Source: Psychroserpens ponticola (GTDB taxonomy: Bacteria > Bacteroidota > Bacteroidia > Flavobacteriales > Flavobacteriaceae). Taken from it: 64,000 nucleotides of DNA. Numbering within the stretch: the stretch's first letter is position 1; the number at the start of each line of letters is the position of its first letter. This document shows positions 1-64,000 of this stretch, one piece after another. Location of the stretch: positions 124,001 to 188,000 of the forward strand of contig NZ_CP116221.1 in NCBI RefSeq assembly GCF_023556315.2, in the 5' to 3' direction. Under the pieces are notes generated by a model that did not search any database, was not told the DNA's origin, and was given only the letters and a program-made list of their open reading frames with translations. The translations under genes and the position numbers were made by a program.

Positions 1-1858
1 AGACGCTTATGTGGATCATCCAACGTTTGGTCCTGCTGTAATTGGACGTTTACTAGAAAGTTTTGGTTTGCGTGTTGCAATTGTTCCGCAACCTAGTGTG
101 ACAGATAATCTTCAGGATTTTGTTAAGCTTGGTGCTCCGAAGTTGTTTTTTGGAGTTACAGGTGGTTGTATGGATCCTATGATTAGTAACTACAATGCGA
201 ATAAAAAACGTCGTGATAAAGATGCTTATACGCCAAATGGAGATATTGGATTTCGTCCAGATTATGCTACCACAGTGTATTCTAAAATTCTAAAAGAAAA
301 ATGGCCAGATGTTCCTGTGCTACTTGGTGGAATTGAAGCGTCATTGCGTCGTGTGACACATTATGATTATTGGAGTGATGCGTTGATGCCAAGCATTTTA
401 GAAAGTTCTAAAGCTGATATGTTGGTATACGGAATGGGAGAACAACCCTTGAAAGAAGTGGTGCGTTTGATGCAGAAAGGGGTTCCGTTTTCTAGCATTA
501 CGACGATTAAGCAAACAGCAGTGCTTTTAAATAAAGATGCTAAAATTCCTAAGAATAGTAATTGGGAAGATGTTGAAATCGCATCGCATGAAATTTGTTT
601 AGAGGATAAGAAAAAATACGCGTCTAACTTTAAAGTTATTGAGCAGGAATCAAATAAGTTAGCAGCACGACGAATTTTTCAAAACGTAGGCGATAAGACG
701 TTGATGATAAATCCGCCTTATCCAACCATGACCGAAGATGAAATTGATGCGTCATTCGAGTTGCCTTACACACGATTACCACATCCAAAATATAATAAGC
801 GAGGACCAATTCCTGCGTTTGAAATGATTAAGTTTTCAATCAACATACATCGTGGTTGTTTTGGTGGTTGTAGTTTTTGTACGATCTCTGCACATCAAGG
901 GAAATTTATAGCGTCTAGAAGTCAGGAATCTATTTTAAGAGAAGTCGATACAGTCGCAAATATGCCAGACTTTAAAGGGTATTTGTCTGATATTGGTGGA
1001 CCAAGTGCCAACATGTATAAGATGAAAGGAAAAGTACAATCTATCTGCGACAAATGTGTGGCTCCTAGTTGTATTTCACCAGTGATATGCAGTAATTTGG
1101 ATACGTCTCACAAACCTTTAACCGAATTATATAAAGCGGTTGATAGTCACCCAAAAGTGAAGAAATCGTTTATAGGTTCTGGAATTCGTCACGATATGTT
1201 AGTTCCAGAATTTAATAAAAATGCAGATCCCAAAGAGTTAGACGATTACACAGAAGAAGTGATGACCAAACATGTGTCTGGACGACTTAAAGTTGCGCCA
1301 GAGCACACGAGTGATCCTGTGTTGAAATTGATGAGAAAGCCTTCGTTTAAATACTTCCATAAGTTTAAGGAACGCTTTGATAAGATTAATGTCGCTAAAG
1401 GTTTAAAACTGCAATTAATCCCCTACTTTATTTCTAACCATCCTGCTTGCGAAGTGGAGGATATGGCAAATCTAGCTGCCGAAACAAAAGATATGGGTTT
1501 CCAGTTAGAGCAAGTGCAAGGCTTTACACCAACACCTATGACTGTAGCTACTGTGATTTATTATAGTGGTTACCATCCTTACACGCTTAAAAAAGTAAAC
1601 ACACCTATAACACGCAAAGAAAAAGATGAGCAACATCGTTTTTTCTTTTGGTATAAGGACGAAAATAAGGCGTGGATTAAAAAGACCTTAAACAAACTTG
1701 GTCGTCAAGATTTATTAGACGTATTGCTTCCTGAAAAAGACGAAAAATGGCGTAAAAATAAGCCAAGTGGTGAGGCGAAACATACGTTTGATGATGCGGT
1801 TCCTTTTAATCAGCGGAAGACTAAGGCTAAGTTTAAGTCTAAGAAGAGGAGGAGATAA
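1..1858 (+). CDS. YgiQ-family radical SAM protein (5' end outside window)
   Basis: Radical SAM enzyme of the YgiQ family, whose substrate is not established. The frame is open to the left edge: codons for Asp-Ala-Tyr at positions 2-10 run directly into VDHPTFGP, matching the family's conserved N-terminal DAYVDHP block, so the GTG at 11 is internal and the true start lies upstream. The 4Fe-4S CX3CX2C motif is visible in RGCFGGCSFC, about 285 residues after the GTG. Conserved GGIEASLRR and an extra cysteine cluster (CDKCVAPSCISPVIC) are also present. The C-terminus is Lys/Arg-rich. The next gene is on the opposite strand and ends 24 bases beyond the stop. The family call is firm and the reaction unknown. 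Confidence 0.93.
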   Translation, partial: DAYVDHPTFGPAVIGRLLESFGLRVAIVPQPSVTDNLQDFVKLGAPKLFFGVTGGCMDPMISNYNANKKRRDKDAYTPNGDIGFRPDYATTVYSKILKEKWPDVPVLLGGIEASLRRVTHYDYWSDALMPSILESSKADMLVYGMGEQPLKEVVRLMQKGVPFSSITTIKQTAVLLNKDAKIPKNSNWEDVEIASHEICLEDKKKYASNFKVIEQESNKLAARRIFQNVGDKTLMINPPYPTMTEDEIDASFELPYTRLPHPKYNKRGPIPAFEMIKFSINIHRGCFGGCSFCTISAHQGKFIASRSQESILREVDTVANMPDFKGYLSDIGGPSANMYKMKGKVQSICDKCVAPSCISPVICSNLDTSHKPLTELYKAVDSHPKVKKSFIGSGIRHDMLVPEFNKNADPKELDDYTEEVMTKHVSGRLKVAPEHTSDPVLKLMRKPSFKYFHKFKERFDKINVAKGLKLQLIPYFISNHPACEVEDMANLAAETKDMGFQLEQVQGFTPTPMTVATVIYYSGYHPYTLKKVNTPITRKEKDEQHRFFFWYKDENKAWIKKTLNKLGRQDLLDVLLPEKDEKWRKNKPSGEAKHTFDDAVPFNQRKTKAKFKSKKRRR

Positions 1859-1882
1859 TATTTTGTCGAGATTATCTTCCTT

Positions 1883-2077
1883 CTAAGAATAATGAATACT
1901 TTTCATTGCGATTTTACCACTGTAAAGAGATTTGAATTCTAAATCATCTAAAAACTCTTCAAAAAAAGATGCTACAAGATATTTATTAATAGCATCATCA
2001 ATATCTTTTCCTTTCTCATTTCCTAAATGTATCCCATTCTTATAAATGGCAAATAATGTCATTTTAGATTTTTTCAT
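1883..2077 (-). CDS. small hypothetical protein, divergent from the HTH gene
   Basis: Unrecognised protein of 64 residues, reading MKKSKMTLFAIYKNGIHLG at its start, with an acidic middle and no signal peptide or membrane segment. The frame could extend upstream to 2107, but I chose the ATG at 2077 because a Bacteroidota -7 box (TATATTTG, minus strand, 2096-2103) lies within the longer version and fits transcription starting just before 2077. It is divergent from the HTH gene at 2161, and a 14-bp inverted repeat lies between them, so both may be controlled by the same protein. Its role is unknown. It could be an accessory or immunity component of the neighbouring cassette or an unrelated small protein. 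Confidence 0.55.
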   Translation of the reverse strand: MKKSKMTLFAIYKNGIHLGNEKGKDIDDAINKYLVASFFEEFLDDLEFKSLYSGKIAMKSIHYS

Positions 2078-2095
2078 GCCGAGTTGTTTTAAAAA

Positions 2096-2103
2096 CAAAT
2101 ATA
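2096..2103 (-). promoter_or_regulatory. -7 promoter box of the small divergent gene
   Basis: TATATTTG on the minus strand matches the Bacteroidota -7 consensus TAnnTTTG exactly and sits 18 bases upstream of the ATG at 2077. No clear -33 TTG is seen at the expected distance, but the inverted repeat at 2112-2149 covers that area. Confidence 0.5.
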
Positions 2104-2111
2104 ACAAAATG

Positions 2112-2149
2112 ATACTTATTGTATGTTGATTAGTGCATACAATAAGTAT
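2112..2149. promoter_or_regulatory. perfect 14-bp inverted repeat, probable operator
   Basis: ATACTTATTGTATG (2112-2125) and CATACAATAAGTAT (2136-2149) are exact reverse complements separated by a 10-base spacer. The repeat ends 11 bases before the ATG of the HTH gene and overlaps the promoter region of the divergent small gene. Restriction-modification controller proteins bind paired symmetric sites in this position, in front of their own gene, so autoregulation is the natural inference. A weak -7-like TAGTTTCG at 2149-2156 would make the HTH transcript almost leaderless. Confidence 0.7.
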
Positions 2150-2160
2150 AGTTTCGATAT

Positions 2161-2430
2161 ATGGTAAACAAATTTATTCTTAAAGAATTCGGACTAAGAA
2201 TTCGAGAGTTAAGACTCGAAAGTAATTTAAGTCAAGAAAAACTTTCTTTCAAAACAGGGTTTCATAGAACTTATATTGGTATGATTGAAAGGGGTGAGAG
2301 AAATATATCTCTGACCAATATTGCTGTATTTTCAAAAGCTTTTGAAATGAATTTGTCTGATTTGTTAGATTTCAAAAACCAGAATTCAAAGTTGAGTTAT
2401 CAAGATTATGAACTTAAAACTGATAACTAA
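2161..2430 (+). CDS. XRE/controller-type HTH regulator
   Basis: DNA-binding protein of 89 residues consisting almost entirely of a helix-turn-helix domain (about residues 8-72). The segment LSQEKLSFKTGFHRTYIGMI followed by ERGERNIS resembles the recognition region of restriction-modification controller (C) proteins, which carry R-T-Y-I followed by I-E-R and R-N. Such proteins are small dimers that time expression of the following gene. The upstream perfect inverted repeat at 2112-2149 is the likely binding site. The stop codon is immediately followed by the ATG of the nuclease-helicase gene, with no spacer, so the two are almost certainly co-transcribed and probably translationally coupled. 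No methyltransferase or restriction endonuclease gene is next to it. Confidence 0.88.
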   Translation: MVNKFILKEFGLRIRELRLESNLSQEKLSFKTGFHRTYIGMIERGERNISLTNIAVFSKAFEMNLSDLLDFKNQNSKLSYQDYELKTDN

Positions 2431-4386
2431 ATGAATAGAGCTTATTATAGTAATTCAATTTCAAGTTTCATCACTGAAGATTCAAATTCAATTTATGGGC
2501 AACTAAGTTCAAATCATAAAGGCCATTCACTTGAGGAATTACAAAAAAAAGCCTGGCTCAAGCAAATTGAAATTCTTAAAGAACAACTAGGTAATTTTAA
2601 TGGGTCAGTTTATTTTGAATTTGCGATTCCCAGAATGGGTAAAAGGGTTGATAATATAGTGATAATTGAAGATTGCATTTTCGTAATTGAATTTAAAGTT
2701 GGGACAAATATTTATACTAAGCATGCACAGATGCAAGCCATTGATTATGCTTTAGACTTAAGAAATTTTCATGAAGGAAGTCATCATGCTAAATTAGTTC
2801 CAGTTCTAGTAGCTACAAATGCTAAAAAAACTATTTTCGAGATAGATGAAGTTTTAGATTTTAATGAAGTAGTAAAATGTAATAAAAATGGAATTGAGGA
2901 AGTAATCAAGGGATTTGTAAATTCTTCCAATTATAAAATTAATATAAAATATTGGGAGGATTCAGCATATAAGCCTACTCCAACGATAGTTGAGGCTGCT
3001 CAAGCCTTGTATAAAGGTCATGATGTCAAGGAAATATCCCGTTATGATTCCGGAGCTATTAATTTATCAAAAACCACTACTTGTTTGAATAAGGTGATTG
3101 AATATTCAAAGTTAAATAAGAAGAAATCAATTTGTTTTGTAACAGGTGTTCCAGGTGCAGGAAAAACCTTAGCAGGTTTGAATATTGCAAATGAAAGAAT
3201 GAAAGTAGATGAAAATGAGTATGCAGTATTTCTCTCAGGTAACGGTCCTTTAGTTGATGTTTTAAGAGAAGCTTTGTCAAGAGATAGTGTTAAAGACTAC
3301 AACGAAAGAGGAGAAAAAATTAAAATTGCAGATGCAAGAAGTGAAGCAAATACTTTTATTCAAAATATACATCACTTTAGAAATGAATATATAACAGATA
3401 CAAAACCACCAAACGAAAAAGTAGTTGTATTTGATGAAGCTCAAAGAGCTTGGGATAAAGATAAGTTGACTTCTTGGATGAATGAAGAAGGCTTTTCAAT
3501 GTCTGAACCTGAATTCCTAATAGATGTAATGAATCGACATTCAGATTGGTGTACGATTGTTTGTTTGATTGGTGGTGGTCAAGAGATAAACAGAGGAGAA
3601 GCCGGAATAGAGGAATGGATAAATACTTTCAAAGAGAATTATCAAGAATGGAATATTCATTATTCCGATTTAATAACTGAAAGCCAAAACTATATTCGAA
3701 CTAATTGTCAAAAATTATGGCTTATTGAGAACGCAGTTTCTGAAAAGGAATTACATTTATCTGTTTCTGTTCGCTCGTTTAGGTCTGAAAAAATATCAGA
3801 ATTTGTTCATGAGTTTTTAGAAATCAATAACGAAAGAGCAAAAGAATTATTTAAATTAGTTAAGGATGATTTTCCAATATTCTTTACTAGAAATTTGACA
3901 ATTGCAAAAAAATGGCTTCGAGAACAAGCTAAAGGTACAGAAAGAATAGGAGTTGTTGCTTCTTCAGGAGCAAGGAGATTGAAATCTATTGGAATTGATG
4001 TTAAAAACGAAATTGAAGCGCCAAAATGGTTTTTAAATATAAATGAAGATGTCAGGTCTTCTAATTTTCTTGAAGAAACAGCAACAGAATTCGATATACA
4101 AGGTTTAGAAATTGATTATACTTGTTTGGCTTGGGGAGCAAATTTTCATATTGTAGATGGACATTGGAAATTTCAGAGTTTTCGTGGTACTAAATGGAAT
4201 AACATCCATATAGAAAAAAGTAAAGAATATTTAAAAAACACCTACCGAGTATTATTAACTAGAGCAAGGCAAGGTTTAATAATTTATTTACCTGAAGGTT
4301 CAGATATAGACCATACAAGACCAAGTCATTTTTATGATGGAACTTATAATTATTTCAAAGAAATTGGGATTGAAGAATTGTTTTAA
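2431..4386 (+). CDS. nuclease-helicase fusion: PD-(D/E)XK-like N-terminus plus Schlafen-group-3/DUF2075 helicase
   Basis: Protein of 651 residues with two visible parts. Residues 55-130 resemble a PD-(D/E)XK nuclease core: Asp74 in KRVDNIVI, then Glu87-Phe-Lys89 in FVIEFKVG, with Glu63 in a preceding strand. From about 230 there is an SF1-type helicase/ATPase of the DUF2075 (Schlafen group 3 helicase) kind: Walker A TGVPGAGKT (238-246), Walker B VVVFDEAQRAW (331-341), a QGLE element in the last 120 residues, and a motif VI-like NTYRVLLTRARQG near the C-terminus. It lies directly behind the controller-like gene. Its stop overlaps that of the convergent Nudix gene within TTAA. Single-chain nuclease-helicases are known in phage defence, and that role here is inference. 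DNA repair is an alternative. Confidence 0.85.
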   Translation: MNRAYYSNSISSFITEDSNSIYGQLSSNHKGHSLEELQKKAWLKQIEILKEQLGNFNGSVYFEFAIPRMGKRVDNIVIIEDCIFVIEFKVGTNIYTKHAQMQAIDYALDLRNFHEGSHHAKLVPVLVATNAKKTIFEIDEVLDFNEVVKCNKNGIEEVIKGFVNSSNYKINIKYWEDSAYKPTPTIVEAAQALYKGHDVKEISRYDSGAINLSKTTTCLNKVIEYSKLNKKKSICFVTGVPGAGKTLAGLNIANERMKVDENEYAVFLSGNGPLVDVLREALSRDSVKDYNERGEKIKIADARSEANTFIQNIHHFRNEYITDTKPPNEKVVVFDEAQRAWDKDKLTSWMNEEGFSMSEPEFLIDVMNRHSDWCTIVCLIGGGQEINRGEAGIEEWINTFKENYQEWNIHYSDLITESQNYIRTNCQKLWLIENAVSEKELHLSVSVRSFRSEKISEFVHEFLEINNERAKELFKLVKDDFPIFFTRNLTIAKKWLREQAKGTERIGVVASSGARRLKSIGIDVKNEIEAPKWFLNINEDVRSSNFLEETATEFDIQGLEIDYTCLAWGANFHIVDGHWKFQSFRGTKWNNIHIEKSKEYLKNTYRVLLTRARQGLIIYLPEGSDIDHTRPSHFYDGTYNYFKEIGIEELF

Positions 4387-4769
4387 GTTGCTAAATATTC
4401 TTTTAAAATAGGTAAATCAGCTTCTGCCCAATCTAAATTAATCAATTCTTCTTTTTTGGCTAAAATAAAACTACTATGCTCTCTAAGTTTCAATTCTCCT
4501 GAAACAAATTCAGCGGTAAAAGGAATTAATTCAATTTTGAAATTTGGGTATTGGTGAGTCGCAGGAGTCAATCTTTTTTTTACTTCAATGTGAATATTTA
4601 GTTCTTCAAATATTTCTCGTTTAATACAAGCAATTTCGGATTCTCCTGATTCAATTTTACCACCAGCAAATTCCCATTTCAAAGGAAGTTTCATGGTTTC
4701 ACTTCTTTGAACAGCCAAAATTTTATCTCCAAAATGAATTATTGCACAAGTGACAGGAATTATTTTCAT
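4383..4769 (-). CDS. Nudix (MutT-like) hydrolase
   Basis: Hydrolase of 128 residues, probably acting on (deoxy)nucleoside triphosphates or similar pyrophosphates. The Nudix box GX5EX7REUXEEXGU is readable from Gly in AGGKIESGESE through KREIFEELNI, with the metal-binding REXXEE intact. The length is that of small MutT-like enzymes, and the substrate cannot be told. The ATG lies 11 bases after the polA stop on the same strand, so it may be read through from polA. Its own stop overlaps the stop of the convergent nuclease-helicase. It may be a nucleotide-pool enzyme tied to polA or a passenger of the neighbouring island. Confidence 0.9.
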   Translation of the reverse strand: MKIIPVTCAIIHFGDKILAVQRSETMKLPLKWEFAGGKIESGESEIACIKREIFEELNIHIEVKKRLTPATHQYPNFKIELIPFTAEFVSGELKLREHSSFILAKKEELINLDWAEADLPILKEYLAT

Positions 4770-4780
4770 CTAAATGCTAT

Positions 4781-7642
4781 TTAATGCGCCTCCAACCAAT
4801 TCAAACCAGTATCAATTTCAACATCCAAAGGAACCTCCATTTTAAAAGCACCTTCCATTTCCGTTTTTATAAGCGAAGAGAGTTCTTCAAGCTCTGGTTT
4901 ATAAACATCAAATACCAATTCATCGTGCACTTGCAAGAGCATTTTAGATTTATAATCACCAGCTTTCATTTTGTTATGAATGTTAATCATAGCAATTTTA
5001 ATAATATCTGCAGCAGAGCCTTGAATAGGCGCATTCACAGCATTTCGTTCTGCTGCTCCACGAACAATCGCATTACGAGAATTGATGTCTTTTAAATAAC
5101 GACGTCGACCTAAAACGGTTTGTACATAACCATGATCTCTTGCAAAATCGACTTGCTCACTCATGTAAGCTCGCAATTTCGGATAGGTTTCATAATAGGT
5201 ATCAATAAGCTCTTTGGCTTCACCTCGAGATAAATCGGTTTGGTTACTCAATCCAAAAGCAGAGACTCCATAAATGATTCCGAAGTTGACGGTTTTGGCA
5301 TTACTACGTTGCTCACGAGTGACTTCAGAAATAGGCACACCAAATACTTTTGAAGCAGTCGACGCATGAATATCTTCTCCGTTTTTAAAAGCTTCAATCA
5401 TGGTTTCTTCTTTGCTTAAAGCAGCAATAATTCTAAGTTCTATTTGAGAATAATCGGCAGCTAGTAAAGTGTAGTCTTCGTTTCTAGGGATAAATGCTTT
5501 ACGAACTTGTCGTCCACGTTCTGTTCTGATTGGAATGTTTTGTAAATTTGGATTATTACTACTCAATCGTCCTGTTGCAGCAACGGTTTGCATATAATCT
5601 GTGTGTACTCTGCCTGTACTTTCTTCAACCTGAAGTGGTAAAGCATCAACATAAGTGCTTTTCAGTTTTGCGAGTCCACGATAATCTAAAATATTTTGAA
5701 TAATCTCATGATCTTTCGCTAAGTAAGACAAGATATCTTCTCCTGTTTTATACTGACCCGTTTTTGTCTTTTTTGGCTTGTCAACCAATTTTAGTTTTTC
5801 AAATAAAATGATACCTAATTGCTTTGGTGAGGCAATATTGAATTCTTCACCTGCAGCTTCATAAATGTTTTTTACAAGTGCTTCAATATCTGTATTAAGT
5901 TGTTCAGACAAAGAATTTAAAAAACCTTTATCTAGATTAATACCTTCTAATTCCATAGTCGCTAAAACACGTAGCAACGGAATTTCGATGTCATCAAATA
6001 GCTTTTGAGTATTGGCTTCACCTAATTCTTTCTCGAAATGTTCTTTTAACTGAAGCGTGATATCAGCATCTTCAACAGCATATTCGGTTTGTTTCTCTAA
6101 AGGAACCTCTCGCATCGATAATTGATTCTTGCCTTTTTTGCCAATAAGATCTACTATTGAAATTGGAGTATAGTTCAAATACGTTTCAGCCAACACGTCC
6201 ATATTATGTCGCATATCTGGATTAATCAAATAATGCGCTAGCATAGTGTCGAAGAGTTTTCCTTTGACTTCAATATTATATTTTGCTAAGACTTTGATGT
6301 CGTATTTTAAATTCTGACCAATTTTTTGGATGTTTTCATTTTCAAAAAATGGTCGGAAGGTTTCAATCAATTTTTGAGCCTCATTTTTGTCTTCTGGAAA
6401 TGGCACATAAAATCCTTTACCTGTTTCCCAAGAAAATGAAATACCTACGAGTTCAGCAGTCAACGAATTAAGTCCAGTGGTTTCAGTATCAAAGCATACA
6501 GACGTTTGATTCATCAGGTTTTTCACGAATAGTTTGGTTGCCATTCCTGAAGCGATACTCTGATAAAAATGCGATGTGTTTTCAGCCGTTTTTCTTGTGT
6601 TACTTGGTGTCGCTTCCGCGGAATTGTCTTCACCTCCAAATAAACTAAATTGTCCAGCACCAGCCGATTTAACTTCCTTTGGTGTTGTTTTTGTTTCCGT
6701 TTTATCTGAAACTTTAGCCTCAGTTGACTGTGTTGTTTCTACCTTAGGCGCAACCGTTTCTGCAGAAAATGTTTTATTAAAATTATCAATTAATCGTCTA
6801 AACTCTAGTTCTTGAAAAATTTCTGTGACTTTAGGAATATCTGGTTCCGACATTTCAAAATCTTTTTCATTAAAGTTTACAGGAACATCTAACATTATCG
6901 TGGCTAACTTCTTTGAAAGCATACCCAATTCACTATTTGCTTCGACCTTTTCTTTCATTTTTCCTTTTAGCTCATGTGTGTTGGCTAACAGGTTTTCCAT
7001 ACTTCCATAAGCTGCTAAAAATTTCTTAGCGGTTTTTTCGCCAACTCCTGGAAGACCAGGAATATTATCGGAAGCATCTCCCATCATACCTAAAAAGTCA
7101 ATCACTTGTAAAGGATCTGTGACTTCAAATTTCTTCTGAACTTCAGGAATTCCCCAAGTTTCATAACCACCTCCAAACATAGGCCTGTACATAAAAATAT
7201 TTTCAGAAACGAGCTGCGCAAAATCTTTATCTGGTGTCACCATAAAGGTTTGATAGCCTTCTTTTTCAGCTTTTTTTGCCAAGGTTCCAATCACATCATC
7301 GGCTTCATAGCCTTCCTTCACCATAATTGGAATGTGCATGGCTTTTAAAATTTCATATATATAAGGCACAGCAGTTTTTATGCCTTCAGGAGTTTCATCG
7401 CGATTGGCTTTGTAAGCCTCAAACATTTCTACACGATCTGCACTACCACCTTTATCAAAACAAACCGCTAAATGATCAGGACGTTCACGTTTTATGACAT
7501 CTAATAAGGAGTTCATAAAGCCCATAATAGCAGACGTGTCTTCGCCTTTGGAATTGATTCTTGGATTCTTTATAAAGGCATAATAACCTCGAAAAATAAG
7601 TGCGTAAGCATCTACTAGAAATAAGCGTTTTTGATCAGACAT
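4781..7642 (-). CDS. polA: DNA polymerase I
   Basis: Full-length 953-residue DNA polymerase I for gap filling and Okazaki fragment maturation. The N-terminal 5' nuclease domain (about 1-290) carries the usual acidic residues, for example DKGGSADR and GYEADDVIGT. A low-complexity linker (about 300-355) precedes a 3'-5' exonuclease domain whose first motif FDTETTGL is intact, so proofreading is likely. Polymerase motifs A (LLAADYSQIELR), B (RSNAKTVNFGIIYG) and C (LLQVHDELVFDV) are complete. The ATG at 7642 begins MSDQKRLFLVDAYALIFRGY, the standard start. A Nudix gene follows 11 bases downstream. The upstream region contains a REP-type palindrome. Confidence 0.98.
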   Translation of the reverse strand: MSDQKRLFLVDAYALIFRGYYAFIKNPRINSKGEDTSAIMGFMNSLLDVIKRERPDHLAVCFDKGGSADRVEMFEAYKANRDETPEGIKTAVPYIYEILKAMHIPIMVKEGYEADDVIGTLAKKAEKEGYQTFMVTPDKDFAQLVSENIFMYRPMFGGGYETWGIPEVQKKFEVTDPLQVIDFLGMMGDASDNIPGLPGVGEKTAKKFLAAYGSMENLLANTHELKGKMKEKVEANSELGMLSKKLATIMLDVPVNFNEKDFEMSEPDIPKVTEIFQELEFRRLIDNFNKTFSAETVAPKVETTQSTEAKVSDKTETKTTPKEVKSAGAGQFSLFGGEDNSAEATPSNTRKTAENTSHFYQSIASGMATKLFVKNLMNQTSVCFDTETTGLNSLTAELVGISFSWETGKGFYVPFPEDKNEAQKLIETFRPFFENENIQKIGQNLKYDIKVLAKYNIEVKGKLFDTMLAHYLINPDMRHNMDVLAETYLNYTPISIVDLIGKKGKNQLSMREVPLEKQTEYAVEDADITLQLKEHFEKELGEANTQKLFDDIEIPLLRVLATMELEGINLDKGFLNSLSEQLNTDIEALVKNIYEAAGEEFNIASPKQLGIILFEKLKLVDKPKKTKTGQYKTGEDILSYLAKDHEIIQNILDYRGLAKLKSTYVDALPLQVEESTGRVHTDYMQTVAATGRLSSNNPNLQNIPIRTERGRQVRKAFIPRNEDYTLLAADYSQIELRIIAALSKEETMIEAFKNGEDIHASTASKVFGVPISEVTREQRSNAKTVNFGIIYGVSAFGLSNQTDLSRGEAKELIDTYYETYPKLRAYMSEQVDFARDHGYVQTVLGRRRYLKDINSRNAIVRGAAERNAVNAPIQGSAADIIKIAMINIHNKMKAGDYKSKMLLQVHDELVFDVYKPELEELSSLIKTEMEGAFKMEVPLDVEIDTGLNWLEAH

Positions 7643-7665
7643 AATGAAATTAAAATTGAAAGTTC

Positions 7666-7748
7666 TGTCTCCTCGAGCGCAGTCGAGAGGTTTTTTAAAT
7701 CATGCTTTTGCCCTTTAAAAAAAGTTCTCGACTGCGCTCGAACGGACA
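7666..7748. repeat. REP-type extragenic palindrome
   Basis: CTCGAGCGCAGTCGAGA (7672-7688) and TCTCGACTGCGCTCGAA (7726-7742) are inverted copies matching at 16 of 17 bases. The intervening arms are also partly complementary (T-run 7691-7696 against A-run 7717-7723), giving one long hairpin. Palindromes with the core TCTCGACTGCGCTCGA are, from memory, widely scattered between genes in flavobacterial genomes. Only this one pair is visible in the window. Confidence 0.7.
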
Positions 7749-7836
7749 ACATGCAAATTACAAAACTTAAGTCTTGAAATGAAAGAATGCTAAATTAAAA
7801 ATAGGCTGTATTTAAAGATTCCCGTTTTCGTAGTAA

Positions 7837-7875
7837 TAAAAAAAGAAAGTCGCTCCCTACAAACGACTTTCAAAC
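7837..7875 (-). terminator. rho-independent terminator of fibre gene 1
   Basis: Read on the minus strand, GAAAGTCG (7871-7864), an 11-base loop and CGACTTTC (7852-7845) form an 8-bp stem followed by a T-run (7844-7837). It lies about 100 bases past the stop of the fibre gene. A closely similar hairpin follows the second fibre gene at 26718-26750. Confidence 0.85.
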
Positions 7876-7972
7876 TAAAAATAACTGAAGACAATTCAAT
7901 TAAGTTATATATGTGGTGTCATATTGACTACAGGTTTTGTAAATAAATTTCTAGGTCTTAAAGCTTACTGGA

Positions 7973-10900
7973 TTACAATTGTTCAATATCAAAATAGGTT
8001 ATTGAATTATTTGAATTTACAGTTACTCCAGTTGCTCTTTGGTACGCAATATCAATGGTTTGTCCAGCGGTTAGCTCTAGCAAACTGGTAATTTGTCGGA
8101 TGATATTACCAGTTCCTGAATGATTATAAGCTGTTATTCTTACTTGACTACCATCAACGCGAATACGTATATCAAAACTACCAGTTGATATTGATGAATT
8201 AATTGCTATTTGAGCATTAACTCGATAAATACCATCTTCAGGAACAATAAATACGTCAGTGGCAGTATCAAAATTATTCCCTATATCAAAACCTTCAGTA
8301 TCAAATACGACTTTAGTGGTCCCACTACCCGAATTGCTTTGGTCAGCACTTAAGGTTAAGTGAGCAGCAGCTTTTTGAGGATTTAAACTAGAAAGATTTA
8401 TGGTTTGTGGAACTTGTCCATCGTCTTCCATTTCTAGAGTTAGTACATTAGATGATGAATTAAAAGTGAAGGTGTCTATTTGTTGGTTGTCTGTGCCTGT
8501 ACCATCTTGTAATGACGATAGGTCTAATGTCTGAGTGGCTTGTCCATCATCTTCTAAAGAGATTTCGAGATCAGTGCCATTAAGATTTAGAACATCAATA
8601 GTTTGGTTATCAGTATCTGTAACCGTTGGAATATTTTGAAATGTAACATTACCAGTACCATCTGTAGTCATGACTTGACCATTTGCACCATCGGTTAATG
8701 GCATATTGTATTCGTCATTAATATTCATTAGGCCATTTTTGTAAATAGTTAGTGCATTACTTCTAGAGGTAGTAATAGTACCATTACCAACTGTAAATAC
8801 ACGATCGTTAGCATGCCAGCTAGCTGTGCTATTTTGTGCATAAGTTGAAGCGAAAGTTCCAACTGTCATTTCTCCCCATGAAGGAGCATTGTTTTGCAGT
8901 CCCATAGCTACAGCTGCACTGCCAGAAGCAGTACTGCGATATCCATGTGCAAATGTATTAGTATTGGTAGCATTGTTTTCTACGCCAAAAGTAATGCTGT
9001 AATTTGATGATGATGAGTTATTACTTCCAACAGAAAAACTTGCGGTACCACTACTAATATTGCTTACACCAAATGCTGCAGATGAGCCACCTGAAGCTGT
9101 ATTGTTATTTCCAAATGCAACGGATCTATCACCAGAGGCTGTTGTGCTATCACCAAAAGCTACAGAATTACTACCAGATGCGTCTGTTAAAAAGCCAAAA
9201 GCTACAGCCTGATTTCCTGAAGCCTCAGTTCTATTTCCAAAAGCAGTTGCATAGTCTGATGTTGCTTCAGTTAAATAGCCAGAGGCCATTGAGTAATTTC
9301 CAGATGCTGTTGTGTTCACACCAAAAGTTACAGCACTTGCACCAGAAGCTGTGGTCTCTTCTCCAGTTGCGAAAGCTAAAACTCCAGAAGCTGTATTACT
9401 AAAACCAGTTGCAGTTGAACCTTCTCCTGATGCTATATTTGAATCACCAAAAGCTGTAGAGTAATTTCCAATATTTGTGTTATCCCATTCAGTATTAGAT
9501 GTTGTTCCTGCTCTAAAAGCTGATTTTCGAGGATTGAAAAATAGTCGTGTTCCTCCACCTGACAATGATATAAGATCACCACTTCCATAGGTGCCAGTAA
9601 TTTGAAACCCATCTTCTCCACCAATTTCAACAGCGCCATTATCTGCTATAATTAAACGACCATTGCCAATACCACCTTCGTCATAAGCTTCATCCAATGT
9701 GTTTTGCGTGTTTCCATCACCAACAATGTCTTGAAAGCTCAAATTTCCTGAGCCATCTGTAATCATGACTTGGTTATTTGACCCATCTGTTAATGGAAAT
9801 GTATAACCAGTTGTCACTGGGTTACCTATTTGAAATTCACCATTGATTCTAAGAATATTATTATCAAATTCACCATAAATAAGAGCATTATTTGCATCTG
9901 CATTAGAGTTTTCAATATAAAGTTTTTCTGAGCCCATTTCAAAATATCCAGATTGATAACCGATAAAAACATTTTTGCTTCCAGTGCTGTTAGTGTATCC
10001 TGAACTTGAGCCTAAAGCCACATTTCTAGCTCCTGAATCATTATTTAATAAAGACCAATAGCCTAGAGCCGTATTATAAGATCCATCTGTGTTAGAATTT
10101 AAGGAACCTTGACCAATTGCTGAATTAAAACTTCCTGAGGTATTTGCTGATAGTGTGCCATTTCCGAATGCAGAATTATTAGTTCCACTTAAATTATTAG
10201 TTAAGCTAAAAGATCCAGTAGCAGTACTATTCATTCCTATGGTGTTAGCCTGCATTGCTTGGTAGCCAATGGCTGTATTTCCCCAACTAGAGATATTGTT
10301 TTGTAAGGCTTCAAATCCCATACCAACATTAAAATTATGTGTACTGTCATCATTAGCACCAGCGTTAACTCCTAAAAATAGAGAAGAACCATTGTCTGTG
10401 CCATCATTATCACTTTTTCCGTCTATTAAATCATCTATTTTTTCTACACCAGCTAAACTAGATAAGTCTATTACTTGTGAACTTCCATTTTCTATGCCAA
10501 TTGTAAGATTTGTACCTGAGAGCATAGAGCCTGATATGTTTTGGTTATCTGTATTTATTGCTGCATTTTGAAACGTTACATTTCCTGCACCATCTGTTGT
10601 CATTACTTGTCCGTTTGTACCATCAGTTGCTGGTAAATTGTATCCATTTACTGTATTGGTTCCAACATATACGCTTCCAAGAAAATACCCAGCCCAATTA
10701 TTTGTTCCTGCTGCTGTATTACTAATTTCTGAATACACACCATATTTGTTACCTGTGCCAATTCCAGTTACAAAAAGACGCGTTCCATAAGCAGCTCCTC
10801 CAGTACTTGAAGCAATAACATGTGAATAGGTTCCGTACCTGCTATAAGAGTTTAAGCCACCACCTCCAACAAAATTATGAACGCCATATTGTATGCCAGC

Positions 10901-12424
10901 TCTCTCTGAGGCTAAACTGTTTTTTGTACCGTAACTGTCGCCATTACCAGAAGTTAAAGCAATATAGTTTTTGTTTCCAATCATTTCACCACTACTATTA
11001 CCAATAATATAATTATCTACACCTGTTCTGTCTCCTGGAGAGTCATTATTAAAGGAATTATAAATACCTAGTTGATTTCCAGCTAAATCTGTTGAAAAAA
11101 CAGAATGTATTCCTGTTTTTAAACCAGTACTTGTAGTAGTATCAAAAATATTGTAAATGCTGTTATTTGAACTACTACCATTGTGTAGATTGTTTATATA
11201 AATTCCATAAGTTTTATCAGATGCAATATCTAGTTTACCATTAGGTGAAGTTGTTTTTCCGATACTTATATCTTCTGAAATACCATCAGTAGGATGTAAA
11301 AATGAACCTGCATTTGTCCAATCATTATCATCTACAGCCACAATATCACTGAATGTAACATTACCTGATCCATCTGTTGTCATTACTTGTCCGTTTGTAC
11401 CATCAGTTAGTGGCATGTTATAGGCATCGTTTATATTCATTAGCCCACTTTTATATATGGTAAGCGCGTTGCTTTTTGTGAAGAATGTTTCTCCATTACC
11501 AATGGTAAATAATCTATCATTTGAATCAAAAGATAAATTAGCAATAGCTGAATAATTTGTAGAAAACATTCCTATGGTCGTTTCAGCAAATGAAGGTGCC
11601 GTTGTATACCAGCCACTTGCTGTAGCTGCGTACCCATCTGCAATGGTGTATCCACCATAACTTGTTGAATACCATCCATTAGCAGTTGTGCTAGCACCAA
11701 AAGCAGTTGAATAATGATTGCTAGCATTTGTGTCAAAACCAAAAGAAGTTGCTGAAAATCCTATAGCATGCGTAGAAGTCCCAAAGGCTGTAGATTGAGC
11801 TCCAGATGCCTCATTGTTTAAACCAAAACTCGTTGATCTTACTCCAGAACTTTCATTGCCTATTCCAAATGCAACTGAATGTTCACCTACATTAGAAGAA
11901 TTCCATTCATTTGAACCGGCTTCACCAGCTCTAAAAGCTGCTTTACGCGGATTAAAGAACATTTTTACACCTGCTCCAGAAAGATTTATGTTATTGCCGC
12001 TTCCAAAAGTACCAGTGACTTGAAAACCGTCTTCACCAGAAACTTCAACAGCACCATTGTCTGCGGTAATTAGTCTACCATTACCACTTCCTCCTTCATC
12101 ATAAGCACCATCTAATGTGTTTTTTGTATCTATTCCAACCACCGAAATCCAATTCGTAGTTCCATTGTCCCAATAATAAAAGCCTTTAGTTGGAGCACCA
12201 TTACCTGTTACAAATACCATCATACCATTTTGCTCAGAACTAGGATTTGGACTTGGAAAATTATCTATTCTAGGTATTAAAATACCATCTGTATTAGAAG
12301 GTGTTGTTGTATTAGATGCTGAAATATCTAAACTTGCCTTTGGGTCTGTGTTACCAATTCCTACTTGAGCAAAACCTGCTAAAGAGGTCAGTAACAGAAT
12401 CAATATAAATTTTACTGTCTTCAT
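7973..12424 (-). CDS. giant exported fibre protein with YadA-like head repeats and C-terminal C1q/TNF-like domain
   Basis: Protein of 1483 residues. A signal peptide (1-20, ending GFAQ) is followed by VGIGNTDPKASLDIS, an opening typical of Bacteroidota surface fibres. Two copies of an adaptor module (NTLD-AYDEGG to FFNPRK-AFRAG, about 102-165 and 907-970) each precede a block of 14-residue head repeats of the form SxAFGxxxxASGxx (about 175-275 and 975-1180). Each block is followed by a neck and the linker MNIND-YNMPLTDG. A middle block (about 680-860) has NxAxGxxxL repeats like phage and fibre heads. Residues about 1352-1483 look like a C1q/TNF jelly roll (VPEDGIYRVNAQIAI, LLELTAGQTIDIAYQ). 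No T9SS tail or YadA membrane anchor is visible. It is probably a trimeric surface fibre. It follows the LRR gene by 31 bases. Confidence 0.85.
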   Translation of the reverse strand: MKTVKFILILLLTSLAGFAQVGIGNTDPKASLDISASNTTTPSNTDGILIPRIDNFPSPNPSSEQNGMMVFVTGNGAPTKGFYYWDNGTTNWISVVGIDTKNTLDGAYDEGGSGNGRLITADNGAVEVSGEDGFQVTGTFGSGNNINLSGAGVKMFFNPRKAAFRAGEAGSNEWNSSNVGEHSVAFGIGNESSGVRSTSFGLNNEASGAQSTAFGTSTHAIGFSATSFGFDTNASNHYSTAFGASTTANGWYSTSYGGYTIADGYAATASGWYTTAPSFAETTIGMFSTNYSAIANLSFDSNDRLFTIGNGETFFTKSNALTIYKSGLMNINDAYNMPLTDGTNGQVMTTDGSGNVTFSDIVAVDDNDWTNAGSFLHPTDGISEDISIGKTTSPNGKLDIASDKTYGIYINNLHNGSSSNNSIYNIFDTTTSTGLKTGIHSVFSTDLAGNQLGIYNSFNNDSPGDRTGVDNYIIGNSSGEMIGNKNYIALTSGNGDSYGTKNSLASERAGIQYGVHNFVGGGGLNSYSRYGTYSHVIASSTGGAAYGTRLFVTGIGTGNKYGVYSEISNTAAGTNNWAGYFLGSVYVGTNTVNGYNLPATDGTNGQVMTTDGAGNVTFQNAAINTDNQNISGSMLSGTNLTIGIENGSSQVIDLSSLAGVEKIDDLIDGKSDNDGTDNGSSLFLGVNAGANDDSTHNFNVGMGFEALQNNISSWGNTAIGYQAMQANTIGMNSTATGSFSLTNNLSGTNNSAFGNGTLSANTSGSFNSAIGQGSLNSNTDGSYNTALGYWSLLNNDSGARNVALGSSSGYTNSTGSKNVFIGYQSGYFEMGSEKLYIENSNADANNALIYGEFDNNILRINGEFQIGNPVTTGYTFPLTDGSNNQVMITDGSGNLSFQDIVGDGNTQNTLDEAYDEGGIGNGRLIIADNGAVEIGGEDGFQITGTYGSGDLISLSGGGTRLFFNPRKSAFRAGTTSNTEWDNTNIGNYSTAFGDSNIASGEGSTATGFSNTASGVLAFATGEETTASGASAVTFGVNTTASGNYSMASGYLTEATSDYATAFGNRTEASGNQAVAFGFLTDASGSNSVAFGDSTTASGDRSVAFGNNNTASGGSSAAFGVSNISSGTASFSVGSNNSSSSNYSITFGVENNATNTNTFAHGYRSTASGSAAVAMGLQNNAPSWGEMTVGTFASTYAQNSTASWHANDRVFTVGNGTITTSRSNALTIYKNGLMNINDEYNMPLTDGANGQVMTTDGTGNVTFQNIPTVTDTDNQTIDVLNLNGTDLEISLEDDGQATQTLDLSSLQDGTGTDNQQIDTFTFNSSSNVLTLEMEDDGQVPQTINLSSLNPQKAAAHLTLSADQSNSGSGTTKVVFDTEGFDIGNNFDTATDVFIVPEDGIYRVNAQIAINSSISTGSFDIRIRVDGSQVRITAYNHSGTGNIIRQITSLLELTAGQTIDIAYQRATGVTVNSNNSITYFDIEQL
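8890..9480 (-). repeat. 42-bp-period head-repeat DNA, second block of fibre gene 1
   Basis: Coding repeats with a 14-codon period encoding (S/A)xAFGxxxxASGxx units. Copies are diverged at the DNA level. Boundaries are approximate. Confidence 0.75.
11600..11890 (-). repeat. 42-bp-period head-repeat DNA, first block of fibre gene 1
   Basis: A shorter block of the same 14-codon repeats (for example STSFGLNNEASGAQ). Copies are diverged at the DNA level. Boundaries are approximate. Confidence 0.7.
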
Positions 12425-12455
12425 GATAATAGGGTTTTGAAGTTAGAAATCTAGT

Positions 12456-13307
12456 TTATTCGTGTAGGATTTTCTTAACAGTCGTTTTGTTTTCAACTTG
12501 TATTTTTACTAAATACATGCCTGCATCTAGATGTATTAGATTTATGTGGTTTTGGTTTGAAGCTTTAGCAACCACTTTGCCGAGAATGTTATAGACGAGA
12601 ATGGAATCTACTGTAATTTCAAAAGCCACATTTAAGCGATTTGATGTTGGGTTTGGATATAGAGAAATAGAAGTATTGAGATTAAATTCGTCTATTGAAA
12701 GCGCATCACAATCTTCACTAAAACTAGTTTGCGAATCAATATTTGTCCAATTAGTGTTGCTATAGGTAATATCATCAACATTTATACAGTTGAGGTTGTC
12801 ATTTGAAGTTGCATTGAAGAATGTAATAATTTCATTAGTTCCATTTTGAACATTAAGAGATGTTAATTGGTTGTCTTCACATCTTAAATAATCTAAATTA
12901 GAATTAATACTAAGATCTAAAGATGTTAAAAGGTTGTCGTAGCATTTTAAATTGGTAAGTGCTAAGTTGTTACTCAAATCTAAGGAAGTCAAGAGGTTTC
13001 CGTTACATTTTAAATCGGTTAAAGCTAAGTTTTGTGAAAGATCTAATTCGGTTAAATTATTATTCCAGCATAGTAAGTTACTAAGTGCTGTAAAATCTTC
13101 TATTCCAGTAAGGTCTGAAATACCTTTACTAGATACACTTAAATTTGTAAGCGTATTAATATTTGCAGTTGGGACATAATCGTCTATCGGTTCAGAATCA
13201 TAACCTAGGTCGATTAATGCTTGTTCAAAATTATCATCTGGCACATAGGTGTTTTGAGAAAAACTTATTGTGTAAACGCATAAAAATAGTAAAGTAATTT
13301 TTTTCAT
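12456..13307 (-). CDS. secreted leucine-rich-repeat protein with T9SS C-terminal sorting domain
   Basis: Protein of 283 residues, exported across the inner membrane by a signal peptide (MKKITLLFLCVYTISFSQ) and probably across the outer membrane by type IX secretion. Residues about 85-165 hold four 21-22-residue leucine-rich repeats with the pattern LTSLDLSNNLALTNLKCYDN. Residues about 205-283 are a type A T9SS sorting tail: ISLYPNPTSNRLNV, then YNILGKVV, then LDAGMYLVKI and a basic KKILHE end. The fibre gene begins 31 bases downstream on the same strand, suggesting co-transcription. It is probably a binding or adhesion protein; the ligand is unknown. Confidence 0.88.
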   Translation of the reverse strand: MKKITLLFLCVYTISFSQNTYVPDDNFEQALIDLGYDSEPIDDYVPTANINTLTNLSVSSKGISDLTGIEDFTALSNLLCWNNNLTELDLSQNLALTDLKCNGNLLTSLDLSNNLALTNLKCYDNLLTSLDLSINSNLDYLRCEDNQLTSLNVQNGTNEIITFFNATSNDNLNCINVDDITYSNTNWTNIDSQTSFSEDCDALSIDEFNLNTSISLYPNPTSNRLNVAFEITVDSILVYNILGKVVAKASNQNHINLIHLDAGMYLVKIQVENKTTVKKILHE

Positions 13308-13333
13308 AATGTTGGTTTTTAATTTTCTTGAGA

Positions 13334-13534
13334 TTAAAGTTTTGCTACGACATCAAATGCACTTCTTACATCGCTTATGATGGTATTGGTGTAATAACTT
13401 ATAACTAGAAATAGTTCGCTAGCTATGAGTACAAATGGGTTAAGATTTCCCATTAACTGAATCGTGATATGACCAGCTAAGAAACTTGAATTAATAATTA
13501 TTAATGAGACAAGTAGTGTGGATATTTTAATCAA
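13334..13534 (-). CDS. possible small membrane protein
   Basis: Frame of 66 residues with a TTG start and two hydrophobic stretches (ISTLLVSLIIINSSFLAGHI and PFVLIASELFLVISYY), ending SAFDVVAKL. A perfect -7 box TAGGTTTG lies 28 bases upstream on the minus strand (13562-13569). It sits between the LRR gene and the hybrid sensor gene on the same strand. I do not recognise it. The promoter and hydrophobic pattern favour a real gene, but the non-ATG start and short length leave it uncertain. Confidence 0.42.
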   Translation of the reverse strand: MIKISTLLVSLIIINSSFLAGHITIQLMGNLNPFVLIASELFLVISYYTNTIISDVRSAFDVVAKL

Positions 13535-13561
13535 GGAATAGGTTTATAATTAATAGCATTA

Positions 13562-13569
13562 CAAACCTA
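13562..13569 (-). promoter_or_regulatory. -7 box TAGGTTTG
   Basis: Exact match to TAnnTTTG on the minus strand. It could serve the small membrane protein gene and the LRR and fibre genes behind it. No -33 TTG is visible at the usual spacing. Confidence 0.4.
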
Positions 13570-13688
13570 TTTGTAAACTCAAAAACTGACCTAGATTATT
13601 TTTTCAAAAACAGGTAGTATTTTGTCAAATGCAATAATAATCATAAAGATTATCTATTCATTTCAAATGTAATAATATTGATTTTGAG

Positions 13689-16600
13689 TTAGTTGCGAAA
13701 ATACGATGGACTTTCTCCAAATTCTTCTTTAAAAGCTTTGCTAAACCAGTTAGGGTCGTTAAATCCTGTAGAATATGCAATTTCTGAAATAGATAAATTG
13801 GAGTTTTTTAGTAATTCTTTCGATTTTTCAAGGCGTATTTTTCTAATAAAAATTGAAGTACTTGTATTAGAAATAGCTTTCAGTTTTCGGTAGAGTTGTG
13901 AATCACTCATAGTCATAAATTGAGCTAATTCAGTAGCTCCAAAATTAGAATCGTCTAAATGGTTATGAATCCCTTCTATAATTGTATTTAAAAAGATGAG
14001 GTTTTTATCTGTTGTTTGTTTTTTTAATTCTGTTTTTTCAGCGACTGTGTCTATCAAATAATTTTCTTGTAACTTTTTTCGTTTTGCGATGAGCATTTGC
14101 ATACGTAACAACAATTCTTCTTTTTGAAAGGGTTTGGTTAAATAAGCATCTGCACCACTAGAAATGCCTTCTAACTTATCATCTTGCATGGCTTTTGAAG
14201 TCAGCATCACAATAGGAATATGATTCGTTGCTATTTGCGCTTGAAGCTTTTGAGTCAATTCAAATCCGTCCATAACTGGCATCATAACATCTGTGATTAT
14301 AATATCTGGAATGGTTTCTTTTGCTTTTTCAAAACCGTCTAAACCGTTTTTTGCAAATGTTACTTTGTATTGCTCTTGTAAACATGAAGCAATATAACGT
14401 GCCATATCAGTATTATCTTCAACAATTAAAACGGAGTTGGTATCTTCGGGAGTTATGATATCATCTAATTGCGGCACATAAGTTTCGCCAATCGTGCTTT
14501 TTAATGCTTTTAGTTCTGGTGAGCTTAATTGAGCAGAGTTTTTTATTGGAAATCTAACTGTAAATGTTGTGCCTTGATTTACTGCTGAATGAACTTCTAT
14601 ATCGCCTTCCATAAGTTGAACCAATTCTTTGGTTAGTGATAAACCAATTCCAGTGCCTTGTGAGACTTTATAATCTTGGTTATCGACTTGAAAAAAGCGA
14701 TCAAAAATATGAGGTAACTCGTCTTCAGGAATCCCTAAGCCTTGGTCTATAACCTTAATTTCTAACTGATTATTTATTTTTTTTAAAGCAACAGTAACGT
14801 GTGTGTCTTCCGAAGAAAATTTGAGTGCATTAGAAATTAAATTGGTGAGTATTTGTCGCATTTTTTCAGCATCAAAATCCATTTTTAGTTCGTTAAATTC
14901 CGATTCGAACTTTAGAATTATCGATTTTTCCTCAGCAATACTAGAAAAACTATGTGTTAGGTATTGAATGTAAGATGCAACATCACTTTGTGTTGTATTG
15001 AGAGTTAATTTTCCTTGTTCTAATTTGGCTAAATCTAACATTTGATTAACCAAATGGAGCAGATTATTACTGTTTTGCTCAATAGTATTTATAGCAACAT
15101 TAATTTCTTCTTTTTCTGAGTAACGTTCTTTTAGATTACTTAAATACCCTAGAATTACAGTAAGTGGTGTTCTAAATTCGTGTGTAATATTTGTAATGAA
15201 TCGAGATTTTAAATCGTCTAAATCTTGAAGACGCTTAGATTCTTGTCCTGCAATTTGTCGCTGTAAGCTTATTTTATAAAAGGCGTAAACAATTCCCAAA
15301 AATAATAATAGGTAAGTGAGGTAAGCTAAATTACTCTTAAACCAAGGAGGAGTAACCGATATCTTCAATTCTAAAGGCGGTTTTTGCCAGAGGTTGTTTC
15401 TAGATGTTCCTTGTATTTGAAGGGTGTACGATTTTGATGATAAATTTAAAAGCTGAAGATTGTTTTTAGTATTTAAAGTATTCCAATCTGCGTCATCAGG
15501 CAACAGTTTGTATACATAGTTTGTGTTGCTGTTTGGTCTAAAATCTAGTGCAGAAAAACTTAAGTTTACTGGAAAATCATCATAGTTAAGATGAATTGAT
15601 TTAGTGTTAATAATGCTTGTTGGAATTACGTTTGATGATGCTATTGGAGACACATAAGCGTCTTTAATCTTTAGGTTGGTGAATTTTAATTCTCCTTCTT
15701 TGTCTAGTTCTCCAATACGTTTTGGATTAAAAATGTTTAAACCATTAATGCCACCAAAATACAAGTTCCCGTTATTGATGTTTTTGAACACAGCTCCAAG
15801 ATTAAATTCTGTACTTTGAACACCATCTTTCGGATTGTAATTAGCAAAGGTCTCTTCGGAAACATTAAAACTGAACAATCCGTCATTTGTGGATAGCCAA
15901 AGGTTTTTATTATCATCTTCAGTAATATTGTACACAAAAGTATTTGTGAGTCCGTCGCGTTTTCCGAAGGCTGTAAAATGATCTGTTTGCGCGTTGTATT
16001 TATTGAGTCCTTTTCTTGAGGCGACCCAAAGCGTTTCATTAGAATCTATAAACGCACTCAAAACACCTTTTGTAGCGAGTCCATTTGTTTCATCGTAATT
16101 TTTTATAAGCTTAAATACTTCATTTTCAATAGTAAATTTGCTCAAACCATTTTGTGTACACATCCAATAAGATCCATTTTGATCTTGAAGCATAGATAGG
16201 GTAAAAAGTGAAGGAAAGCTTTTGGCACTGTAATTTTTAAATTTTAAATCATTGTTTTTAATTGAACCTGTAAATTTTGAAAAACCAGAGTTATAAGTTA
16301 CAATCCAAGTTGTATTTTCATTATCGGTATATACACTTCTTAAATTTTCATTTGGGATTGATAATGGGTTGTTTTCTGAAACAGGAAGTCCAATAATTTT
16401 TGGGTCATTGAGGTTTAAATCATTTAAAGCGATAACGTTAGCACCTTTGTTTCCAACAAACCAAATATAATTCTCGTTGTCCTGTGTGAAGCTTCGAATA
16501 CGATCATATTGTGGTAAAATAATGTAGTGGTCAAGATTTTTATTGTCAGAAATGATTAAACCACTCGAAGTCCCTATAAATAAGAAGTTTTCAGTTTCTA

Positions 16601-17675
16601 TAACAGCAAAAACAGACGGATTTTTTAATTTAAATTTATCTGTAGGTTGTTCAAAAACAGGATTACTCTTAATAGCTGCAATGTCGAGATTTATGTTACC
16701 AATATATAGAAGTTCATTATCGTAGAAAAGCGTATAAATATCATCTGAATTAATCGTGTATGCATCATATTTTTTATCAGATTTGAAATGCTTAACAATT
16801 GTAAATATAGAATCACTATAAGTACATTTTAATAGACCTGAATTTGTAGCAATATAGTAGTGTTTATCGGTTTTTATGATGTCATTTATTTTGAAATTTT
16901 CTGAAGAATTAGTCGTTGATATGTTAACTTTTTCAGGAGTTAAAGTGTCGCTTAATTTGAAAATTCCATCATTTGAACAAATAAATAAGCTGTTGTTTAA
17001 AGCTACAATATTGTTGATTTGAAAAGAGGTTTGACAGATTTTATTGAGTGTAATAGTCTGATTTAATTTTTGGGTATCTAAATGAAAATTATAGAGACTT
17101 CCGTTTTTAGAAGCTAAATAAACCATGTCATCAATAACAGCAAGGCCTAAGATTTCTTTTGGGTTTTCAGAATTAAAGGTTAAGGGTATAACATGGTCAT
17201 TAGTTATGATTACTACACCTTGATTATAATACGTTGCTATTACTAAGGAATCATGGGTTGTAATCCTTGTGCAATTACTATCACTAATATGGAGTTGTTT
17301 AATAACCTCAGTTTGTAAATTAAGCGATAGGAGCCCTTTTTGCCCTGTGCCAATATATAAATTTGAGTTATTGGCCAGAATAGCACCAATTCGGTATCCA
17401 TTAATATCATCTGCTAACGGAACTACAAAATCATGTCCATCAAAACGCACCACACCATCTGATGTGCCTAACCATAAAAAACCATCTTTGTCTTTCGTTA
17501 TGCAATGAATGGTTTCTTGAGGTAATCCTTCGTTTAATCCATAATGGTCAAATATTAAGTTTTGAGCATAAGAAGATGAACTCCCAAAAAGAGCACACAT
17601 AATTAAACTTAAAATTCCAAAAAATAGGTGCTTTATGATTTGTTTCTTTTTATTATTAATGGCAAAAGTTCCCAA
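13689..17675 (-). CDS. hybrid two-component system regulator (Reg_prop sensor, kinase, receiver, AraC)
   Basis: One-protein signalling system of 1328 residues. An N-terminal signal/anchor segment (ending SSSYAQ) leads into two periplasmic Reg_prop beta-propellers (about 40-690, with repeats such as DGFLWLGTSDGVVRFDG), a Y_Y_Y domain (about 700-775) and a membrane helix near 780-800. The kinase follows: His in NITHEFRTPL near 830, N box LTNLISNALKF, and G boxes DQGLGIPEDE and GTGIGLSL. The receiver has its Asp in IITDVMMPVMDG near 1128, and a C-terminal AraC HTH ends in FGESPSYFRN. The start codon is TTG at 17675; there is no ATG before the signal segment, and an in-frame stop lies upstream. 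Such regulators usually control glycan loci, but no SusC/SusD pair is in the window. Confidence 0.95.
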   Translation of the reverse strand: MGTFAINNKKKQIIKHLFFGILSLIMCALFGSSSSYAQNLIFDHYGLNEGLPQETIHCITKDKDGFLWLGTSDGVVRFDGHDFVVPLADDINGYRIGAILANNSNLYIGTGQKGLLSLNLQTEVIKQLHISDSNCTRITTHDSLVIATYYNQGVVIITNDHVIPLTFNSENPKEILGLAVIDDMVYLASKNGSLYNFHLDTQKLNQTITLNKICQTSFQINNIVALNNSLFICSNDGIFKLSDTLTPEKVNISTTNSSENFKINDIIKTDKHYYIATNSGLLKCTYSDSIFTIVKHFKSDKKYDAYTINSDDIYTLFYDNELLYIGNINLDIAAIKSNPVFEQPTDKFKLKNPSVFAVIETENFLFIGTSSGLIISDNKNLDHYIILPQYDRIRSFTQDNENYIWFVGNKGANVIALNDLNLNDPKIIGLPVSENNPLSIPNENLRSVYTDNENTTWIVTYNSGFSKFTGSIKNNDLKFKNYSAKSFPSLFTLSMLQDQNGSYWMCTQNGLSKFTIENEVFKLIKNYDETNGLATKGVLSAFIDSNETLWVASRKGLNKYNAQTDHFTAFGKRDGLTNTFVYNITEDDNKNLWLSTNDGLFSFNVSEETFANYNPKDGVQSTEFNLGAVFKNINNGNLYFGGINGLNIFNPKRIGELDKEGELKFTNLKIKDAYVSPIASSNVIPTSIINTKSIHLNYDDFPVNLSFSALDFRPNSNTNYVYKLLPDDADWNTLNTKNNLQLLNLSSKSYTLQIQGTSRNNLWQKPPLELKISVTPPWFKSNLAYLTYLLLFLGIVYAFYKISLQRQIAGQESKRLQDLDDLKSRFITNITHEFRTPLTVILGYLSNLKERYSEKEEINVAINTIEQNSNNLLHLVNQMLDLAKLEQGKLTLNTTQSDVASYIQYLTHSFSSIAEEKSIILKFESEFNELKMDFDAEKMRQILTNLISNALKFSSEDTHVTVALKKINNQLEIKVIDQGLGIPEDELPHIFDRFFQVDNQDYKVSQGTGIGLSLTKELVQLMEGDIEVHSAVNQGTTFTVRFPIKNSAQLSSPELKALKSTIGETYVPQLDDIITPEDTNSVLIVEDNTDMARYIASCLQEQYKVTFAKNGLDGFEKAKETIPDIIITDVMMPVMDGFELTQKLQAQIATNHIPIVMLTSKAMQDDKLEGISSGADAYLTKPFQKEELLLRMQMLIAKRKKLQENYLIDTVAEKTELKKQTTDKNLIFLNTIIEGIHNHLDDSNFGATELAQFMTMSDSQLYRKLKAISNTSTSIFIRKIRLEKSKELLKNSNLSISEIAYSTGFNDPNWFSKAFKEEFGESPSYFRN

Positions 17676-17759
17676 AGTACTAAATTTATAAAAACTTAAA
17701 TAATTAGTGCAGCTATTTTAAATAGCAATTTGTATTTTTCCGAAGTAAAATATTAACAA

Positions 17760-18689
17760 ATGAAAACATTTTCAATAGCCATTCATGGAGGAGCAGGAAC
17801 TTTAGTTAAAGGAATGATGACGGCTGAATTAGAAGCTCAATATAGAAATGATTTAAAAGCAGCACTCAATAAAGGTTATGCTGTTTTGAATAAAGGTGGA
17901 TCAGCAATTGATGCTGTTGAAGTTGCTGTTCAGGTTTTGGAAGATTCTCCATTGTTTAACGCTGGAAAAGGCTCTGTGTTTACAGCAACCGAATCTCACG
18001 AAATGGATGCGTCTATTATGGATGGAAAAACATTAAACGCAGGAGCTGTGAGTTTAATTTCTGGTATTAAAAATCCGGTAAGTTTAGCTCGTGATGTGAT
18101 GGAAAAAAGCGAACATGTGTTTTTGGCAGGAGAAGGTGCAATGCAGTTTGCTAAAGAACTTAATTATACCTTGGAAAATGAGGCGTATTTCTATGATGAA
18201 TTTCGTCATAAGCAATGGTTAGAAATTAAAGATACAGATCGTTTTCAATTAGATCATGCTACTAAAAAAGATTCAAAATTTGGAACCGTTGGAGCTGTAG
18301 CTTGTGACAAAGATGGAAATATTGCAGCAGCAACCTCAACAGGAGGAATGACCAATAAAAAATGGGGACGCGTTGGTGATTCTCCAATGGTTGGATCAGG
18401 AAACTACGCTAATAATAAAACGTGTGCAATTTCATGTACTGGAAGTGGAGAGTTTTTTATTCGAGGTGTTGTAGCTTATGATGTGGCTTGTTTGATGGAA
18501 CATAAAAATATGAGTTTACAAGCTGCTTCAGATGAAGTAATTCATAAACGCATTCTTGAAATTGGAGGTGATGGAGGATTGATTGCTGTGGATGTCAAAG
18601 GAAATATCGCAATGCCTTTTAATACGGAGGGCATGTATCGTGCGAGTAAAAATTCCGAAGGAGAAGAAGACATTTCAATTTATAAATAA
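17760..18689 (+). CDS. iaaA: isoaspartyl peptidase / plant-type L-asparaginase
   Basis: Ntn-hydrolase of 309 residues that removes N-terminal isoaspartyl residues from dipeptides and hydrolyses asparagine. The start reads MKTFSIAIHGGAGTL, the family signature. Autoproteolysis would occur before Thr176 in SKFGTVGAVA, and the substrate loop GRVGDSPMVGSGNYA is present. No signal peptide is seen, so it is cytoplasmic. With cyanophycinase and cyanophycin synthetase 2-4 kb downstream, it could split the beta-Asp-Arg dipeptides released from cyanophycin; that link is inference from context. The GNAT gene starts three bases after the stop. Confidence 0.93.
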   Translation: MKTFSIAIHGGAGTLVKGMMTAELEAQYRNDLKAALNKGYAVLNKGGSAIDAVEVAVQVLEDSPLFNAGKGSVFTATESHEMDASIMDGKTLNAGAVSLISGIKNPVSLARDVMEKSEHVFLAGEGAMQFAKELNYTLENEAYFYDEFRHKQWLEIKDTDRFQLDHATKKDSKFGTVGAVACDKDGNIAAATSTGGMTNKKWGRVGDSPMVGSGNYANNKTCAISCTGSGEFFIRGVVAYDVACLMEHKNMSLQAASDEVIHKRILEIGGDGGLIAVDVKGNIAMPFNTEGMYRASKNSEGEEDISIYK

Positions 18690-18692
18690 ACC

Positions 18693-19508
18693 ATGATTGT
18701 TAGGCATTTAGGACATACAGATTTTAATACGATTATGGAGTGTTTTTTATCTGCGTTTGAAAATTATTTTGTCAAAATGCCAACAGATTATAACTATTAT
18801 AGGCAATGTTGGAAAGTCGCTAAAGTGAACTTCAATTTGTCTTATGGTATGTTTGATAATGGCAAATTAGTTGGGTTTATAATTAACGCAATTGATGAAC
18901 GTCATGGTGAATACATTGCATTTAATACAGGAACAGGAGTGATTCCTGAATATCGTGGTCAGAAAATAGTAAAGTCTATTTATGCGCATGCGATTCCAGG
19001 TTTAATTCAAAATGGAATCACAAAATGTACTCTAGAAGTGATTACTGAAAATCACAAAGCTATAAAATCATATGAAAGTATTGGGTTTAAAATTTGTAAG
19101 ACTTATAATTGTTTTGCTGGTGAATTATCAGTTGATAAACGTCAAGTGAATGTTGAGAAAATTCCTTTTGAAAAAGTGCTTTGGGAGCAAATACCTAATC
19201 AAGACATGTATTCTTGGGACTTTCATTATACCAGTTTAAAGCATGGGAAATCTAGGTTCTATTATGTATATAACAATACTAAATTAGAATCGTTTTTTGC
19301 CATTAATCCTGATGGAACTATAAATCAATTTGAGGTGTTTAATACCAAAATTGGAAATTGGGAACGCTTGCTATATGCAATTCAATCGATTTTAGAAAAA
19401 GTGAGAATTATTAATCTGGATGATCGACTTGAATCTAAACGTATTGCAATAGAAAATGCAGGTTTAAAAAATACTGTGAATCAATATGAAATGGAATTAA
19501 ACTTATAA
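18693..19508 (+). CDS. GNAT-family N-acetyltransferase
   Basis: Cytoplasmic protein of 271 residues. The N-terminal half is a GNAT fold, with the acetyl-CoA loop region VIPEYRGQKIVKSIY at about 88-102 and the following ENHKAIKSYESIGFKI that packs against the cofactor. The second half (about 150-271) resembles a degenerate second GNAT domain. The ATG follows the peptidase stop by three bases, so the two are co-transcribed. The substrate is unknown. The position suggests an amino acid or dipeptide, but nothing in the sequence proves it. Confidence 0.87.
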   Translation: MIVRHLGHTDFNTIMECFLSAFENYFVKMPTDYNYYRQCWKVAKVNFNLSYGMFDNGKLVGFIINAIDERHGEYIAFNTGTGVIPEYRGQKIVKSIYAHAIPGLIQNGITKCTLEVITENHKAIKSYESIGFKICKTYNCFAGELSVDKRQVNVEKIPFEKVLWEQIPNQDMYSWDFHYTSLKHGKSRFYYVYNNTKLESFFAINPDGTINQFEVFNTKIGNWERLLYAIQSILEKVRIINLDDRLESKRIAIENAGLKNTVNQYEMELNL

Positions 19509-19510
19509 GA

Positions 19511-20605
19511 TTATATCTTCTTCTTGAACCATTTTACTGGTAAGAAATAAAAAATAACACTCCATATAAAGATCATATTGAATACAAACAACGTCGTTCT
19601 ATGATTATAGAGAATAACATATAATGTCATATCTATAAATAGTATGAGCATAAAAAAATTAGGTGTATATAAAAAGAGATCCTTCAAAGCATCATGATTA
19701 TATACTATTTTGTTTTTAGTTTTAAGACTAAGCCAATATGTGTTTTCCGAAGAAAAAGGTGACCATATTTGCTTTTTGTCTCGATCAAGAAACTTAAAAA
19801 AACGTTTTAATGTATCTAAAGTTTGCGATTTGTAATTCACAATCAATTGTTCTTTTGGGATACTCAAAAACGCCAATAATATGATAGCTAATGAATCTAT
19901 AAAGTGACCAAATCTAGAAGAAGTTAATGTATATAATGACATGTGAAAAATAATGATAAACCAAAGTGTAAGATGTCGAGTTCTCTTTATTAAGATTAAT
20001 ATAGCAATTATAAATTCAGTAAACATTGCGATATAAGATAATACTTTAGCAAGGAGTAATTCTGGTAAAAACTCAGAAAAATACAAATAAATAGGATTCT
20101 CTCTTGCAACTCCTAACCACGTGTTCATAAACGCTCCAGACCACCAGTCTGGTTCTAAAAATTTATTTATTGAAGCTCCAAAATACACCAAGCTTAATTG
20201 AAATATTAGTAAGTAAGGAGGTTCTTTGTCGTTAGTTAATCCTGCTAAAAACAAAGCACAACCACAAATAAAAGCATGATTAAAAAACAAAGGTTTTGAA
20301 GCCAGTATGTTTAATATAACGACTAAACCAGTTACAATGCTTGCTGTACGAACTTTAATATTGAAAAGCAAAGCAAAAGCACTTAATGCGTAGATGAATC
20401 TTAGAGAATACTTAAACAAATTAGGATGCTCATTAAACCAATCTAAAGTAGGAATAAAAGGGATAAATGGATCAGCGATTTTAAAAAACATGTGATGAGC
20501 AGTCAATAATATGACCAATAGCTTACACATCAATAATACATTTGGCTGCAACTTTGTGCCTTCAAATTGAAATGGTCTTAATATGAATGCAGATAAACTA
20601 TTCAT
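19511..20605 (-). CDS. HTTM/DoxX-like integral membrane protein
   Basis: Polytopic membrane protein of about 364 residues, resembling the HTTM group related to vitamin K-dependent carboxylases: about eight to ten hydrophobic segments and the motif YFGASINKFLEPDWWSGAF near the middle. I chose the ATG at 20605 (MNSLSAFILRPF) rather than the in-frame ATG at 20638, because it overlaps the preceding gene by only eight bases, a normal coupled arrangement. Upstream, on the same strand, is a small exported protein. It converges with the GNAT gene, with two bases between stops. Function is unknown, and the family resemblance is moderate. Confidence 0.72.
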   Translation of the reverse strand: MNSLSAFILRPFQFEGTKLQPNVLLMCKLLVILLTAHHMFFKIADPFIPFIPTLDWFNEHPNLFKYSLRFIYALSAFALLFNIKVRTASIVTGLVVILNILASKPLFFNHAFICGCALFLAGLTNDKEPPYLLIFQLSLVYFGASINKFLEPDWWSGAFMNTWLGVARENPIYLYFSEFLPELLLAKVLSYIAMFTEFIIAILILIKRTRHLTLWFIIIFHMSLYTLTSSRFGHFIDSLAIILLAFLSIPKEQLIVNYKSQTLDTLKRFFKFLDRDKKQIWSPFSSENTYWLSLKTKNKIVYNHDALKDLFLYTPNFFMLILFIDMTLYVILYNHRTTLFVFNMIFIWSVIFYFLPVKWFKKKI

Positions 20606-20942
20606 GTTCAAATCGCCATTCTTGTTCTTCATGTCCATTAATAGAATATGTCATTAGCACTTTTGCATTATCAACTTTGCCATACGTACGTTCATATTGT
20701 GAAATCAATGAGAAGATATTATCAATAGAGCGTTGTTCCCAACCCTTCATTTTGTATTTGTAACGCGCTTCTGTGTCTTCTGGGTTTAAGGTGTTTCCAT
20801 CGATAGTTACAAAAACTTCAAACTTTACATGTGTATCATATGGTGCCCAACAAAAAAAGCGTTCAGGTATAAAACGTGCATAAGTCATTGAGCCGACTTG
20901 AAGTAGCAGGAAAAGTATGCCTATAAAAACCCTAACTTTCAT
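20598..20942 (-). CDS. small membrane-anchored or exported protein, partner of the HTTM-like gene
   Basis: Protein of 114 residues starting MKVRVFIGILFLLLQVGSMT, with a single N-terminal hydrophobic segment and a soluble remainder (RFIPERFFCWAPYDTHVKFE and an acidic C-terminus). I moved the start from the TTG at 20951 to the ATG at 20942. The stop overlaps the ATG of the HTTM-like gene (ATGAATAG), indicating translational coupling. I do not recognise a family. The overlap suggests the two proteins act together. Confidence 0.75.
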   Translation of the reverse strand: MKVRVFIGILFLLLQVGSMTYARFIPERFFCWAPYDTHVKFEVFVTIDGNTLNPEDTEARYKYKMKGWEQRSIDNIFSLISQYERTYGKVDNAKVLMTYSINGHEEQEWRFEHE

Positions 20943-20984
20943 AAGACTCAAATCTATAAGAAATTAGAATAAGATTCAAGAAAA

Positions 20985-21845
20985 TTAGATAAAAGGTGCT
21001 TCTATAGCGAGCACTTTCACTTTTTTCTTATCGATATGAAAGGAATCTCCATTAGATAAAATATGAGTTCGCATATTTGTTAATGACATTGGAGTGCCTG
21101 GACTAAGTATTTTATGATTGTTGTGTTTTATACGTCTACCATCAAAGATTATAACCATACCAGAGCCAATAACTCTACATTTATTATTTTTAATAATCAT
21201 ACCAGTATCTTCTGCAAGACCAATACCAATTAACTTAGGGAATTTTGCTACAGCTTCAGAAATTCTACCAAAACGACCACGTTTAATAAAATGTGTATCG
21301 ATAATTAAACCAGGGATTAAGCTTAATCCTTTGTACATGTTTACGGCTCCTTTAATAAAGGATTCAGTAGCGCTACCTCCAGCTATCATTTCTTGTGACA
21401 TCATCATTGCACCTGCACTTGTGCCAGCAACAACAAAACCCTTTTCGTTTTTATAACGATGTCTTATGATTTCATGAATTTTAGTGCCTCCAATTTTGTC
21501 TGTAATTTTAGATTGATCACCACCAGAAAACATGATGCAATTAGCAGATGTTATTAAATCTATAGATTCTTGTTTTTCAGAATCTGCTTTGCTCCTAATG
21601 TCCAATACTGTAACATTTTCACAACCTAAAGTTGAGAACGCTTCTAAGTAATTTTCTCCAACTTCTACAGGAATACTTGATGCAGTTGGGATAACAACAA
21701 TTTTAGCATCCGAACCTCCAGCTTCTCTAACAACATGATATAAAATGCCTTCATCAATAAACTCTAAAGTGTATTGTTCGTTCTCTTCTGTTCCTTTATC
21801 CTCATTTCCACCAATAGGTATTAGTGTTCCTTTATTCGTCAACAT
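20985..21845 (-). CDS. cphB: cyanophycinase
   Basis: Cytoplasmic serine peptidase of 286 residues that cuts cyanophycin into beta-Asp-Arg dipeptides. The start MLTNKGTLIPIGGNEDKG is typical, and the nucleophile is Ser143 in VVAGTSAGAMMMS. Other family blocks include SGGDQSKI and the His-containing IDTHFIKRGRFGR. There is no signal peptide, so it is the intracellular type. It is divergent from cyanophycin synthetase with 106 bases between them, and an exact -7 box lies at 21875-21882. The pairing with cphA makes the function secure. Confidence 0.95.
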   Translation of the reverse strand: MLTNKGTLIPIGGNEDKGTEENEQYTLEFIDEGILYHVVREAGGSDAKIVVIPTASSIPVEVGENYLEAFSTLGCENVTVLDIRSKADSEKQESIDLITSANCIMFSGGDQSKITDKIGGTKIHEIIRHRYKNEKGFVVAGTSAGAMMMSQEMIAGGSATESFIKGAVNMYKGLSLIPGLIIDTHFIKRGRFGRISEAVAKFPKLIGIGLAEDTGMIIKNNKCRVIGSGMVIIFDGRRIKHNNHKILSPGTPMSLTNMRTHILSNGDSFHIDKKKVKVLAIEAPFI

Positions 21846-21874
21846 ATAAATCTTTCTCTGGTTTGAATATTGGA

Positions 21875-21882
21875 CAAAAATA
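21875..21882 (-). promoter_or_regulatory. -7 promoter box of cphB
   Basis: TATTTTTG on the minus strand matches TAnnTTTG and lies about 30 bases before the cphB ATG. On the other strand TATATTTA (21908-21915) is a one-mismatch candidate for cphA. Confidence 0.5.
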
Positions 21883-21951
21883 AACTAAATTTTCTATTGA
21901 AAAATGTTATATTTATAATCTTTCACATTAACTAACTGAAAATAATATTAC

Positions 21952-24591
21952 ATGAAAATACGCGAGATAAATGCCATGAGAGGACCAAATTATTGGTCTG
22001 TTAGACGACATAAATTAATAGTAATGGTTCTTGATCTTGAAGAGATGGAAGAATTACCATCTAATAAGATTGATGGTTTTTATGATCGATTAAAAACGAT
22101 GTTTCCAACGATGTATGAACATCGTTGTTCTGTAGGAGAAGCTGGTGGATTTTTTCAACGTGTTGAAGAAGGTACTTGGATGGGTCATATTATCGAGCAT
22201 ATTGCTCTTGAAATTCAGACACTTGCAGGAATGGATGTTGGCTTCGGAAGAACAAGAGGTTATGGAGAAGAAGGGGTTTATAATGTGGTTTTCGCTTATA
22301 TGGAAGAATCTGTTGGTCGTTTTGCAGCGAAAGCTTCGGTTAGAATTTGTGACGCTTTGATTAGTGGTGAAGACTATGATTTATCTCAAGATATTCAGGA
22401 AATGCGTGAGTTACGTGAAGCAGATCGATTAGGTCCAAGTACTGGGTCTATTGTTGAAGAAGCGGAAGCTCGTGGAATTCCTTGGATTCGATTAAATAAA
22501 TATTCATTGTGTCAGTTAGGTTATGGAGCCAATCAAAAACGAATTCAAGCTACTGTAACGAGTGAAACAAGTAGTATTGGTGTAGAATTGGCTTGCGATA
22601 AAGAAGATACTAAATACCTTTTAGAGCAAGCTGAAGTTGAAGTGCCTAAAGGTGATATTATTCGTCGCGAGCGCAGTTTAGAAGACGCTTGTCGCTATGT
22701 AGGTTATCCGTTAGTGATTAAGCCAATTGATGGCAATCATGGCCGAGGTATTACGGTTGATATTCAAAATTATGAAGATGCACTTCAAGCATTTCATCAT
22801 GCCAAAGAGAGTTCTAAAAGTGGAGCAATCATTGTCGAAAAATTTATTACTGGTGAAGATTATCGATTGTTAGTCATTAATAATGTATTAGTTGCTGGAG
22901 CAATCAGAACACCTGCTCATGTTATTGGTGATGGAAAATCTACAGTACAAGAATTGATTGACATAGTGAATTCTGATTCTCGTCGTGGTTTTGGGCATGA
23001 AAATGTGCTTACCAAAATAACAACTAATGAATTGACAAAAACCATCATTAAAGATGCTGGTTATACGCTAAATTCAGTTCTTGCAGAAGGCGAACGACTA
23101 ATTTTGAAAGATACTGCAAACCTAAGTACAGGAGGAACAGCTGAAGATATTACAGACATTATTCATCCTGCTAATGTAAGTATGGCTGAACGAATATCTA
23201 AAATTATTGATTTAGATATTTGCGGTATTGATATCATGACCACAGATATTTCTAAACCATTATCCGAAACTGGAGGCGCTGTTCTTGAAGTTAATGCTGG
23301 ACCAGGATTTAGAATGCATTTAGCACCAACAAGCGGATTGCCACGTAATGTTGCAGCTCCTGTGATAGATAAATTATTTCCAATAAAAGGTGAAACTGGA
23401 CGTATTCCTATAATTGCAACTTCTGGTACAAACGGGAAAACAACTACAACACGTTTAATAGCACACATTGCTAAAATGAAAGGGTATCGTGTTGGTTATA
23501 CCACTAGCGATGGTGTGTATATCCAAAATCGATTATTAATGACAGGTGATTGCACTGGTCCTGCAAGTGCAGAATTTGTGCTTAAAGATCCAACGGTGAA
23601 TTTTGCAGTTTTAGAATGTGCTAGAGGAGGGTTATTACGCGCTGGTTTAGGATTTAAAAAATGTGATGTCGCTGTAGTAACTAATGTTGCTGCAGATCAT
23701 TTAGGGTTAAAAGGAATTCATACCATTGAACAATTAGCAAAAGTGAAAGCCGTAATTCCTGAAACAGTATTGCCAGATGGCTATGCTATTTTAAATGCAG
23801 ATGACGATTTGGTGTATGATATGAGACGTAATGTGAATTGTAATGTTGCTCTATTTTCTATGGATGAAAATAATCCACGTATAAAAGCACTACAACGACT
23901 TAATGGAATTACTGCAGTATATGAAAACGATTGGGTTACTATTTGTAGAGGTGAATGGAAAATGCGTTTAATGAAGGCTGAAAACATTCCATTAACTTAT
24001 GGAGGAAAAGCAAAATTCATGATTCAAAATGTACTTGGAGCTGTATTAGCTGCACATGTACAAGGTATTAGCATCGAAGATATGAAAGCTGCTTTAGAAA
24101 CGTTTATTCCTTCTGCTGCTCAAACTCCTGGACGTTTAAATATATTTGAATTCAAAGATTTTACAATTCTTTTAGACTATGCACATAATCCAGCGGGAAT
24201 GAGAGCACTTCAGAAGTTTACAGATGAATTAGATGCCACAGTTAAAGTTGGTATTATTGCAGGAATTGGTGATAGACGTGTTGAAGATAATAATGAAATG
24301 GGTGGAATTGCAGCTGAAATGTTTGATGAAATAATTATTCGTCAGGATAAACGCTTACGCGGAAAAACGGAAGAGGAGCTTATCAAAATGTTGAATGATG
24401 GCATTAAAATGAAAGATCCTAATAAGAAAACGACTATTATTCCTTCTGAGAAAGAAGCAATCACGTTTGCTGTTAAAAATGCAGTAAAAGGCTCGCTAAT
24501 TATATTATGTAGTGATGTGATTCCTGATGCATTAGATTTAGTTATGAAGTTTAAAGAACTAGAAGCAAAAGGAGAATTAAATCTTGCTTAG
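21952..24591 (+). CDS. cphA: cyanophycin synthetase
   Basis: ATP-dependent ligase of 879 residues that builds the Asp-Arg polymer cyanophycin by adding Asp to the backbone and Arg to its side chain. The N-terminal domain (about 1-200) is followed by an ATP-grasp domain (YPLVIKPIDGNHGRGITVDI, EVNAGPGFRMHLAPTSG) and a Mur-ligase-like domain with the P-loop ATSGTNGKTTTTRL near residues 489-502 and LDYAHNPAGM further on. The length equals that of cyanobacterial enzymes, and all three domains appear complete. It is divergent from cphB and ends at a strong bidirectional hairpin terminator at 24611-24645. Confidence 0.96.
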   Translation: MKIREINAMRGPNYWSVRRHKLIVMVLDLEEMEELPSNKIDGFYDRLKTMFPTMYEHRCSVGEAGGFFQRVEEGTWMGHIIEHIALEIQTLAGMDVGFGRTRGYGEEGVYNVVFAYMEESVGRFAAKASVRICDALISGEDYDLSQDIQEMRELREADRLGPSTGSIVEEAEARGIPWIRLNKYSLCQLGYGANQKRIQATVTSETSSIGVELACDKEDTKYLLEQAEVEVPKGDIIRRERSLEDACRYVGYPLVIKPIDGNHGRGITVDIQNYEDALQAFHHAKESSKSGAIIVEKFITGEDYRLLVINNVLVAGAIRTPAHVIGDGKSTVQELIDIVNSDSRRGFGHENVLTKITTNELTKTIIKDAGYTLNSVLAEGERLILKDTANLSTGGTAEDITDIIHPANVSMAERISKIIDLDICGIDIMTTDISKPLSETGGAVLEVNAGPGFRMHLAPTSGLPRNVAAPVIDKLFPIKGETGRIPIIATSGTNGKTTTTRLIAHIAKMKGYRVGYTTSDGVYIQNRLLMTGDCTGPASAEFVLKDPTVNFAVLECARGGLLRAGLGFKKCDVAVVTNVAADHLGLKGIHTIEQLAKVKAVIPETVLPDGYAILNADDDLVYDMRRNVNCNVALFSMDENNPRIKALQRLNGITAVYENDWVTICRGEWKMRLMKAENIPLTYGGKAKFMIQNVLGAVLAAHVQGISIEDMKAALETFIPSAAQTPGRLNIFEFKDFTILLDYAHNPAGMRALQKFTDELDATVKVGIIAGIGDRRVEDNNEMGGIAAEMFDEIIIRQDKRLRGKTEEELIKMLNDGIKMKDPNKKTTIIPSEKEAITFAVKNAVKGSLIILCSDVIPDALDLVMKFKELEAKGELNLA

Positions 24592-24610
24592 TTATTTTCA
24601 GAATAAAAAT

Positions 24611-24645
24611 AAAAAAAGCCCGAAACATTGTTTCGGGCTTTTTTT
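24611..24645. terminator. bidirectional terminator between cphA and the convergent small gene
   Basis: GCCCGAAAC (24618-24626), ATT loop, GTTTCGGGC (24630-24638), flanked by seven A on the left and seven T on the right, so it can end transcription from both strands. Confidence 0.93.
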
Positions 24646-24662
24646 ATAATATCTATTGACTC

Positions 24663-24935
24663 TTAGCAAACTCTTACTTCTTTTACTTTAATGTGTAAAC
24701 TCTTTCTGTAAGCTTTAATGCTAATGATTTCAGAACTCTTCTTGCGGTTAATTTTAATAATCTGAGCTTTTACTGCAGAAGCAGCAGCAGTTTCACTTTT
24801 AATTACTTGAGTTTCAATATTGTTTTCAATTACAGTTTCAATTGTATCGTCATTATTGATATCTGTATTAGCTTCTTGTGCTGTAGATAAGAAAGGTAAT
24901 AATGTGATCGCTAATATTGTTAAAACTGTTTTCAT
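24663..24935 (-). CDS. small exported protein of unknown function
   Basis: Protein of 90 residues. A clear signal peptide (MKTVLTILAITLLPFLSTAQ, cleavage after AQ) is followed by an acidic Asp/Glu/Asn/Thr-rich stretch and then a basic C-terminal half ending VKEVRVC. The single cysteine is the last residue. No known domain is recognised. It is convergent with cphA behind a shared terminator and is probably monocistronic. Confidence 0.75.
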   Translation of the reverse strand: MKTVLTILAITLLPFLSTAQEANTDINNDDTIETVIENNIETQVIKSETAAASAVKAQIIKINRKKSSEIISIKAYRKSLHIKVKEVRVC

Positions 24936-25305
24936 AATTGTTTGTTTTTGTTATTAAACTCATGTCAAAGAAACATCACAATACAGGTTGAGGATGAAAT
25001 TTTTGGATAAAACGACCGATTTTTAGTTAAGATGAAACGGTTCGTAAAAAACATCGGTGAACTACACAAAATCGGCTTGAAGCCCAATAAATACGTTGTA
25101 GATTAAGTGATATATTTCTTGGGTAAGTGGTTTTTTGATGTGCATTTCGGCGGTGAAATTGACACTAGTTTTTATAATCCCTTTGTTTATATGGGTTGTG
25201 AGTGTAAATGCGTTAGGATTTACCGTTCATCGATGGTTTTTTAATACTCATCGGATAAATAGGAGGTACGGAATTTTGTATCTTTCAGTTTTACTAGAAC
25301 AACGA
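24936..25305. other. intergenic region with a possible gene remnant
   Basis: About 370 bases between the small exported protein gene and the chosen aldehyde dehydrogenase start. The left part (24936-25007) shows nothing clear. The rest holds a protein-like reading frame broken by one stop (25008-25244) and a possible promoter for the dehydrogenase (TATCTTTC near 25278-25285, preceded by TTTTG). Confidence 0.5.
25008..25244 (+). pseudogene. possible decayed gene or two short ORFs
   Basis: In one frame an ATG at 25032 encodes MKRFVKNIGELHKIGLKPNK plus four residues, then meets TAA at 25104-25106. The same frame continues for 45 codons (for example GKWFFDVHFGGEIDTSFYNP) to a TAA at 25242-25244. 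The composition on both sides of the first stop looks like protein rather than random AT-rich DNA, so a gene with a nonsense change is possible. I recognise no family. Alternatives are a genuine 24-residue peptide or chance. Confidence 0.3.
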
Positions 25306-26715
25306 ATGAATTATTCAGATAATACCTACGCAACCCTTTTCAAGAGACAAAGAGAAAATCAGTTTCATATTGGTAATACAACTTATAAAGAACGTATCAA
25401 AAAGTTGAAAGCTCTTAAGCTTGCTTTAGAAAAAACGTATAAGCAAGAGATCAGAGATGCGCTTTATGCAGATTTCAAAAAACCAACGCTCGAAACAGAC
25501 CTTACAGAGATTTATCCTGTCATTGACGAAATTAATTTTGTAAGTCAGCATTTAAAGTCTTGGTTAAAACGACAAAAGGTTGATACACCTACGGCTTTGC
25601 TTGGAAGTTCATCATGGATTAAAAATGAACCTAAAGGCGTCTGTTTGATTATCTCTCCTTGGAACTTTCCTGTGAATCTTACATTCGGACCATTAGTGTC
25701 TGCCATTGCTGCAGGAAACACGGTTATTTTAAAACCGAGTGAAATGACACCACATACGTCTAAGGTGATGTCAACTATTATAAGCGACATTTTTAATGAC
25801 AATGAAGTTGCACTTGTCGAAGGTGAAGTTGAGGTATCACAAGAATTGCTGAAGCTTCCTTTTAATCATATCTTTTTTACAGGGTCTCCACAAGTTGGCA
25901 AAATCGTGATGAAAGCTGCTTCAGAGCATTTAACTTCGGTGACTTTAGAATTAGGAGGAAAGTCGCCAGTCATTATTGATGACACGTCTAATTTAGATAA
26001 AGCCGTTAAGAAAATTATCTTCGGAAAGTTTCTCAATGCTGGACAAACGTGTATTGCTCCAGATTATGTATTCGTTAATGAATCTATTGTATCTGAATTT
26101 AAAAGTGCCTTTAAAAAGCATCTTACAGCGTTTTATTCTGAAAATCCTTCCGCTTCAGATTCCTTAGGAAGAATTGTGAATCAGAAACACTTCAATAGAT
26201 TAAAAGGGTATTTGGAAGATGCTATTTCTAAAAACGCTTCAATTGAACTTGGTGGAATTTCAGAAGAAAAAGACAATTATATGGAGCCTACATTAATATT
26301 TAATGCTCCTGAAGACAGTGCTGTTATGCAGAATGAAATTTTCGGACCAATTCTTCCTATCAAAACTTATCGTAAAACAGATGAGGTTGTTGGTTATATT
26401 AATTCAAAAGAAAAACCCTTAGCATTGTATATTTTTAGTAAAAACAAAACGAATATCAATTACATTATCAATAATACTAGAGCAGGAAGTACGTGTATTA
26501 ATCATAACTTATTACAGTTCTTAAATCATAATTTACCTTTTGGAGGTTCTAACAATAGTGGTATTGGAAAGTCTCATGGTTATTTCGGTTTTTTAGAATT
26601 TACAAATCAACGTTCGGTCTTAAAACAACAAACTATTGGAGCTGTAGATTTATTGATGCCACCTTATACGAACTTTAAACAAAAGCTTGTGGATTTAACG
26701 ATTAAGTGGTTTTAA
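25306..26715 (+). CDS. NAD(P)-dependent aldehyde dehydrogenase (ALDH3-like)
   Basis: Oxidises aldehydes to acids; 469 residues from the chosen start. The frame is open upstream to 25135, but that extension is hydrophobic and unlike the family. MNYSDNTYATLFKRQRENQF at 25306 gives the usual class 3 length and start, with a promoter-like TATCTTTC about 20 bases upstream. The active-site Glu215 lies in VTLELGGKSP and the nucleophile Cys249 in NAGQTCIAPDYVF. Further family blocks are PWNFPVNLTFGP, FTGSPQVGKIVM and FGGSNNSGIGKSHG. There is no signal peptide. Substrate is unknown; class 3-like enzymes commonly take fatty or aromatic aldehydes. Confidence 0.93.
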   Translation: MNYSDNTYATLFKRQRENQFHIGNTTYKERIKKLKALKLALEKTYKQEIRDALYADFKKPTLETDLTEIYPVIDEINFVSQHLKSWLKRQKVDTPTALLGSSSWIKNEPKGVCLIISPWNFPVNLTFGPLVSAIAAGNTVILKPSEMTPHTSKVMSTIISDIFNDNEVALVEGEVEVSQELLKLPFNHIFFTGSPQVGKIVMKAASEHLTSVTLELGGKSPVIIDDTSNLDKAVKKIIFGKFLNAGQTCIAPDYVFVNESIVSEFKSAFKKHLTAFYSENPSASDSLGRIVNQKHFNRLKGYLEDAISKNASIELGGISEEKDNYMEPTLIFNAPEDSAVMQNEIFGPILPIKTYRKTDEVVGYINSKEKPLALYIFSKNKTNINYIINNTRAGSTCINHNLLQFLNHNLPFGGSNNSGIGKSHGYFGFLEFTNQRSVLKQQTIGAVDLLMPPYTNFKQKLVDLTIKWF

Positions 26716-26717
26716 TA

Positions 26718-26750
26718 AAAAAAAGCCGTTCCCTACAAACGACTTTTCTT
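26718..26750 (-). terminator. rho-independent terminator of fibre gene 2
   Basis: AAAAGCCGTT (26721-26730) and AACGACTTTT (26738-26747) pair on the minus-strand transcript with one U-G wobble, followed by an eight-T run. The loop and right arm share the run tccctacaaacgactttt with the terminator of fibre gene 1, apart from its last base. It may also act weakly on the plus-strand dehydrogenase transcript. Confidence 0.8.
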
Positions 26751-26817
26751 CTCAAAAATACAATTGAATAGCATTTTCAATTAATAGATATGTGTTGAAA
26801 TTATAATTAATTACAGA

Positions 26818-29652
26818 TTACTTATCTATTAAGTAACCATTAATATTATAAGATCCGGCAGTTGAACTAACGGCTTCACCAGTGTCTACAAATATGGGGT
26901 TTATAAAAGAAATGAATCCTGCATTATTATTTGTTCCGCTACCATTATATACTGTAGTACTCGCCACAATTAAATCACTGTGAAAACCCAAATAATTAAG
27001 AATAACTAGGATTTTACCAGCTGGCACTGTATAAGTTGCATTGATATTGATAGGTTCACAATAGGCATCTACTAAAAATCCATTCACTTTCACTAATGCT
27101 AGATCTGCTTCTACGACACTACCAGAGCCTACAATTATTGGATTATTGATTGATTGATAATCAGCCGTGTTTTGCTGTCCAGATAGAATAGAAAAATTAC
27201 CATCAACAGTGAGGTCGGCAAAATTGGAATCACTAAAGACATTAGTAATATATAAATTTTTCCCTGCAGGTACTGTATAGTTATTTGCTCCTGTTAAATC
27301 ATTAAATGTTATAGGATCTACATTTGCAAATCCATCTGGATATTTTGGATTCATGAATGCTCGCATGTTTGCAGATGTACCACTAGAAATTTGTAATTCG
27401 TCTCCAGTTAAAGTTAAATCTTGTAGTTCGTTGGTAACATCACCATCTACTTCTGTAGGTATTGACCATGACGTAACTCCTGCACCATTTGTAGTTAATA
27501 CTTGATTTGCTGTTCCGTCTACATCAGGCATTAAATATCTATTAGTAGTTCCTGTACCTAAAGACATTCGTCCTCTAAAATAACCAGCATAGCTATTAGA
27601 TTTGGTTACATTGCTGTATATTCCATAATGAGTTCCTCCAGCAGATGAGTTAATATCTATATAGCTGCCATATTTTATTCCAGTACTCCAACCAGATATA
27701 GAGGTGCGTACACCATAAGTATTGCTCGTTCCTGTAATGTTATTTAGTTGGTTATATACACCTGTATGCTCAGAATTCAAATTGCCTAGTGTATGATTCC
27801 AAACACCATAGGATAAGGTGGCATTTGCCCTAAAATTATTTTCTATTCCTATCTGCATGTTAGAACTTCTCGAAAATAAATTCTCAATTCCAATATTTTT
27901 GCCATTTGCATTTGTCACCGAATAGAAATCATTTAAGACACCTCTGAATCCAGTTGAAAATGGATTCATTCCCGAATTTGTTCCTAAAACAAAAGAGTTT
28001 TTCAATCCAGTTGTGATTCCATTTACTGTACTATGTCTAATGTAATTGTTTATGGCATTCGACACTCCTATATTTGGGCTACTTGTTGGGTTTGTTCCCC
28101 ATAAACCTATATAAATACCATTATTATTATTATTACCATTTAAATAGGAATTAATACTCAGTGTACTATCATTATTACTATCTATGTTAGAAGAAGAGAG
28201 GTCAAGTATTTCTGACTCACCTATCATAGTGACTCTGCCATTATCTACATTAATAGTTCTTCCGGCTCCAGATCCACCTTCATCATAAGCTTGATCTAAA
28301 GTGTTTTGTGTATTAGTTAAAGACAATGTTGTAAAATTTATTTGTCCAGAACCATCTGTAGTTAATACTTGACCGTTAATTCCATCTGTAAGTGGCATAT
28401 TGTACTCGTCATTAATATTCATCAAACCATTTTTATAGATGGTTAAGGCATTGCTTCTACTACTACTACTAGTGCCATTACCTATACTAAATAGCCGATC
28501 ATTATTATTAAAAGTGGTTAAACTAGAAGGCGTATATATTGTAGAATATAAACCTATTGTAGTTTCTGCATACGAAGGTGCTTCGGTGTTACGCCCAAAA
28601 GCGGTAGAGTAATTTCCTGAAGCTTCAGTTGCAGAACCCAAAGAGGTAGAATAAGCACCTGAAGCTTCAGTTGAAGATCCAAACGAAGTAGAACGAACTC
28701 CTGTGGCTTCAGTTCCATATCCAAAAGTAGTAGTGTCATTTCCTGAAGCCGTTGAATTTCTTCCAAACGCCGTAGAATAAGTTCCTGATGCTACTGTGTT
28801 GTATCCAAAGGAAGTAGAATAATCTCCTAAAGCGCTTGAATTTCTTCCAAAAGAGGTAGAATACTCTCCAGAAGTTGTTGTATTGTCTCCAAAAGCAGTA
28901 GAATACTCTCCAGTAGCTGTAGAGTTGTTTCCAAAGGCAGTAGAATACTCTCCTGAAGCCGTTGAATTTCTTCCAAACGCCGTAGAATAATTCCCTGAAG
29001 CTTCTGTTATATATCCCAAGGCAGTAGTAGAAAATCCAGAAGCATCAGTTAAAATTCCTAAAGCAGTTGAATAATCTCCAAAAGATCTTGTGTCATATCC
29101 CAAAGCTGTAGAATAGTCTCCAACATTAGCATCATCCCAATTTGTTCCATTTACGTAACCAGCTCTAAAAGCAGCTTTTCGAGGATTAAAAAACATACGA
29201 GTACCTGAGCCAGAGGCTAAGATTGTTTCTCCAACTCCAAAAGTACCAGTTATCAACAAACCATCTTCGCCATTAATAGTTACTGCACCATCTGTTGCAT
29301 TAATAGTTTTACCATTTCCCACACCTCCTTCATCATAAGCTTGATCTAAAGTGTTTTTGCCTCCAGATGATAAAAACACCCAACCTGTACCTTGATTCCA
29401 ATAATAAAACCCTTTGCCTGAGCTACTAGTTCCAGTGTAAAAAATAAGCATTCCGTCACGTGTTGATCCAGGAGAAGCAGGAAAGGCACTCATTCGCGGA
29501 ATTAGAATACCATCACTATTTGTTGGACTTGAGCTGTTGCTTGCACTTATGTCTAAAGAGGATTGTGGGTTTGTGTTTCCAATTCCAACTTGGGCATTTA
29601 TAATTGAAATTGTAAATAATAGTACACAAAATATTAGTAGTCTAAAATTCAT
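26818..29652 (-). CDS. second exported fibre protein with YadA-like head repeats
   Basis: Protein of 944 residues, paralogous to the 1483-residue fibre at 7973-12424. After a signal peptide (ending SIINAQ) come VGIGNTNPQSSLDIS, an adaptor module with NTLDQAYDEGG (about 100) and FFNPRKAAFRAG (about 153), and one head block (about 174-354) of roughly a dozen 14-residue repeats such as ASGEYSTAFGNNST. The neck and MNINDEYNMPLTDG linker (about 409) follow, then a region of YGxxN-type pairs. The C-terminal part (about 780-944) is not C1q-like: it is two similar beta-rich units each containing YTVPAGK and ending NGFLVD or NGYLID. No T9SS tail is visible. The LytTR regulator gene lies 180 bases upstream. 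Confidence 0.83.
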   Translation of the reverse strand: MNFRLLIFCVLLFTISIINAQVGIGNTNPQSSLDISASNSSSPTNSDGILIPRMSAFPASPGSTRDGMLIFYTGTSSSGKGFYYWNQGTGWVFLSSGGKNTLDQAYDEGGVGNGKTINATDGAVTINGEDGLLITGTFGVGETILASGSGTRMFFNPRKAAFRAGYVNGTNWDDANVGDYSTALGYDTRSFGDYSTALGILTDASGFSTTALGYITEASGNYSTAFGRNSTASGEYSTAFGNNSTATGEYSTAFGDNTTTSGEYSTSFGRNSSALGDYSTSFGYNTVASGTYSTAFGRNSTASGNDTTTFGYGTEATGVRSTSFGSSTEASGAYSTSLGSATEASGNYSTAFGRNTEAPSYAETTIGLYSTIYTPSSLTTFNNNDRLFSIGNGTSSSSRSNALTIYKNGLMNINDEYNMPLTDGINGQVLTTDGSGQINFTTLSLTNTQNTLDQAYDEGGSGAGRTINVDNGRVTMIGESEILDLSSSNIDSNNDSTLSINSYLNGNNNNNGIYIGLWGTNPTSSPNIGVSNAINNYIRHSTVNGITTGLKNSFVLGTNSGMNPFSTGFRGVLNDFYSVTNANGKNIGIENLFSRSSNMQIGIENNFRANATLSYGVWNHTLGNLNSEHTGVYNQLNNITGTSNTYGVRTSISGWSTGIKYGSYIDINSSAGGTHYGIYSNVTKSNSYAGYFRGRMSLGTGTTNRYLMPDVDGTANQVLTTNGAGVTSWSIPTEVDGDVTNELQDLTLTGDELQISSGTSANMRAFMNPKYPDGFANVDPITFNDLTGANNYTVPAGKNLYITNVFSDSNFADLTVDGNFSILSGQQNTADYQSINNPIIVGSGSVVEADLALVKVNGFLVDAYCEPININATYTVPAGKILVILNYLGFHSDLIVASTTVYNGSGTNNNAGFISFINPIFVDTGEAVSSTAGSYNINGYLIDK
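28590..29120 (-). repeat. tandem 42-bp head repeats of fibre gene 2
   Basis: About a dozen 14-codon repeats. The 40 bases at 28741-28780 recur exactly at 28951-28990, five periods apart, while most other copies differ at several positions, a sign of recent duplication or gene conversion within the array. Confidence 0.85.
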
Positions 29653-29832
29653 AACAGATGTCTTTGAGGTGAATTTTAGTGGAAATAACGATGTGGGAAT
29701 GTAGGAGCGTTATTTGTGAAAAACCACTTGAAATTCTTATTAATAGCTAGTTAAAACTAATTAATAAGTTATGTTGCCAGTATTATATTTAGTAAATACA
29801 TTACTTTTTTTAGTAAACACAGATAATCTAGA

Positions 29833-30522
29833 TTATGTGCTTTTTAATTTACTCAATACCAAGCTTTTTTGTGAAGCGCTTATTGGAATGGGTTCGGTTT
29901 TTAAAACCAATTCATTGATACCAACCGAATCGATATGGTTCACATTTACCCAATAGGAACGATGTGTTTTAATAAAGTTATCCTTGTTTAATTGTTCCGC
30001 CATGTATTTTAATGTATGTGGCACTAAGTAGCTTTTGGAAGCTGTATACACATAGCAATAATTATCAAATGCTTTAAGGTACAAAATACTGTCTTGATTA
30101 ATTTTATGTAATCTACCTTCTGATTTTAACATTAAAAAATCAGAATTTCTTGACTCATAATTATGCCAAGCCAATTCTATATTGCTACGTAATCCAGCTT
30201 CGGTAAAAGGTTTTACGATATAACCTAAAGGATTTGTTTGTTTTACTCGAGCTACTGTTTCAGGATCGGTTTGAGAGGTTAAAAAGAGATAAGGAAGTTG
30301 CGCTTTGTCTAATTCTAAAGCTAAATCAACGCCATCTTGCGAACCTTCTAATTGAATGTCTATTAGAATTAAATCAGGTTGTAATGTTTTAATATCCTTT
30401 ATAGCGCTGATAACATCTTCGGCATCGCCAACAATTTTGTAGCCCTGTTTTAACAAGGCAGTTTCTATGGTTGATACAATTAAGGGTTCATCTTCTACAA
30501 TATAAATTTGTAATGCTTTCAA
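29833..30522 (-). CDS. LytTR-family response regulator
   Basis: Cytoplasmic transcription regulator of 229 residues. The receiver domain (1-115) has the acidic pair in IVEDEPLIV, the phospho-acceptor Asp in LILIDIQLEGS near 54 and Lys in YIVKPFTEAG. The LytTR DNA-binding domain (about 125-229) shows FDNYCYVYTASKSYLVPHTL and FIKTHRSYWVNVNHID. The start is TTG at 30522; an in-frame TAA lies six codons upstream and no ATG is available. The TPR kinase gene is directly upstream on the same strand, 108 bases away, so the two form a pair. The second fibre gene is downstream. Confidence 0.93.
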   Translation of the reverse strand: MKALQIYIVEDEPLIVSTIETALLKQGYKIVGDAEDVISAIKDIKTLQPDLILIDIQLEGSQDGVDLALELDKAQLPYLFLTSQTDPETVARVKQTNPLGYIVKPFTEAGLRSNIELAWHNYESRNSDFLMLKSEGRLHKINQDSILYLKAFDNYCYVYTASKSYLVPHTLKYMAEQLNKDNFIKTHRSYWVNVNHIDSVGINELVLKTEPIPISASQKSLVLSKLKST

Positions 30523-30630
30523 ATTAATCTTGGCTTTTTAGGAAACTATGATAAAGCTAAACCATATCATTTAAAAACTTAGTGAATGATGCTTTATTTT
30601 TAGTGACTGCATTTTATATTAAAGAATTAT

Positions 30631-32580
30631 TTAAAGTAGGTTATACTTTTTTATAATTAATGTTGCTTCTGTTCCTTTATTTATTTCAGACCTATAATCT
30701 AATGTGGCTTTCAATTTCTTAGATAAAGCTTTCATTAAAGTAATTCCAAAAGATGTACTTTTAACTTCACCTTCAAAGCCTTTGCCATTGTCGATAACTT
30801 TTAATATCAAATGCTCATTTTCTTTATAAAACATAATATCTATACTGCTTTTTGAAGTAACTTCATCAAAAGCATGTTTTAAGGTGTTTACAATGAGTTC
30901 ATTTAAAATTAAACCAATTGGAGTAGTAGTCTCAATGTCTAAAACTAAAGGTTCTGCATTTAAATTATATGAAATTGATTCGGACTTAAACTGATGACTT
31001 TCAAAAATATCACGGACCAAATCACTAAAATAATCTTGGGTGTTAATTCCAATTAGTTCATCTTTATTATATAATCTTTGATGAATTAATACCATAGATC
31101 GCACTCTGTTTTCAGCTTCTTTGATGGCAATTTTAGCTTCCTTATCTTCAACGTTTTCAGATTGTAAATACAATAAACTAGATACAATTTGAAAGCTGTT
31201 TTTTACACGATGATGTGTTTCTTTAAGTAACACGTTTTTTTCATCTACAGAAACTTCAAGTAATTTTTTCTGCTTGGCAAGTTTAATATTCTGCTTTTTA
31301 TTTCTGTAAAAGAAAAAACCTAAAACTACAGCTAATAAAAGACCTAATACAGCTAAATAAGAATACAATTTACTTTGTTTTTCTTTGGCTTCAAGTTCTA
31401 ATGCATTTAGTTCTTCAGTTTTATTAAACGCATATTGCATTTCTTGTTGCGTTTGCTTTTTGATGTTATTTTCATTAAAAATAGAATCGTTAGTTTTAGT
31501 GAGTAGTTGATAATTTTCTAAAGCTTTATCAAATTGTCCAACAGCTTTATAAGCTTTAGATAAACAATCACATGCTTCAGAAGTTAATTCTAGATTTTCA
31601 GACTCTAATGCTAAGACTTTTGCACTTTTACACTCTTGAATAGCTAAATCGTATTTACCAGTTTCAAAATATAGATTTCCACGATAATTTTTTGCAATGG
31701 TTAAATTTTCAGTAATGCCTTCTTCTTCATAATATTGATGAGCTTCATTTAAATATGTTAGTGCTTCTGTATAGTTTTTTAACTTAGAATGTGCATTGCC
31801 TATATTTAAAGCTGAACTCATAATAAATCGCATTGGAGCTTTGCCTTTTTCTTTAAGTACTTTCCCTTTCTTAAATAGCTCGAGAGCTTCTTTGTATCGA
31901 TTTTGATTTAAAATCATTTCACCTTTATTGGAAATTATAATTCCAGCATTAACATAGGACTCTAGAGCTAGAGATGCTTTGTAGGCATTGTCATAATACT
32001 CGGAAGCTTTATCAAATTCTTCCATTTGATTGTAAAAATTTGCTAAAGAGTTGTTTAAAACAGAACTTTCACCTTTAAATTTATGACGTTGGGTTTCATC
32101 TAATTTTAAAGTATCGATTTTATCTAATGAACGTTTAGAATTCAGCATAGTTGCTAAAGCTAATGGTATATTTCCGTGCTTTCTGTAAATGGCGCTTTTG
32201 GTCATTAAATTTGATGCTCTTAAAAAAGGCATGGTCTCATCATTAACGTAAGATATAGACTTGTCTAAGTAAACTTCAGCCGAATCTAATTGACTATTGT
32301 AATAGAAATAATTACCTAAGGAGTAATAAGAATTAGCATACTGTTTTGGATTATTATTAGTTTTTGAAACGTTAATGGCTTTGTCAATTAAAACACGTGA
32401 ATCTTTTGAATAACGTAACTGACCAGCATTGCTTGTGAGGACTCTTATTTTTTCAAAATTATCATCGTATGTATCAACAACACGAATTAAGGAATCAATA
32501 AATTTTTGTTTATCTGTGTTATTTTGAGACTGCAAAACATATGAAAAACATAACAAGAAAATAAGGTAAATGTATTTCAA
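30631..32580 (-). CDS. TPR-containing sensor histidine kinase (HisKA_2 type)
   Basis: Membrane sensor of 649 residues. A signal peptide (MKYIYLIFLLCFSYVLQSQ) and a TPR-rich extracytoplasmic part (about 50-390) are followed by a membrane helix (about 397-418). The kinase core belongs to the HisKA_2/HWE-like group: the acceptor His lies in LKETHHRVKNSFQIVSSLL near 455. The ATPase domain has NELIVNTLKHAFDE and DNGKGFEGE. The start is TTG at 32580, with in-frame TGA codons close upstream. It is followed by the LytTR regulator, its probable partner. It lies 43 bases downstream of glycosylasparaginase and may be part of the same transcript. Ligand unknown. Confidence 0.93.
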   Translation of the reverse strand: MKYIYLIFLLCFSYVLQSQNNTDKQKFIDSLIRVVDTYDDNFEKIRVLTSNAGQLRYSKDSRVLIDKAINVSKTNNNPKQYANSYYSLGNYFYYNSQLDSAEVYLDKSISYVNDETMPFLRASNLMTKSAIYRKHGNIPLALATMLNSKRSLDKIDTLKLDETQRHKFKGESSVLNNSLANFYNQMEEFDKASEYYDNAYKASLALESYVNAGIIISNKGEMILNQNRYKEALELFKKGKVLKEKGKAPMRFIMSSALNIGNAHSKLKNYTEALTYLNEAHQYYEEEGITENLTIAKNYRGNLYFETGKYDLAIQECKSAKVLALESENLELTSEACDCLSKAYKAVGQFDKALENYQLLTKTNDSIFNENNIKKQTQQEMQYAFNKTEELNALELEAKEKQSKLYSYLAVLGLLLAVVLGFFFYRNKKQNIKLAKQKKLLEVSVDEKNVLLKETHHRVKNSFQIVSSLLYLQSENVEDKEAKIAIKEAENRVRSMVLIHQRLYNKDELIGINTQDYFSDLVRDIFESHQFKSESISYNLNAEPLVLDIETTTPIGLILNELIVNTLKHAFDEVTSKSSIDIMFYKENEHLILKVIDNGKGFEGEVKSTSFGITLMKALSKKLKATLDYRSEINKGTEATLIIKKYNLL

Positions 32581-32623
32581 TTTATTTAAAAATTTAGATG
32601 GTTTGTTTCACCAATTTACTCAT

Positions 32624-33628
32624 TTATGCTTTATTAAAATAATCTGATTGAATTTGTTCATTGACACCCTTTTGAAATTTAGTCATACTAAACCATTGGT
32701 GTATGGAGTAACTTCCTGTTTCACCTTTCTTGTTCACAGCAATATAACCAACTTGAAAATTTTTATAGTCACTATTTGGTTTGTTTACGATTCTACTAAT
32801 TGCTTCTTCACATGCGTCTTGAGGCGTTTTTCCTTGTCGCATGAGTTCAACCACTAAAAAGCTACCAACGGTTTTAACTACTTCTTCTCCTAAACCTGTA
32901 GCAACACAACCTCCAATTTCGTTATCTACAAACAAGCCAGACCCAATAATTGGCGAATCTCCTACGCGTCCACGCATTTTATAAGCCAATCCACTTGTTG
33001 TACATGCTCCCGAAATATCACCATTTTTATCGATTGCTAACATGCCAATAGTATCATGGTTTTCGATATTAATAATAGGTTTGTATTGGGCTTCAACTTT
33101 CCATGTTTTCCAAGCTTCTTTTGAAGCATCAGTCAGTAAATCTTCAGCTTTAAATCCTTTTGAAACTGCAAATTGTTTTGCGCCTTCTCCAGCTAGCATG
33201 ACATGAGGTGTGTCTTCCATGACTTTTCTTGCCACTGAAACTGCATGCATAATGTTTTGAAGATAGACTACAGATCCACAATTACCATGTTTGTCCATAA
33301 TACAAGCATCAAGTGTTACATTTCCATCGCGATCTGGTAAACCTCCTTTTCCAACAGATTGCCCTTTTTCATTAGCTTCTTCTACCATACAACCTTGTTC
33401 TACTGCATCTAAGGCATTGCCTCCAGCTTGTAAAACGTCCATTGCTTTTGCAGTTGCATCTATCACGTGCCAAGTAGCTATAACCATTGGCAATGTTTCT
33501 TTAGCTGAAAATCCTGCAACTACTTTTTTGTCTTCGGAAGGTGTGTCAGCACAATTGATAAGTGAACTTCCAACTGTAAGTCCAACTCCTGTAAGCGATG
33601 CTTTTTTTATAAAGTTTCTACGTTTCAT
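32624..33628 (-). CDS. N4-(beta-N-acetylglucosaminyl)-L-asparaginase (glycosylasparaginase)
   Basis: Ntn-hydrolase of 334 residues that cleaves the GlcNAc-Asn bond left after N-glycoprotein breakdown. The N-terminus has a Tat-type KRRNFIKKAS motif and a lipobox-like SSLINC (Cys26), so export as a lipoprotein is likely. The nucleophile after self-cleavage is Thr193 in ENHDTIGMLAID. Other family signatures are SVGKGGLPDRDG and RGRVGDSPIIGSG. It resembles the characterised flavobacterial enzyme. The ATG overlaps the stop of the permease gene by four bases (ATGA), and GH92 lies upstream, which supports a role in N-glycan use. Confidence 0.95.
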   Translation of the reverse strand: MKRRNFIKKASLTGVGLTVGSSLINCADTPSEDKKVVAGFSAKETLPMVIATWHVIDATAKAMDVLQAGGNALDAVEQGCMVEEANEKGQSVGKGGLPDRDGNVTLDACIMDKHGNCGSVVYLQNIMHAVSVARKVMEDTPHVMLAGEGAKQFAVSKGFKAEDLLTDASKEAWKTWKVEAQYKPIINIENHDTIGMLAIDKNGDISGACTTSGLAYKMRGRVGDSPIIGSGLFVDNEIGGCVATGLGEEVVKTVGSFLVVELMRQGKTPQDACEEAISRIVNKPNSDYKNFQVGYIAVNKKGETGSYSIHQWFSMTKFQKGVNEQIQSDYFNKA

Positions 33629-34941
33629 AGGATTACTTTTTTAGAATTTTTATAACCATACCATAAAATATACCCATAGCAAATGGTAATAAATAGAAAT
33701 GCAAGTTTGAATCCGAGCTCATCAATTAGGTTCCCACAAATTAATGGAATGATCGCTCCACCAACAATCGCCATGCATAATAATCCAGAGCCTTTAGGTT
33801 TCAAATCTCCAATACCATCAATAGCAAGTGTGAAAATGGTTGGAAACATAATTGAGTTAAATAATCCTACTGCTAAAATGCTCCACATTGAAATTAAACC
33901 TGAACTAGAAATTGAAATAACAATCAATAGAATTGCAATGCTTGCAAAAATGCCCAAGACTTTCCCTGGCTTCATGATTTTGGTTAAATACGAACCTACA
34001 AAACGTCCAATCATTGCTCCAGACCAATAGAAAATTACAAAAATTCCAAGTAATGCCTTTTCGTCTGTACCATCTAAAGATTTAAAGAACATGGTTGCGA
34101 CAGCATCTGCAATGTTCATTAGTGCTGAACTTTCTCTAATTATTGGAACCATATTCATGTCTTGAAAATAGTTGACTAAAAAGCTGCCAATAGATACTTC
34201 AGCACCTACATAAAAGAAAATGCCTAAAACACCAAACATCAGGTTTTTGTTTTTGAATGCTCCAGAATAAGTTCCTGTAAGTGTTTCATCTATTAACTTT
34301 GGAAGTCTTGCAAAAAAGAAAATTGAGGCAATTAATATGATGAAAACTGCTAATCCTAAAAAGGGTTTTTGTACTGCTGAAGCTTCAGCAGATAAATATA
34401 ATTGTTTAGCTTCACTTGTAAGATTTGCAATTTCAGTTTCGGTTTTAATTCGATCGCTTAATATAAATAAAGCACCAACGGGAGGAGCGATTGCAGTTCC
34501 TAAGGAGTTAAACGCTTGAGATAAATTTAATCGACTTGAAGCCCCTTCTTCACTACCTAAAACAGTAACAAAAGGATTGGCTGCGACTTGTAAAATGGTG
34601 ATGCCTCCAGCTAAAATAAAATAAGCGAGAATAAATATTCCGAAGACACGATAAGATGCTGCTGGATAAAAGAGTAAACAGCCTATAGCCATCGTTAACA
34701 AGCCGAGAATGATTCCTTTTTTATAGCCAATTTTTGAAAGAATATAACTTGCAGGAACTGATAAGATAAAATATGCACCAAAAAAAGCAAACTGAACCAT
34801 AATGGCTTGCGCATAACTTAATGTAAAAAGCTCTTTTAGTCTTGGTACTAAAGAATCTACTAAAACAGTAATAAATCCCCAAAGAAAAAATAATGTGGTT
34901 AAAAGAATAAACGACGAGCGATATGATTTTTGTTGATTCAT
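33625..34941 (-). CDS. FucP-like MFS sugar permease
   Basis: Inner-membrane sugar:proton symporter of 438 residues with twelve predicted helices, of the fucose/glucose/galactose/N-acetylglucosamine permease group. Signatures are LFFLWGFITVLVDSLVPRLK in helix 1, GYKKGIILGL after helix 2 and ANPFVTVLGSEEGASSRLNL. I chose the ATG at 34941, 13 bases after the GH92 stop, over the in-frame ATG at 34974, which would overlap GH92. The gene ends in a four-base overlap with glycosylasparaginase. Mannose or GlcNAc released from N-glycans is the likely cargo, by context. Confidence 0.9.
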   Translation of the reverse strand: MNQQKSYRSSFILLTTLFFLWGFITVLVDSLVPRLKELFTLSYAQAIMVQFAFFGAYFILSVPASYILSKIGYKKGIILGLLTMAIGCLLFYPAASYRVFGIFILAYFILAGGITILQVAANPFVTVLGSEEGASSRLNLSQAFNSLGTAIAPPVGALFILSDRIKTETEIANLTSEAKQLYLSAEASAVQKPFLGLAVFIILIASIFFFARLPKLIDETLTGTYSGAFKNKNLMFGVLGIFFYVGAEVSIGSFLVNYFQDMNMVPIIRESSALMNIADAVATMFFKSLDGTDEKALLGIFVIFYWSGAMIGRFVGSYLTKIMKPGKVLGIFASIAILLIVISISSSGLISMWSILAVGLFNSIMFPTIFTLAIDGIGDLKPKGSGLLCMAIVGGAIIPLICGNLIDELGFKLAFLFITICYGYILWYGYKNSKKVIL

Positions 34942-34954
34942 ATTAATTCGTTTT

Positions 34955-37900
34955 TTATTTAATTGATATTTCATCTACAAAAATCCAGCTTTTGCCATCT
35001 TGAGGATTGCCTAAATGCCAAGTCGGTAACTCTCCCATTTTTTTAGCTATAATTTTGACGTAGCGATAATGTTCTGAAGGAATTTTAAAAGCTAAATTTT
35101 TAATGATGATATCTTCATTTTTAAAAGCTGCATCTATTTTTATGGTTTCAATAGATTTGTATTGTGTTCCGTCTTTTGAAACTAAGCATTCTACTTCAGT
35201 TGGATAAAAAATCCAAGCACCTTGGTCTTGTAGAAAGTTCACGTTTACATTTTGAATTGGTTTGATACGACCTAAATCGATAGTGGAAATCAAGTCTTCA
35301 TTCCAATAGCCTTGCCAAGTTCCAGTTCTAAAATCTTGTGTTCCAAAAACACCATCAATTAATGCTTCATTTCCACCAGCATTGTATTGATTTGCATATT
35401 CGGTTTCGAGTTTAATTGACAGATTTGGATCTATCTTATAAAATTTGGTTTCGACTGTTGCACTTTTGATTCCGTTGTTTTCAGAATAGACTTTAAGAGT
35501 TGTTGGTTCAGAAATAATTAAAGGGTTTTCAAATGCTATAAATTCTGAATTGTCGAAACTGTAAAAAATAGACGCTTCATTATCGACATTATCTAAAATC
35601 ACTTCAGTTTCACCTTTAAAAGTAACTTCACCTTTTGCAATAAAAGGTACTGGAACAATTAAATGTTCGACAATTTCAGTTTTTGGTTCTTGTCCATCGA
35701 GAGTTCCCCAAATAGTTGACTGTCCTGTCATGTGAAATTCTAATAATCCACCTTTCAAGATGTCTTCATGAAATAGATAACTTCTGTTTAATGTTTCACC
35801 ATTTAAAGAAACATTTTCGATGTATTTATTGGTTTCAGTTAAATTATGAGCAATAATTGAAAATTTCTTTCCATTTTCTAAATTAATAGTTGCTTTGTCA
35901 AATAAAGGTGAACTAATAATATACTGGTTACTACCAGGAGTTACAGGATAGAATCCCATTGAAGAAAACACGTACCACGCACTCATTTGTCCGCAATCTT
36001 CATTGCCAGAAATACCATCAGGTTCGTTGGTATATAATTCGGTTAATATCTGATGAACTTTCTCCTGAGTTTTATGTGGTTTGTTAACGAAATTATAGAG
36101 GTAAGCCATATGATGACTTGGTTCGTTTCCGTGAGCATATTGCCCTATAAGGCCAGTGATGTCAGATTGACTTCTGCCAGAAGTTTCAGCTTGAGCACTA
36201 AATAATTCATCGAGTTGCGTTTCTAATTTATCTTTTCCGCCGAGAAGATTAGTAAAACCAGTAATATCTTGAGGCACATAAAAACTGTATTGCCAAGCGT
36301 TGGCTTCAGTGTAATTAAAGTTCACTTCATAAGGGTCAAAAGGAGCAAACCACGTATTTCTGAAACGACCTCTCATAAACTGTGTTTCTGAATCGTAACT
36401 ATTCTTGTAGTACTGTGCTCTTTCAGTATAAGTTTTATAATCTTCTTCTTTTTTCATAGACTTAGCCATTTGAGCAATGGTCCAATCGTCATAAGCATAT
36501 TCTAAGGTTTTAGACACGGATTCGCTTTCTTCTTCCACAGGAATAAATCCAAATGTTTTATAAGATTTAAGTCCGAGTTTATCTCGAGTTGCCGAATGTT
36601 TCATCGCTTCAAACGCTTTTTCAACGTTATAATCATTTATACCTTTTAAATAAGCATCAACAATTACTGGAGCCGCATGGTAGCCAATCATACAACCTGT
36701 ATAATTCGCACTTAAGTCCCAGATTGGCATGATACCACCTTCTTCATATTTAGCGATAAAAGTATTGATAAAGTCATTAGTTCGATCTTGTTCGATAATA
36801 GTATATAATGGATGTGCGGCACGATAAGTGTCCCAAAGTGAGAATACTGTGTAATAATCAAAATTTGAGGTTTCATGAATTTTTAAGTCTATGCCTCGAT
36901 AACGGCCATCTACATCTTGGTATAAATTTGGAGCTATCATTGTGTGGTACAATGCAGTATAAAAATTGGTTTTGTGATCTTCGTTTTGTGATTCAATAAC
37001 TATTTTTTCAAGTTGCGTTTCCCATTTCTTTTGTGCTTCTGTTTTTATTTGCTCAAAGGTTTTGCTGCCTATTTCGGCTTCGAGATTTTTAAGAGCACCT
37101 TCTTGGTCAACTGCACTAATACCAATTTTTACAAAAACGGGTTCATTAGTCGAATTGTCAAATTCAATAGCTGCTTTTTTACTAATATATTTATAGTTTT
37201 TAGAGATAGGAGCACCTCTTTCTAGGTATGTAATATTCTTGATAGGTTTTGAAAAACGAATTGTATAAAACAAGCGTTGATCTGTTGCCCAAGCTTTAGA
37301 ATGTCTGAATCCAGTAATTGTAGAATCGTTAATCATTTGGATTCTATAGTCTAACAATTCATCACGATGGTCTAAATCTAAGATGACATATTGGTTTCTT
37401 GAAGATGGATAATTATATTTATGAATGCCACTTCGATTAGAAACAGTTAATGCTACTTCAATGTTTGTAGAATCTAAAAGCACTTTATAAAAACCAGCTT
37501 CAGCAGTTTCATTGTCATGCGAAAAGTGCGCACGATAACCCGATTTTCCGTCGCTACCATTATTAAAGTTGATTGTATTTGTGGGCATCAAAAGGATGTC
37601 GCCATAATCACTTACACCTGTTCCGCTTAGGTGTGTGTGAGAAAACCCATAAATATAGTCGTCGCTATAGTGATAACCAGAACAACCATCCCAACCAACT
37701 AATCTTGTGTCTGGACTAAGTTGCATCATTCCAAACGGCATTGAGGCACCAGGATAGGTGTGACCATGACCTCCAGTTCCAATAAAAGGGTTTATATAAT
37801 TAATAAGTTCTGTATCTTTTTTTGCGATATATGTCTCAGAATCAGGGTTACAACTCGATAAAATGAAAGCTATAAAAACAAAAGAAAAAAGTAATCTCAT
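34955..37900 (-). CDS. GH92 alpha-mannosidase lipoprotein
   Basis: Calcium-dependent exo-alpha-mannosidase of 981 residues, acting on alpha-linked mannose of high-mannose N-glycans. A lipoprotein signal (FIAFILSSC, Cys17) places it on a membrane surface. The N-terminal beta-domain holds YINPFIGTGGHGHTYPGASM and GFSHTHLSGTG; the (alpha/alpha)6 part has LWDTYRAAHPLY, GNEPSHHMAYLYNF and SGNEDCGQMSAWYVFSSMGF with the acidic catalytic residues. The last roughly 140 residues look like an F5/8 type C carbohydrate-binding domain. First gene of the run GH92-permease-glycosylasparaginase. Confidence 0.96.
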   Translation of the reverse strand: MRLLFSFVFIAFILSSCNPDSETYIAKKDTELINYINPFIGTGGHGHTYPGASMPFGMMQLSPDTRLVGWDGCSGYHYSDDYIYGFSHTHLSGTGVSDYGDILLMPTNTINFNNGSDGKSGYRAHFSHDNETAEAGFYKVLLDSTNIEVALTVSNRSGIHKYNYPSSRNQYVILDLDHRDELLDYRIQMINDSTITGFRHSKAWATDQRLFYTIRFSKPIKNITYLERGAPISKNYKYISKKAAIEFDNSTNEPVFVKIGISAVDQEGALKNLEAEIGSKTFEQIKTEAQKKWETQLEKIVIESQNEDHKTNFYTALYHTMIAPNLYQDVDGRYRGIDLKIHETSNFDYYTVFSLWDTYRAAHPLYTIIEQDRTNDFINTFIAKYEEGGIMPIWDLSANYTGCMIGYHAAPVIVDAYLKGINDYNVEKAFEAMKHSATRDKLGLKSYKTFGFIPVEEESESVSKTLEYAYDDWTIAQMAKSMKKEEDYKTYTERAQYYKNSYDSETQFMRGRFRNTWFAPFDPYEVNFNYTEANAWQYSFYVPQDITGFTNLLGGKDKLETQLDELFSAQAETSGRSQSDITGLIGQYAHGNEPSHHMAYLYNFVNKPHKTQEKVHQILTELYTNEPDGISGNEDCGQMSAWYVFSSMGFYPVTPGSNQYIISSPLFDKATINLENGKKFSIIAHNLTETNKYIENVSLNGETLNRSYLFHEDILKGGLLEFHMTGQSTIWGTLDGQEPKTEIVEHLIVPVPFIAKGEVTFKGETEVILDNVDNEASIFYSFDNSEFIAFENPLIISEPTTLKVYSENNGIKSATVETKFYKIDPNLSIKLETEYANQYNAGGNEALIDGVFGTQDFRTGTWQGYWNEDLISTIDLGRIKPIQNVNVNFLQDQGAWIFYPTEVECLVSKDGTQYKSIETIKIDAAFKNEDIIIKNLAFKIPSEHYRYVKIIAKKMGELPTWHLGNPQDGKSWIFVDEISIK

Positions 37901-37991
37901 GAAAGGCTTTTTTATTCGAATGAAAAGATAGTAAATCTTAAGGTATAGTTAAATATGTTTTTCATCTATATAGTTACATTTTAAAATGGGT

Positions 37992-37999
37992 TACCTTTG
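37992..37999 (+). promoter_or_regulatory. -7 promoter box of the metallophosphoesterase gene
   Basis: TACCTTTG matches TAnnTTTG and ends 14 bases before the ATG at 38014, implying a very short leader. Confidence 0.5.
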
Positions 38000-38013
38000 A
38001 AAAAACTACAGGT

Positions 38014-39243
38014 ATGGTGCGTTGGATTATCTTTATTTTAATCTATTTTCTTTTTTCAGTATATGGTTATCAAGCCATTAAAACAGTAACTAAAATAAGT
38101 TGGTTGCATTATCTTTTTATAGCTATTGCAATTATAGTAGCAGGGAATTTTATTTATCAATTTTCGGTAGGAGCTGAAGGTCGAGTTCTTAATCCTGCCA
38201 AAAGTTATGCTTTTGGATTTTTACTGGCTTTTATGTCTTTAAATTTAATTATTGTACCTATCCTGATTGGAGAAGATATTATTCGAGTTTTTCTAGGTGT
38301 GTATGACAAACTTTTTGCAACAAAAGAATCATTCTACTTACCGTCAAGACGAAAGTTTATTAGTACTGTCGCACTTGGATTAGCTGCAATACCATTTGCA
38401 TCTTTGCTTTATGGAATGTATAGAGGGAAATATCGATTTAGAGTTTTAGATTATGTGCTTCACTTTGAAGACTTACCTGAGGCTTTTGATGGTTATAAAA
38501 TCACTCAAATTAGTGATATCCATTCCGGAAGTTTTGACAACAGAGAAAAGATAAAGTATGGTATTGACTTGATTAATGAACAACAGTCAGATGTGATTAT
38601 GTTTACTGGTGATATGGTAAACAACAAAGCTTCAGAAATGTTGCCTTGGAAAGATCTTTTTGGCACATTGAAGGCTAAAGATGGTGTGTTTTCAGTTTTA
38701 GGAAACCATGATTATGGCGATTATGTAAGTTGGGATACAAAGGAAGAGAAAGCTCGAAATCTAGATGCTTTAAAAGCACTTCAAAAAGAAATGGGTTATA
38801 ATTTGTTATTAAATGAATCTCATTTTTTAGAACGAAATGGAGAACGAATTGCTATTGTAGGTGTAGAAAATTGGGGAAAAGGTGGATTTAAAAAAGCTGG
38901 AGATTTGAAGAAGGCATCTGCACAAGTCGCTTCTGAAGATTTTAAAATATTAATGAGCCATGATCCTAGTCATTGGGAAGCTGAGGTTGTAAATGATGAA
39001 TACCATTACCATTTAACTTTGAGTGGTCATACACATGGGATGCAATTTGGTATTGAAATTCCTGGTTGGATAAAATGGAGTCCTGTAAAATGGAGGTATA
39101 AACATTGGGCTGGAATTTATAAAGAATTAGGACAATATATAAATGTAAATAGAGGATTTGGTTATTTAGGTTATCCTGGTCGAGTTGGAATTTGGCCTGA
39201 GGTAACTGTGATTACACTTAAAAAAGGCTCAAATAATGCATAA
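38014..39243 (+). CDS. membrane-anchored metallophosphoesterase (YkuE/YaeI-like)
   Basis: Calcineurin-like phosphoesterase of 409 residues with three or four N-terminal membrane helices (about 1-135) and a catalytic domain behind. The dimetal motifs are all present: QISDIHSG, FTGDMVNN, LGNHDYGD, MSHDP and LSGHTHGMQFG. The arrangement matches proteins that act on membrane lipids or UDP-sugar lipids at the inner membrane, but the substrate cannot be told. The thioredoxin-like gene follows 54 bases downstream with its own promoter box. Confidence 0.92.
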   Translation: MVRWIIFILIYFLFSVYGYQAIKTVTKISWLHYLFIAIAIIVAGNFIYQFSVGAEGRVLNPAKSYAFGFLLAFMSLNLIIVPILIGEDIIRVFLGVYDKLFATKESFYLPSRRKFISTVALGLAAIPFASLLYGMYRGKYRFRVLDYVLHFEDLPEAFDGYKITQISDIHSGSFDNREKIKYGIDLINEQQSDVIMFTGDMVNNKASEMLPWKDLFGTLKAKDGVFSVLGNHDYGDYVSWDTKEEKARNLDALKALQKEMGYNLLLNESHFLERNGERIAIVGVENWGKGGFKKAGDLKKASAQVASEDFKILMSHDPSHWEAEVVNDEYHYHLTLSGHTHGMQFGIEIPGWIKWSPVKWRYKHWAGIYKELGQYINVNRGFGYLGYPGRVGIWPEVTVITLKKGSNNA

Positions 39244-39257
39244 TAGTGTGGAAATGT

Positions 39258-39265
39258 TATATTTG
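39258..39265 (+). promoter_or_regulatory. -7 promoter box of the thioredoxin-like gene
   Basis: Exact TATATTTG (consensus TAnnTTTG), 32 bases upstream of the ATG at 39298. Confidence 0.5.
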
Positions 39266-39297
39266 TAGTAACATGTTTAATTTAAAAGTTTAAACGT

Positions 39298-39594
39298 ATG
39301 TCAAAATTTGGGGAACTTATAGATGTTGATATTCCTGTTTTATTGGATTTTTTCACTGAATGGAATGAACAATCTACAGCAATGCATCCTGTAATGCGTG
39401 ATGTAGCAGCAGCTCTTGGTGATAAAGCTAAGGTTATAAAAATAGATGTTGATAAGAACAAAGAATTAGCTGAAGCACTTCGTGTTAAAGGCTTGCCAAC
39501 ACTTATTATTTATAAAAATGGCGAAATGAAATGGCGTCATAGTGGAGAACAAGATGCTAATACACTTATTGGGATTGTTCAAGAGTTTCTTTAG
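39298..39594 (+). CDS. thioredoxin-fold protein without active-site cysteines
   Basis: Protein of 98 residues with the length and order of thioredoxin: VLLDFFTEW before the active-site position, the central KVIKIDVDKNKELAEALRVK, the cis-proline loop GLPTLIIYKNGE and the C-terminal helix. The WCGPC site is replaced by WNEQST and the whole protein contains no cysteine, so it cannot do disulfide exchange. It may be a chaperone-like or structural thioredoxin. No signal peptide. Its TAG stop overlaps the stop of the convergent deacetylase gene. Confidence 0.9.
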   Translation: MSKFGELIDVDIPVLLDFFTEWNEQSTAMHPVMRDVAAALGDKAKVIKIDVDKNKELAEALRVKGLPTLIIYKNGEMKWRHSGEQDANTLIGIVQEFL

Positions 39595-40232
39595 AAATTC
39601 AAGGATTTAAAGTTAAAACCAGCTTCGCTAAAATATTCCAAAACTTTCGGAAGTGCATACATCATATTTTTTGATGCTTTTATGCTATCGTGAAAAACGA
39701 TAATACTACCTTTTTTGCTTTTTGAAATGACATTGTTTAAACACTCTTCTCTTGAAGTTTCTTTCTGCCAATCGAAAGATAATACGTCCCACATAATAAC
39801 TTTATAATTTAAAGCAATTAGTTTTTTGCCTTGTTTTGGTTTTATTTGTCCGTATGGAGGCCTAAATAAATGAGATCTTTCAGATCGTTGTAGTTCTATT
39901 TGCTTTTCAGCCTGTAGAACTTCTGAAATATAGGTTTTGGTTTTTGTTTTCCAACCTTTAACATGGTGTTGGGTGTGATTTCCTATCGTGTGACCTGCTT
40001 TTATAATGTTTTGAAATATCTCAGGATGCTTTTCAATATTTGCACCAATACAAAAAAACGTAGCTTTTGCGTTATACTGTTTGAGTATGTCTAAGGTCCA
40101 ATTTGTGACTTTTGGAGTTGGTCCATCATCAAAAGTCAAATATAATTCTTTAGTATTGGTTGGAATATCCCAAACATAATTTGGAAACATTTTTTTTGCT
40201 ACTAATGGCGTTTTAACAGGTGTGATTTTCAC
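39591..40232 (-). CDS. polysaccharide deacetylase (NodB-type)
   Basis: Carbohydrate esterase family 4 protein of 213 residues, which removes acetyl groups from GlcNAc-type polymers. Motifs: YLTFDDGPTP with the catalytic and metal Asp, the HXXXH-type metal site GHTIGNHTQHH, FRPPYGQIK and a late WDVLSFDW. The N-terminus has no obvious signal peptide, so location is unclear. The start is GTG at 40232, six bases after the stop of the DUF2723 gene, suggesting an operon. Substrate unknown. Confidence 0.92.
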   Translation of the reverse strand: MKITPVKTPLVAKKMFPNYVWDIPTNTKELYLTFDDGPTPKVTNWTLDILKQYNAKATFFCIGANIEKHPEIFQNIIKAGHTIGNHTQHHVKGWKTKTKTYISEVLQAEKQIELQRSERSHLFRPPYGQIKPKQGKKLIALNYKVIMWDVLSFDWQKETSREECLNNVISKSKKGSIIVFHDSIKASKNMMYALPKVLEYFSEAGFNFKSLNF

Positions 40233-40238
40233 AATTCA

Positions 40239-43200
40239 CTATTGATCTAATTTTAGAATACTATCTATAGTATCTTTTGCAATATCAACATCTTCTCTTA
40301 AGTAATCATCATCAACAGGCTCATCTTCATCAGTAAAATGCCTAAAGAGTCTAAGATAATTGTTGAATTTCTCTGTTTCTTTTAATGCTAACTCCTTATC
40401 ATCATAAATGACCAGCAAATCAACTAATCCTCTATAGCGCTCAATATCTGAAACAATTTCGTCGAGATATCGTGTTTGATTTTCAATTGATAGTTCGCTG
40501 TAATACTTTAAACTTTCTTGATATTTTATTGCAATATCTTGGTACAGTTTTCTAGCTTTTTCGGTCTTTTCAATTTCAAAATATGCACCAATATAAGGCT
40601 CTAGTAAAGTGTAATATCCAAATTTATCAACAGGCATTTTTTCCATTGCTAAATCGGCTATTTTTTCTGCTTTATCTGGTTGGTCTTCATTAATAAGTTG
40701 TTCTATTAAACGAGCAAGATTACCTCTATAAGTTATGCCGTTTTTTCGAGTTTCAACATCATGGTAAATAGCGTCACTACCACTATTTCCCCAGCCCCAA
40801 GACATTACTTTTTCGTACATCAATTCAGAATCAATTCGACCCATATCAAATGGATTAGCTCTATCAATAGCTGTTTTAATAGGTACTAATTTGTAACACA
40901 AACCATCTAATTGAAGGAAATCTTTCATCCAAATATAATCTTCATCACTAAAAGCACCTCCTGTGAAATATATAGGACGTTTCCAATCGTTATTTGCTAC
41001 GATATCTAACATCAATAATCTGTTTTTGTATAAAGCACTACTTTTAATCTCAACGTCTAAATAAGGTAGTATTTTATCAGCATCTTTATGCTTAACTATA
41101 CCATTGTCTAAAACAGTTTGTTTGTCAACAGGAACTCTAATATATCTCGTTGGGAAATAATTTGAATTCAGCAATTGTGATGGATAACCACTAGGATCTT
41201 CACCTTCACGCTGTAAAATGTATTTCAGTTTATATTTAGGGTCATCATTAGCAATAAAATTCATGAAGTCTTTTATCATTAACGTGTCATCTGTAATTTC
41301 TCGCCTCATTACATAATCTCTAGTTCCGTATTTATACTGATCATGAGTCAATTGAGAAGGAATTGGGTCACTTTCGTATGCTTTTCGTTTCATTTGATCA
41401 ATATACCAATCGGTTTGAAACAGACTTGTATTAACAACTCTAACATCAGTTCGAACACCTTCAATTTCTTGCAAATACCAAAGAGGGAAACTGTCGTTGT
41501 CACCAATGGTGAAAAGTATTGCATTTTGTGCACAAGATTCTAAATATTGTCTTGCCATGGCATTGGCAGTATACTTGTCAGATCTATCGTGGTCGTCCCA
41601 ATTATTAGCTGCTAAAATACCAGGAACTAAAACCAAACAAGCGATAGTGATCGTTGGAGCTAAAAACTTTGAGGTCACTTGAGTTCTTAAAAGATCATAA
41701 ATGGCATAAACTCCAAAGCCAATCCAAATTGCAAACACATAAAAAGATCCTACTACAGAGTAGTCTCGTTCCCTTGGTTCAAATGGTCTTACATTGGTAT
41801 AAAATTGAATAGCCAATCCTGTAAACAAAAAGAATACTAGCATCACCCAAAACCGTTTAGGATCTTTAGACATGAGATAAAAGAATCCAATAAGTCCTAA
41901 TAAAAATGGAAGGAAATAATAGGTGTTTCTAGCTTTGTTGTTTTCAACATCACTAGGCAAATTGTCTTGAGACATACCTAGATGAATTTCATCTATAAAA
42001 TCAATTCCGCTAATCCAATTACCATGTAAATCTGTATATTTTCCTTGAATATCGTCTTGACGTCCTGTGAAATTCCACATAAAATATCGCCAATACATAT
42101 AGCCTAATTGATAATCTATCATGTAATGAAAATTATCTAAAAGAGAAGGTTTTTCGATATCTAAATATTGTTGCCCAAATTGTTTCAGAAACATATGATA
42201 ATCTTCATAATCAACTTGACCTTCCATAACATCCTTTCTGAAGGCATTTACTTGTTCTTTAATGCTATTCACTCTTAAGTTAGAATACTGACTTGCTTCG
42301 TCATTTGGATAGCCTTGAGCAATGGCATCATTGTAAAGTGTAATACCTAAATCGGGTTTGATTTTGAACTCAAGTAAATTGGTAAACATCATATAGTTTT
42401 CAGCATGTTCTGTGCTCCACATACGTGGCAAAACTGCTGCTTGAACAGAATTGTAATTTTGCTTGGAATTTTTATATTCATTTACAATGACATACTCGCC
42501 TTTATCATAGTCTTTTTCATATTTAGGTTTATCATCAATGTAAGGGTTGTTTTCATCTAAACCTGTATACTGTTCTGTAAAAAGTGGACCATAAAACAAG
42601 TGTGTTTCAGGATATTGTTCTAAGTTATAATATGCTAGAAGCTCTCTTGCACTTGATGGGTTATTTTCGTTAATAATTACATTTGCATTTGCTCTTATTG
42701 GTAGCATTAGCCATGATGAAAATCCGATAAAAATGAAGATTAAACACAAAATAAGAGTGTTGGCATATTTTAAGCCTTTCTTCTTTGTTTTTTTTAAACT
42801 GAAATAAAATATTGCAATTAGTGTTAATCCAGCAATTATCGACCCCGAATTAAAAGGTAAGCCTATAGTGTTGACGAAGAATATTTCTGATACACTAAAT
42901 AATTTTAAGGCATTTGGAAGCAGTAATTTAAATATGAATAATAAGATGGCAACTGCAACTACATTTGCTACTATAAAATTCTTAGGATTGACCTTTTTAT
43001 AATTCTTGAAAAAGTAAATTAAGCCAAGAGCAGGTATGGTTAAAAGTCCCATAAAGTGTACGCCAAATGAAAGTCCGATTACAAATGCAATTAAGATTAA
43101 CCATTTATGACCTCTAGGCTTGTTCATGTCTTGTTCCCAGCGTAAACCTAAATAAAACAAAATCGCCATAATTAGTGTAGCCATTGCATACACTTCAGTT

Positions 43201-43634
43201 TCAACAGCATTAAACCAAAACGAATCAGTAAATGTAAATGCTAAACTGCCAACAAAAGCACTACCTAGAATTGCAATTGATCCATTTTGAGTGACTTCAC
43301 CTTCATTAGATACTAGTTTTTTTAATAATAAACTAATTGTCCAAAACATGAAAAGGATAGTGAAAGCACTAGCAACGCCACTCATCATGTTCATCATCAT
43401 ACCAATTAATTCATTATTCCCAAAAGTAAAAATCGAGAAAAAAGCACCTAAGATTTGAAACAAAGGAGCTCCAGGTGGATGCCCAACTTGTAACTTTGAA
43501 GAAGTTAAGATGTATTCGCCAGCATCCCAGAAACTTACAGTGGGTTCAATGGTTAATGCATATGTAATCAATGCTATTGTAAACGTAAACCATCCTAAAA
43601 TGGTATTCCATTTCTTGAAGTTGAAATGTGTCAT
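40239..43634 (-). CDS. DUF2723 (TMEM260-like) membrane protein, putative O-glycosyltransferase
   Basis: Protein of 1131 residues. About a dozen membrane helices occupy the first 700 residues, followed by a large soluble part with helical repeat character. The opening PTVSFWDAGEYILTSSKLQV then GHPPGAPLF is the DUF2723 signature and resembles the Asp-bearing first loop of protein mannosyltransferases. Eukaryotic TMEM260 in this family is an O-mannosyltransferase, so a glycosyltransferase role is a reasonable inference. I chose the ATG at 43634 over the TTG at 43640. The deacetylase gene follows after six bases. Confidence 0.87.
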   Translation of the reverse strand: MTHFNFKKWNTILGWFTFTIALITYALTIEPTVSFWDAGEYILTSSKLQVGHPPGAPLFQILGAFFSIFTFGNNELIGMMMNMMSGVASAFTILFMFWTISLLLKKLVSNEGEVTQNGSIAILGSAFVGSLAFTFTDSFWFNAVETEVYAMATLIMAILFYLGLRWEQDMNKPRGHKWLILIAFVIGLSFGVHFMGLLTIPALGLIYFFKNYKKVNPKNFIVANVVAVAILLFIFKLLLPNALKLFSVSEIFFVNTIGLPFNSGSIIAGLTLIAIFYFSLKKTKKKGLKYANTLILCLIFIFIGFSSWLMLPIRANANVIINENNPSSARELLAYYNLEQYPETHLFYGPLFTEQYTGLDENNPYIDDKPKYEKDYDKGEYVIVNEYKNSKQNYNSVQAAVLPRMWSTEHAENYMMFTNLLEFKIKPDLGITLYNDAIAQGYPNDEASQYSNLRVNSIKEQVNAFRKDVMEGQVDYEDYHMFLKQFGQQYLDIEKPSLLDNFHYMIDYQLGYMYWRYFMWNFTGRQDDIQGKYTDLHGNWISGIDFIDEIHLGMSQDNLPSDVENNKARNTYYFLPFLLGLIGFFYLMSKDPKRFWVMLVFFLFTGLAIQFYTNVRPFEPRERDYSVVGSFYVFAIWIGFGVYAIYDLLRTQVTSKFLAPTITIACLVLVPGILAANNWDDHDRSDKYTANAMARQYLESCAQNAILFTIGDNDSFPLWYLQEIEGVRTDVRVVNTSLFQTDWYIDQMKRKAYESDPIPSQLTHDQYKYGTRDYVMRREITDDTLMIKDFMNFIANDDPKYKLKYILQREGEDPSGYPSQLLNSNYFPTRYIRVPVDKQTVLDNGIVKHKDADKILPYLDVEIKSSALYKNRLLMLDIVANNDWKRPIYFTGGAFSDEDYIWMKDFLQLDGLCYKLVPIKTAIDRANPFDMGRIDSELMYEKVMSWGWGNSGSDAIYHDVETRKNGITYRGNLARLIEQLINEDQPDKAEKIADLAMEKMPVDKFGYYTLLEPYIGAYFEIEKTEKARKLYQDIAIKYQESLKYYSELSIENQTRYLDEIVSDIERYRGLVDLLVIYDDKELALKETEKFNNYLRLFRHFTDEDEPVDDDYLREDVDIAKDTIDSILKLDQ

Positions 43635-43735
43635 ATTCAAGGTCTATTAGTGCGAGCGAATTTAGTAATAATTATATGAAACGCTCAAGTTTTTAAGTAA
43701 ACGTTATACTTTTTTGATTATTTTATAGAATTTTG

Positions 43736-43766
43736 TTTGTACAAATAAAACTTTGTACTAAATTTG
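43736..43766 (+). promoter_or_regulatory. promoter of tRNA-Gln
   Basis: TTTG (43736-43739), 19-base spacer, then TAAATTTG (43759-43766): both elements fit the Bacteroidota -33/-7 consensus at the usual spacing. The tRNA begins 17 bases downstream. Confidence 0.7.
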
Positions 43767-43783
43767 CACCCTCTTTAAGAGAT

Positions 43784-43856
43784 TGGCCTATGGTGTAACT
43801 GGCAACACATTGGTTTTTGGTACCAAAGAGTCTAGGTTCGATCCCTAGTGGGCCAA
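43784..43856 (+). tRNA. tRNA-Gln (UUG)
   Basis: Cloverleaf of 73 bases: acceptor TGGCCTA with TGGGCCA, D stem GTGT/ACAC with GG in the loop, anticodon stem TTGGT/ACCAA with loop TTTTGGT (anticodon TTG at positions 34-36), and T arm CTAGG-TTCGATC-CCTAG. The discriminator is A and CCA is not encoded. It has its own promoter and a terminator immediately behind. Confidence 0.95.
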
Positions 43857-43857
43857 C

Positions 43858-43892
43858 AAAAAAGTCTTCCAATTATTTGGAAGACTTTTTCT
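43858..43892. terminator. terminator behind tRNA-Gln
   Basis: GTCTTCCAA (43864-43872), TTAT loop, TTGGAAGAC (43877-43885), with A-run before and T-run after, so it can serve the tRNA and the convergent universal stress protein gene. Confidence 0.9.
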
Positions 43893-43908
43893 TTTATAAA
43901 TTTGTTTG

Positions 43909-44733
43909 TTATATTTTGAATGTAATTACTGGTCTATTGGCATGATTTACTAAATCCTCACTAATACTTCCATTAAAAAAATGTGCAATACCTTGCCTGC
44001 CATGTGTGCTAATCCCAATAAGATCTGCGTCAATATCTTTTGAAAAGTTTAAAATCCCTTTTTCAACACTATCATCATTATATATGTTGATCGTATAATT
44101 TTTAAAGCTATAATCTTCTATAAAAGTATTAATACGCTCTTTTGCATTTTTAGTAGTTGTAAAATTACCTGCAGTATTTACCATTAACAAATGAACCTTA
44201 GCTCCAAATGCTGTAGCAAATTCAGATGCTTGACGATAGGTTTCTTTACTGTCATTTTTGAAATCTGAAGCAAAGACCAAATCGTCTATGCTAAATTCCT
44301 CATGCTCGTTTTTTATAACTAATACAGGTATGTCAGACATTCTAACAACCTTTTCAGCGTTAGAGCCAACAAACATTTCTTTAAAACCACTAGCACCATG
44401 TGAACCCATGATAATTATTTCTGCACCTTGCTCATGACATATATCTGTAACATTATTAAATGATGCTTCAGGTTTAACAATTTCATGAACAGTAATATCT
44501 TTTAAATAATCACTTTCCATAATTTCTTCAAACTTTTTATGAGCCATTTTCATAAAAAACATTACCTCTGGAACTTCAACATGCGAATTTACAGCATCAA
44601 TTTCTTGCATTGGAATTTCTAACATGTGTAATAAATAAATTTCACTACCATGCTTCTTTGCAATCTGCGCAGCTACTTTTAATGCGTTTTCTGCTTCTTG
44701 TGAAAAGTCTGTTGGAACTAATATTTTTTTCAT
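43909..44733 (-). CDS. tandem universal stress protein (UspA family)
   Basis: Cytoplasmic protein of 274 residues made of two Usp domains. Domain 1 (1-145) starts MKKILVPTDFSQEAENAL and has the ATP-binding pattern GSHGASGFKEMFVGSNAEKV. Domain 2 (about 150-274) has a matching ISTHGRQGIAHFFNGSISED. Both G-rich loops are intact, so nucleotide binding is expected. It is a single gene, convergent with tRNA-Gln. The particular stress response is unknown. Confidence 0.93.
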   Translation of the reverse strand: MKKILVPTDFSQEAENALKVAAQIAKKHGSEIYLLHMLEIPMQEIDAVNSHVEVPEVMFFMKMAHKKFEEIMESDYLKDITVHEIVKPEASFNNVTDICHEQGAEIIIMGSHGASGFKEMFVGSNAEKVVRMSDIPVLVIKNEHEEFSIDDLVFASDFKNDSKETYRQASEFATAFGAKVHLLMVNTAGNFTTTKNAKERINTFIEDYSFKNYTINIYNDDSVEKGILNFSKDIDADLIGISTHGRQGIAHFFNGSISEDLVNHANRPVITFKI

Positions 44734-44816
44734 AAAGTTTAAGGTTGATTTTAATTACCTAAATTTAATAATAAAAATCGACATATCACAGCTTGGTGAA
44801 ATCAATATAATTATTG

Positions 44817-44824
44817 TATATTTG
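44817..44824 (+). promoter_or_regulatory. -7 promoter box of rimP-nusA-infB
   Basis: Exact TATATTTG, with a TTG at 44793-44795 about 21 bases upstream. Transcription would begin near 44830, putting the hairpin at 44853-44873 within the leader. Confidence 0.6.
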
Positions 44825-44852
44825 CAGCGTTGTTTGAAGAAAAAAGAATAAT

Positions 44853-44878
44853 GAGCGGACGGGAAGTCCGCTCTTTTT
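44853..44878 (+). terminator. terminator-like hairpin in the rimP leader
   Basis: GAGCGGAC (44853-44860), loop GGGAA, GTCCGCTC (44866-44873), then five T, ending 9 bases before the rimP ATG. It has the form of an intrinsic terminator but lies between the probable promoter and the operon, so it may act as an attenuator or as an mRNA-end structure. Confidence 0.7.
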
Positions 44879-44887
44879 ATACTAAAA

Positions 44888-45352
44888 ATGTTCAGAGATT
44901 CCGTAAAAAAATTATTAGAAGAAGGTCTAAGTGAAAGAGAAGACCTGTTTTTAGTCGATTTTGATATGTCAGGAGATAATATCATTAAGGTTGTAATAGA
45001 TGGCGACAATGGAGTGCTTGTTGAAGATTGCATGTTTATTAGTAGAGCAATAGAGCATAATCTGGATAGAGAAGAACAAGATTTTTCTTTAGAAGTGTTG
45101 TCAGCAGGAGCAACGTCACCTTTAATCAATAAAAGACAATACAAAAAGAATATTGGCAGAACATTGAGTGTGAAAACAATAAATGATGAAGCTATTGAAG
45201 GTAAACTAACAGAAGTTAATGATGAAAAAATTCTTCTGGAGTGGAAAACAAGAGAGCCAAAACCAATTGGGAAAGGCAAAGTAACTGTAAAAAAGCAAGC
45301 TGAATTATCATACGATACGATAAGTACAGCTCAAGTTGTAATAAAATTTTAA
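44888..45352 (+). CDS. rimP: ribosome maturation factor RimP
   Basis: Protein of 154 residues needed for assembly of the 30S subunit. It has the family layout: an N-terminal alpha/beta domain with DLFLVDFDMSGDNIIKVVID and CMFISRAIEHNLD, then LEVLSAGATSPL and an SH3-like C-terminal domain. First gene of the classic rimP-nusA-infB order, 12 bases before nusA. A terminator-like hairpin lies just upstream. Confidence 0.95.
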   Translation: MFRDSVKKLLEEGLSEREDLFLVDFDMSGDNIIKVVIDGDNGVLVEDCMFISRAIEHNLDREEQDFSLEVLSAGATSPLINKRQYKKNIGRTLSVKTINDEAIEGKLTEVNDEKILLEWKTREPKPIGKGKVTVKKQAELSYDTISTAQVVIKF

Positions 45353-45364
45353 TTCATAAGAATA

Positions 45365-46597
45365 ATGGAAAATATTGCGTTAATTGATTCTTTTTCAGAG
45401 TTTAAAGACGAAAAGTTAATCGATCGTGTAACGTTAATGGCGATTTTAGAAGATGTGTTGAGAAATGCCTTAAAGAAAAAGTATGGCGACGATGATAACT
45501 TTGATATTATTATCAATCCAGATAAAGGTGATTTAGAGATTTGGAGAAATAGAATCGTTGTTGCAGATGATGAAGTTGAAGAACCAAACCAAGAAATAGC
45601 ATTATCTGAAGCACAAAAAATAGAACCTGATTTTGAAGTTGGTGAAGATGTCGCTGAAGAAGTTAAACTAGTTGATTTAGGTCGTCGTTCGATTTTAGCA
45701 TTAAGACAAAACTTAATTTCTAAAATTCACGAACATGATAATACCAACATCTATAAGCAGTTTAAAGATTTAGAAGGGGAAATTTATTCTGCTGAAGTAC
45801 ATCACATTCGTCACAGAGCTATCATTTTATTAGATGATGATGGTAACGAAATTATTCTTCCAAAGGATAAGCAAATTCCTTCTGATTTCTTTAGAAAAGG
45901 AGAAAATGTGAGAGGCATTATTGAAAGTGTAGAGCTCAAAGGAAACAAGCCAGCAATTATTATGTCAAGAACGGCTCCTGTTTTCCTTGAAAAATTATTT
46001 GAACAAGAAATTCCTGAAGTATTTGATGGTTTAATTACGATTAAAAAAGTAGTACGTATTCCTGGTGAAAAAGCAAAAGTTGCTGTTGATTCTTATGATG
46101 ATAGAATTGATCCTGTAGGTGCTTGTGTTGGTATGAAAGGTTCAAGAATTCATGGTATTGTACGTGAATTAGGAAATGAAAATATTGATGTTATCAATTT
46201 CACAAATAATCTTAATCTTTTTATCACAAGAGCATTAAGTCCTGCAAGAGTAACTTCAATTAAAATTAATGAAGAAACAAAACGTGCTGAAGTTTTATTA
46301 AAACCTGAAGAAGTTTCTAAAGCTATTGGTAGAGGTGGTCATAATATTAGACTAGCTGGTCAATTAACTGGTTATGAGATTGATGTGTTTAGAGAAGGTG
46401 CTGAGGAAGATGTCGAGTTAAATGAATTTACTGACGAAATTGAAGGCTGGATTATTGAAGAATTTAGTAAAGCAGGTTTAGATACTGCAAAAAGTATTTT
46501 AGAACAAGATGTAGTAGATCTTGTAAAGCGTACAGATTTAGAAGAAGAAACAATATTAGATGTTATTAGAATTCTTAAAGAAGAATTCGAAGAATAA
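45365..46597 (+). CDS. nusA: transcription factor NusA
   Basis: RNA polymerase-binding elongation, pausing and termination factor of 410 residues. The N-terminal polymerase-binding domain (about 1-130), an S1 domain (about 135-200) and two KH domains follow in order. PVGACVGMKGSRIHGIVREL marks the first KH and AIGRGGHNIRLAGQLTGYEI the second. The length is that of NusA without the extra C-terminal acidic repeats of Proteobacteria. It lies between rimP and infB in the same operon. Confidence 0.97.
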   Translation: MENIALIDSFSEFKDEKLIDRVTLMAILEDVLRNALKKKYGDDDNFDIIINPDKGDLEIWRNRIVVADDEVEEPNQEIALSEAQKIEPDFEVGEDVAEEVKLVDLGRRSILALRQNLISKIHEHDNTNIYKQFKDLEGEIYSAEVHHIRHRAIILLDDDGNEIILPKDKQIPSDFFRKGENVRGIIESVELKGNKPAIIMSRTAPVFLEKLFEQEIPEVFDGLITIKKVVRIPGEKAKVAVDSYDDRIDPVGACVGMKGSRIHGIVRELGNENIDVINFTNNLNLFITRALSPARVTSIKINEETKRAEVLLKPEEVSKAIGRGGHNIRLAGQLTGYEIDVFREGAEEDVELNEFTDEIEGWIIEEFSKAGLDTAKSILEQDVVDLVKRTDLEEETILDVIRILKEEFEE

Positions 46598-46662
46598 TAC
46601 TAGCTTAACATTGTAAAGTTAATTTGGTATAAAAGATTTTTAAGTTATATTATAAGCGATTT

Positions 46663-49419
46663 ATGGCTCAAACAAGATTAAATAAAGTATTACGAGAACT
46701 CAATATTTCTATTGATCGTGCTGTTGATTTTTTAGAATCAAAAGGCGTCGAAATAGAGAAGAGTCCTAATACCAAAATATCAGAGGACGTTTACACAATT
46801 CTTTCCAATGAATTTCAAACGGATGCTAATAAAAAAATGGCGTCGCAGGAAGTTAGTGAAGCAAAACTAAAGGAAAAGGAAGAATTGCGCGAACAGAGAG
46901 AGCGTGAGTTAGAAGAAAAGGCTAAAGAAGAAGAGAGAAAGAGTAAAGAAGTTGTTAAAGCAAAAGCTGAACTTAGTGGTCCCAAACAAGTTGGTAAAAT
47001 AGACTTAGACAAACCTAAAAAAGTAGCTGAACCAAAGCCTGAAGAACCTAAGGAAGATAAAAAACCTGAAGTTAAAAAGGAAGAAGTTAAAGAAGATGCT
47101 CCAAAAACTGAAGCATCACCTAAAAAAGAGGAAACTCCTAAGAAGGTAGAAGAAACGCCTAAGAAGGCGGATCATAAAGTTAAAGAAGAACCTAAGAAAG
47201 AAGTTAAAGACGAGTCTCCGAGTGAGCCTGTAGATGAAACCTTAAAAACGCAATACAAAAAGCTAACAGGCCCTAAAATTGCTGGAGAAAAAATTGACCT
47301 TTCTAAGTTTAATAAGCCTAAAAAGAAAAAAGAAGAAAAGAAACCAGCTGATAATAAAACGGGTTCTGGTGACGCAAATAAAAAGAAAAGAAGACGTATT
47401 AGTAAAGGGCCAGGATCTCCTGGAGGAAATGCTGGTTATGGAAACAGAGGCGGAAACCAAAGAGGTGGTTATAAAGGAAAAGGAAAACGTACAACAACAG
47501 TTAAAGAAGAGCCAAGTGCAGAAGAAGTTCAAAAGCAAGTACGAGAAACGCTAGAAAAACTTCAAGGTAAATCGAGCAAAGGAAAAGGCGCAAAATATAG
47601 AAGAGAAAAAAGAGAACAACATAGAGAACAAACAGAAATTGATCAGAAAATTGAAGATGCGGAAAGCAAAATTCTTAAAGTAACAGAGTTTGTTACTGCT
47701 AATGAAGTTGCTACCATGATGAATGTTTCTGTGACTGAAATTATTTCGGCATGTATGTCACTCGGTATGATGGTGACCATGAACCAACGTTTAGATGCTG
47801 AAACTTTATCGGTTGTGGCTGATGAATTTGGTTATAATGTTGATTTTATTACTGCTGATATTGAAGAATCTATTGAAGAGATCGAAGATAAACCAGAAGA
47901 TTTAGTATCACGTGCTCCTATTATTACAGTTATGGGTCATGTAGATCATGGTAAAACATCGCTTCTAGATTATATTCGTAAAGAAAATGTAATCGCTGGA
48001 GAATCTGGTGGAATTACACAGCATATAGGTGCTTATGGTGTTCAATTAGAAAATGGACAAAAAATAGCATTCCTAGATACACCAGGTCACGAAGCCTTTA
48101 CAGCCATGCGTGCTCGTGGTGCTCAAGTAACCGATTTAGCAATTATTGTTGTTGCAGCAGATGATTCAATCATGCCGCAAACTAAAGAAGCTATTGCTCA
48201 TGCTCAAGCAGCAGAAGTGCCAATAGTTTTTGCAATTAATAAAATTGATAAAGAAGGTGCAAATCCTGAAAAAGTAAAAGAAGGCTTGGCACAAATGAAT
48301 TTATTAGTTGAAGATTGGGGAGGGAAAATCCAATCCCATGATATTTCAGCTAAAAATGGAACTGGTGTTAAAGAATTATTAGAAAAAGTATTGCTTGAAG
48401 CTGAATTATTAGAGTTAAAAGCAAATCCAAATAAATTAGCAAACGGAACTGTTGTTGAAGCCTTTTTAGATAAAGGTCGTGGATACGTATCAACAATTTT
48501 AGTTCAAGCTGGAACATTAAAAGTTGGTGATTACGTACTTGCTGGTAAAAACAGTGGTAAAGTAAAAGCAATGCATGATGAACGTGGCAATGAAGTTAAA
48601 GTTGCTGGACCATCAACTCCTGTATCAATATTAGGATTAGATGGAGCGCCTCAAGCGGGTGATAAGTTTAATGTGTTTGAAGATGAAAGAGAAGCTAAGC
48701 AAATTGCAGCAAAACGTACACAGTTACAACGTGAACAATCTGTTAGAACGCAACGTCATATTACTCTTGATGAAATCGGACGTCGAATTGCACTTGGTGA
48801 TTTCCAAGAATTAAATATCATTCTTAAAGGTGATGTAGATGGTTCTGTTGAAGCATTAACAGATTCATTCCAAAAATTATCTACTGAAGAAATTCAAGTT
48901 AATATCATACATAAAGGTGTTGGAGCCATTACCGAAAGTGATGTCTTATTAGCAACAGCTTCTGATGCAATTATTATCGGATTTAATGTGAGACCAATGG
49001 GTAATGCACGTCAAATTGCAGATAACGAAGAAATTGATATCAGAACATACTCTATTATCTATGACGCCATCAATGATTTGAAAGATGCGATGGAAGGTAT
49101 GTTGTCTCCAGAGCTTAAAGAAGAAATTACTGGTACAGCAGAAATTAGAGAAACCTTTAAGATTTCTAAAATTGGAACTATTGCTGGTTGTATGGTAACT
49201 AATGGTAAGATCTATAGAAGTTCAGGAATTCGTTTAATTCGTGATGGTGTTGTAATTCACACTGGCGAATTAACATCATTAAAACGTTTTAAAGATGATG
49301 CCAAAGAAGTTGCAAAAGGTTACGATTGTGGTTTGCAATTAAAAAATTACAATGATATTCAAATTGATGATGTTATCGAAGCTTTCCAAGAAGTAGAAGT
49401 TAAAAAGAAATTGAAATAA
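46663..49419 (+). CDS. infB: translation initiation factor IF-2
   Basis: GTPase of 918 residues that places initiator tRNA on the 30S subunit. An N-terminal IF2_N domain (1-55) is followed by a long Lys/Glu/Pro-rich linker (about 60-330) and a second IF2_N-like segment (about 340-400). The G domain begins near 422 with [12 protein letters not shown], then [11 protein letters not shown] and [10 protein letters not shown]. Domains II-IV follow to the end. The linker's biased composition creates several false reading frames in other frames. The gene ends at a strong hairpin terminator at 49471-49503. Confidence 0.97.
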
Positions 49420-49470
49420 TCAATGTCACTTTGACTGATTGTGATTTTATCGAAATGATATCGAGAAGTA

Positions 49471-49503
49471 TAAAAAAAAAGCGACCAATTGGTCGCTTTT
49501 TTT
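49471..49503. terminator. terminator between infB and the SPOR gene
   Basis: Palindrome GCGACCAATTGGTCGC (49481-49496) with nine A before and seven T after. It can act for both converging genes. Confidence 0.93.
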
Positions 49504-49525
49504 ATGAGGTTTAAATACAATCGAT

Positions 49526-49909
49526 TTATTTTTTATCTTTCTTAGGTTCAAAAATAAAAGCATTATTATATTTTCTTTTTATTTTTAAAAGCGCTTTGTC
49601 AGCTTCTAATCGGCTTCTAAAATTTCCGACCCATATTTTTGTGTTTGGCGAATCAAATTCCATACTTACAGGCCATTCATTGAATGCGTTTAAAAAATTC
49701 TGCTTAGAGGATTCAGCACCCGAACGAGTTCCAGAATATACTTGAATCTTATATAGATTTACCGTTTTAACGTCTTTCTTGAATTCTAATAATTTATCTA
49801 TATCACTATCCTGATCTATAGAAACAGTTCCACTTTGTGCAAAACTCACAATTGAAAGGTTTAAAAAAGCGATCGCGATTATTAAAAATTTTATATCATG
49901 TTTAATCAT
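49526..49909 (-). CDS. exported SPOR-domain protein
   Basis: Protein of 127 residues with an N-terminal signal peptide (ending IVSFAQ) and a C-terminal SPOR domain (about 50-120): YKIQVYSGTRSGAES, then TKIWVGNFRSRLEADKALL and AFIFEP. SPOR domains bind peptidoglycan lacking stem peptides, typically at division sites, so a periplasmic envelope role is likely. It is convergent with infB and stands alone. Confidence 0.9.
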   Translation of the reverse strand: MIKHDIKFLIIAIAFLNLSIVSFAQSGTVSIDQDSDIDKLLEFKKDVKTVNLYKIQVYSGTRSGAESSKQNFLNAFNEWPVSMEFDSPNTKIWVGNFRSRLEADKALLKIKRKYNNAFIFEPKKDKK

Positions 49910-50064
49910 AACTATCTAATTTAATGCAAAGAAAATGTTTTTTTTTAAGTGAGAACATATTTGTTTCAATTATATAACTTATTGAAGATTTAAAATATTA
50001 TTTAGAATCTGTATAAATTAACAATTAACAGTTCACTAACATTTCTAAAATCGACATTATATGT

Positions 50065-50072
50065 TATTTTTG
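50065..50072 (+). promoter_or_regulatory. -7 promoter box of the act-cox operon
   Basis: TATTTTTG matches TAnnTTTG and lies 36 bases upstream of the actA ATG. No -33 TTG is clear. Confidence 0.5.
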
Positions 50073-50108
50073 CGTGAGATTTTACAAACGTTTTTTTCAA
50101 TTTAATTA

Positions 50109-51455
50109 ATGAAAAAATCATACCAAAGTTTAGAAGATAATTCAACTAACACTATGATACAAGTGATTTACCGTAAACTAACAGCAAATTTTCTCAATTT
50201 AGGGTTAGTTTTTTTACTCACGATTTCTACTTCACTTACTGCTCAAGAAGGTGATCCCGCAAAAGGAAAAACTTTATTTAATACTAACTGTGCATCTTGT
50301 CATCAATTAGATAAGAAAATGACTGGACCTGCTTTACGTAATGTGGAAGCGCGTCTAAATGATGAGCAAGGTTTAGAAAGAGAGTGGTTAGACAAATGGA
50401 TTAGAAATAGTGCTGGTTTAGTTAAAACTGGTGATGCGTATGCTAACCAAATTTTTAATGAGTATAATGGAACAGCTATGACTGCTTTTCCTCAATTATC
50501 AGATCAAGATATTTCTGATGTATTAGCATATACAGCTGAACCTAAAAAGGAACCAGTAATAACTCCAGGTACTGAAACAGGAGGTGGAACAAATGCTGAT
50601 TCTGATGGTGTTTCTAATAAATTAATCTTAGGCGCATTAGCAATCTTATTTGTGTTATTAGCAATGGCTTTGATTTTAGTTCGTAAAACATTAAATCGTT
50701 TTGCTGAAGCTAAAGGTGTAGATATTGCAAAAGAAGACAAGAGTCTACCTTTATGGAAAGCCTTTGTGCAAAATCAATTCCTAGTTTTGGTTTTTTCAAT
50801 ATTTCTATTATTATCAAGTGCTTATTTTGTATTTGGTTATTTGATGCAAGTAGGTGTTGATCAAGGTTACGAACCTGTTCAGCCAATTCACTATTCACAT
50901 AGAATACATGCTGGAGATAATGGTATTGATTGTAAATACTGTCACTCGTCGGCTAGAGTAAGTAAAACGTCAGGTATTCCTTCGTTAAATGTTTGTATGA
51001 ACTGTCATAAATCTATTTATGAAGTTGCAGCAGAGACACAAGCTGAAGGTCAAAATGAATATGGTGTTGATTACAATGCTGAAATTAAAAAACTTTATGA
51101 TGCTGTTGGTTGGGATGATGCTGAGCAAAAGTATACTGGTGAAACAAAACCTGTAAAATGGGTAAGAATTCATAATCTGCCTGATTTTGCGTATTTCAAC
51201 CATTCACAACACGTTACTGTTGCAGGTGTAGAATGTCAAACATGTCATGGACCCGTTGAAGAAATGGAAGTGATGTATCAATATGCACCTTTAACAATGG
51301 GTTGGTGTATCGATTGTCATAGAAAAACGGAAGTCAATGTAAAAGATAATGCGTATTACACAAAAATACATGAGCAATTGTCTAAGAAATATGGTGTAGA
51401 TAAATTAACAGCTGCTCAAATGGGTGGACTGGAATGTGGAAAATGCCATTACTAA
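50109..51455 (+). CDS. actA: alternative complex III subunit A, multihaem cytochrome c
   Basis: Electron-transfer subunit of 448 residues on the periplasmic face of alternative complex III. A signal segment (ending STSLTAQ) leads to a monohaem cytochrome domain (CASCH) and a membrane helix (LILGALAILFVLLAMALILV), then a second membrane helix. Five more haem sites follow: CKYCH, CMNCH, CQTCH, CIDCH and CGKCH, giving six CXXCH in total. The first ATG (50109) and the one at 50154 are both possible starts; the second gives a more usual signal peptide. First gene of actABCDEF-coxBA. Confidence 0.94.
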   Translation: MKKSYQSLEDNSTNTMIQVIYRKLTANFLNLGLVFLLTISTSLTAQEGDPAKGKTLFNTNCASCHQLDKKMTGPALRNVEARLNDEQGLEREWLDKWIRNSAGLVKTGDAYANQIFNEYNGTAMTAFPQLSDQDISDVLAYTAEPKKEPVITPGTETGGGTNADSDGVSNKLILGALAILFVLLAMALILVRKTLNRFAEAKGVDIAKEDKSLPLWKAFVQNQFLVLVFSIFLLLSSAYFVFGYLMQVGVDQGYEPVQPIHYSHRIHAGDNGIDCKYCHSSARVSKTSGIPSLNVCMNCHKSIYEVAAETQAEGQNEYGVDYNAEIKKLYDAVGWDDAEQKYTGETKPVKWVRIHNLPDFAYFNHSQHVTVAGVECQTCHGPVEEMEVMYQYAPLTMGWCIDCHRKTEVNVKDNAYYTKIHEQLSKKYGVDKLTAAQMGGLECGKCHY

Positions 51456-51488
51456 TAAGTTTAATAAGAAGTAATTCAATTATATAAT

Positions 51489-54400
51489 ATGTCATCAAAC
51501 AAGAAATACTGGAAAAGTGTTGAAGAGCTAAACGAAAATAGCTCTATTGTTGAGACGCTTAAACAGAATGAATTTGTTAATGAGATTCCTACCGATGAGT
51601 TTTTAGGTAATAAAGAATCTTTAGAAACGTCTTCTACTACGCGTCGTGACTTTTTAAAGTATGTAGGTTTTAGTACTGCTGCAGCGTCTTTAGCGGCTTG
51701 TGAAGGGCCAGTAATTAAATCTATTCCTTACGTAGTACAGCCTCAAGAGATTATTCCTGGAGTTGCTAATTACTATGCAACAACCATTGCTAATGGTTTT
51801 GACTTTGCAAGTATATTGGTTAAAACTCGTGAAGGCCGTCCAATTAAAATTGAAAATAATACAATGGCTGGTACTAATGGTAGTGCTAATGCTAGAGTTA
51901 ACGCTTCAGTTTTAGGATTGTATGATATATTGAGAGTGAAGTCACCAATGAAAGGTGAATCTGAAATTTCTTGGTCAACTTTAGATACAGAAGTAGGGCA
52001 AAAGTTAAATGCAATGAAGTCTTCTGGAAAGCAAATCGTGTTATTAACACAAACATTTGCGAGTCCATCGACATCAAAATTAATTTCTGAGTTCTCAGCT
52101 AAATATGGAAATGTACGTCACGTTGTTTACGATGCAGTTTCAGAATCGTCAGCATTAGATGCTTATCAAGCTAAATATGGTGAACGTGGCTTAGCAAATT
52201 ATGATTTCTCTAAGGCAGGAACAATTGTGTCTGTTGGAGCAGATTTCTTGGGAGATTGGCAAGGTGGAGGATTTGATTCAGGATATGCTAAAGGGCGTGT
52301 GCCAAAGGAAGGTAAGATGTCTCGTCATATTCAATTTGAATCAAATATGTCATTATCTGGAGCAAATGCAGATAAACGTGTGCCATTAACTCCAAGTCAA
52401 CAAAAACAAGCTTTAGCAAAATTATATAGTTTAGTTGTTGGTGGTTCTGTATCATCAGACTTACCTGAAAATATAAATTTAGCTGTTCAAAGTGCAGCAA
52501 ACGAATTAAAGAGAGCTGGAAGAAACGGAGTTTTAGTTACTGGCATTCAAGATGTCAATGCTCAAGCAGTTGTATTAGCAATTAATGAGTCTTTAGGTAG
52601 TAAAGCATTTGATCCCAAAACAACGATTAAAACAAGACAAGGTCGTACTGAAGAGCTTATGACTTTAGTTGCTGATATGAAAGCTGGAAAAGTTGGAGCT
52701 GTAATCATGAGTGGTGTAAATCCAATGTATACACTTCCTAACGCAGTTGATTTTGCCGAAGGTCTAGAAAAGACAGAATTATCTGTAGCATTCTCTTTAA
52801 AATCTGATGAAACATCTTCAGCTTGTGATTATATCGCAGCTGCACCTCACTATTTGGAATCTTGGGGAGATGTTGAAATGAAAAAAGGACATTTCAGCGT
52901 AATGCAACCAACTATACGTCCATTATTTGATACGCGTCAATTTCAAGAGGCATTATTAAAATGGACTGATAACGATTTGTCGTATCGTGAGTATATTAAA
53001 GAAGCTTGGGGAACTTCAGTATTATCTGGAACTTCCTTTAATAAAGCCGTTCAAGATGGGGTTTATGTTCCTGGAGTTTTTGGAAGTAATCCAACAGGGT
53101 CTTCTATTACAACTACAGAGACGTCAACAGAGCTAAAAGATAAAAAAGACAGAACTTTATTTGGTGGGATTATTCATGATGTTGCTGTTGGTGTTGGAAT
53201 TAAGGATGAAGATAAAGATGAATATGTTACGACAACATCATCTTCAACTACAACATCAGGAAACTCAAATTCTGTTTCAGGTATAGCTGCAATAAATGCA
53301 GGAAATGCTGCAAGGACGTTAGCTTCTTCTAAAACCGAAGGTATGGAGTTACAACTCTATACAAAAACAGGAATGGGAGATGGTCAACAAGCTAACAACC
53401 CTTGGTTACAAGAATTTCCTGATCCAATTACAAGAACATCTTGGGATAACTATTTAACAATTTCTGCAGCTGATGCAAAATCATTGAATTTAGTAAATGA
53501 GCATGAAGCAACGGGTGGTTTAAATGGTAGTTATGCGGATTTGATTGTAAACGGTGTTACTGTTAAAAATGTACCTGTAATTATTCAACCAGGTCAAGCT
53601 AAAGGTTCTTTAGGACTGTCTTTAGGATTTGGTAGAACTACAGGTTTAAAAGACGAAATGAAGACTGGTGTAAACGCTTATCCGTTATATCAGAATTTTA
53701 ATAACGTACAAAGTGTATCTATTAGTAAAGCTTCTGGAATGCATGAATTTGCATGTGTCCAGTTACAGAATACATTAATGGGTCGTGGAGATATTATAAA
53801 GGAAACAACTTTAGAAATCTTCAATACAAAAGATAGAAATGTTTGGAATAAGGTGCCAACAGTATCTTTAAATCATGAAGAGGTTGAAGTAACATCTCCT
53901 GAAGTTGATTTATGGGATGAGTTTGATAGATCTATTGGTCATCATTTCAATTTATCTATTGATTTAAATTCATGTACAGGTTGTGGTGCATGTGTAATTG
54001 CTTGTCACGCTGAAAACAATGTGCCTGTTGTAGGTAAGGAAGAAATTAGACGAAGTCGTGATATGCACTGGTTGCGTATTGATAGATATTATTCTTCAGA
54101 AGATACGTTTTCTGAAGATGATACTAAAAAAGAAGAATTTTCTGGACTTTGGGGAGATAAAGGGTCGTTAGGCGGATTTGGAGAAATGGAACATCCAGCT
54201 GATAATCCACAAGTAGCTTTCCAACCAGTAATGTGTCAACACTGTAATCATGCACCTTGTGAAACAGTTTGTCCAGTAGCAGCAACATCACATGGTCGTC
54301 AAGGTCAAAATCATATGGCTTACAACCGTTGTGTAGGAACACGTTATTGTGCAAATAACTGTCCATACAAAGTAAGACGTTTCAACTGGTTCTTATACAA

Positions 54401-54758
54401 TAAGAATGACGAGTTTGATTACTATATGAATGACGATTTAGGACGTATGGTATTAAATCCAGATGTTGTTGTTCGTTCTCGTGGTGTAATGGAAAAATGT
54501 TCTATGTGTATTCAAAAAACACAGAAAACAATTCTTGATGCTAAACGCGATGGACGTGAAATTAAAGATGGAGAGTTTCAAACAGCATGTTCTGCAGCTT
54601 GTAGTAGTGGAGCAATGGTATTTGGTGACATCAATGATAAAGACAGTGAAGTTGCAAAACTTTTAAAAGATGATCGTATGTATCACTTATTAGAAAGTGT
54701 TGGTACTAAGCCAAATGTGCAGTACCATACTAAAGTGAGAAATACAACAGAAGCATAA
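51489..54758 (+). CDS. actB: alternative complex III subunit B, molybdopterin-oxidoreductase-like with Fe-S domain
   Basis: Protein of 1089 residues. The N-terminal TTRRDFLKYVGFSTAAASLA is a Tat export signal. The large middle part (about 70-790) has the molybdopterin oxidoreductase fold, which in alternative complex III lacks the cofactor. The C-terminal part (about 820-1030) is a ferredoxin-like domain with cysteine groups CTGCGACVIAC, CQHCNHAPCETVC, CVGTRYCANNC and CSMC, enough for several Fe-S clusters carrying electrons toward the haems of ActA. It starts 33 bases after actA. Confidence 0.95.
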   Translation: MSSNKKYWKSVEELNENSSIVETLKQNEFVNEIPTDEFLGNKESLETSSTTRRDFLKYVGFSTAAASLAACEGPVIKSIPYVVQPQEIIPGVANYYATTIANGFDFASILVKTREGRPIKIENNTMAGTNGSANARVNASVLGLYDILRVKSPMKGESEISWSTLDTEVGQKLNAMKSSGKQIVLLTQTFASPSTSKLISEFSAKYGNVRHVVYDAVSESSALDAYQAKYGERGLANYDFSKAGTIVSVGADFLGDWQGGGFDSGYAKGRVPKEGKMSRHIQFESNMSLSGANADKRVPLTPSQQKQALAKLYSLVVGGSVSSDLPENINLAVQSAANELKRAGRNGVLVTGIQDVNAQAVVLAINESLGSKAFDPKTTIKTRQGRTEELMTLVADMKAGKVGAVIMSGVNPMYTLPNAVDFAEGLEKTELSVAFSLKSDETSSACDYIAAAPHYLESWGDVEMKKGHFSVMQPTIRPLFDTRQFQEALLKWTDNDLSYREYIKEAWGTSVLSGTSFNKAVQDGVYVPGVFGSNPTGSSITTTETSTELKDKKDRTLFGGIIHDVAVGVGIKDEDKDEYVTTTSSSTTTSGNSNSVSGIAAINAGNAARTLASSKTEGMELQLYTKTGMGDGQQANNPWLQEFPDPITRTSWDNYLTISAADAKSLNLVNEHEATGGLNGSYADLIVNGVTVKNVPVIIQPGQAKGSLGLSLGFGRTTGLKDEMKTGVNAYPLYQNFNNVQSVSISKASGMHEFACVQLQNTLMGRGDIIKETTLEIFNTKDRNVWNKVPTVSLNHEEVEVTSPEVDLWDEFDRSIGHHFNLSIDLNSCTGCGACVIACHAENNVPVVGKEEIRRSRDMHWLRIDRYYSSEDTFSEDDTKKEEFSGLWGDKGSLGGFGEMEHPADNPQVAFQPVMCQHCNHAPCETVCPVAATSHGRQGQNHMAYNRCVGTRYCANNCPYKVRRFNWFLYNKNDEFDYYMNDDLGRMVLNPDVVVRSRGVMEKCSMCIQKTQKTILDAKRDGREIKDGEFQTACSAACSSGAMVFGDINDKDSEVAKLLKDDRMYHLLESVGTKPNVQYHTKVRNTTEA

Positions 54759-54788
54759 AAATTAATTAAGAAACAATTATAATAGATT

Positions 54789-56522
54789 ATGGCGTCTCAC
54801 TACGAAGCACCTATTAGAAGACCCTTAGTTACGGGAGAAAAATCATATCACGATGTATCGGTAGATGTGGCTGCTCCAGTTGAAGGAAAAGCAAACAAAT
54901 CTTGGTGGATTGTATTTTCAATAGCACTAATTGCCTTCCTTTGGGGAATAGGATGTATTATTTATACAATTTCTACTGGAATTGGTGTTTGGGGTCTAAA
55001 CAAAACCGTTGGTTGGGCTTGGGATATTACTAACTTCGTTTGGTGGGTTGGTATTGGTCATGCTGGAACACTAATTTCTGCTGTACTTTTACTATTCCGT
55101 CAAAAATGGAGAATGGCAATTAACCGTTCTGCAGAAGCAATGACCATTTTTTCAGTTGTACAAGCAGGTTTGTTTCCTGTTATTCATATGGGACGACCTT
55201 GGTTAGGGTATTGGGTGTTACCTATTCCAAACCAATTTGGTTCACTTTGGGTAAACTTTAACTCACCATTACTTTGGGATGTTTTTGCAATCTCAACATA
55301 CCTTTCGGTATCATTAGTATTCTGGTGGACAGGCTTACTTCCTGATTTTGCAATGATAAGAGATAGAGCTGTTAAACCTTTCCAAAAGAAAATCTATTCA
55401 TTATTGAGTTTCGGATGGTCTGGTAGAGCAAAAGATTGGCAACGTTTTGAAGAAGTATCTTTAGTTCTTGCTGGTTTGGCAACACCTCTTGTGCTTTCTG
55501 TACATACAATTGTATCCTTCGATTTCGCAACTTCAGTGATTCCAGGTTGGCATACGACGATTTTTCCTCCTTACTTTGTTGCAGGAGCGATTTTTTCTGG
55601 CTTTGCAATGGTAAACACACTCTTAATTATTATGCGAAAAGTGTGTAATTTAGAAGATTATATTACTGTTCAACATATCGAATTAATGAACATCGTAATT
55701 ATGCTTACTGGTTCTATTGTAGGTGTGGCATATATTACAGAGTTATTCATTGCGTGGTATTCTGGTGTTGAGTATGAACAATACGCATTCTTAAATAGAG
55801 CAACAGGTCCTTATGCTTGGGCATATTGGATGATGATGTCATGTAACGTATTCTCACCTCAATTTATGTGGTTTAAAAGATTGCGAACAAGTATTATGTT
55901 CTCATTCTTCATCTCTATTGTTGTTAATGTTGGGATGTGGTTTGAACGTTTCGTAATTATTGTAACATCATTGCATAGAGATTATTTACCATCATCTTGG
56001 ACAATGTTTTCACCAACATTTGTTGATATCGGAATTTTCATAGGAACTATTGGTTTCTTCTTCGTATTATTCTTATTGTATGCAAGAACTTTCCCTGTAA
56101 TAGCTCAAGCAGAAGTGAAAACGATTTTGAAATCTTCTGGTGAACGTTATAAAAATATTAGAGATAGAGGAGATAGTCTAGTTGGTACAGGTTCTGATGA
56201 AAGAACATCTGGTAAAGCAACAGTTGTTAAAAAGAAAGAATCAACTAAACCTACTGAAGATAATTCAGCAAAAGTAACAGATCTATTAGGTTCGATTGGT
56301 GCTTTTGATGCGAACTCTCAAACTGCTGATGATTTAAAACAAGTAAACGGCATTGGACCTAAAATGGAAGACGTATTGAATAGTATTGGTATTTATACAT
56401 TCCTTCAAGTTAGCAAAATGACAAAAAGAGAATATGACTTGCTAGATTCAATTACAGGTTCTTTTCCAGGAAGAGCTGAACGTGACGATTGGTCTGGACA
56501 AGCTAAAAAATTAATAAACTAA
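54789..56522 (+). CDS. actC: alternative complex III subunit C (NrfD-like) with a C-terminal helix-hairpin-helix tail
   Basis: Quinol-binding membrane subunit of 577 residues with about ten helices, of the NrfD/PsrC family: WWVGIGHAGTLISAVLLLFR and FPVIHMGRPWLGYW are typical. After the last helix (about 440) comes a charged linker and then, from about 495, a domain with DDLKQVNGIGPKMEDVLNSI and a later SFPGRAERDDWSGQAKKL. This is a helix-hairpin-helix module of the kind found as tails on some ribosomal and NADH dehydrogenase proteins. It is not part of the usual NrfD fold. Confidence 0.94.
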   Translation: MASHYEAPIRRPLVTGEKSYHDVSVDVAAPVEGKANKSWWIVFSIALIAFLWGIGCIIYTISTGIGVWGLNKTVGWAWDITNFVWWVGIGHAGTLISAVLLLFRQKWRMAINRSAEAMTIFSVVQAGLFPVIHMGRPWLGYWVLPIPNQFGSLWVNFNSPLLWDVFAISTYLSVSLVFWWTGLLPDFAMIRDRAVKPFQKKIYSLLSFGWSGRAKDWQRFEEVSLVLAGLATPLVLSVHTIVSFDFATSVIPGWHTTIFPPYFVAGAIFSGFAMVNTLLIIMRKVCNLEDYITVQHIELMNIVIMLTGSIVGVAYITELFIAWYSGVEYEQYAFLNRATGPYAWAYWMMMSCNVFSPQFMWFKRLRTSIMFSFFISIVVNVGMWFERFVIIVTSLHRDYLPSSWTMFSPTFVDIGIFIGTIGFFFVLFLLYARTFPVIAQAEVKTILKSSGERYKNIRDRGDSLVGTGSDERTSGKATVVKKKESTKPTEDNSAKVTDLLGSIGAFDANSQTADDLKQVNGIGPKMEDVLNSIGIYTFLQVSKMTKREYDLLDSITGSFPGRAERDDWSGQAKKLIN

Positions 56523-56531
56523 AAATAGTAC

Positions 56532-57062
56532 ATGGAAGCTTCAAAAGTAATTCACGCTATTTATACAGATGATGACGTCTTGATGAATGCTGTCAAGAAA
56601 GTTAAGGCAGAAAGACATCACATCGAAGAGATTTATACTCCTTTTCCTGTTCACGGACTAGATAAGGCGATGGGTTTAGAACCAACTCGTATTGCAATTG
56701 CTGCATTTATGTATGGATGTGTAGGTTTAACAGTTGCAATTGTGATGATGAATTTTATCATGATTGAAGATTGGCCACAAAATATTGGAGGAAAGCCTAG
56801 TTTTAGTTACATTGAAAACATGCCAGCTTTTGTGCCTATTATGTTTGAGCTGACTGTGTTTTTTGCAGCTCACTTAATGGTAATCACGTTTTACTTAAGA
56901 AGTAGAATGTGGCCATTTAAAAAAGCTGAAAACCCTGATCCTAGAACTACTGATGATCATTTCCTTATGGAAATAGCTGTTAATGGTAACGAAAACGAAT
57001 TGTCAGAGTTATTAAAAGAAACTGGAGCAGTAGAAATTAATTTAATTGATAAAGAGCACTAA
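56532..57062 (+). CDS. actD: alternative complex III subunit D (DUF3341)
   Basis: Membrane subunit of 176 residues with two helices (about 56-80 and 100-125) and the family opening in which an N-terminal soluble part leads to YTPFPVHGLDKAMGL. It sits ten bases after actC and ten before actE. It holds no cofactor motif; in the known complex ActD is structural. Confidence 0.94.
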   Translation: MEASKVIHAIYTDDDVLMNAVKKVKAERHHIEEIYTPFPVHGLDKAMGLEPTRIAIAAFMYGCVGLTVAIVMMNFIMIEDWPQNIGGKPSFSYIENMPAFVPIMFELTVFFAAHLMVITFYLRSRMWPFKKAENPDPRTTDDHFLMEIAVNGNENELSELLKETGAVEINLIDKEH

Positions 57063-57071
57063 TTTATTCAG

Positions 57072-57632
57072 ATGAAAAGCTTATTTAAAATAATAGTAGT
57101 ATTAATGGTGTTTGTAAGTATTCTCTCATGTAAGAAAGATACTAGACCAAACTACCAGTTTATGCCAAATATGTATGAGCCTATAGGTTATGAAACTTAT
57201 GCAGAGTCTGATGCTTTTCCTGGAGGAGTTGAAGCTCAGTTACCAGCAGAAGGTTCAATACCAAGAGGAGATTTTATGCCTTTTGAAATTGAAAACACTA
57301 ATGATGGTTACCTTTTTGCGAAAGAATCTTTAAAGAGTTCACTAAATTCAATACAAGTTGATAGTGAAAGAGGAAAAGAATTATACAATATTTATTGTGG
57401 AATTTGCCATGGAAATAAAGGCAAAGGCCAAGGTAAATTAGTGAAAAGAGAAAAAATATTAGGTGTTCCTAGTTATGATGATGCAGGAAGAGCTATTACA
57501 GAAGGTAGTATTTATCATACTATTTACTACGGAAAAAATGCAATGGGTTCTTATGCTAATCAGTTAAATGAAGAAGAGCGTTGGCAAGTTGTTGATTACG
57601 TATTGACGTTAAAAAGAGACTTAGAAAAATAA
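57072..57632 (+). CDS. actE: alternative complex III subunit E, monohaem cytochrome c lipoprotein
   Basis: Protein of 186 residues with a lipoprotein signal (VFVSILSC, Cys20) and one haem site CGICHGNKGKGQGK near residue 112. MGSYANQLNEEERWQVVDYV near the C-terminus contains the likely axial Met. As a lipid-anchored periplasmic cytochrome it would help pass electrons to the oxidase. It is placed between actD and actF with short gaps. Confidence 0.94.
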   Translation: MKSLFKIIVVLMVFVSILSCKKDTRPNYQFMPNMYEPIGYETYAESDAFPGGVEAQLPAEGSIPRGDFMPFEIENTNDGYLFAKESLKSSLNSIQVDSERGKELYNIYCGICHGNKGKGQGKLVKREKILGVPSYDDAGRAITEGSIYHTIYYGKNAMGSYANQLNEEERWQVVDYVLTLKRDLEK

Positions 57633-57656
57633 GATAGATAAAGATTATATATAGAT

Positions 57657-59075
57657 ATGTATACATTTTCAAGTAAATTAAAATCAGTTGCAATTGGCCT
57701 TATGATAATAGGAGCCATTGGAGTTGCTTATGGTTTTTTCTCATCTCATAAAGATTTTGCCCAAGTTGAAGAAATGTTGGCTAGCGAATCTCATCATGGT
57801 GATGGTCATGGAGAAACAGCAAATCATCATGAAGCTGAAGCAGATGATTCTCATGCGGTTGACCATGCTCAAGGAACTGAACATGCTCATGATGAAGTTA
57901 CTCACGCTGTTGCTCCAGTTCATGGAGAACATGCAGAAGTTGATGAACATACAAAACATGTGAATCATGTAATGCATGCTATGCACAATAGACCTTGGTC
58001 AGCTTTATATGTTGCAGCTTTTTTCTTCTTTATGATTGCACTTGGTGTGTTAGCTTTTTATGCAGTTCAATATGCTGCACAGGCAGGTTGGTCTCCATTA
58101 CTATTAAGAGTCATGGAAGGTATTACTGCATACATGTTGCCAGGAGCTTTAATTGTTTTAGGTATAGCAGCATTATCTCACTATGTTGGACATAACAATA
58201 TTTTTGTTTGGATGAATCCAGATATGGTTGATCCATCAAGTGAACATTATGATAAATTAGTCGCTGGTAAAAAAGGCTGGTTAAATGTTGGGATGTTCAT
58301 TTTAAGAGGGTTGATATTTATCGGTGGATGGTTTCTTTATAGATATTTCTCTCGTAAATTTTCAATTGCTCAAGATAAAGCAAACGACGACAAAAATTTT
58401 AAAAAGACATTCCGTATCTCGGCAGCATTCTTAGTTTTCTTTTTGTATACTGAATCAATGATGTCTTGGGATTGGATTATGAGTGTTGATCCTCACTGGT
58501 TCTCAACATTATTTGGATGGTATGTTCTAGCAGGAATGATGGTATGTGGTATCACTGTAATTTCAATGATTACTATTTATTTAAAATCTAAAGGGTATTT
58601 GCCTAGAGTAAATGATAGCCATATTCACGATTTAGCTAAATTCATGTTTGCATTTAGTATTTTTTGGACATATTTATGGTTCTCACAATTTATGCTTATT
58701 TGGTATTCTAATATTCCAGAAGAAGTTACTTACTTTGTGACACGATTCCAAGATTACCAATTACCTTTCTTAGGGATGGTTGCTATGAACTTTGTGTTCC
58801 CATTGTTAGTATTAATGAATAGTGATTACAAACGTATTCCTTGGTTCGTTATTATGGCAGGTATCGTTATTTTATGTGGTCACTATATTGACATATTTAA
58901 TATGATTATGCCAGCAACAGTTGGTGATCAATGGTCAATTGGAATTCCAGAAATATTTTCAATGTTATTCTTTGCAGGATTATTTATATTTATTGTCTTT
59001 ACTGCTTTAACAAAAGCGCCATTGACACCAGAGCGTAATCCTTTCTTAAAAGAGAGTGAACATTTCCATTATTAA
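57657..59075 (+). CDS. actF: alternative complex III subunit F with a His-rich N-terminal insert
   Basis: Membrane subunit of 472 residues with about ten helices, related to ActC/NrfD in fold but with no cofactor motif. After a first helix (about 8-28), residues about 45-112 form a soluble insert with 17 histidines plus many acidic residues, reading for example SHHGDGHGETANHHEAEADD. The membrane part contains MMSWDWIMSVDPHWFSTLFG and FARTRFQ-like loops typical of the family. The insert is unusual and may bind metal. The next gene, coxB, starts 29 bases on. Confidence 0.94.
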   Translation: MYTFSSKLKSVAIGLMIIGAIGVAYGFFSSHKDFAQVEEMLASESHHGDGHGETANHHEAEADDSHAVDHAQGTEHAHDEVTHAVAPVHGEHAEVDEHTKHVNHVMHAMHNRPWSALYVAAFFFFMIALGVLAFYAVQYAAQAGWSPLLLRVMEGITAYMLPGALIVLGIAALSHYVGHNNIFVWMNPDMVDPSSEHYDKLVAGKKGWLNVGMFILRGLIFIGGWFLYRYFSRKFSIAQDKANDDKNFKKTFRISAAFLVFFLYTESMMSWDWIMSVDPHWFSTLFGWYVLAGMMVCGITVISMITIYLKSKGYLPRVNDSHIHDLAKFMFAFSIFWTYLWFSQFMLIWYSNIPEEVTYFVTRFQDYQLPFLGMVAMNFVFPLLVLMNSDYKRIPWFVIMAGIVILCGHYIDIFNMIMPATVGDQWSIGIPEIFSMLFFAGLFIFIVFTALTKAPLTPERNPFLKESEHFHY

Positions 59076-59103
59076 TAATATTAAATAAAGAAGACAAACG
59101 ACA

Positions 59104-60165
59104 ATGACTGCTTTTTTAACACTTATAATAGTACTTTTCATAGCTGTTGCAATTTGGCAAATGGTGAAAATATTTGATCTCTCTCAAGTAGGTTCAGATA
59201 ATGGACAAGTAGCTACAGATAAAGACAATACTCTTAATGGATATTTAATGATGGGATTCCTAATCTTTATCTATGCCATTACTATCGCAAGTTTCTGGTA
59301 TTTAGGAGATTTGCCATTAATGTCAAATTCTGCTTCAGAACATGGACCTGGTTTAGATAATTTAATGGTTATCTCAATGGCTCTTATCTTTGTGGTTCAA
59401 ACCTTTACTCAATTTTTATTACACTATTTTGCTTATAAATATAAAGGTGAAAAAGGGCGTAAAGCATTGTTTTATGCTGATAATAATACTTTAGAAGCTA
59501 TTTGGACATTTATTCCTGTAGTTGTGCTAGCTGGATTAATTATTTATGGTTTATTTACTTGGACAACTATCATGAATGTTGATGAAAGTGATGACCCAAT
59601 GGTTATTGAGTTATATGCGCAACAATTTAACTGGAAAGCTCGTTATGGAGGAGAAGACAATACATTGGGTATGGCTAATGTGAGATTAATTGATATTGAT
59701 CGTGCAAACATATTAGGTGTTGATGAATCGGATCCTTATGCTCAAGATGATGTAATAACCACTGAATTACATTTACCTGTTGGAAGACCAGTTTTATTCA
59801 AGATGCGTTCGCAAGATGTATTACACTCTGCATATATGCCTCATTTTAGAGCACAAATGAATTGTGTTCCAGGTATGATTACTCAATTTGGATTCACACC
59901 TTCAGTGACAACTACTGATATGCGTCGTAATCCAGATATTATTGAAAAAGTAAAAAATATCAATACACTACGATTAGAACGACAAGTTGAAATTGAAGCT
60001 AAAGGACAAGAATTAATATATGAGTTTGATTACCTACTATTATGTAATAAAATATGTGGTACATCTCATTATAATATGCAAATGAAGATTATTGTTGAAA
60101 CTCAAGAAGAATATGATGCTTGGATAAGTGAACAAAAAACGTTCAAGAATTCTTTAACTAACTAA
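59104..60165 (+). CDS. coxB: cytochrome c oxidase subunit II
   Basis: Subunit of 353 residues carrying the Cu-A electron entry site. Three N-terminal hydrophobic segments rather than the usual two are seen (about 2-20, 48-68 and 85-110), followed by the conserved NTLEAIWTFIPVVVLAGLII and a periplasmic cupredoxin domain. The Cu-A ligands are intact: Cys314, Cys318, His322 and Met325 in CNKICGTSHYNM, with the upstream His in DVLHSAYMP. It contains no fused cytochrome c domain, so electrons must come from separate cytochromes such as ActA or ActE. Confidence 0.95.
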   Translation: MTAFLTLIIVLFIAVAIWQMVKIFDLSQVGSDNGQVATDKDNTLNGYLMMGFLIFIYAITIASFWYLGDLPLMSNSASEHGPGLDNLMVISMALIFVVQTFTQFLLHYFAYKYKGEKGRKALFYADNNTLEAIWTFIPVVVLAGLIIYGLFTWTTIMNVDESDDPMVIELYAQQFNWKARYGGEDNTLGMANVRLIDIDRANILGVDESDPYAQDDVITTELHLPVGRPVLFKMRSQDVLHSAYMPHFRAQMNCVPGMITQFGFTPSVTTTDMRRNPDIIEKVKNINTLRLERQVEIEAKGQELIYEFDYLLLCNKICGTSHYNMQMKIIVETQEEYDAWISEQKTFKNSLTN

Positions 60166-60189
60166 AAGATTAAAAAAAGAAAATAGATT

Positions 60190-61983
60190 ATGTCAGCACA
60201 CGCAGATACTCACGCACACGACGACGATCACGGACATCATCATAAAGAGACTTTTGTTACTAAATATATTTTTAGTCAAGATCACAAAATGATTGCTAAA
60301 CAGTATCTAATTACAGGTACTATTATGGGAGTTATTGGTGTTTTAATGTCGATTATGTTCCGTATGCAAATTGCATGGCCAGAAGAACCTAATGTTCTTT
60401 TTGAAGCATTATTAGGGAAATGGGCTCCTGATGGCGTTATGGATGCTGATATTTATTTGGCATTGGTAACCATTCATGGTACCATAATGGTATTCTTTGT
60501 ATTGACAGCAGGATTAAGTGGTACGTTTAGTAACCTTTTAATTCCATTACAAATTGGTGCAAGAGATATGGCATCTGGTTTCTTAAATATGGTTTCATAT
60601 TGGTTGTTTTTCTTATCTAGTGTGATTATGGTCATTTCATTATTCGTTGAAGCTGGACCAGCTGCAGCAGGATGGACGATCTATCCACCTTTAAGTGCCT
60701 TACCAATGGCTCAAGGCGGTTCTGGTATGGGAATGACTTTATGGTTAGTATCTATGGCAATATTTATTGCGTCATCATTACTTGGCTCATTAAATTACAT
60801 AGTAACCGTAATTAACTTGCGTACAAAAGGAATGTCTATGACAAGATTACCATTAACAATTTGGGCATTCTTTGTAACAGCCATTATTGGTGTTGTATCA
60901 TTCCCAGTATTATTATCTGCCGCGTTATTGTTAATAATGGATAGAAGTTTTGGTACATCTTTCTTCTTGTCAGATATATTTATTCAAGGAGAAGTTTTAC
61001 ATTATCAAGGTGGATCTCCTGTTTTGTTTGAACACTTATTTTGGTTTCTAGGTCATCCTGAAGTTTATATTGTGATATTACCAGCTATGGGACTAGTTTC
61101 AGAAATTATGGCATCTAGTTCTCGTAAGCCTATTTTTGGTTATAGAGCGATGATTATGTCAATTTTAGCAATTGCATTCCTTTCAACTATTGTTTGGGGA
61201 CATCATATGTTTATATCAGGTATGAATCCGTTCTTAGGATCTGTATTTACATTTACAACCTTATTAATTGCAATACCTTCAGCGGTTAAAGCTTTTAACT
61301 GGATAACCACCATTTGGAAAGGAAATGTCCAGATGAATCCAGCCATGCTGTTTTCAATAGGATTTGTTTCAACTTTCATTACAGGTGGTCTTACAGGTAT
61401 TATTTTAGGAGATAGTGCTTTAGATATTAATGTTCATGATACTTACTTTGTTGTAGCGCATTTCCACTTAGTAATGGGTATTTCGGCACTTTACGGGATG
61501 TTTGCTGGTATTTATCATTGGTTCCCTAAAATGTTTGGTAGAATGCTAAATAAAAACCTTGGATATTTACATTTCTGGGTGACAGCAGTTTGTGCTTATG
61601 GTGTGTTCTTTCCAATGCACTTTATAGGTATGGCTGGTTTACCAAGACGTTACTATACAAATTCAAATTTCCCATTATTTGATGATACTGCCAATGCAAA
61701 TGTTGTTATAACTATGTTTGCTATTGTTGGTGGAGTATTTCAATTAGTGTATTTATGGAATTTCTTCCATTCTATTTTCTTCGGAAAGAAAGCAGTACAA
61801 AATCCTTGGAGATCTACAACTTTAGAGTGGACAGCTCCAGTAAAACATATTCATGGAAACTGGGAAGGTGAAATTCCTCACGTTCACCGTTGGGCTTATG
61901 ATTACAGTAAACCTGGACATGATGTCGATTTCGTGCCTCAGAATATTCCATTAAAAGATGGAGAAGAAGAACTTCAACATTAA
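60190..61983 (+). CDS. coxA: cytochrome c oxidase subunit I
   Basis: Catalytic oxygen-reducing, proton-pumping subunit of 597 residues with twelve or more helices. Haem and Cu-B ligands are readable: WFLGHPEVYIVILPA, WGHHMFISGMNP, and DTYFVVAHFHLVMG with the two haem histidines. The N-terminus is His-rich (MSAHADTHAHDDDHGHHHKE) before the first helix. It is the last gene of the operon, 24 bases after coxB, and ends at a hairpin terminator (62004-62035). Together with actABCDEF it forms a quinol-to-oxygen supercomplex of the kind described in Flavobacterium johnsoniae. Confidence 0.97.
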   Translation: MSAHADTHAHDDDHGHHHKETFVTKYIFSQDHKMIAKQYLITGTIMGVIGVLMSIMFRMQIAWPEEPNVLFEALLGKWAPDGVMDADIYLALVTIHGTIMVFFVLTAGLSGTFSNLLIPLQIGARDMASGFLNMVSYWLFFLSSVIMVISLFVEAGPAAAGWTIYPPLSALPMAQGGSGMGMTLWLVSMAIFIASSLLGSLNYIVTVINLRTKGMSMTRLPLTIWAFFVTAIIGVVSFPVLLSAALLLIMDRSFGTSFFLSDIFIQGEVLHYQGGSPVLFEHLFWFLGHPEVYIVILPAMGLVSEIMASSSRKPIFGYRAMIMSILAIAFLSTIVWGHHMFISGMNPFLGSVFTFTTLLIAIPSAVKAFNWITTIWKGNVQMNPAMLFSIGFVSTFITGGLTGIILGDSALDINVHDTYFVVAHFHLVMGISALYGMFAGIYHWFPKMFGRMLNKNLGYLHFWVTAVCAYGVFFPMHFIGMAGLPRRYYTNSNFPLFDDTANANVVITMFAIVGGVFQLVYLWNFFHSIFFGKKAVQNPWRSTTLEWTAPVKHIHGNWEGEIPHVHRWAYDYSKPGHDVDFVPQNIPLKDGEEELQH

Positions 61984-62003
61984 ACTGTCTTTATAAAATA
62001 TTG

Positions 62004-62035
62004 AAAAGCCTTTCGTAAATATCGAAAGGCTTTTT
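62004..62035 (+). terminator. terminator of the act-cox operon
   Basis: AAAAGCCTTTCG (62004-62015), a 7-base loop and CGAAAGGCTTTTT (62023-62035) form a strong stem with a T-run. Confidence 0.92.
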
Positions 62036-62038
62036 GTT

Positions 62039-62046
62039 TATATTTG
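62039..62046 (+). promoter_or_regulatory. -7 promoter box of ruvB
   Basis: Exact TATATTTG, 37 bases upstream of the ruvB ATG and directly behind the act-cox terminator. Confidence 0.55.
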
Positions 62047-62083
62047 TTTGAGCTGAACAAGTTTCAGTTTCTAATTTAATTTT

Positions 62084-63106
62084 ATGAACGAAAACTTAGA
62101 TCCTACAAACGAAAATTTCTCTTCAGAAGAAATAGACGTCGAAAAAAAGTTGAGACCTTTATCCTTTGATGATTTTACAGGTCAGGATCAAGTACTAGAG
62201 AACCTTCAAATTTTTGTTCAGGCAGCTAATCAAAGAAATGAAGCATTAGACCATACCTTGTTTCATGGTCCTCCAGGCCTCGGTAAAACAACACTTGCAC
62301 ATATTTTAGCAAGTGAACTTAGTGTTGGTATTAAAGTGACTTCTGGTCCTGTACTTGATAAACCAGGAGACTTAGCAGGATTGTTGACTAACCTTGATGA
62401 ACGCGATGTTTTATTTATTGATGAGATTCATAGATTAAGTCCTATAGTAGAAGAGTATTTGTATTCTGCTATGGAAGATTATAAAATTGATATTATGATT
62501 GAATCTGGCCCTAATGCCAGAACAGTTCAACTCAATTTAAATCCTTTTACGCTTGTTGGAGCCACAACGCGATCAGGATTGTTAACAGCACCAATGCGTG
62601 CTCGTTTTGGTATTCAAAGCCGATTACAATATTATAAAACCGATTTATTAACTAGTATAGTACAAAGAAGTGCTGCAATTCTTGATGTTCCAATCTCAAT
62701 GGAAGCTGCAATTGAAATTGCTGGCAGAAGTCGAGGAACACCTAGAATAGCAAATGCTTTATTACGTCGTGTTAGAGATTTTGCACAAATAAAAGGGAAT
62801 GGAAGTATCGATATAAAAATAGCAAAGTTTGCATTAGAAGCGCTTAATGTTGATGCTCATGGTTTAGATGAAATGGATAATAAAATCCTTGAAACTATTA
62901 TCGAAAAATTTAAAGGCGGTCCAGTCGGAATTTCAACGATTGCAACAGCTGTTAGTGAAAGTCCAGAAACGATTGAAGAAGTATATGAGCCTTTTCTTAT
63001 TCAACAAGGATTTATTATGCGTACTCCTCGTGGACGTGAAGTTACCGAACAAGCTTATAAACATTTAGGTAAAATTAAAGGGCCTTCACAAGGCGGATTA
63101 TTTTAA
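62084..63106 (+). CDS. ruvB: Holliday junction branch-migration helicase RuvB
   Basis: AAA+ motor of 340 residues that drives Holliday junction movement with RuvA. Motifs: [19 protein letters not shown] at the N-terminus, Walker [13 protein letters not shown], Walker [31 protein letters not shown] (sensor and arginine region), [20 protein letters not shown] and a C-terminal winged helix with [16 protein letters not shown]. Complete and of usual length. It has its own promoter after the oxidase operon. Confidence 0.98.
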
Positions 63107-63170
63107 AAAAAGGTTGTCATATTGAATATGTTTCAAAATCTCATCTTACCTTTATAGGAAATCGTTTTTA

Positions 63171-64000
63171 ATGCATTCAAAAAAAGACATTCCTACTGTT
63201 CCTTTAATTAAATTCATAAAGCATTCGTTAGAGATTCTTAAGAATCCTTTACCTTTTCACCATCGGAATTTTAATGATAAAGGTGATGTCTTCAGATTAA
63301 AAATAGGCTTCAATAATGCAGTCTTTTTTGTTAGAGATACTGCATTTGCACAATACGTTCTTCAGAAAAATCAAAAAAATTATGTCAAGTCAAAAATTCA
63401 AACGGAAGACTTAGTAAAATATGTTGGTGAAGGATTATTAACTTCCGAAGGAGAAAAATGGAAGAAGCAACGCAAAATGATGCAGCCTGCTTTCCATAAA
63501 AAACAATTAGAAAATTTATTGGTAGGAATGCAAGACACCATAATTTCTGAATATAAAAACATAGAAACTGATAAAACAATAGACCTATTTCCAATCCTAA
63601 ATGATTTGGCTTTTCAAACCGTTGTGAAATCACTATTCACAAAAGCAGCTAAAGGAAAAGATATGGAAAAGCTTCAGTTTATTACCGAAGCTAATCAAAG
63701 AATGCTCGTTAAAGAATTACGTCAGCCTTATTTAGCATGGTGGTTTAAAATAAGCGGAACATTACAAAAGCACATAAACCTTTCAAAAGAAGCTCGAACT
63801 ATTTTAAAAGGTATTGTCGATGAACGGAAATCCTCAGGCAAAAACTATGGCGATTTGTTAGACATGCTTTTAGAAACAAAATATGACGATGGTAAAGGAA
63901 TGAGTGAAGAACAGCTTATCGATGAAATCTTAATTATTTTTACTGCTGGTCATGAAACCACATCAAATGCTTTAACCTTTACATTTCAATTATTAGCGAA
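63171..64000 (+). CDS. cytochrome P450 (3' end outside window)
   Basis: The frame from the ATG at 63171 stays open to the right edge, giving 276 codons of a protein that would normally have about 450. The N-terminal P450 pattern is clear: NPLPFHHRNFNDKGDVFRLK, then VGEGLLTSEGEKWKKQRKMM with the C-helix WxxxR-type block, PAFHKKQLE, and in the I-helix FTAGHETTSNALTFTF with the oxygen-activating A/G-G-x-E/D-T-T motif. The haem Cys loop lies outside the window. No membrane anchor is obvious. A monooxygenase of the soluble CYP102/CYP4-like type; substrate unknown. Confidence 0.92.
   Translation, partial: MHSKKDIPTVPLIKFIKHSLEILKNPLPFHHRNFNDKGDVFRLKIGFNNAVFFVRDTAFAQYVLQKNQKNYVKSKIQTEDLVKYVGEGLLTSEGEKWKKQRKMMQPAFHKKQLENLLVGMQDTIISEYKNIETDKTIDLFPILNDLAFQTVVKSLFTKAAKGKDMEKLQFITEANQRMLVKELRQPYLAWWFKISGTLQKHINLSKEARTILKGIVDERKSSGKNYGDLLDMLLETKYDDGKGMSEEQLIDEILIIFTAGHETTSNALTFTFQLLA

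Follow-up and report, generated by a model that had tools for sequence, protein, structure and literature searches.

The locus examined here raises the question of how a long fibre, built from YadA-like head repeats and a terminal C1q/TNF-like domain, might reach and remain on the surface of a marine flavobacterial cell when it bears no visible anchor. We addressed it computationally in a window of 64,000 nucleotides from Psychroserpens ponticola (NZ_CP116221.1, positions 124,001 to 188,000), the whole stretch to which all coordinates below refer; every feature discussed lies on its minus strand. The fibre gene (7973..12424) is an exact and complete ORF encoding 1483 residues from an ATG start, and is recognized further by Pfam YadA_head and C1q matches. 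Residues 1-19 (12368..12424) are predicted to be a Sec signal peptide cut between A and Q (GFA/QVGIG); the Q occupies the same position in 73 of 74 relatives, and the junction fits the Q-rule described for Bacteroidetes (PMC5837995). There is no cysteine at this cleavage site and hence no lipobox that would mark an outer-membrane lipoprotein.

The mature fibre opens with an N-terminal domain (residues 20-95; 12140..12367; QVGIGNT..LDI..DGILIPR..GFYYW) that is conserved in its paralogues and 80 other loci. This is followed by a first YadA-head-like block with a 7/14-residue A[FTSM]G period (residues ~180-285; 11570..11887), a block of 'TGxxxGxYN' repeats discernible from the sequence (~410-590; 10655..11197), a block of phage-type 'TGSxNTAIG' repeats with ~35-49% identity to phage tail-fibre proteins (~700-850; 9875..10327), a second YadA-head-like block (~985-1180; 8885..9472), linkers, and a C-terminal jelly roll (1352-1483; 7976..8371). 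Pfam detects YadA_head (PF05658) over eight stretches, including the second block, with an E-value of 9.3e-12 (45.4 bits; cut-off, 25), and the head repeats match the BpaC, CbpF and YadA heads in the PDB. A sequence-only reading of this DNA had described two head blocks, one phage-like block and a terminal jelly roll; that order stands, but the account was incomplete, as it missed the TGxxxGxYN block and an internal duplication, whereby the collar-head-neck unit at ~97-360 recurs almost unchanged at ~905-1265.

The identity of the C-terminal tip is well supported by profile and modelling evidence, even though the Pfam C1q match to residues 1352-1483 (20.7 bits) falls below its cut-off of 23.7 bits. 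Among 75 relatives, 11 match C1q at E <= 1e-3, and a profile of 13 tip sequences recovers cerebellin and C1q chains with E-values down to 1.9e-21. An AlphaFold2 model of the tip (pLDDT 89.7), used as a Foldseek query, matched C1QL2 (E 2.1e-9; TM 0.78/0.82) and the phi812 spike knob (TM 0.84), as well as the C1QL1/3 and EDA structures. The solved C1q/TNF-type and spike-knob members are trimers, and the earlier proposal of a trimeric fibre thus fares well: the predicted fold of the tip belongs to a type that is trimeric in solved structures.

The family to which this fibre belongs strengthens the case. Modular fibres of this kind form a family in Bacteroidota, with about ten members in the source genome, and the N-terminal domain of the query fibre shows 41-63% identity to those of its paralogues, including the ones bearing Peptidase_S74 domains. 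Behind this shared domain, the 75 complete related tails carry different C-terminal domains by Pfam, namely S74 (43), C1q (11) and BclA_C (7); Peptidase_S74 is present in those 43 tails but absent from the query fibre. A second member within the window (26818..29652; 944 residues) ends in a different C-terminal beta domain. The family, therefore, keeps its N-terminal domain while tip and shaft are exchanged. Orthologues in two other genomes further indicate that shaft length varies between constant ends: they have 818 (G226) and 1534 (G338) residues, against 1483 in the query, with the same C1q-type end in all. S74, C1q and BclA-like domains are trimerization domains in characterized proteins, and the swapping of such devices behind a constant N-terminus offers the best sequence argument that the C1q-like domain trimerizes the fibre. 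Hence, an exported, trimeric fibre is the most likely reading, and we posit that it is a homotrimer.

The relatives show some variations on this theme. An S-x4-K pair constitutes the self-cleavage dyad of S74 chaperones, and it appears to be kept throughout the S74 domains of 50 fibres (28 of the 50 by pattern and the 22 others by eye); this suggests that the sister S74 fibres probably shed their chaperone. A separate cluster of four fibres has another N-terminal domain ('QGINYKA'; L025 6299-10202 and L026 3381-7681, at 3.851-3.866 Mb of the genome); three of the four end in S74, and the cluster is flanked by a hybrid two-component system (HTCS) and a propeller kinase with a LytTR regulator. 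A subgroup of ~400-residue fibres ending in 'WSCYVSAANTV..KSWKV' occurs without a two-component neighbour (L063, L071, L075, L086, L088, L089, L093 and L112), and in several of these loci a gene of ~400 codons lies within ~10 bp downstream.

As to the anchor, YadA_anchor is not among the Pfam matches of the fibre up to E 1, and neither the query nor any of the 75 related tails gave an NCBIfam match to a T9SS C-terminal domain (CTD); a CTD profile of our own likewise gave no match across the fibres. The gene 31 bp upstream of the fibre (12456..13307) served as the positive control: it encodes a leucine-rich repeat (LRR) protein with a T9SS type A sorting domain, which scored 2.1e-14 (TIGR04183) in the same run, indicating that the CTD test works. 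The C-terminal domain of the fibre matches no secretion or anchor family. Given that none of the 75 tails has a CTD and that their S74, C1q and BclA ends are trimerization domains, the missing anchor is a trait of the whole Bacteroidota family. No anchor could be read from the AlphaFold2 monomer model of the N-terminal domain either, since this low-confidence model (pLDDT 74) is mostly devoid of regular structure. Thus, the absence of both a YadA barrel and a T9SS tail, noted from the sequence alone, is borne out by Pfam and NCBIfam, and so is the departure from the classical trimeric autotransporter plan, there being no barrel and a C1q fold at the C-terminus. The anchorless fibre itself was read correctly there; what that reading lacked was the family-wide extent of the trait and the T9SS-exported LRR neighbour, along with the two-component system, candidate operator and small gene described below. 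As no outer-membrane export signal was found, the surface location of the fibre is something that we infer.

These observations bear on the possibility that the fibre is a T9SS passenger in disguise, crossing via SprA without a CTD of its own, with the C-terminal beta domain acting as a substitute or the fibre hitch-hiking on the CTD-bearing LRR protein. The source genome has a T9SS (SprA_N at C1:196005), and among 296 sampled Bacteroidota genomes all 36 with the N-terminal domain carry SprA while none of the 69 lacking SprA has the domain, although this co-occurrence is weak, being confounded by phylogeny, as the listed SprA-less genomes are mostly of one family. T9SS-CTD proteins are also concentrated around the fibres, at 0.42/kb within 200 bp as against 0.02-0.03/kb farther out, a ~15-fold difference. 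Such genes were seen less than 200 bp upstream of the fibres in L041, L062, L065, L067, L077, L082, L091 and L111. Against this, the CTD is missing from every one of the 75 tails; known CTDs are seven-stranded Ig-like sandwiches (PMC11285876, PMC10994853), distinct from the C1q jelly roll; and LRR homologues lie directly upstream of the fibre in L082 and L041, but no upstream LRR gene is present in L035 and L043. The fibre is hence not a recognized T9SS cargo, though it has a Sec signal peptide and the genome a T9SS, and we consider disguised passage through this system rather unlikely.

The preferred reading, an exported trimeric fibre, gains a regulatory dimension from the genomic neighbourhood, which gave the strongest signal of the analysis and an unexpected one. 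Upstream of the fibre lies an HTCS gene (13689..17675) with Reg_prop, Y_Y_Y, HisKA, HATPase, receiver and HTH_18 domains by Pfam, while the second fibre adjoins, again by Pfam, genes for a LytTR response regulator (29833..30522) and a TPR histidine kinase of the HisKA_2 type (30631..32580). In the source genome, a histidine kinase domain is encoded no more than 2.1 kb away from each of the seven fibre loci; with 46 histidine kinase loci in this genome, the chance of this is ~4e-8, as a product of random-placement probabilities that assumes independence and uniform placement. The kinases are of different types, namely propeller HTCS, TPR-HTCS, TPR-HisKA_2 with LytTR, TPR-HisKA_3 with LuxR, and TPR-His_kinase with LytTR, implying that the linkage is not one inherited neighbourhood. 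Across the 80 related Bacteroidota loci, which were chosen by similarity and are phylogenetically non-independent, the 151 kb lying within 1 kb of the fibres contained 30 histidine kinases, compared with 5 in the 611 kb situated 4-10 kb away (0.20/kb versus ~0.01/kb, ~24-fold). The ~400-residue subgroup has no two-component gene nearby, and without it the densities are 0.23/kb and 0.0095/kb. A kinase or regulator gene occurs within 1.2 kb in 36 of the 68 testable related loci and in none of the other 32. The fibre family is thus linked to two-component systems. This linkage and that of the candidate operators are the new points of the present analysis; searches of an open-licence library for S74, C1q or YadA fibres in Flavobacteria, one of them very narrow, turned up no account of such a system.

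Between the HTCS and the genes that follow it lies a tandem repeat, TTTGACAAAATACT-N6-TTTTGAAAAAATAAT (13595..13629), whose two half-sites are directly repeated with a period of 21 bp. Six orthologous loci retain this element, and no second match exists in the 4.03 Mb genome when up to 2 mismatches are allowed. The second fibre has its own element of the same period, TTTACTAAAAAAA-N8-TTTACTAAATATA (29784..29817), which is the sole exact match in the genome and recurs in L036, L037, L055 and L083. When direct repeats of >= 10/11 identity were counted at shifts of 12 to 40, 12 of the 36 two-component-linked loci had one at shift 21, three of which (L059, L094, L095) may lie in coding DNA, whereas no other shift gave more than 3; among the unlinked loci, shift 21 was seen in 1 of 42. 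Upstream of six of the fibre units tested in the source genome, shift 21 was best or tied for best, with a different sequence each time. Dimers of AraC-type or LytTR proteins would be expected to bind direct half-sites spaced two helical turns apart, and we accordingly treat these repeats as candidate operators.

Downstream of the first repeat is a small gene (13334..13534; 66 codons) in a frame missing from the initial ORF list, with a TTG (or ATT) start where other loci have ATG. Six loci, L035, L082, L043, L121 and L119 among them, have it after their orthologous HTCS, and it is under purifying selection, with a dN/dS of ~0.09-0.10 and most substitutions falling on third codon positions. 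A match in L118 (E 4e-4) was judged to be due to chance. The product of the small gene has two hydrophobic stretches, which hint at a small membrane protein. In L119 (5957-6251; genome G417), the HTCS, tandem repeat and small gene are conserved without a fibre downstream; hence, the HTCS may act primarily on the small gene. The gene order asnB-HTCS-small gene-[LRR]-fibre-polA is found in two further genomes. The LRR protein and the fibre are probably in one transcription unit, which would also take in the small gene at its head.

The linkage by itself gives no direction, and the fibre could conversely be an input that binds a ligand in the periplasm or at the surface and feeds the adjacent sensor, the more so as the sensor parts of the kinases (propeller or TPR) are probably periplasmic. 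Operator-like repeats placed between regulator and fibre are, however, the layout expected of an output, and the sensor types are unrelated to each other while the fibre N-terminus is conserved; we therefore regard such an input role as improbable.

We favour, with moderate confidence, the view that the fibre is a homotrimer exported to the cell surface and that the adjacent HTCS switches its production. Under this proposal, the chain would leave the cytoplasm via Sec and be cut at the A-Q junction; the C1q-like domain would then bring three chains into register, at the place occupied in sister fibres by the S74 intramolecular chaperone, after which the shaft would wind from its YadA-type and phage-type beta repeats. 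The N-terminal domain would form the base and the C1q trimer the distal binding tip, a polarity like that of phage tail fibres and the reverse of that in trimeric autotransporters. The HTCS, on sensing a periplasmic signal, would bind the tandem repeat at 13595-13629 and turn on the small gene, the LRR/T9SS protein and the fibre. More tentatively, and with some doubt on our part, we raise the possibility of a wider flavobacterial repertoire of CTD-less, C-terminally trimerized surface fibres, each with a private two-component system and a 21-bp-period operator, using an undescribed export route; were this so, a single cell could choose the fibre it displays from several insulated signals. Such fibres are usually labelled just as 'tail fiber domain' proteins, with no known export route or function, and the two-component linkage provides a concrete handle on them in the form of candidate operators, dedicated regulators and a conserved small gene. 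If confirmed, this would mean that a modular set of surface fibres is switched according to the environment, and it would bring to light either a CTD-independent use of the T9SS or a different export path in Bacteroidota.

Two further identities can be largely set aside. A prophage or contractile-injection tail fibre is suggested by the phage-type repeats, which match tail fibres, and by weak C1q relatives in viral contigs; yet the Sec signal peptide, the neighbours conserved across genomes (polA, an asnB homologue and the HTCS) and the absence of flanking virion genes make it highly improbable. A viral origin of the N-terminal domain was likewise rejected, as no relative of it was found in viral contigs. 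That the fibre is a classical trimeric autotransporter with a lost or hidden barrel is scarcely credible despite the YadA_head repeats and their BpaC, CbpF and YadA matches, given the absence of YadA_anchor, the C1q fold in place of the C-terminal YadA barrel, and the S74 or BclA_C ends of the relatives.

The fibre may thus be placed among known systems. It shares its N-terminal domain, shaft modules and signal peptide with the Bacteroidota 'tail fiber domain-containing' S74 proteins, the source-genome paralogues included, and differs from them in having a C1q-like tip in place of the S74 chaperone. With the trimeric autotransporter adhesins it has in common the left-handed beta-roll repeats of the YadA head, but it is devoid of a barrel anchor, interleaves those repeats with phage-type blocks and ends in a jelly roll. 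As in the C1q/TNF superfamily (C1QL1-3, cerebellin, BclA), an elongated protein is capped at its C-terminus by a jelly-roll fold, whereas the shaft here is of beta repeats rather than collagen, and the domain is bacterial and fused to an exported fibre. The combination of a modular fibre with a C-terminal trimerizing knob resembles phage tail fibres and spikes, such as the phi812 central spike with its knob (TM 0.84), though the gene is chromosomal, its product Sec-exported and its locus linked to two-component systems. Finally, in HTCS-regulated polysaccharide utilization loci a hybrid two-component regulator adjoins its surface-protein operon, and a similar arrangement is seen here, except that SusC/D and glycosidases are absent and the regulator would instead act on the genes for the fibre and the LRR protein together with the small gene.
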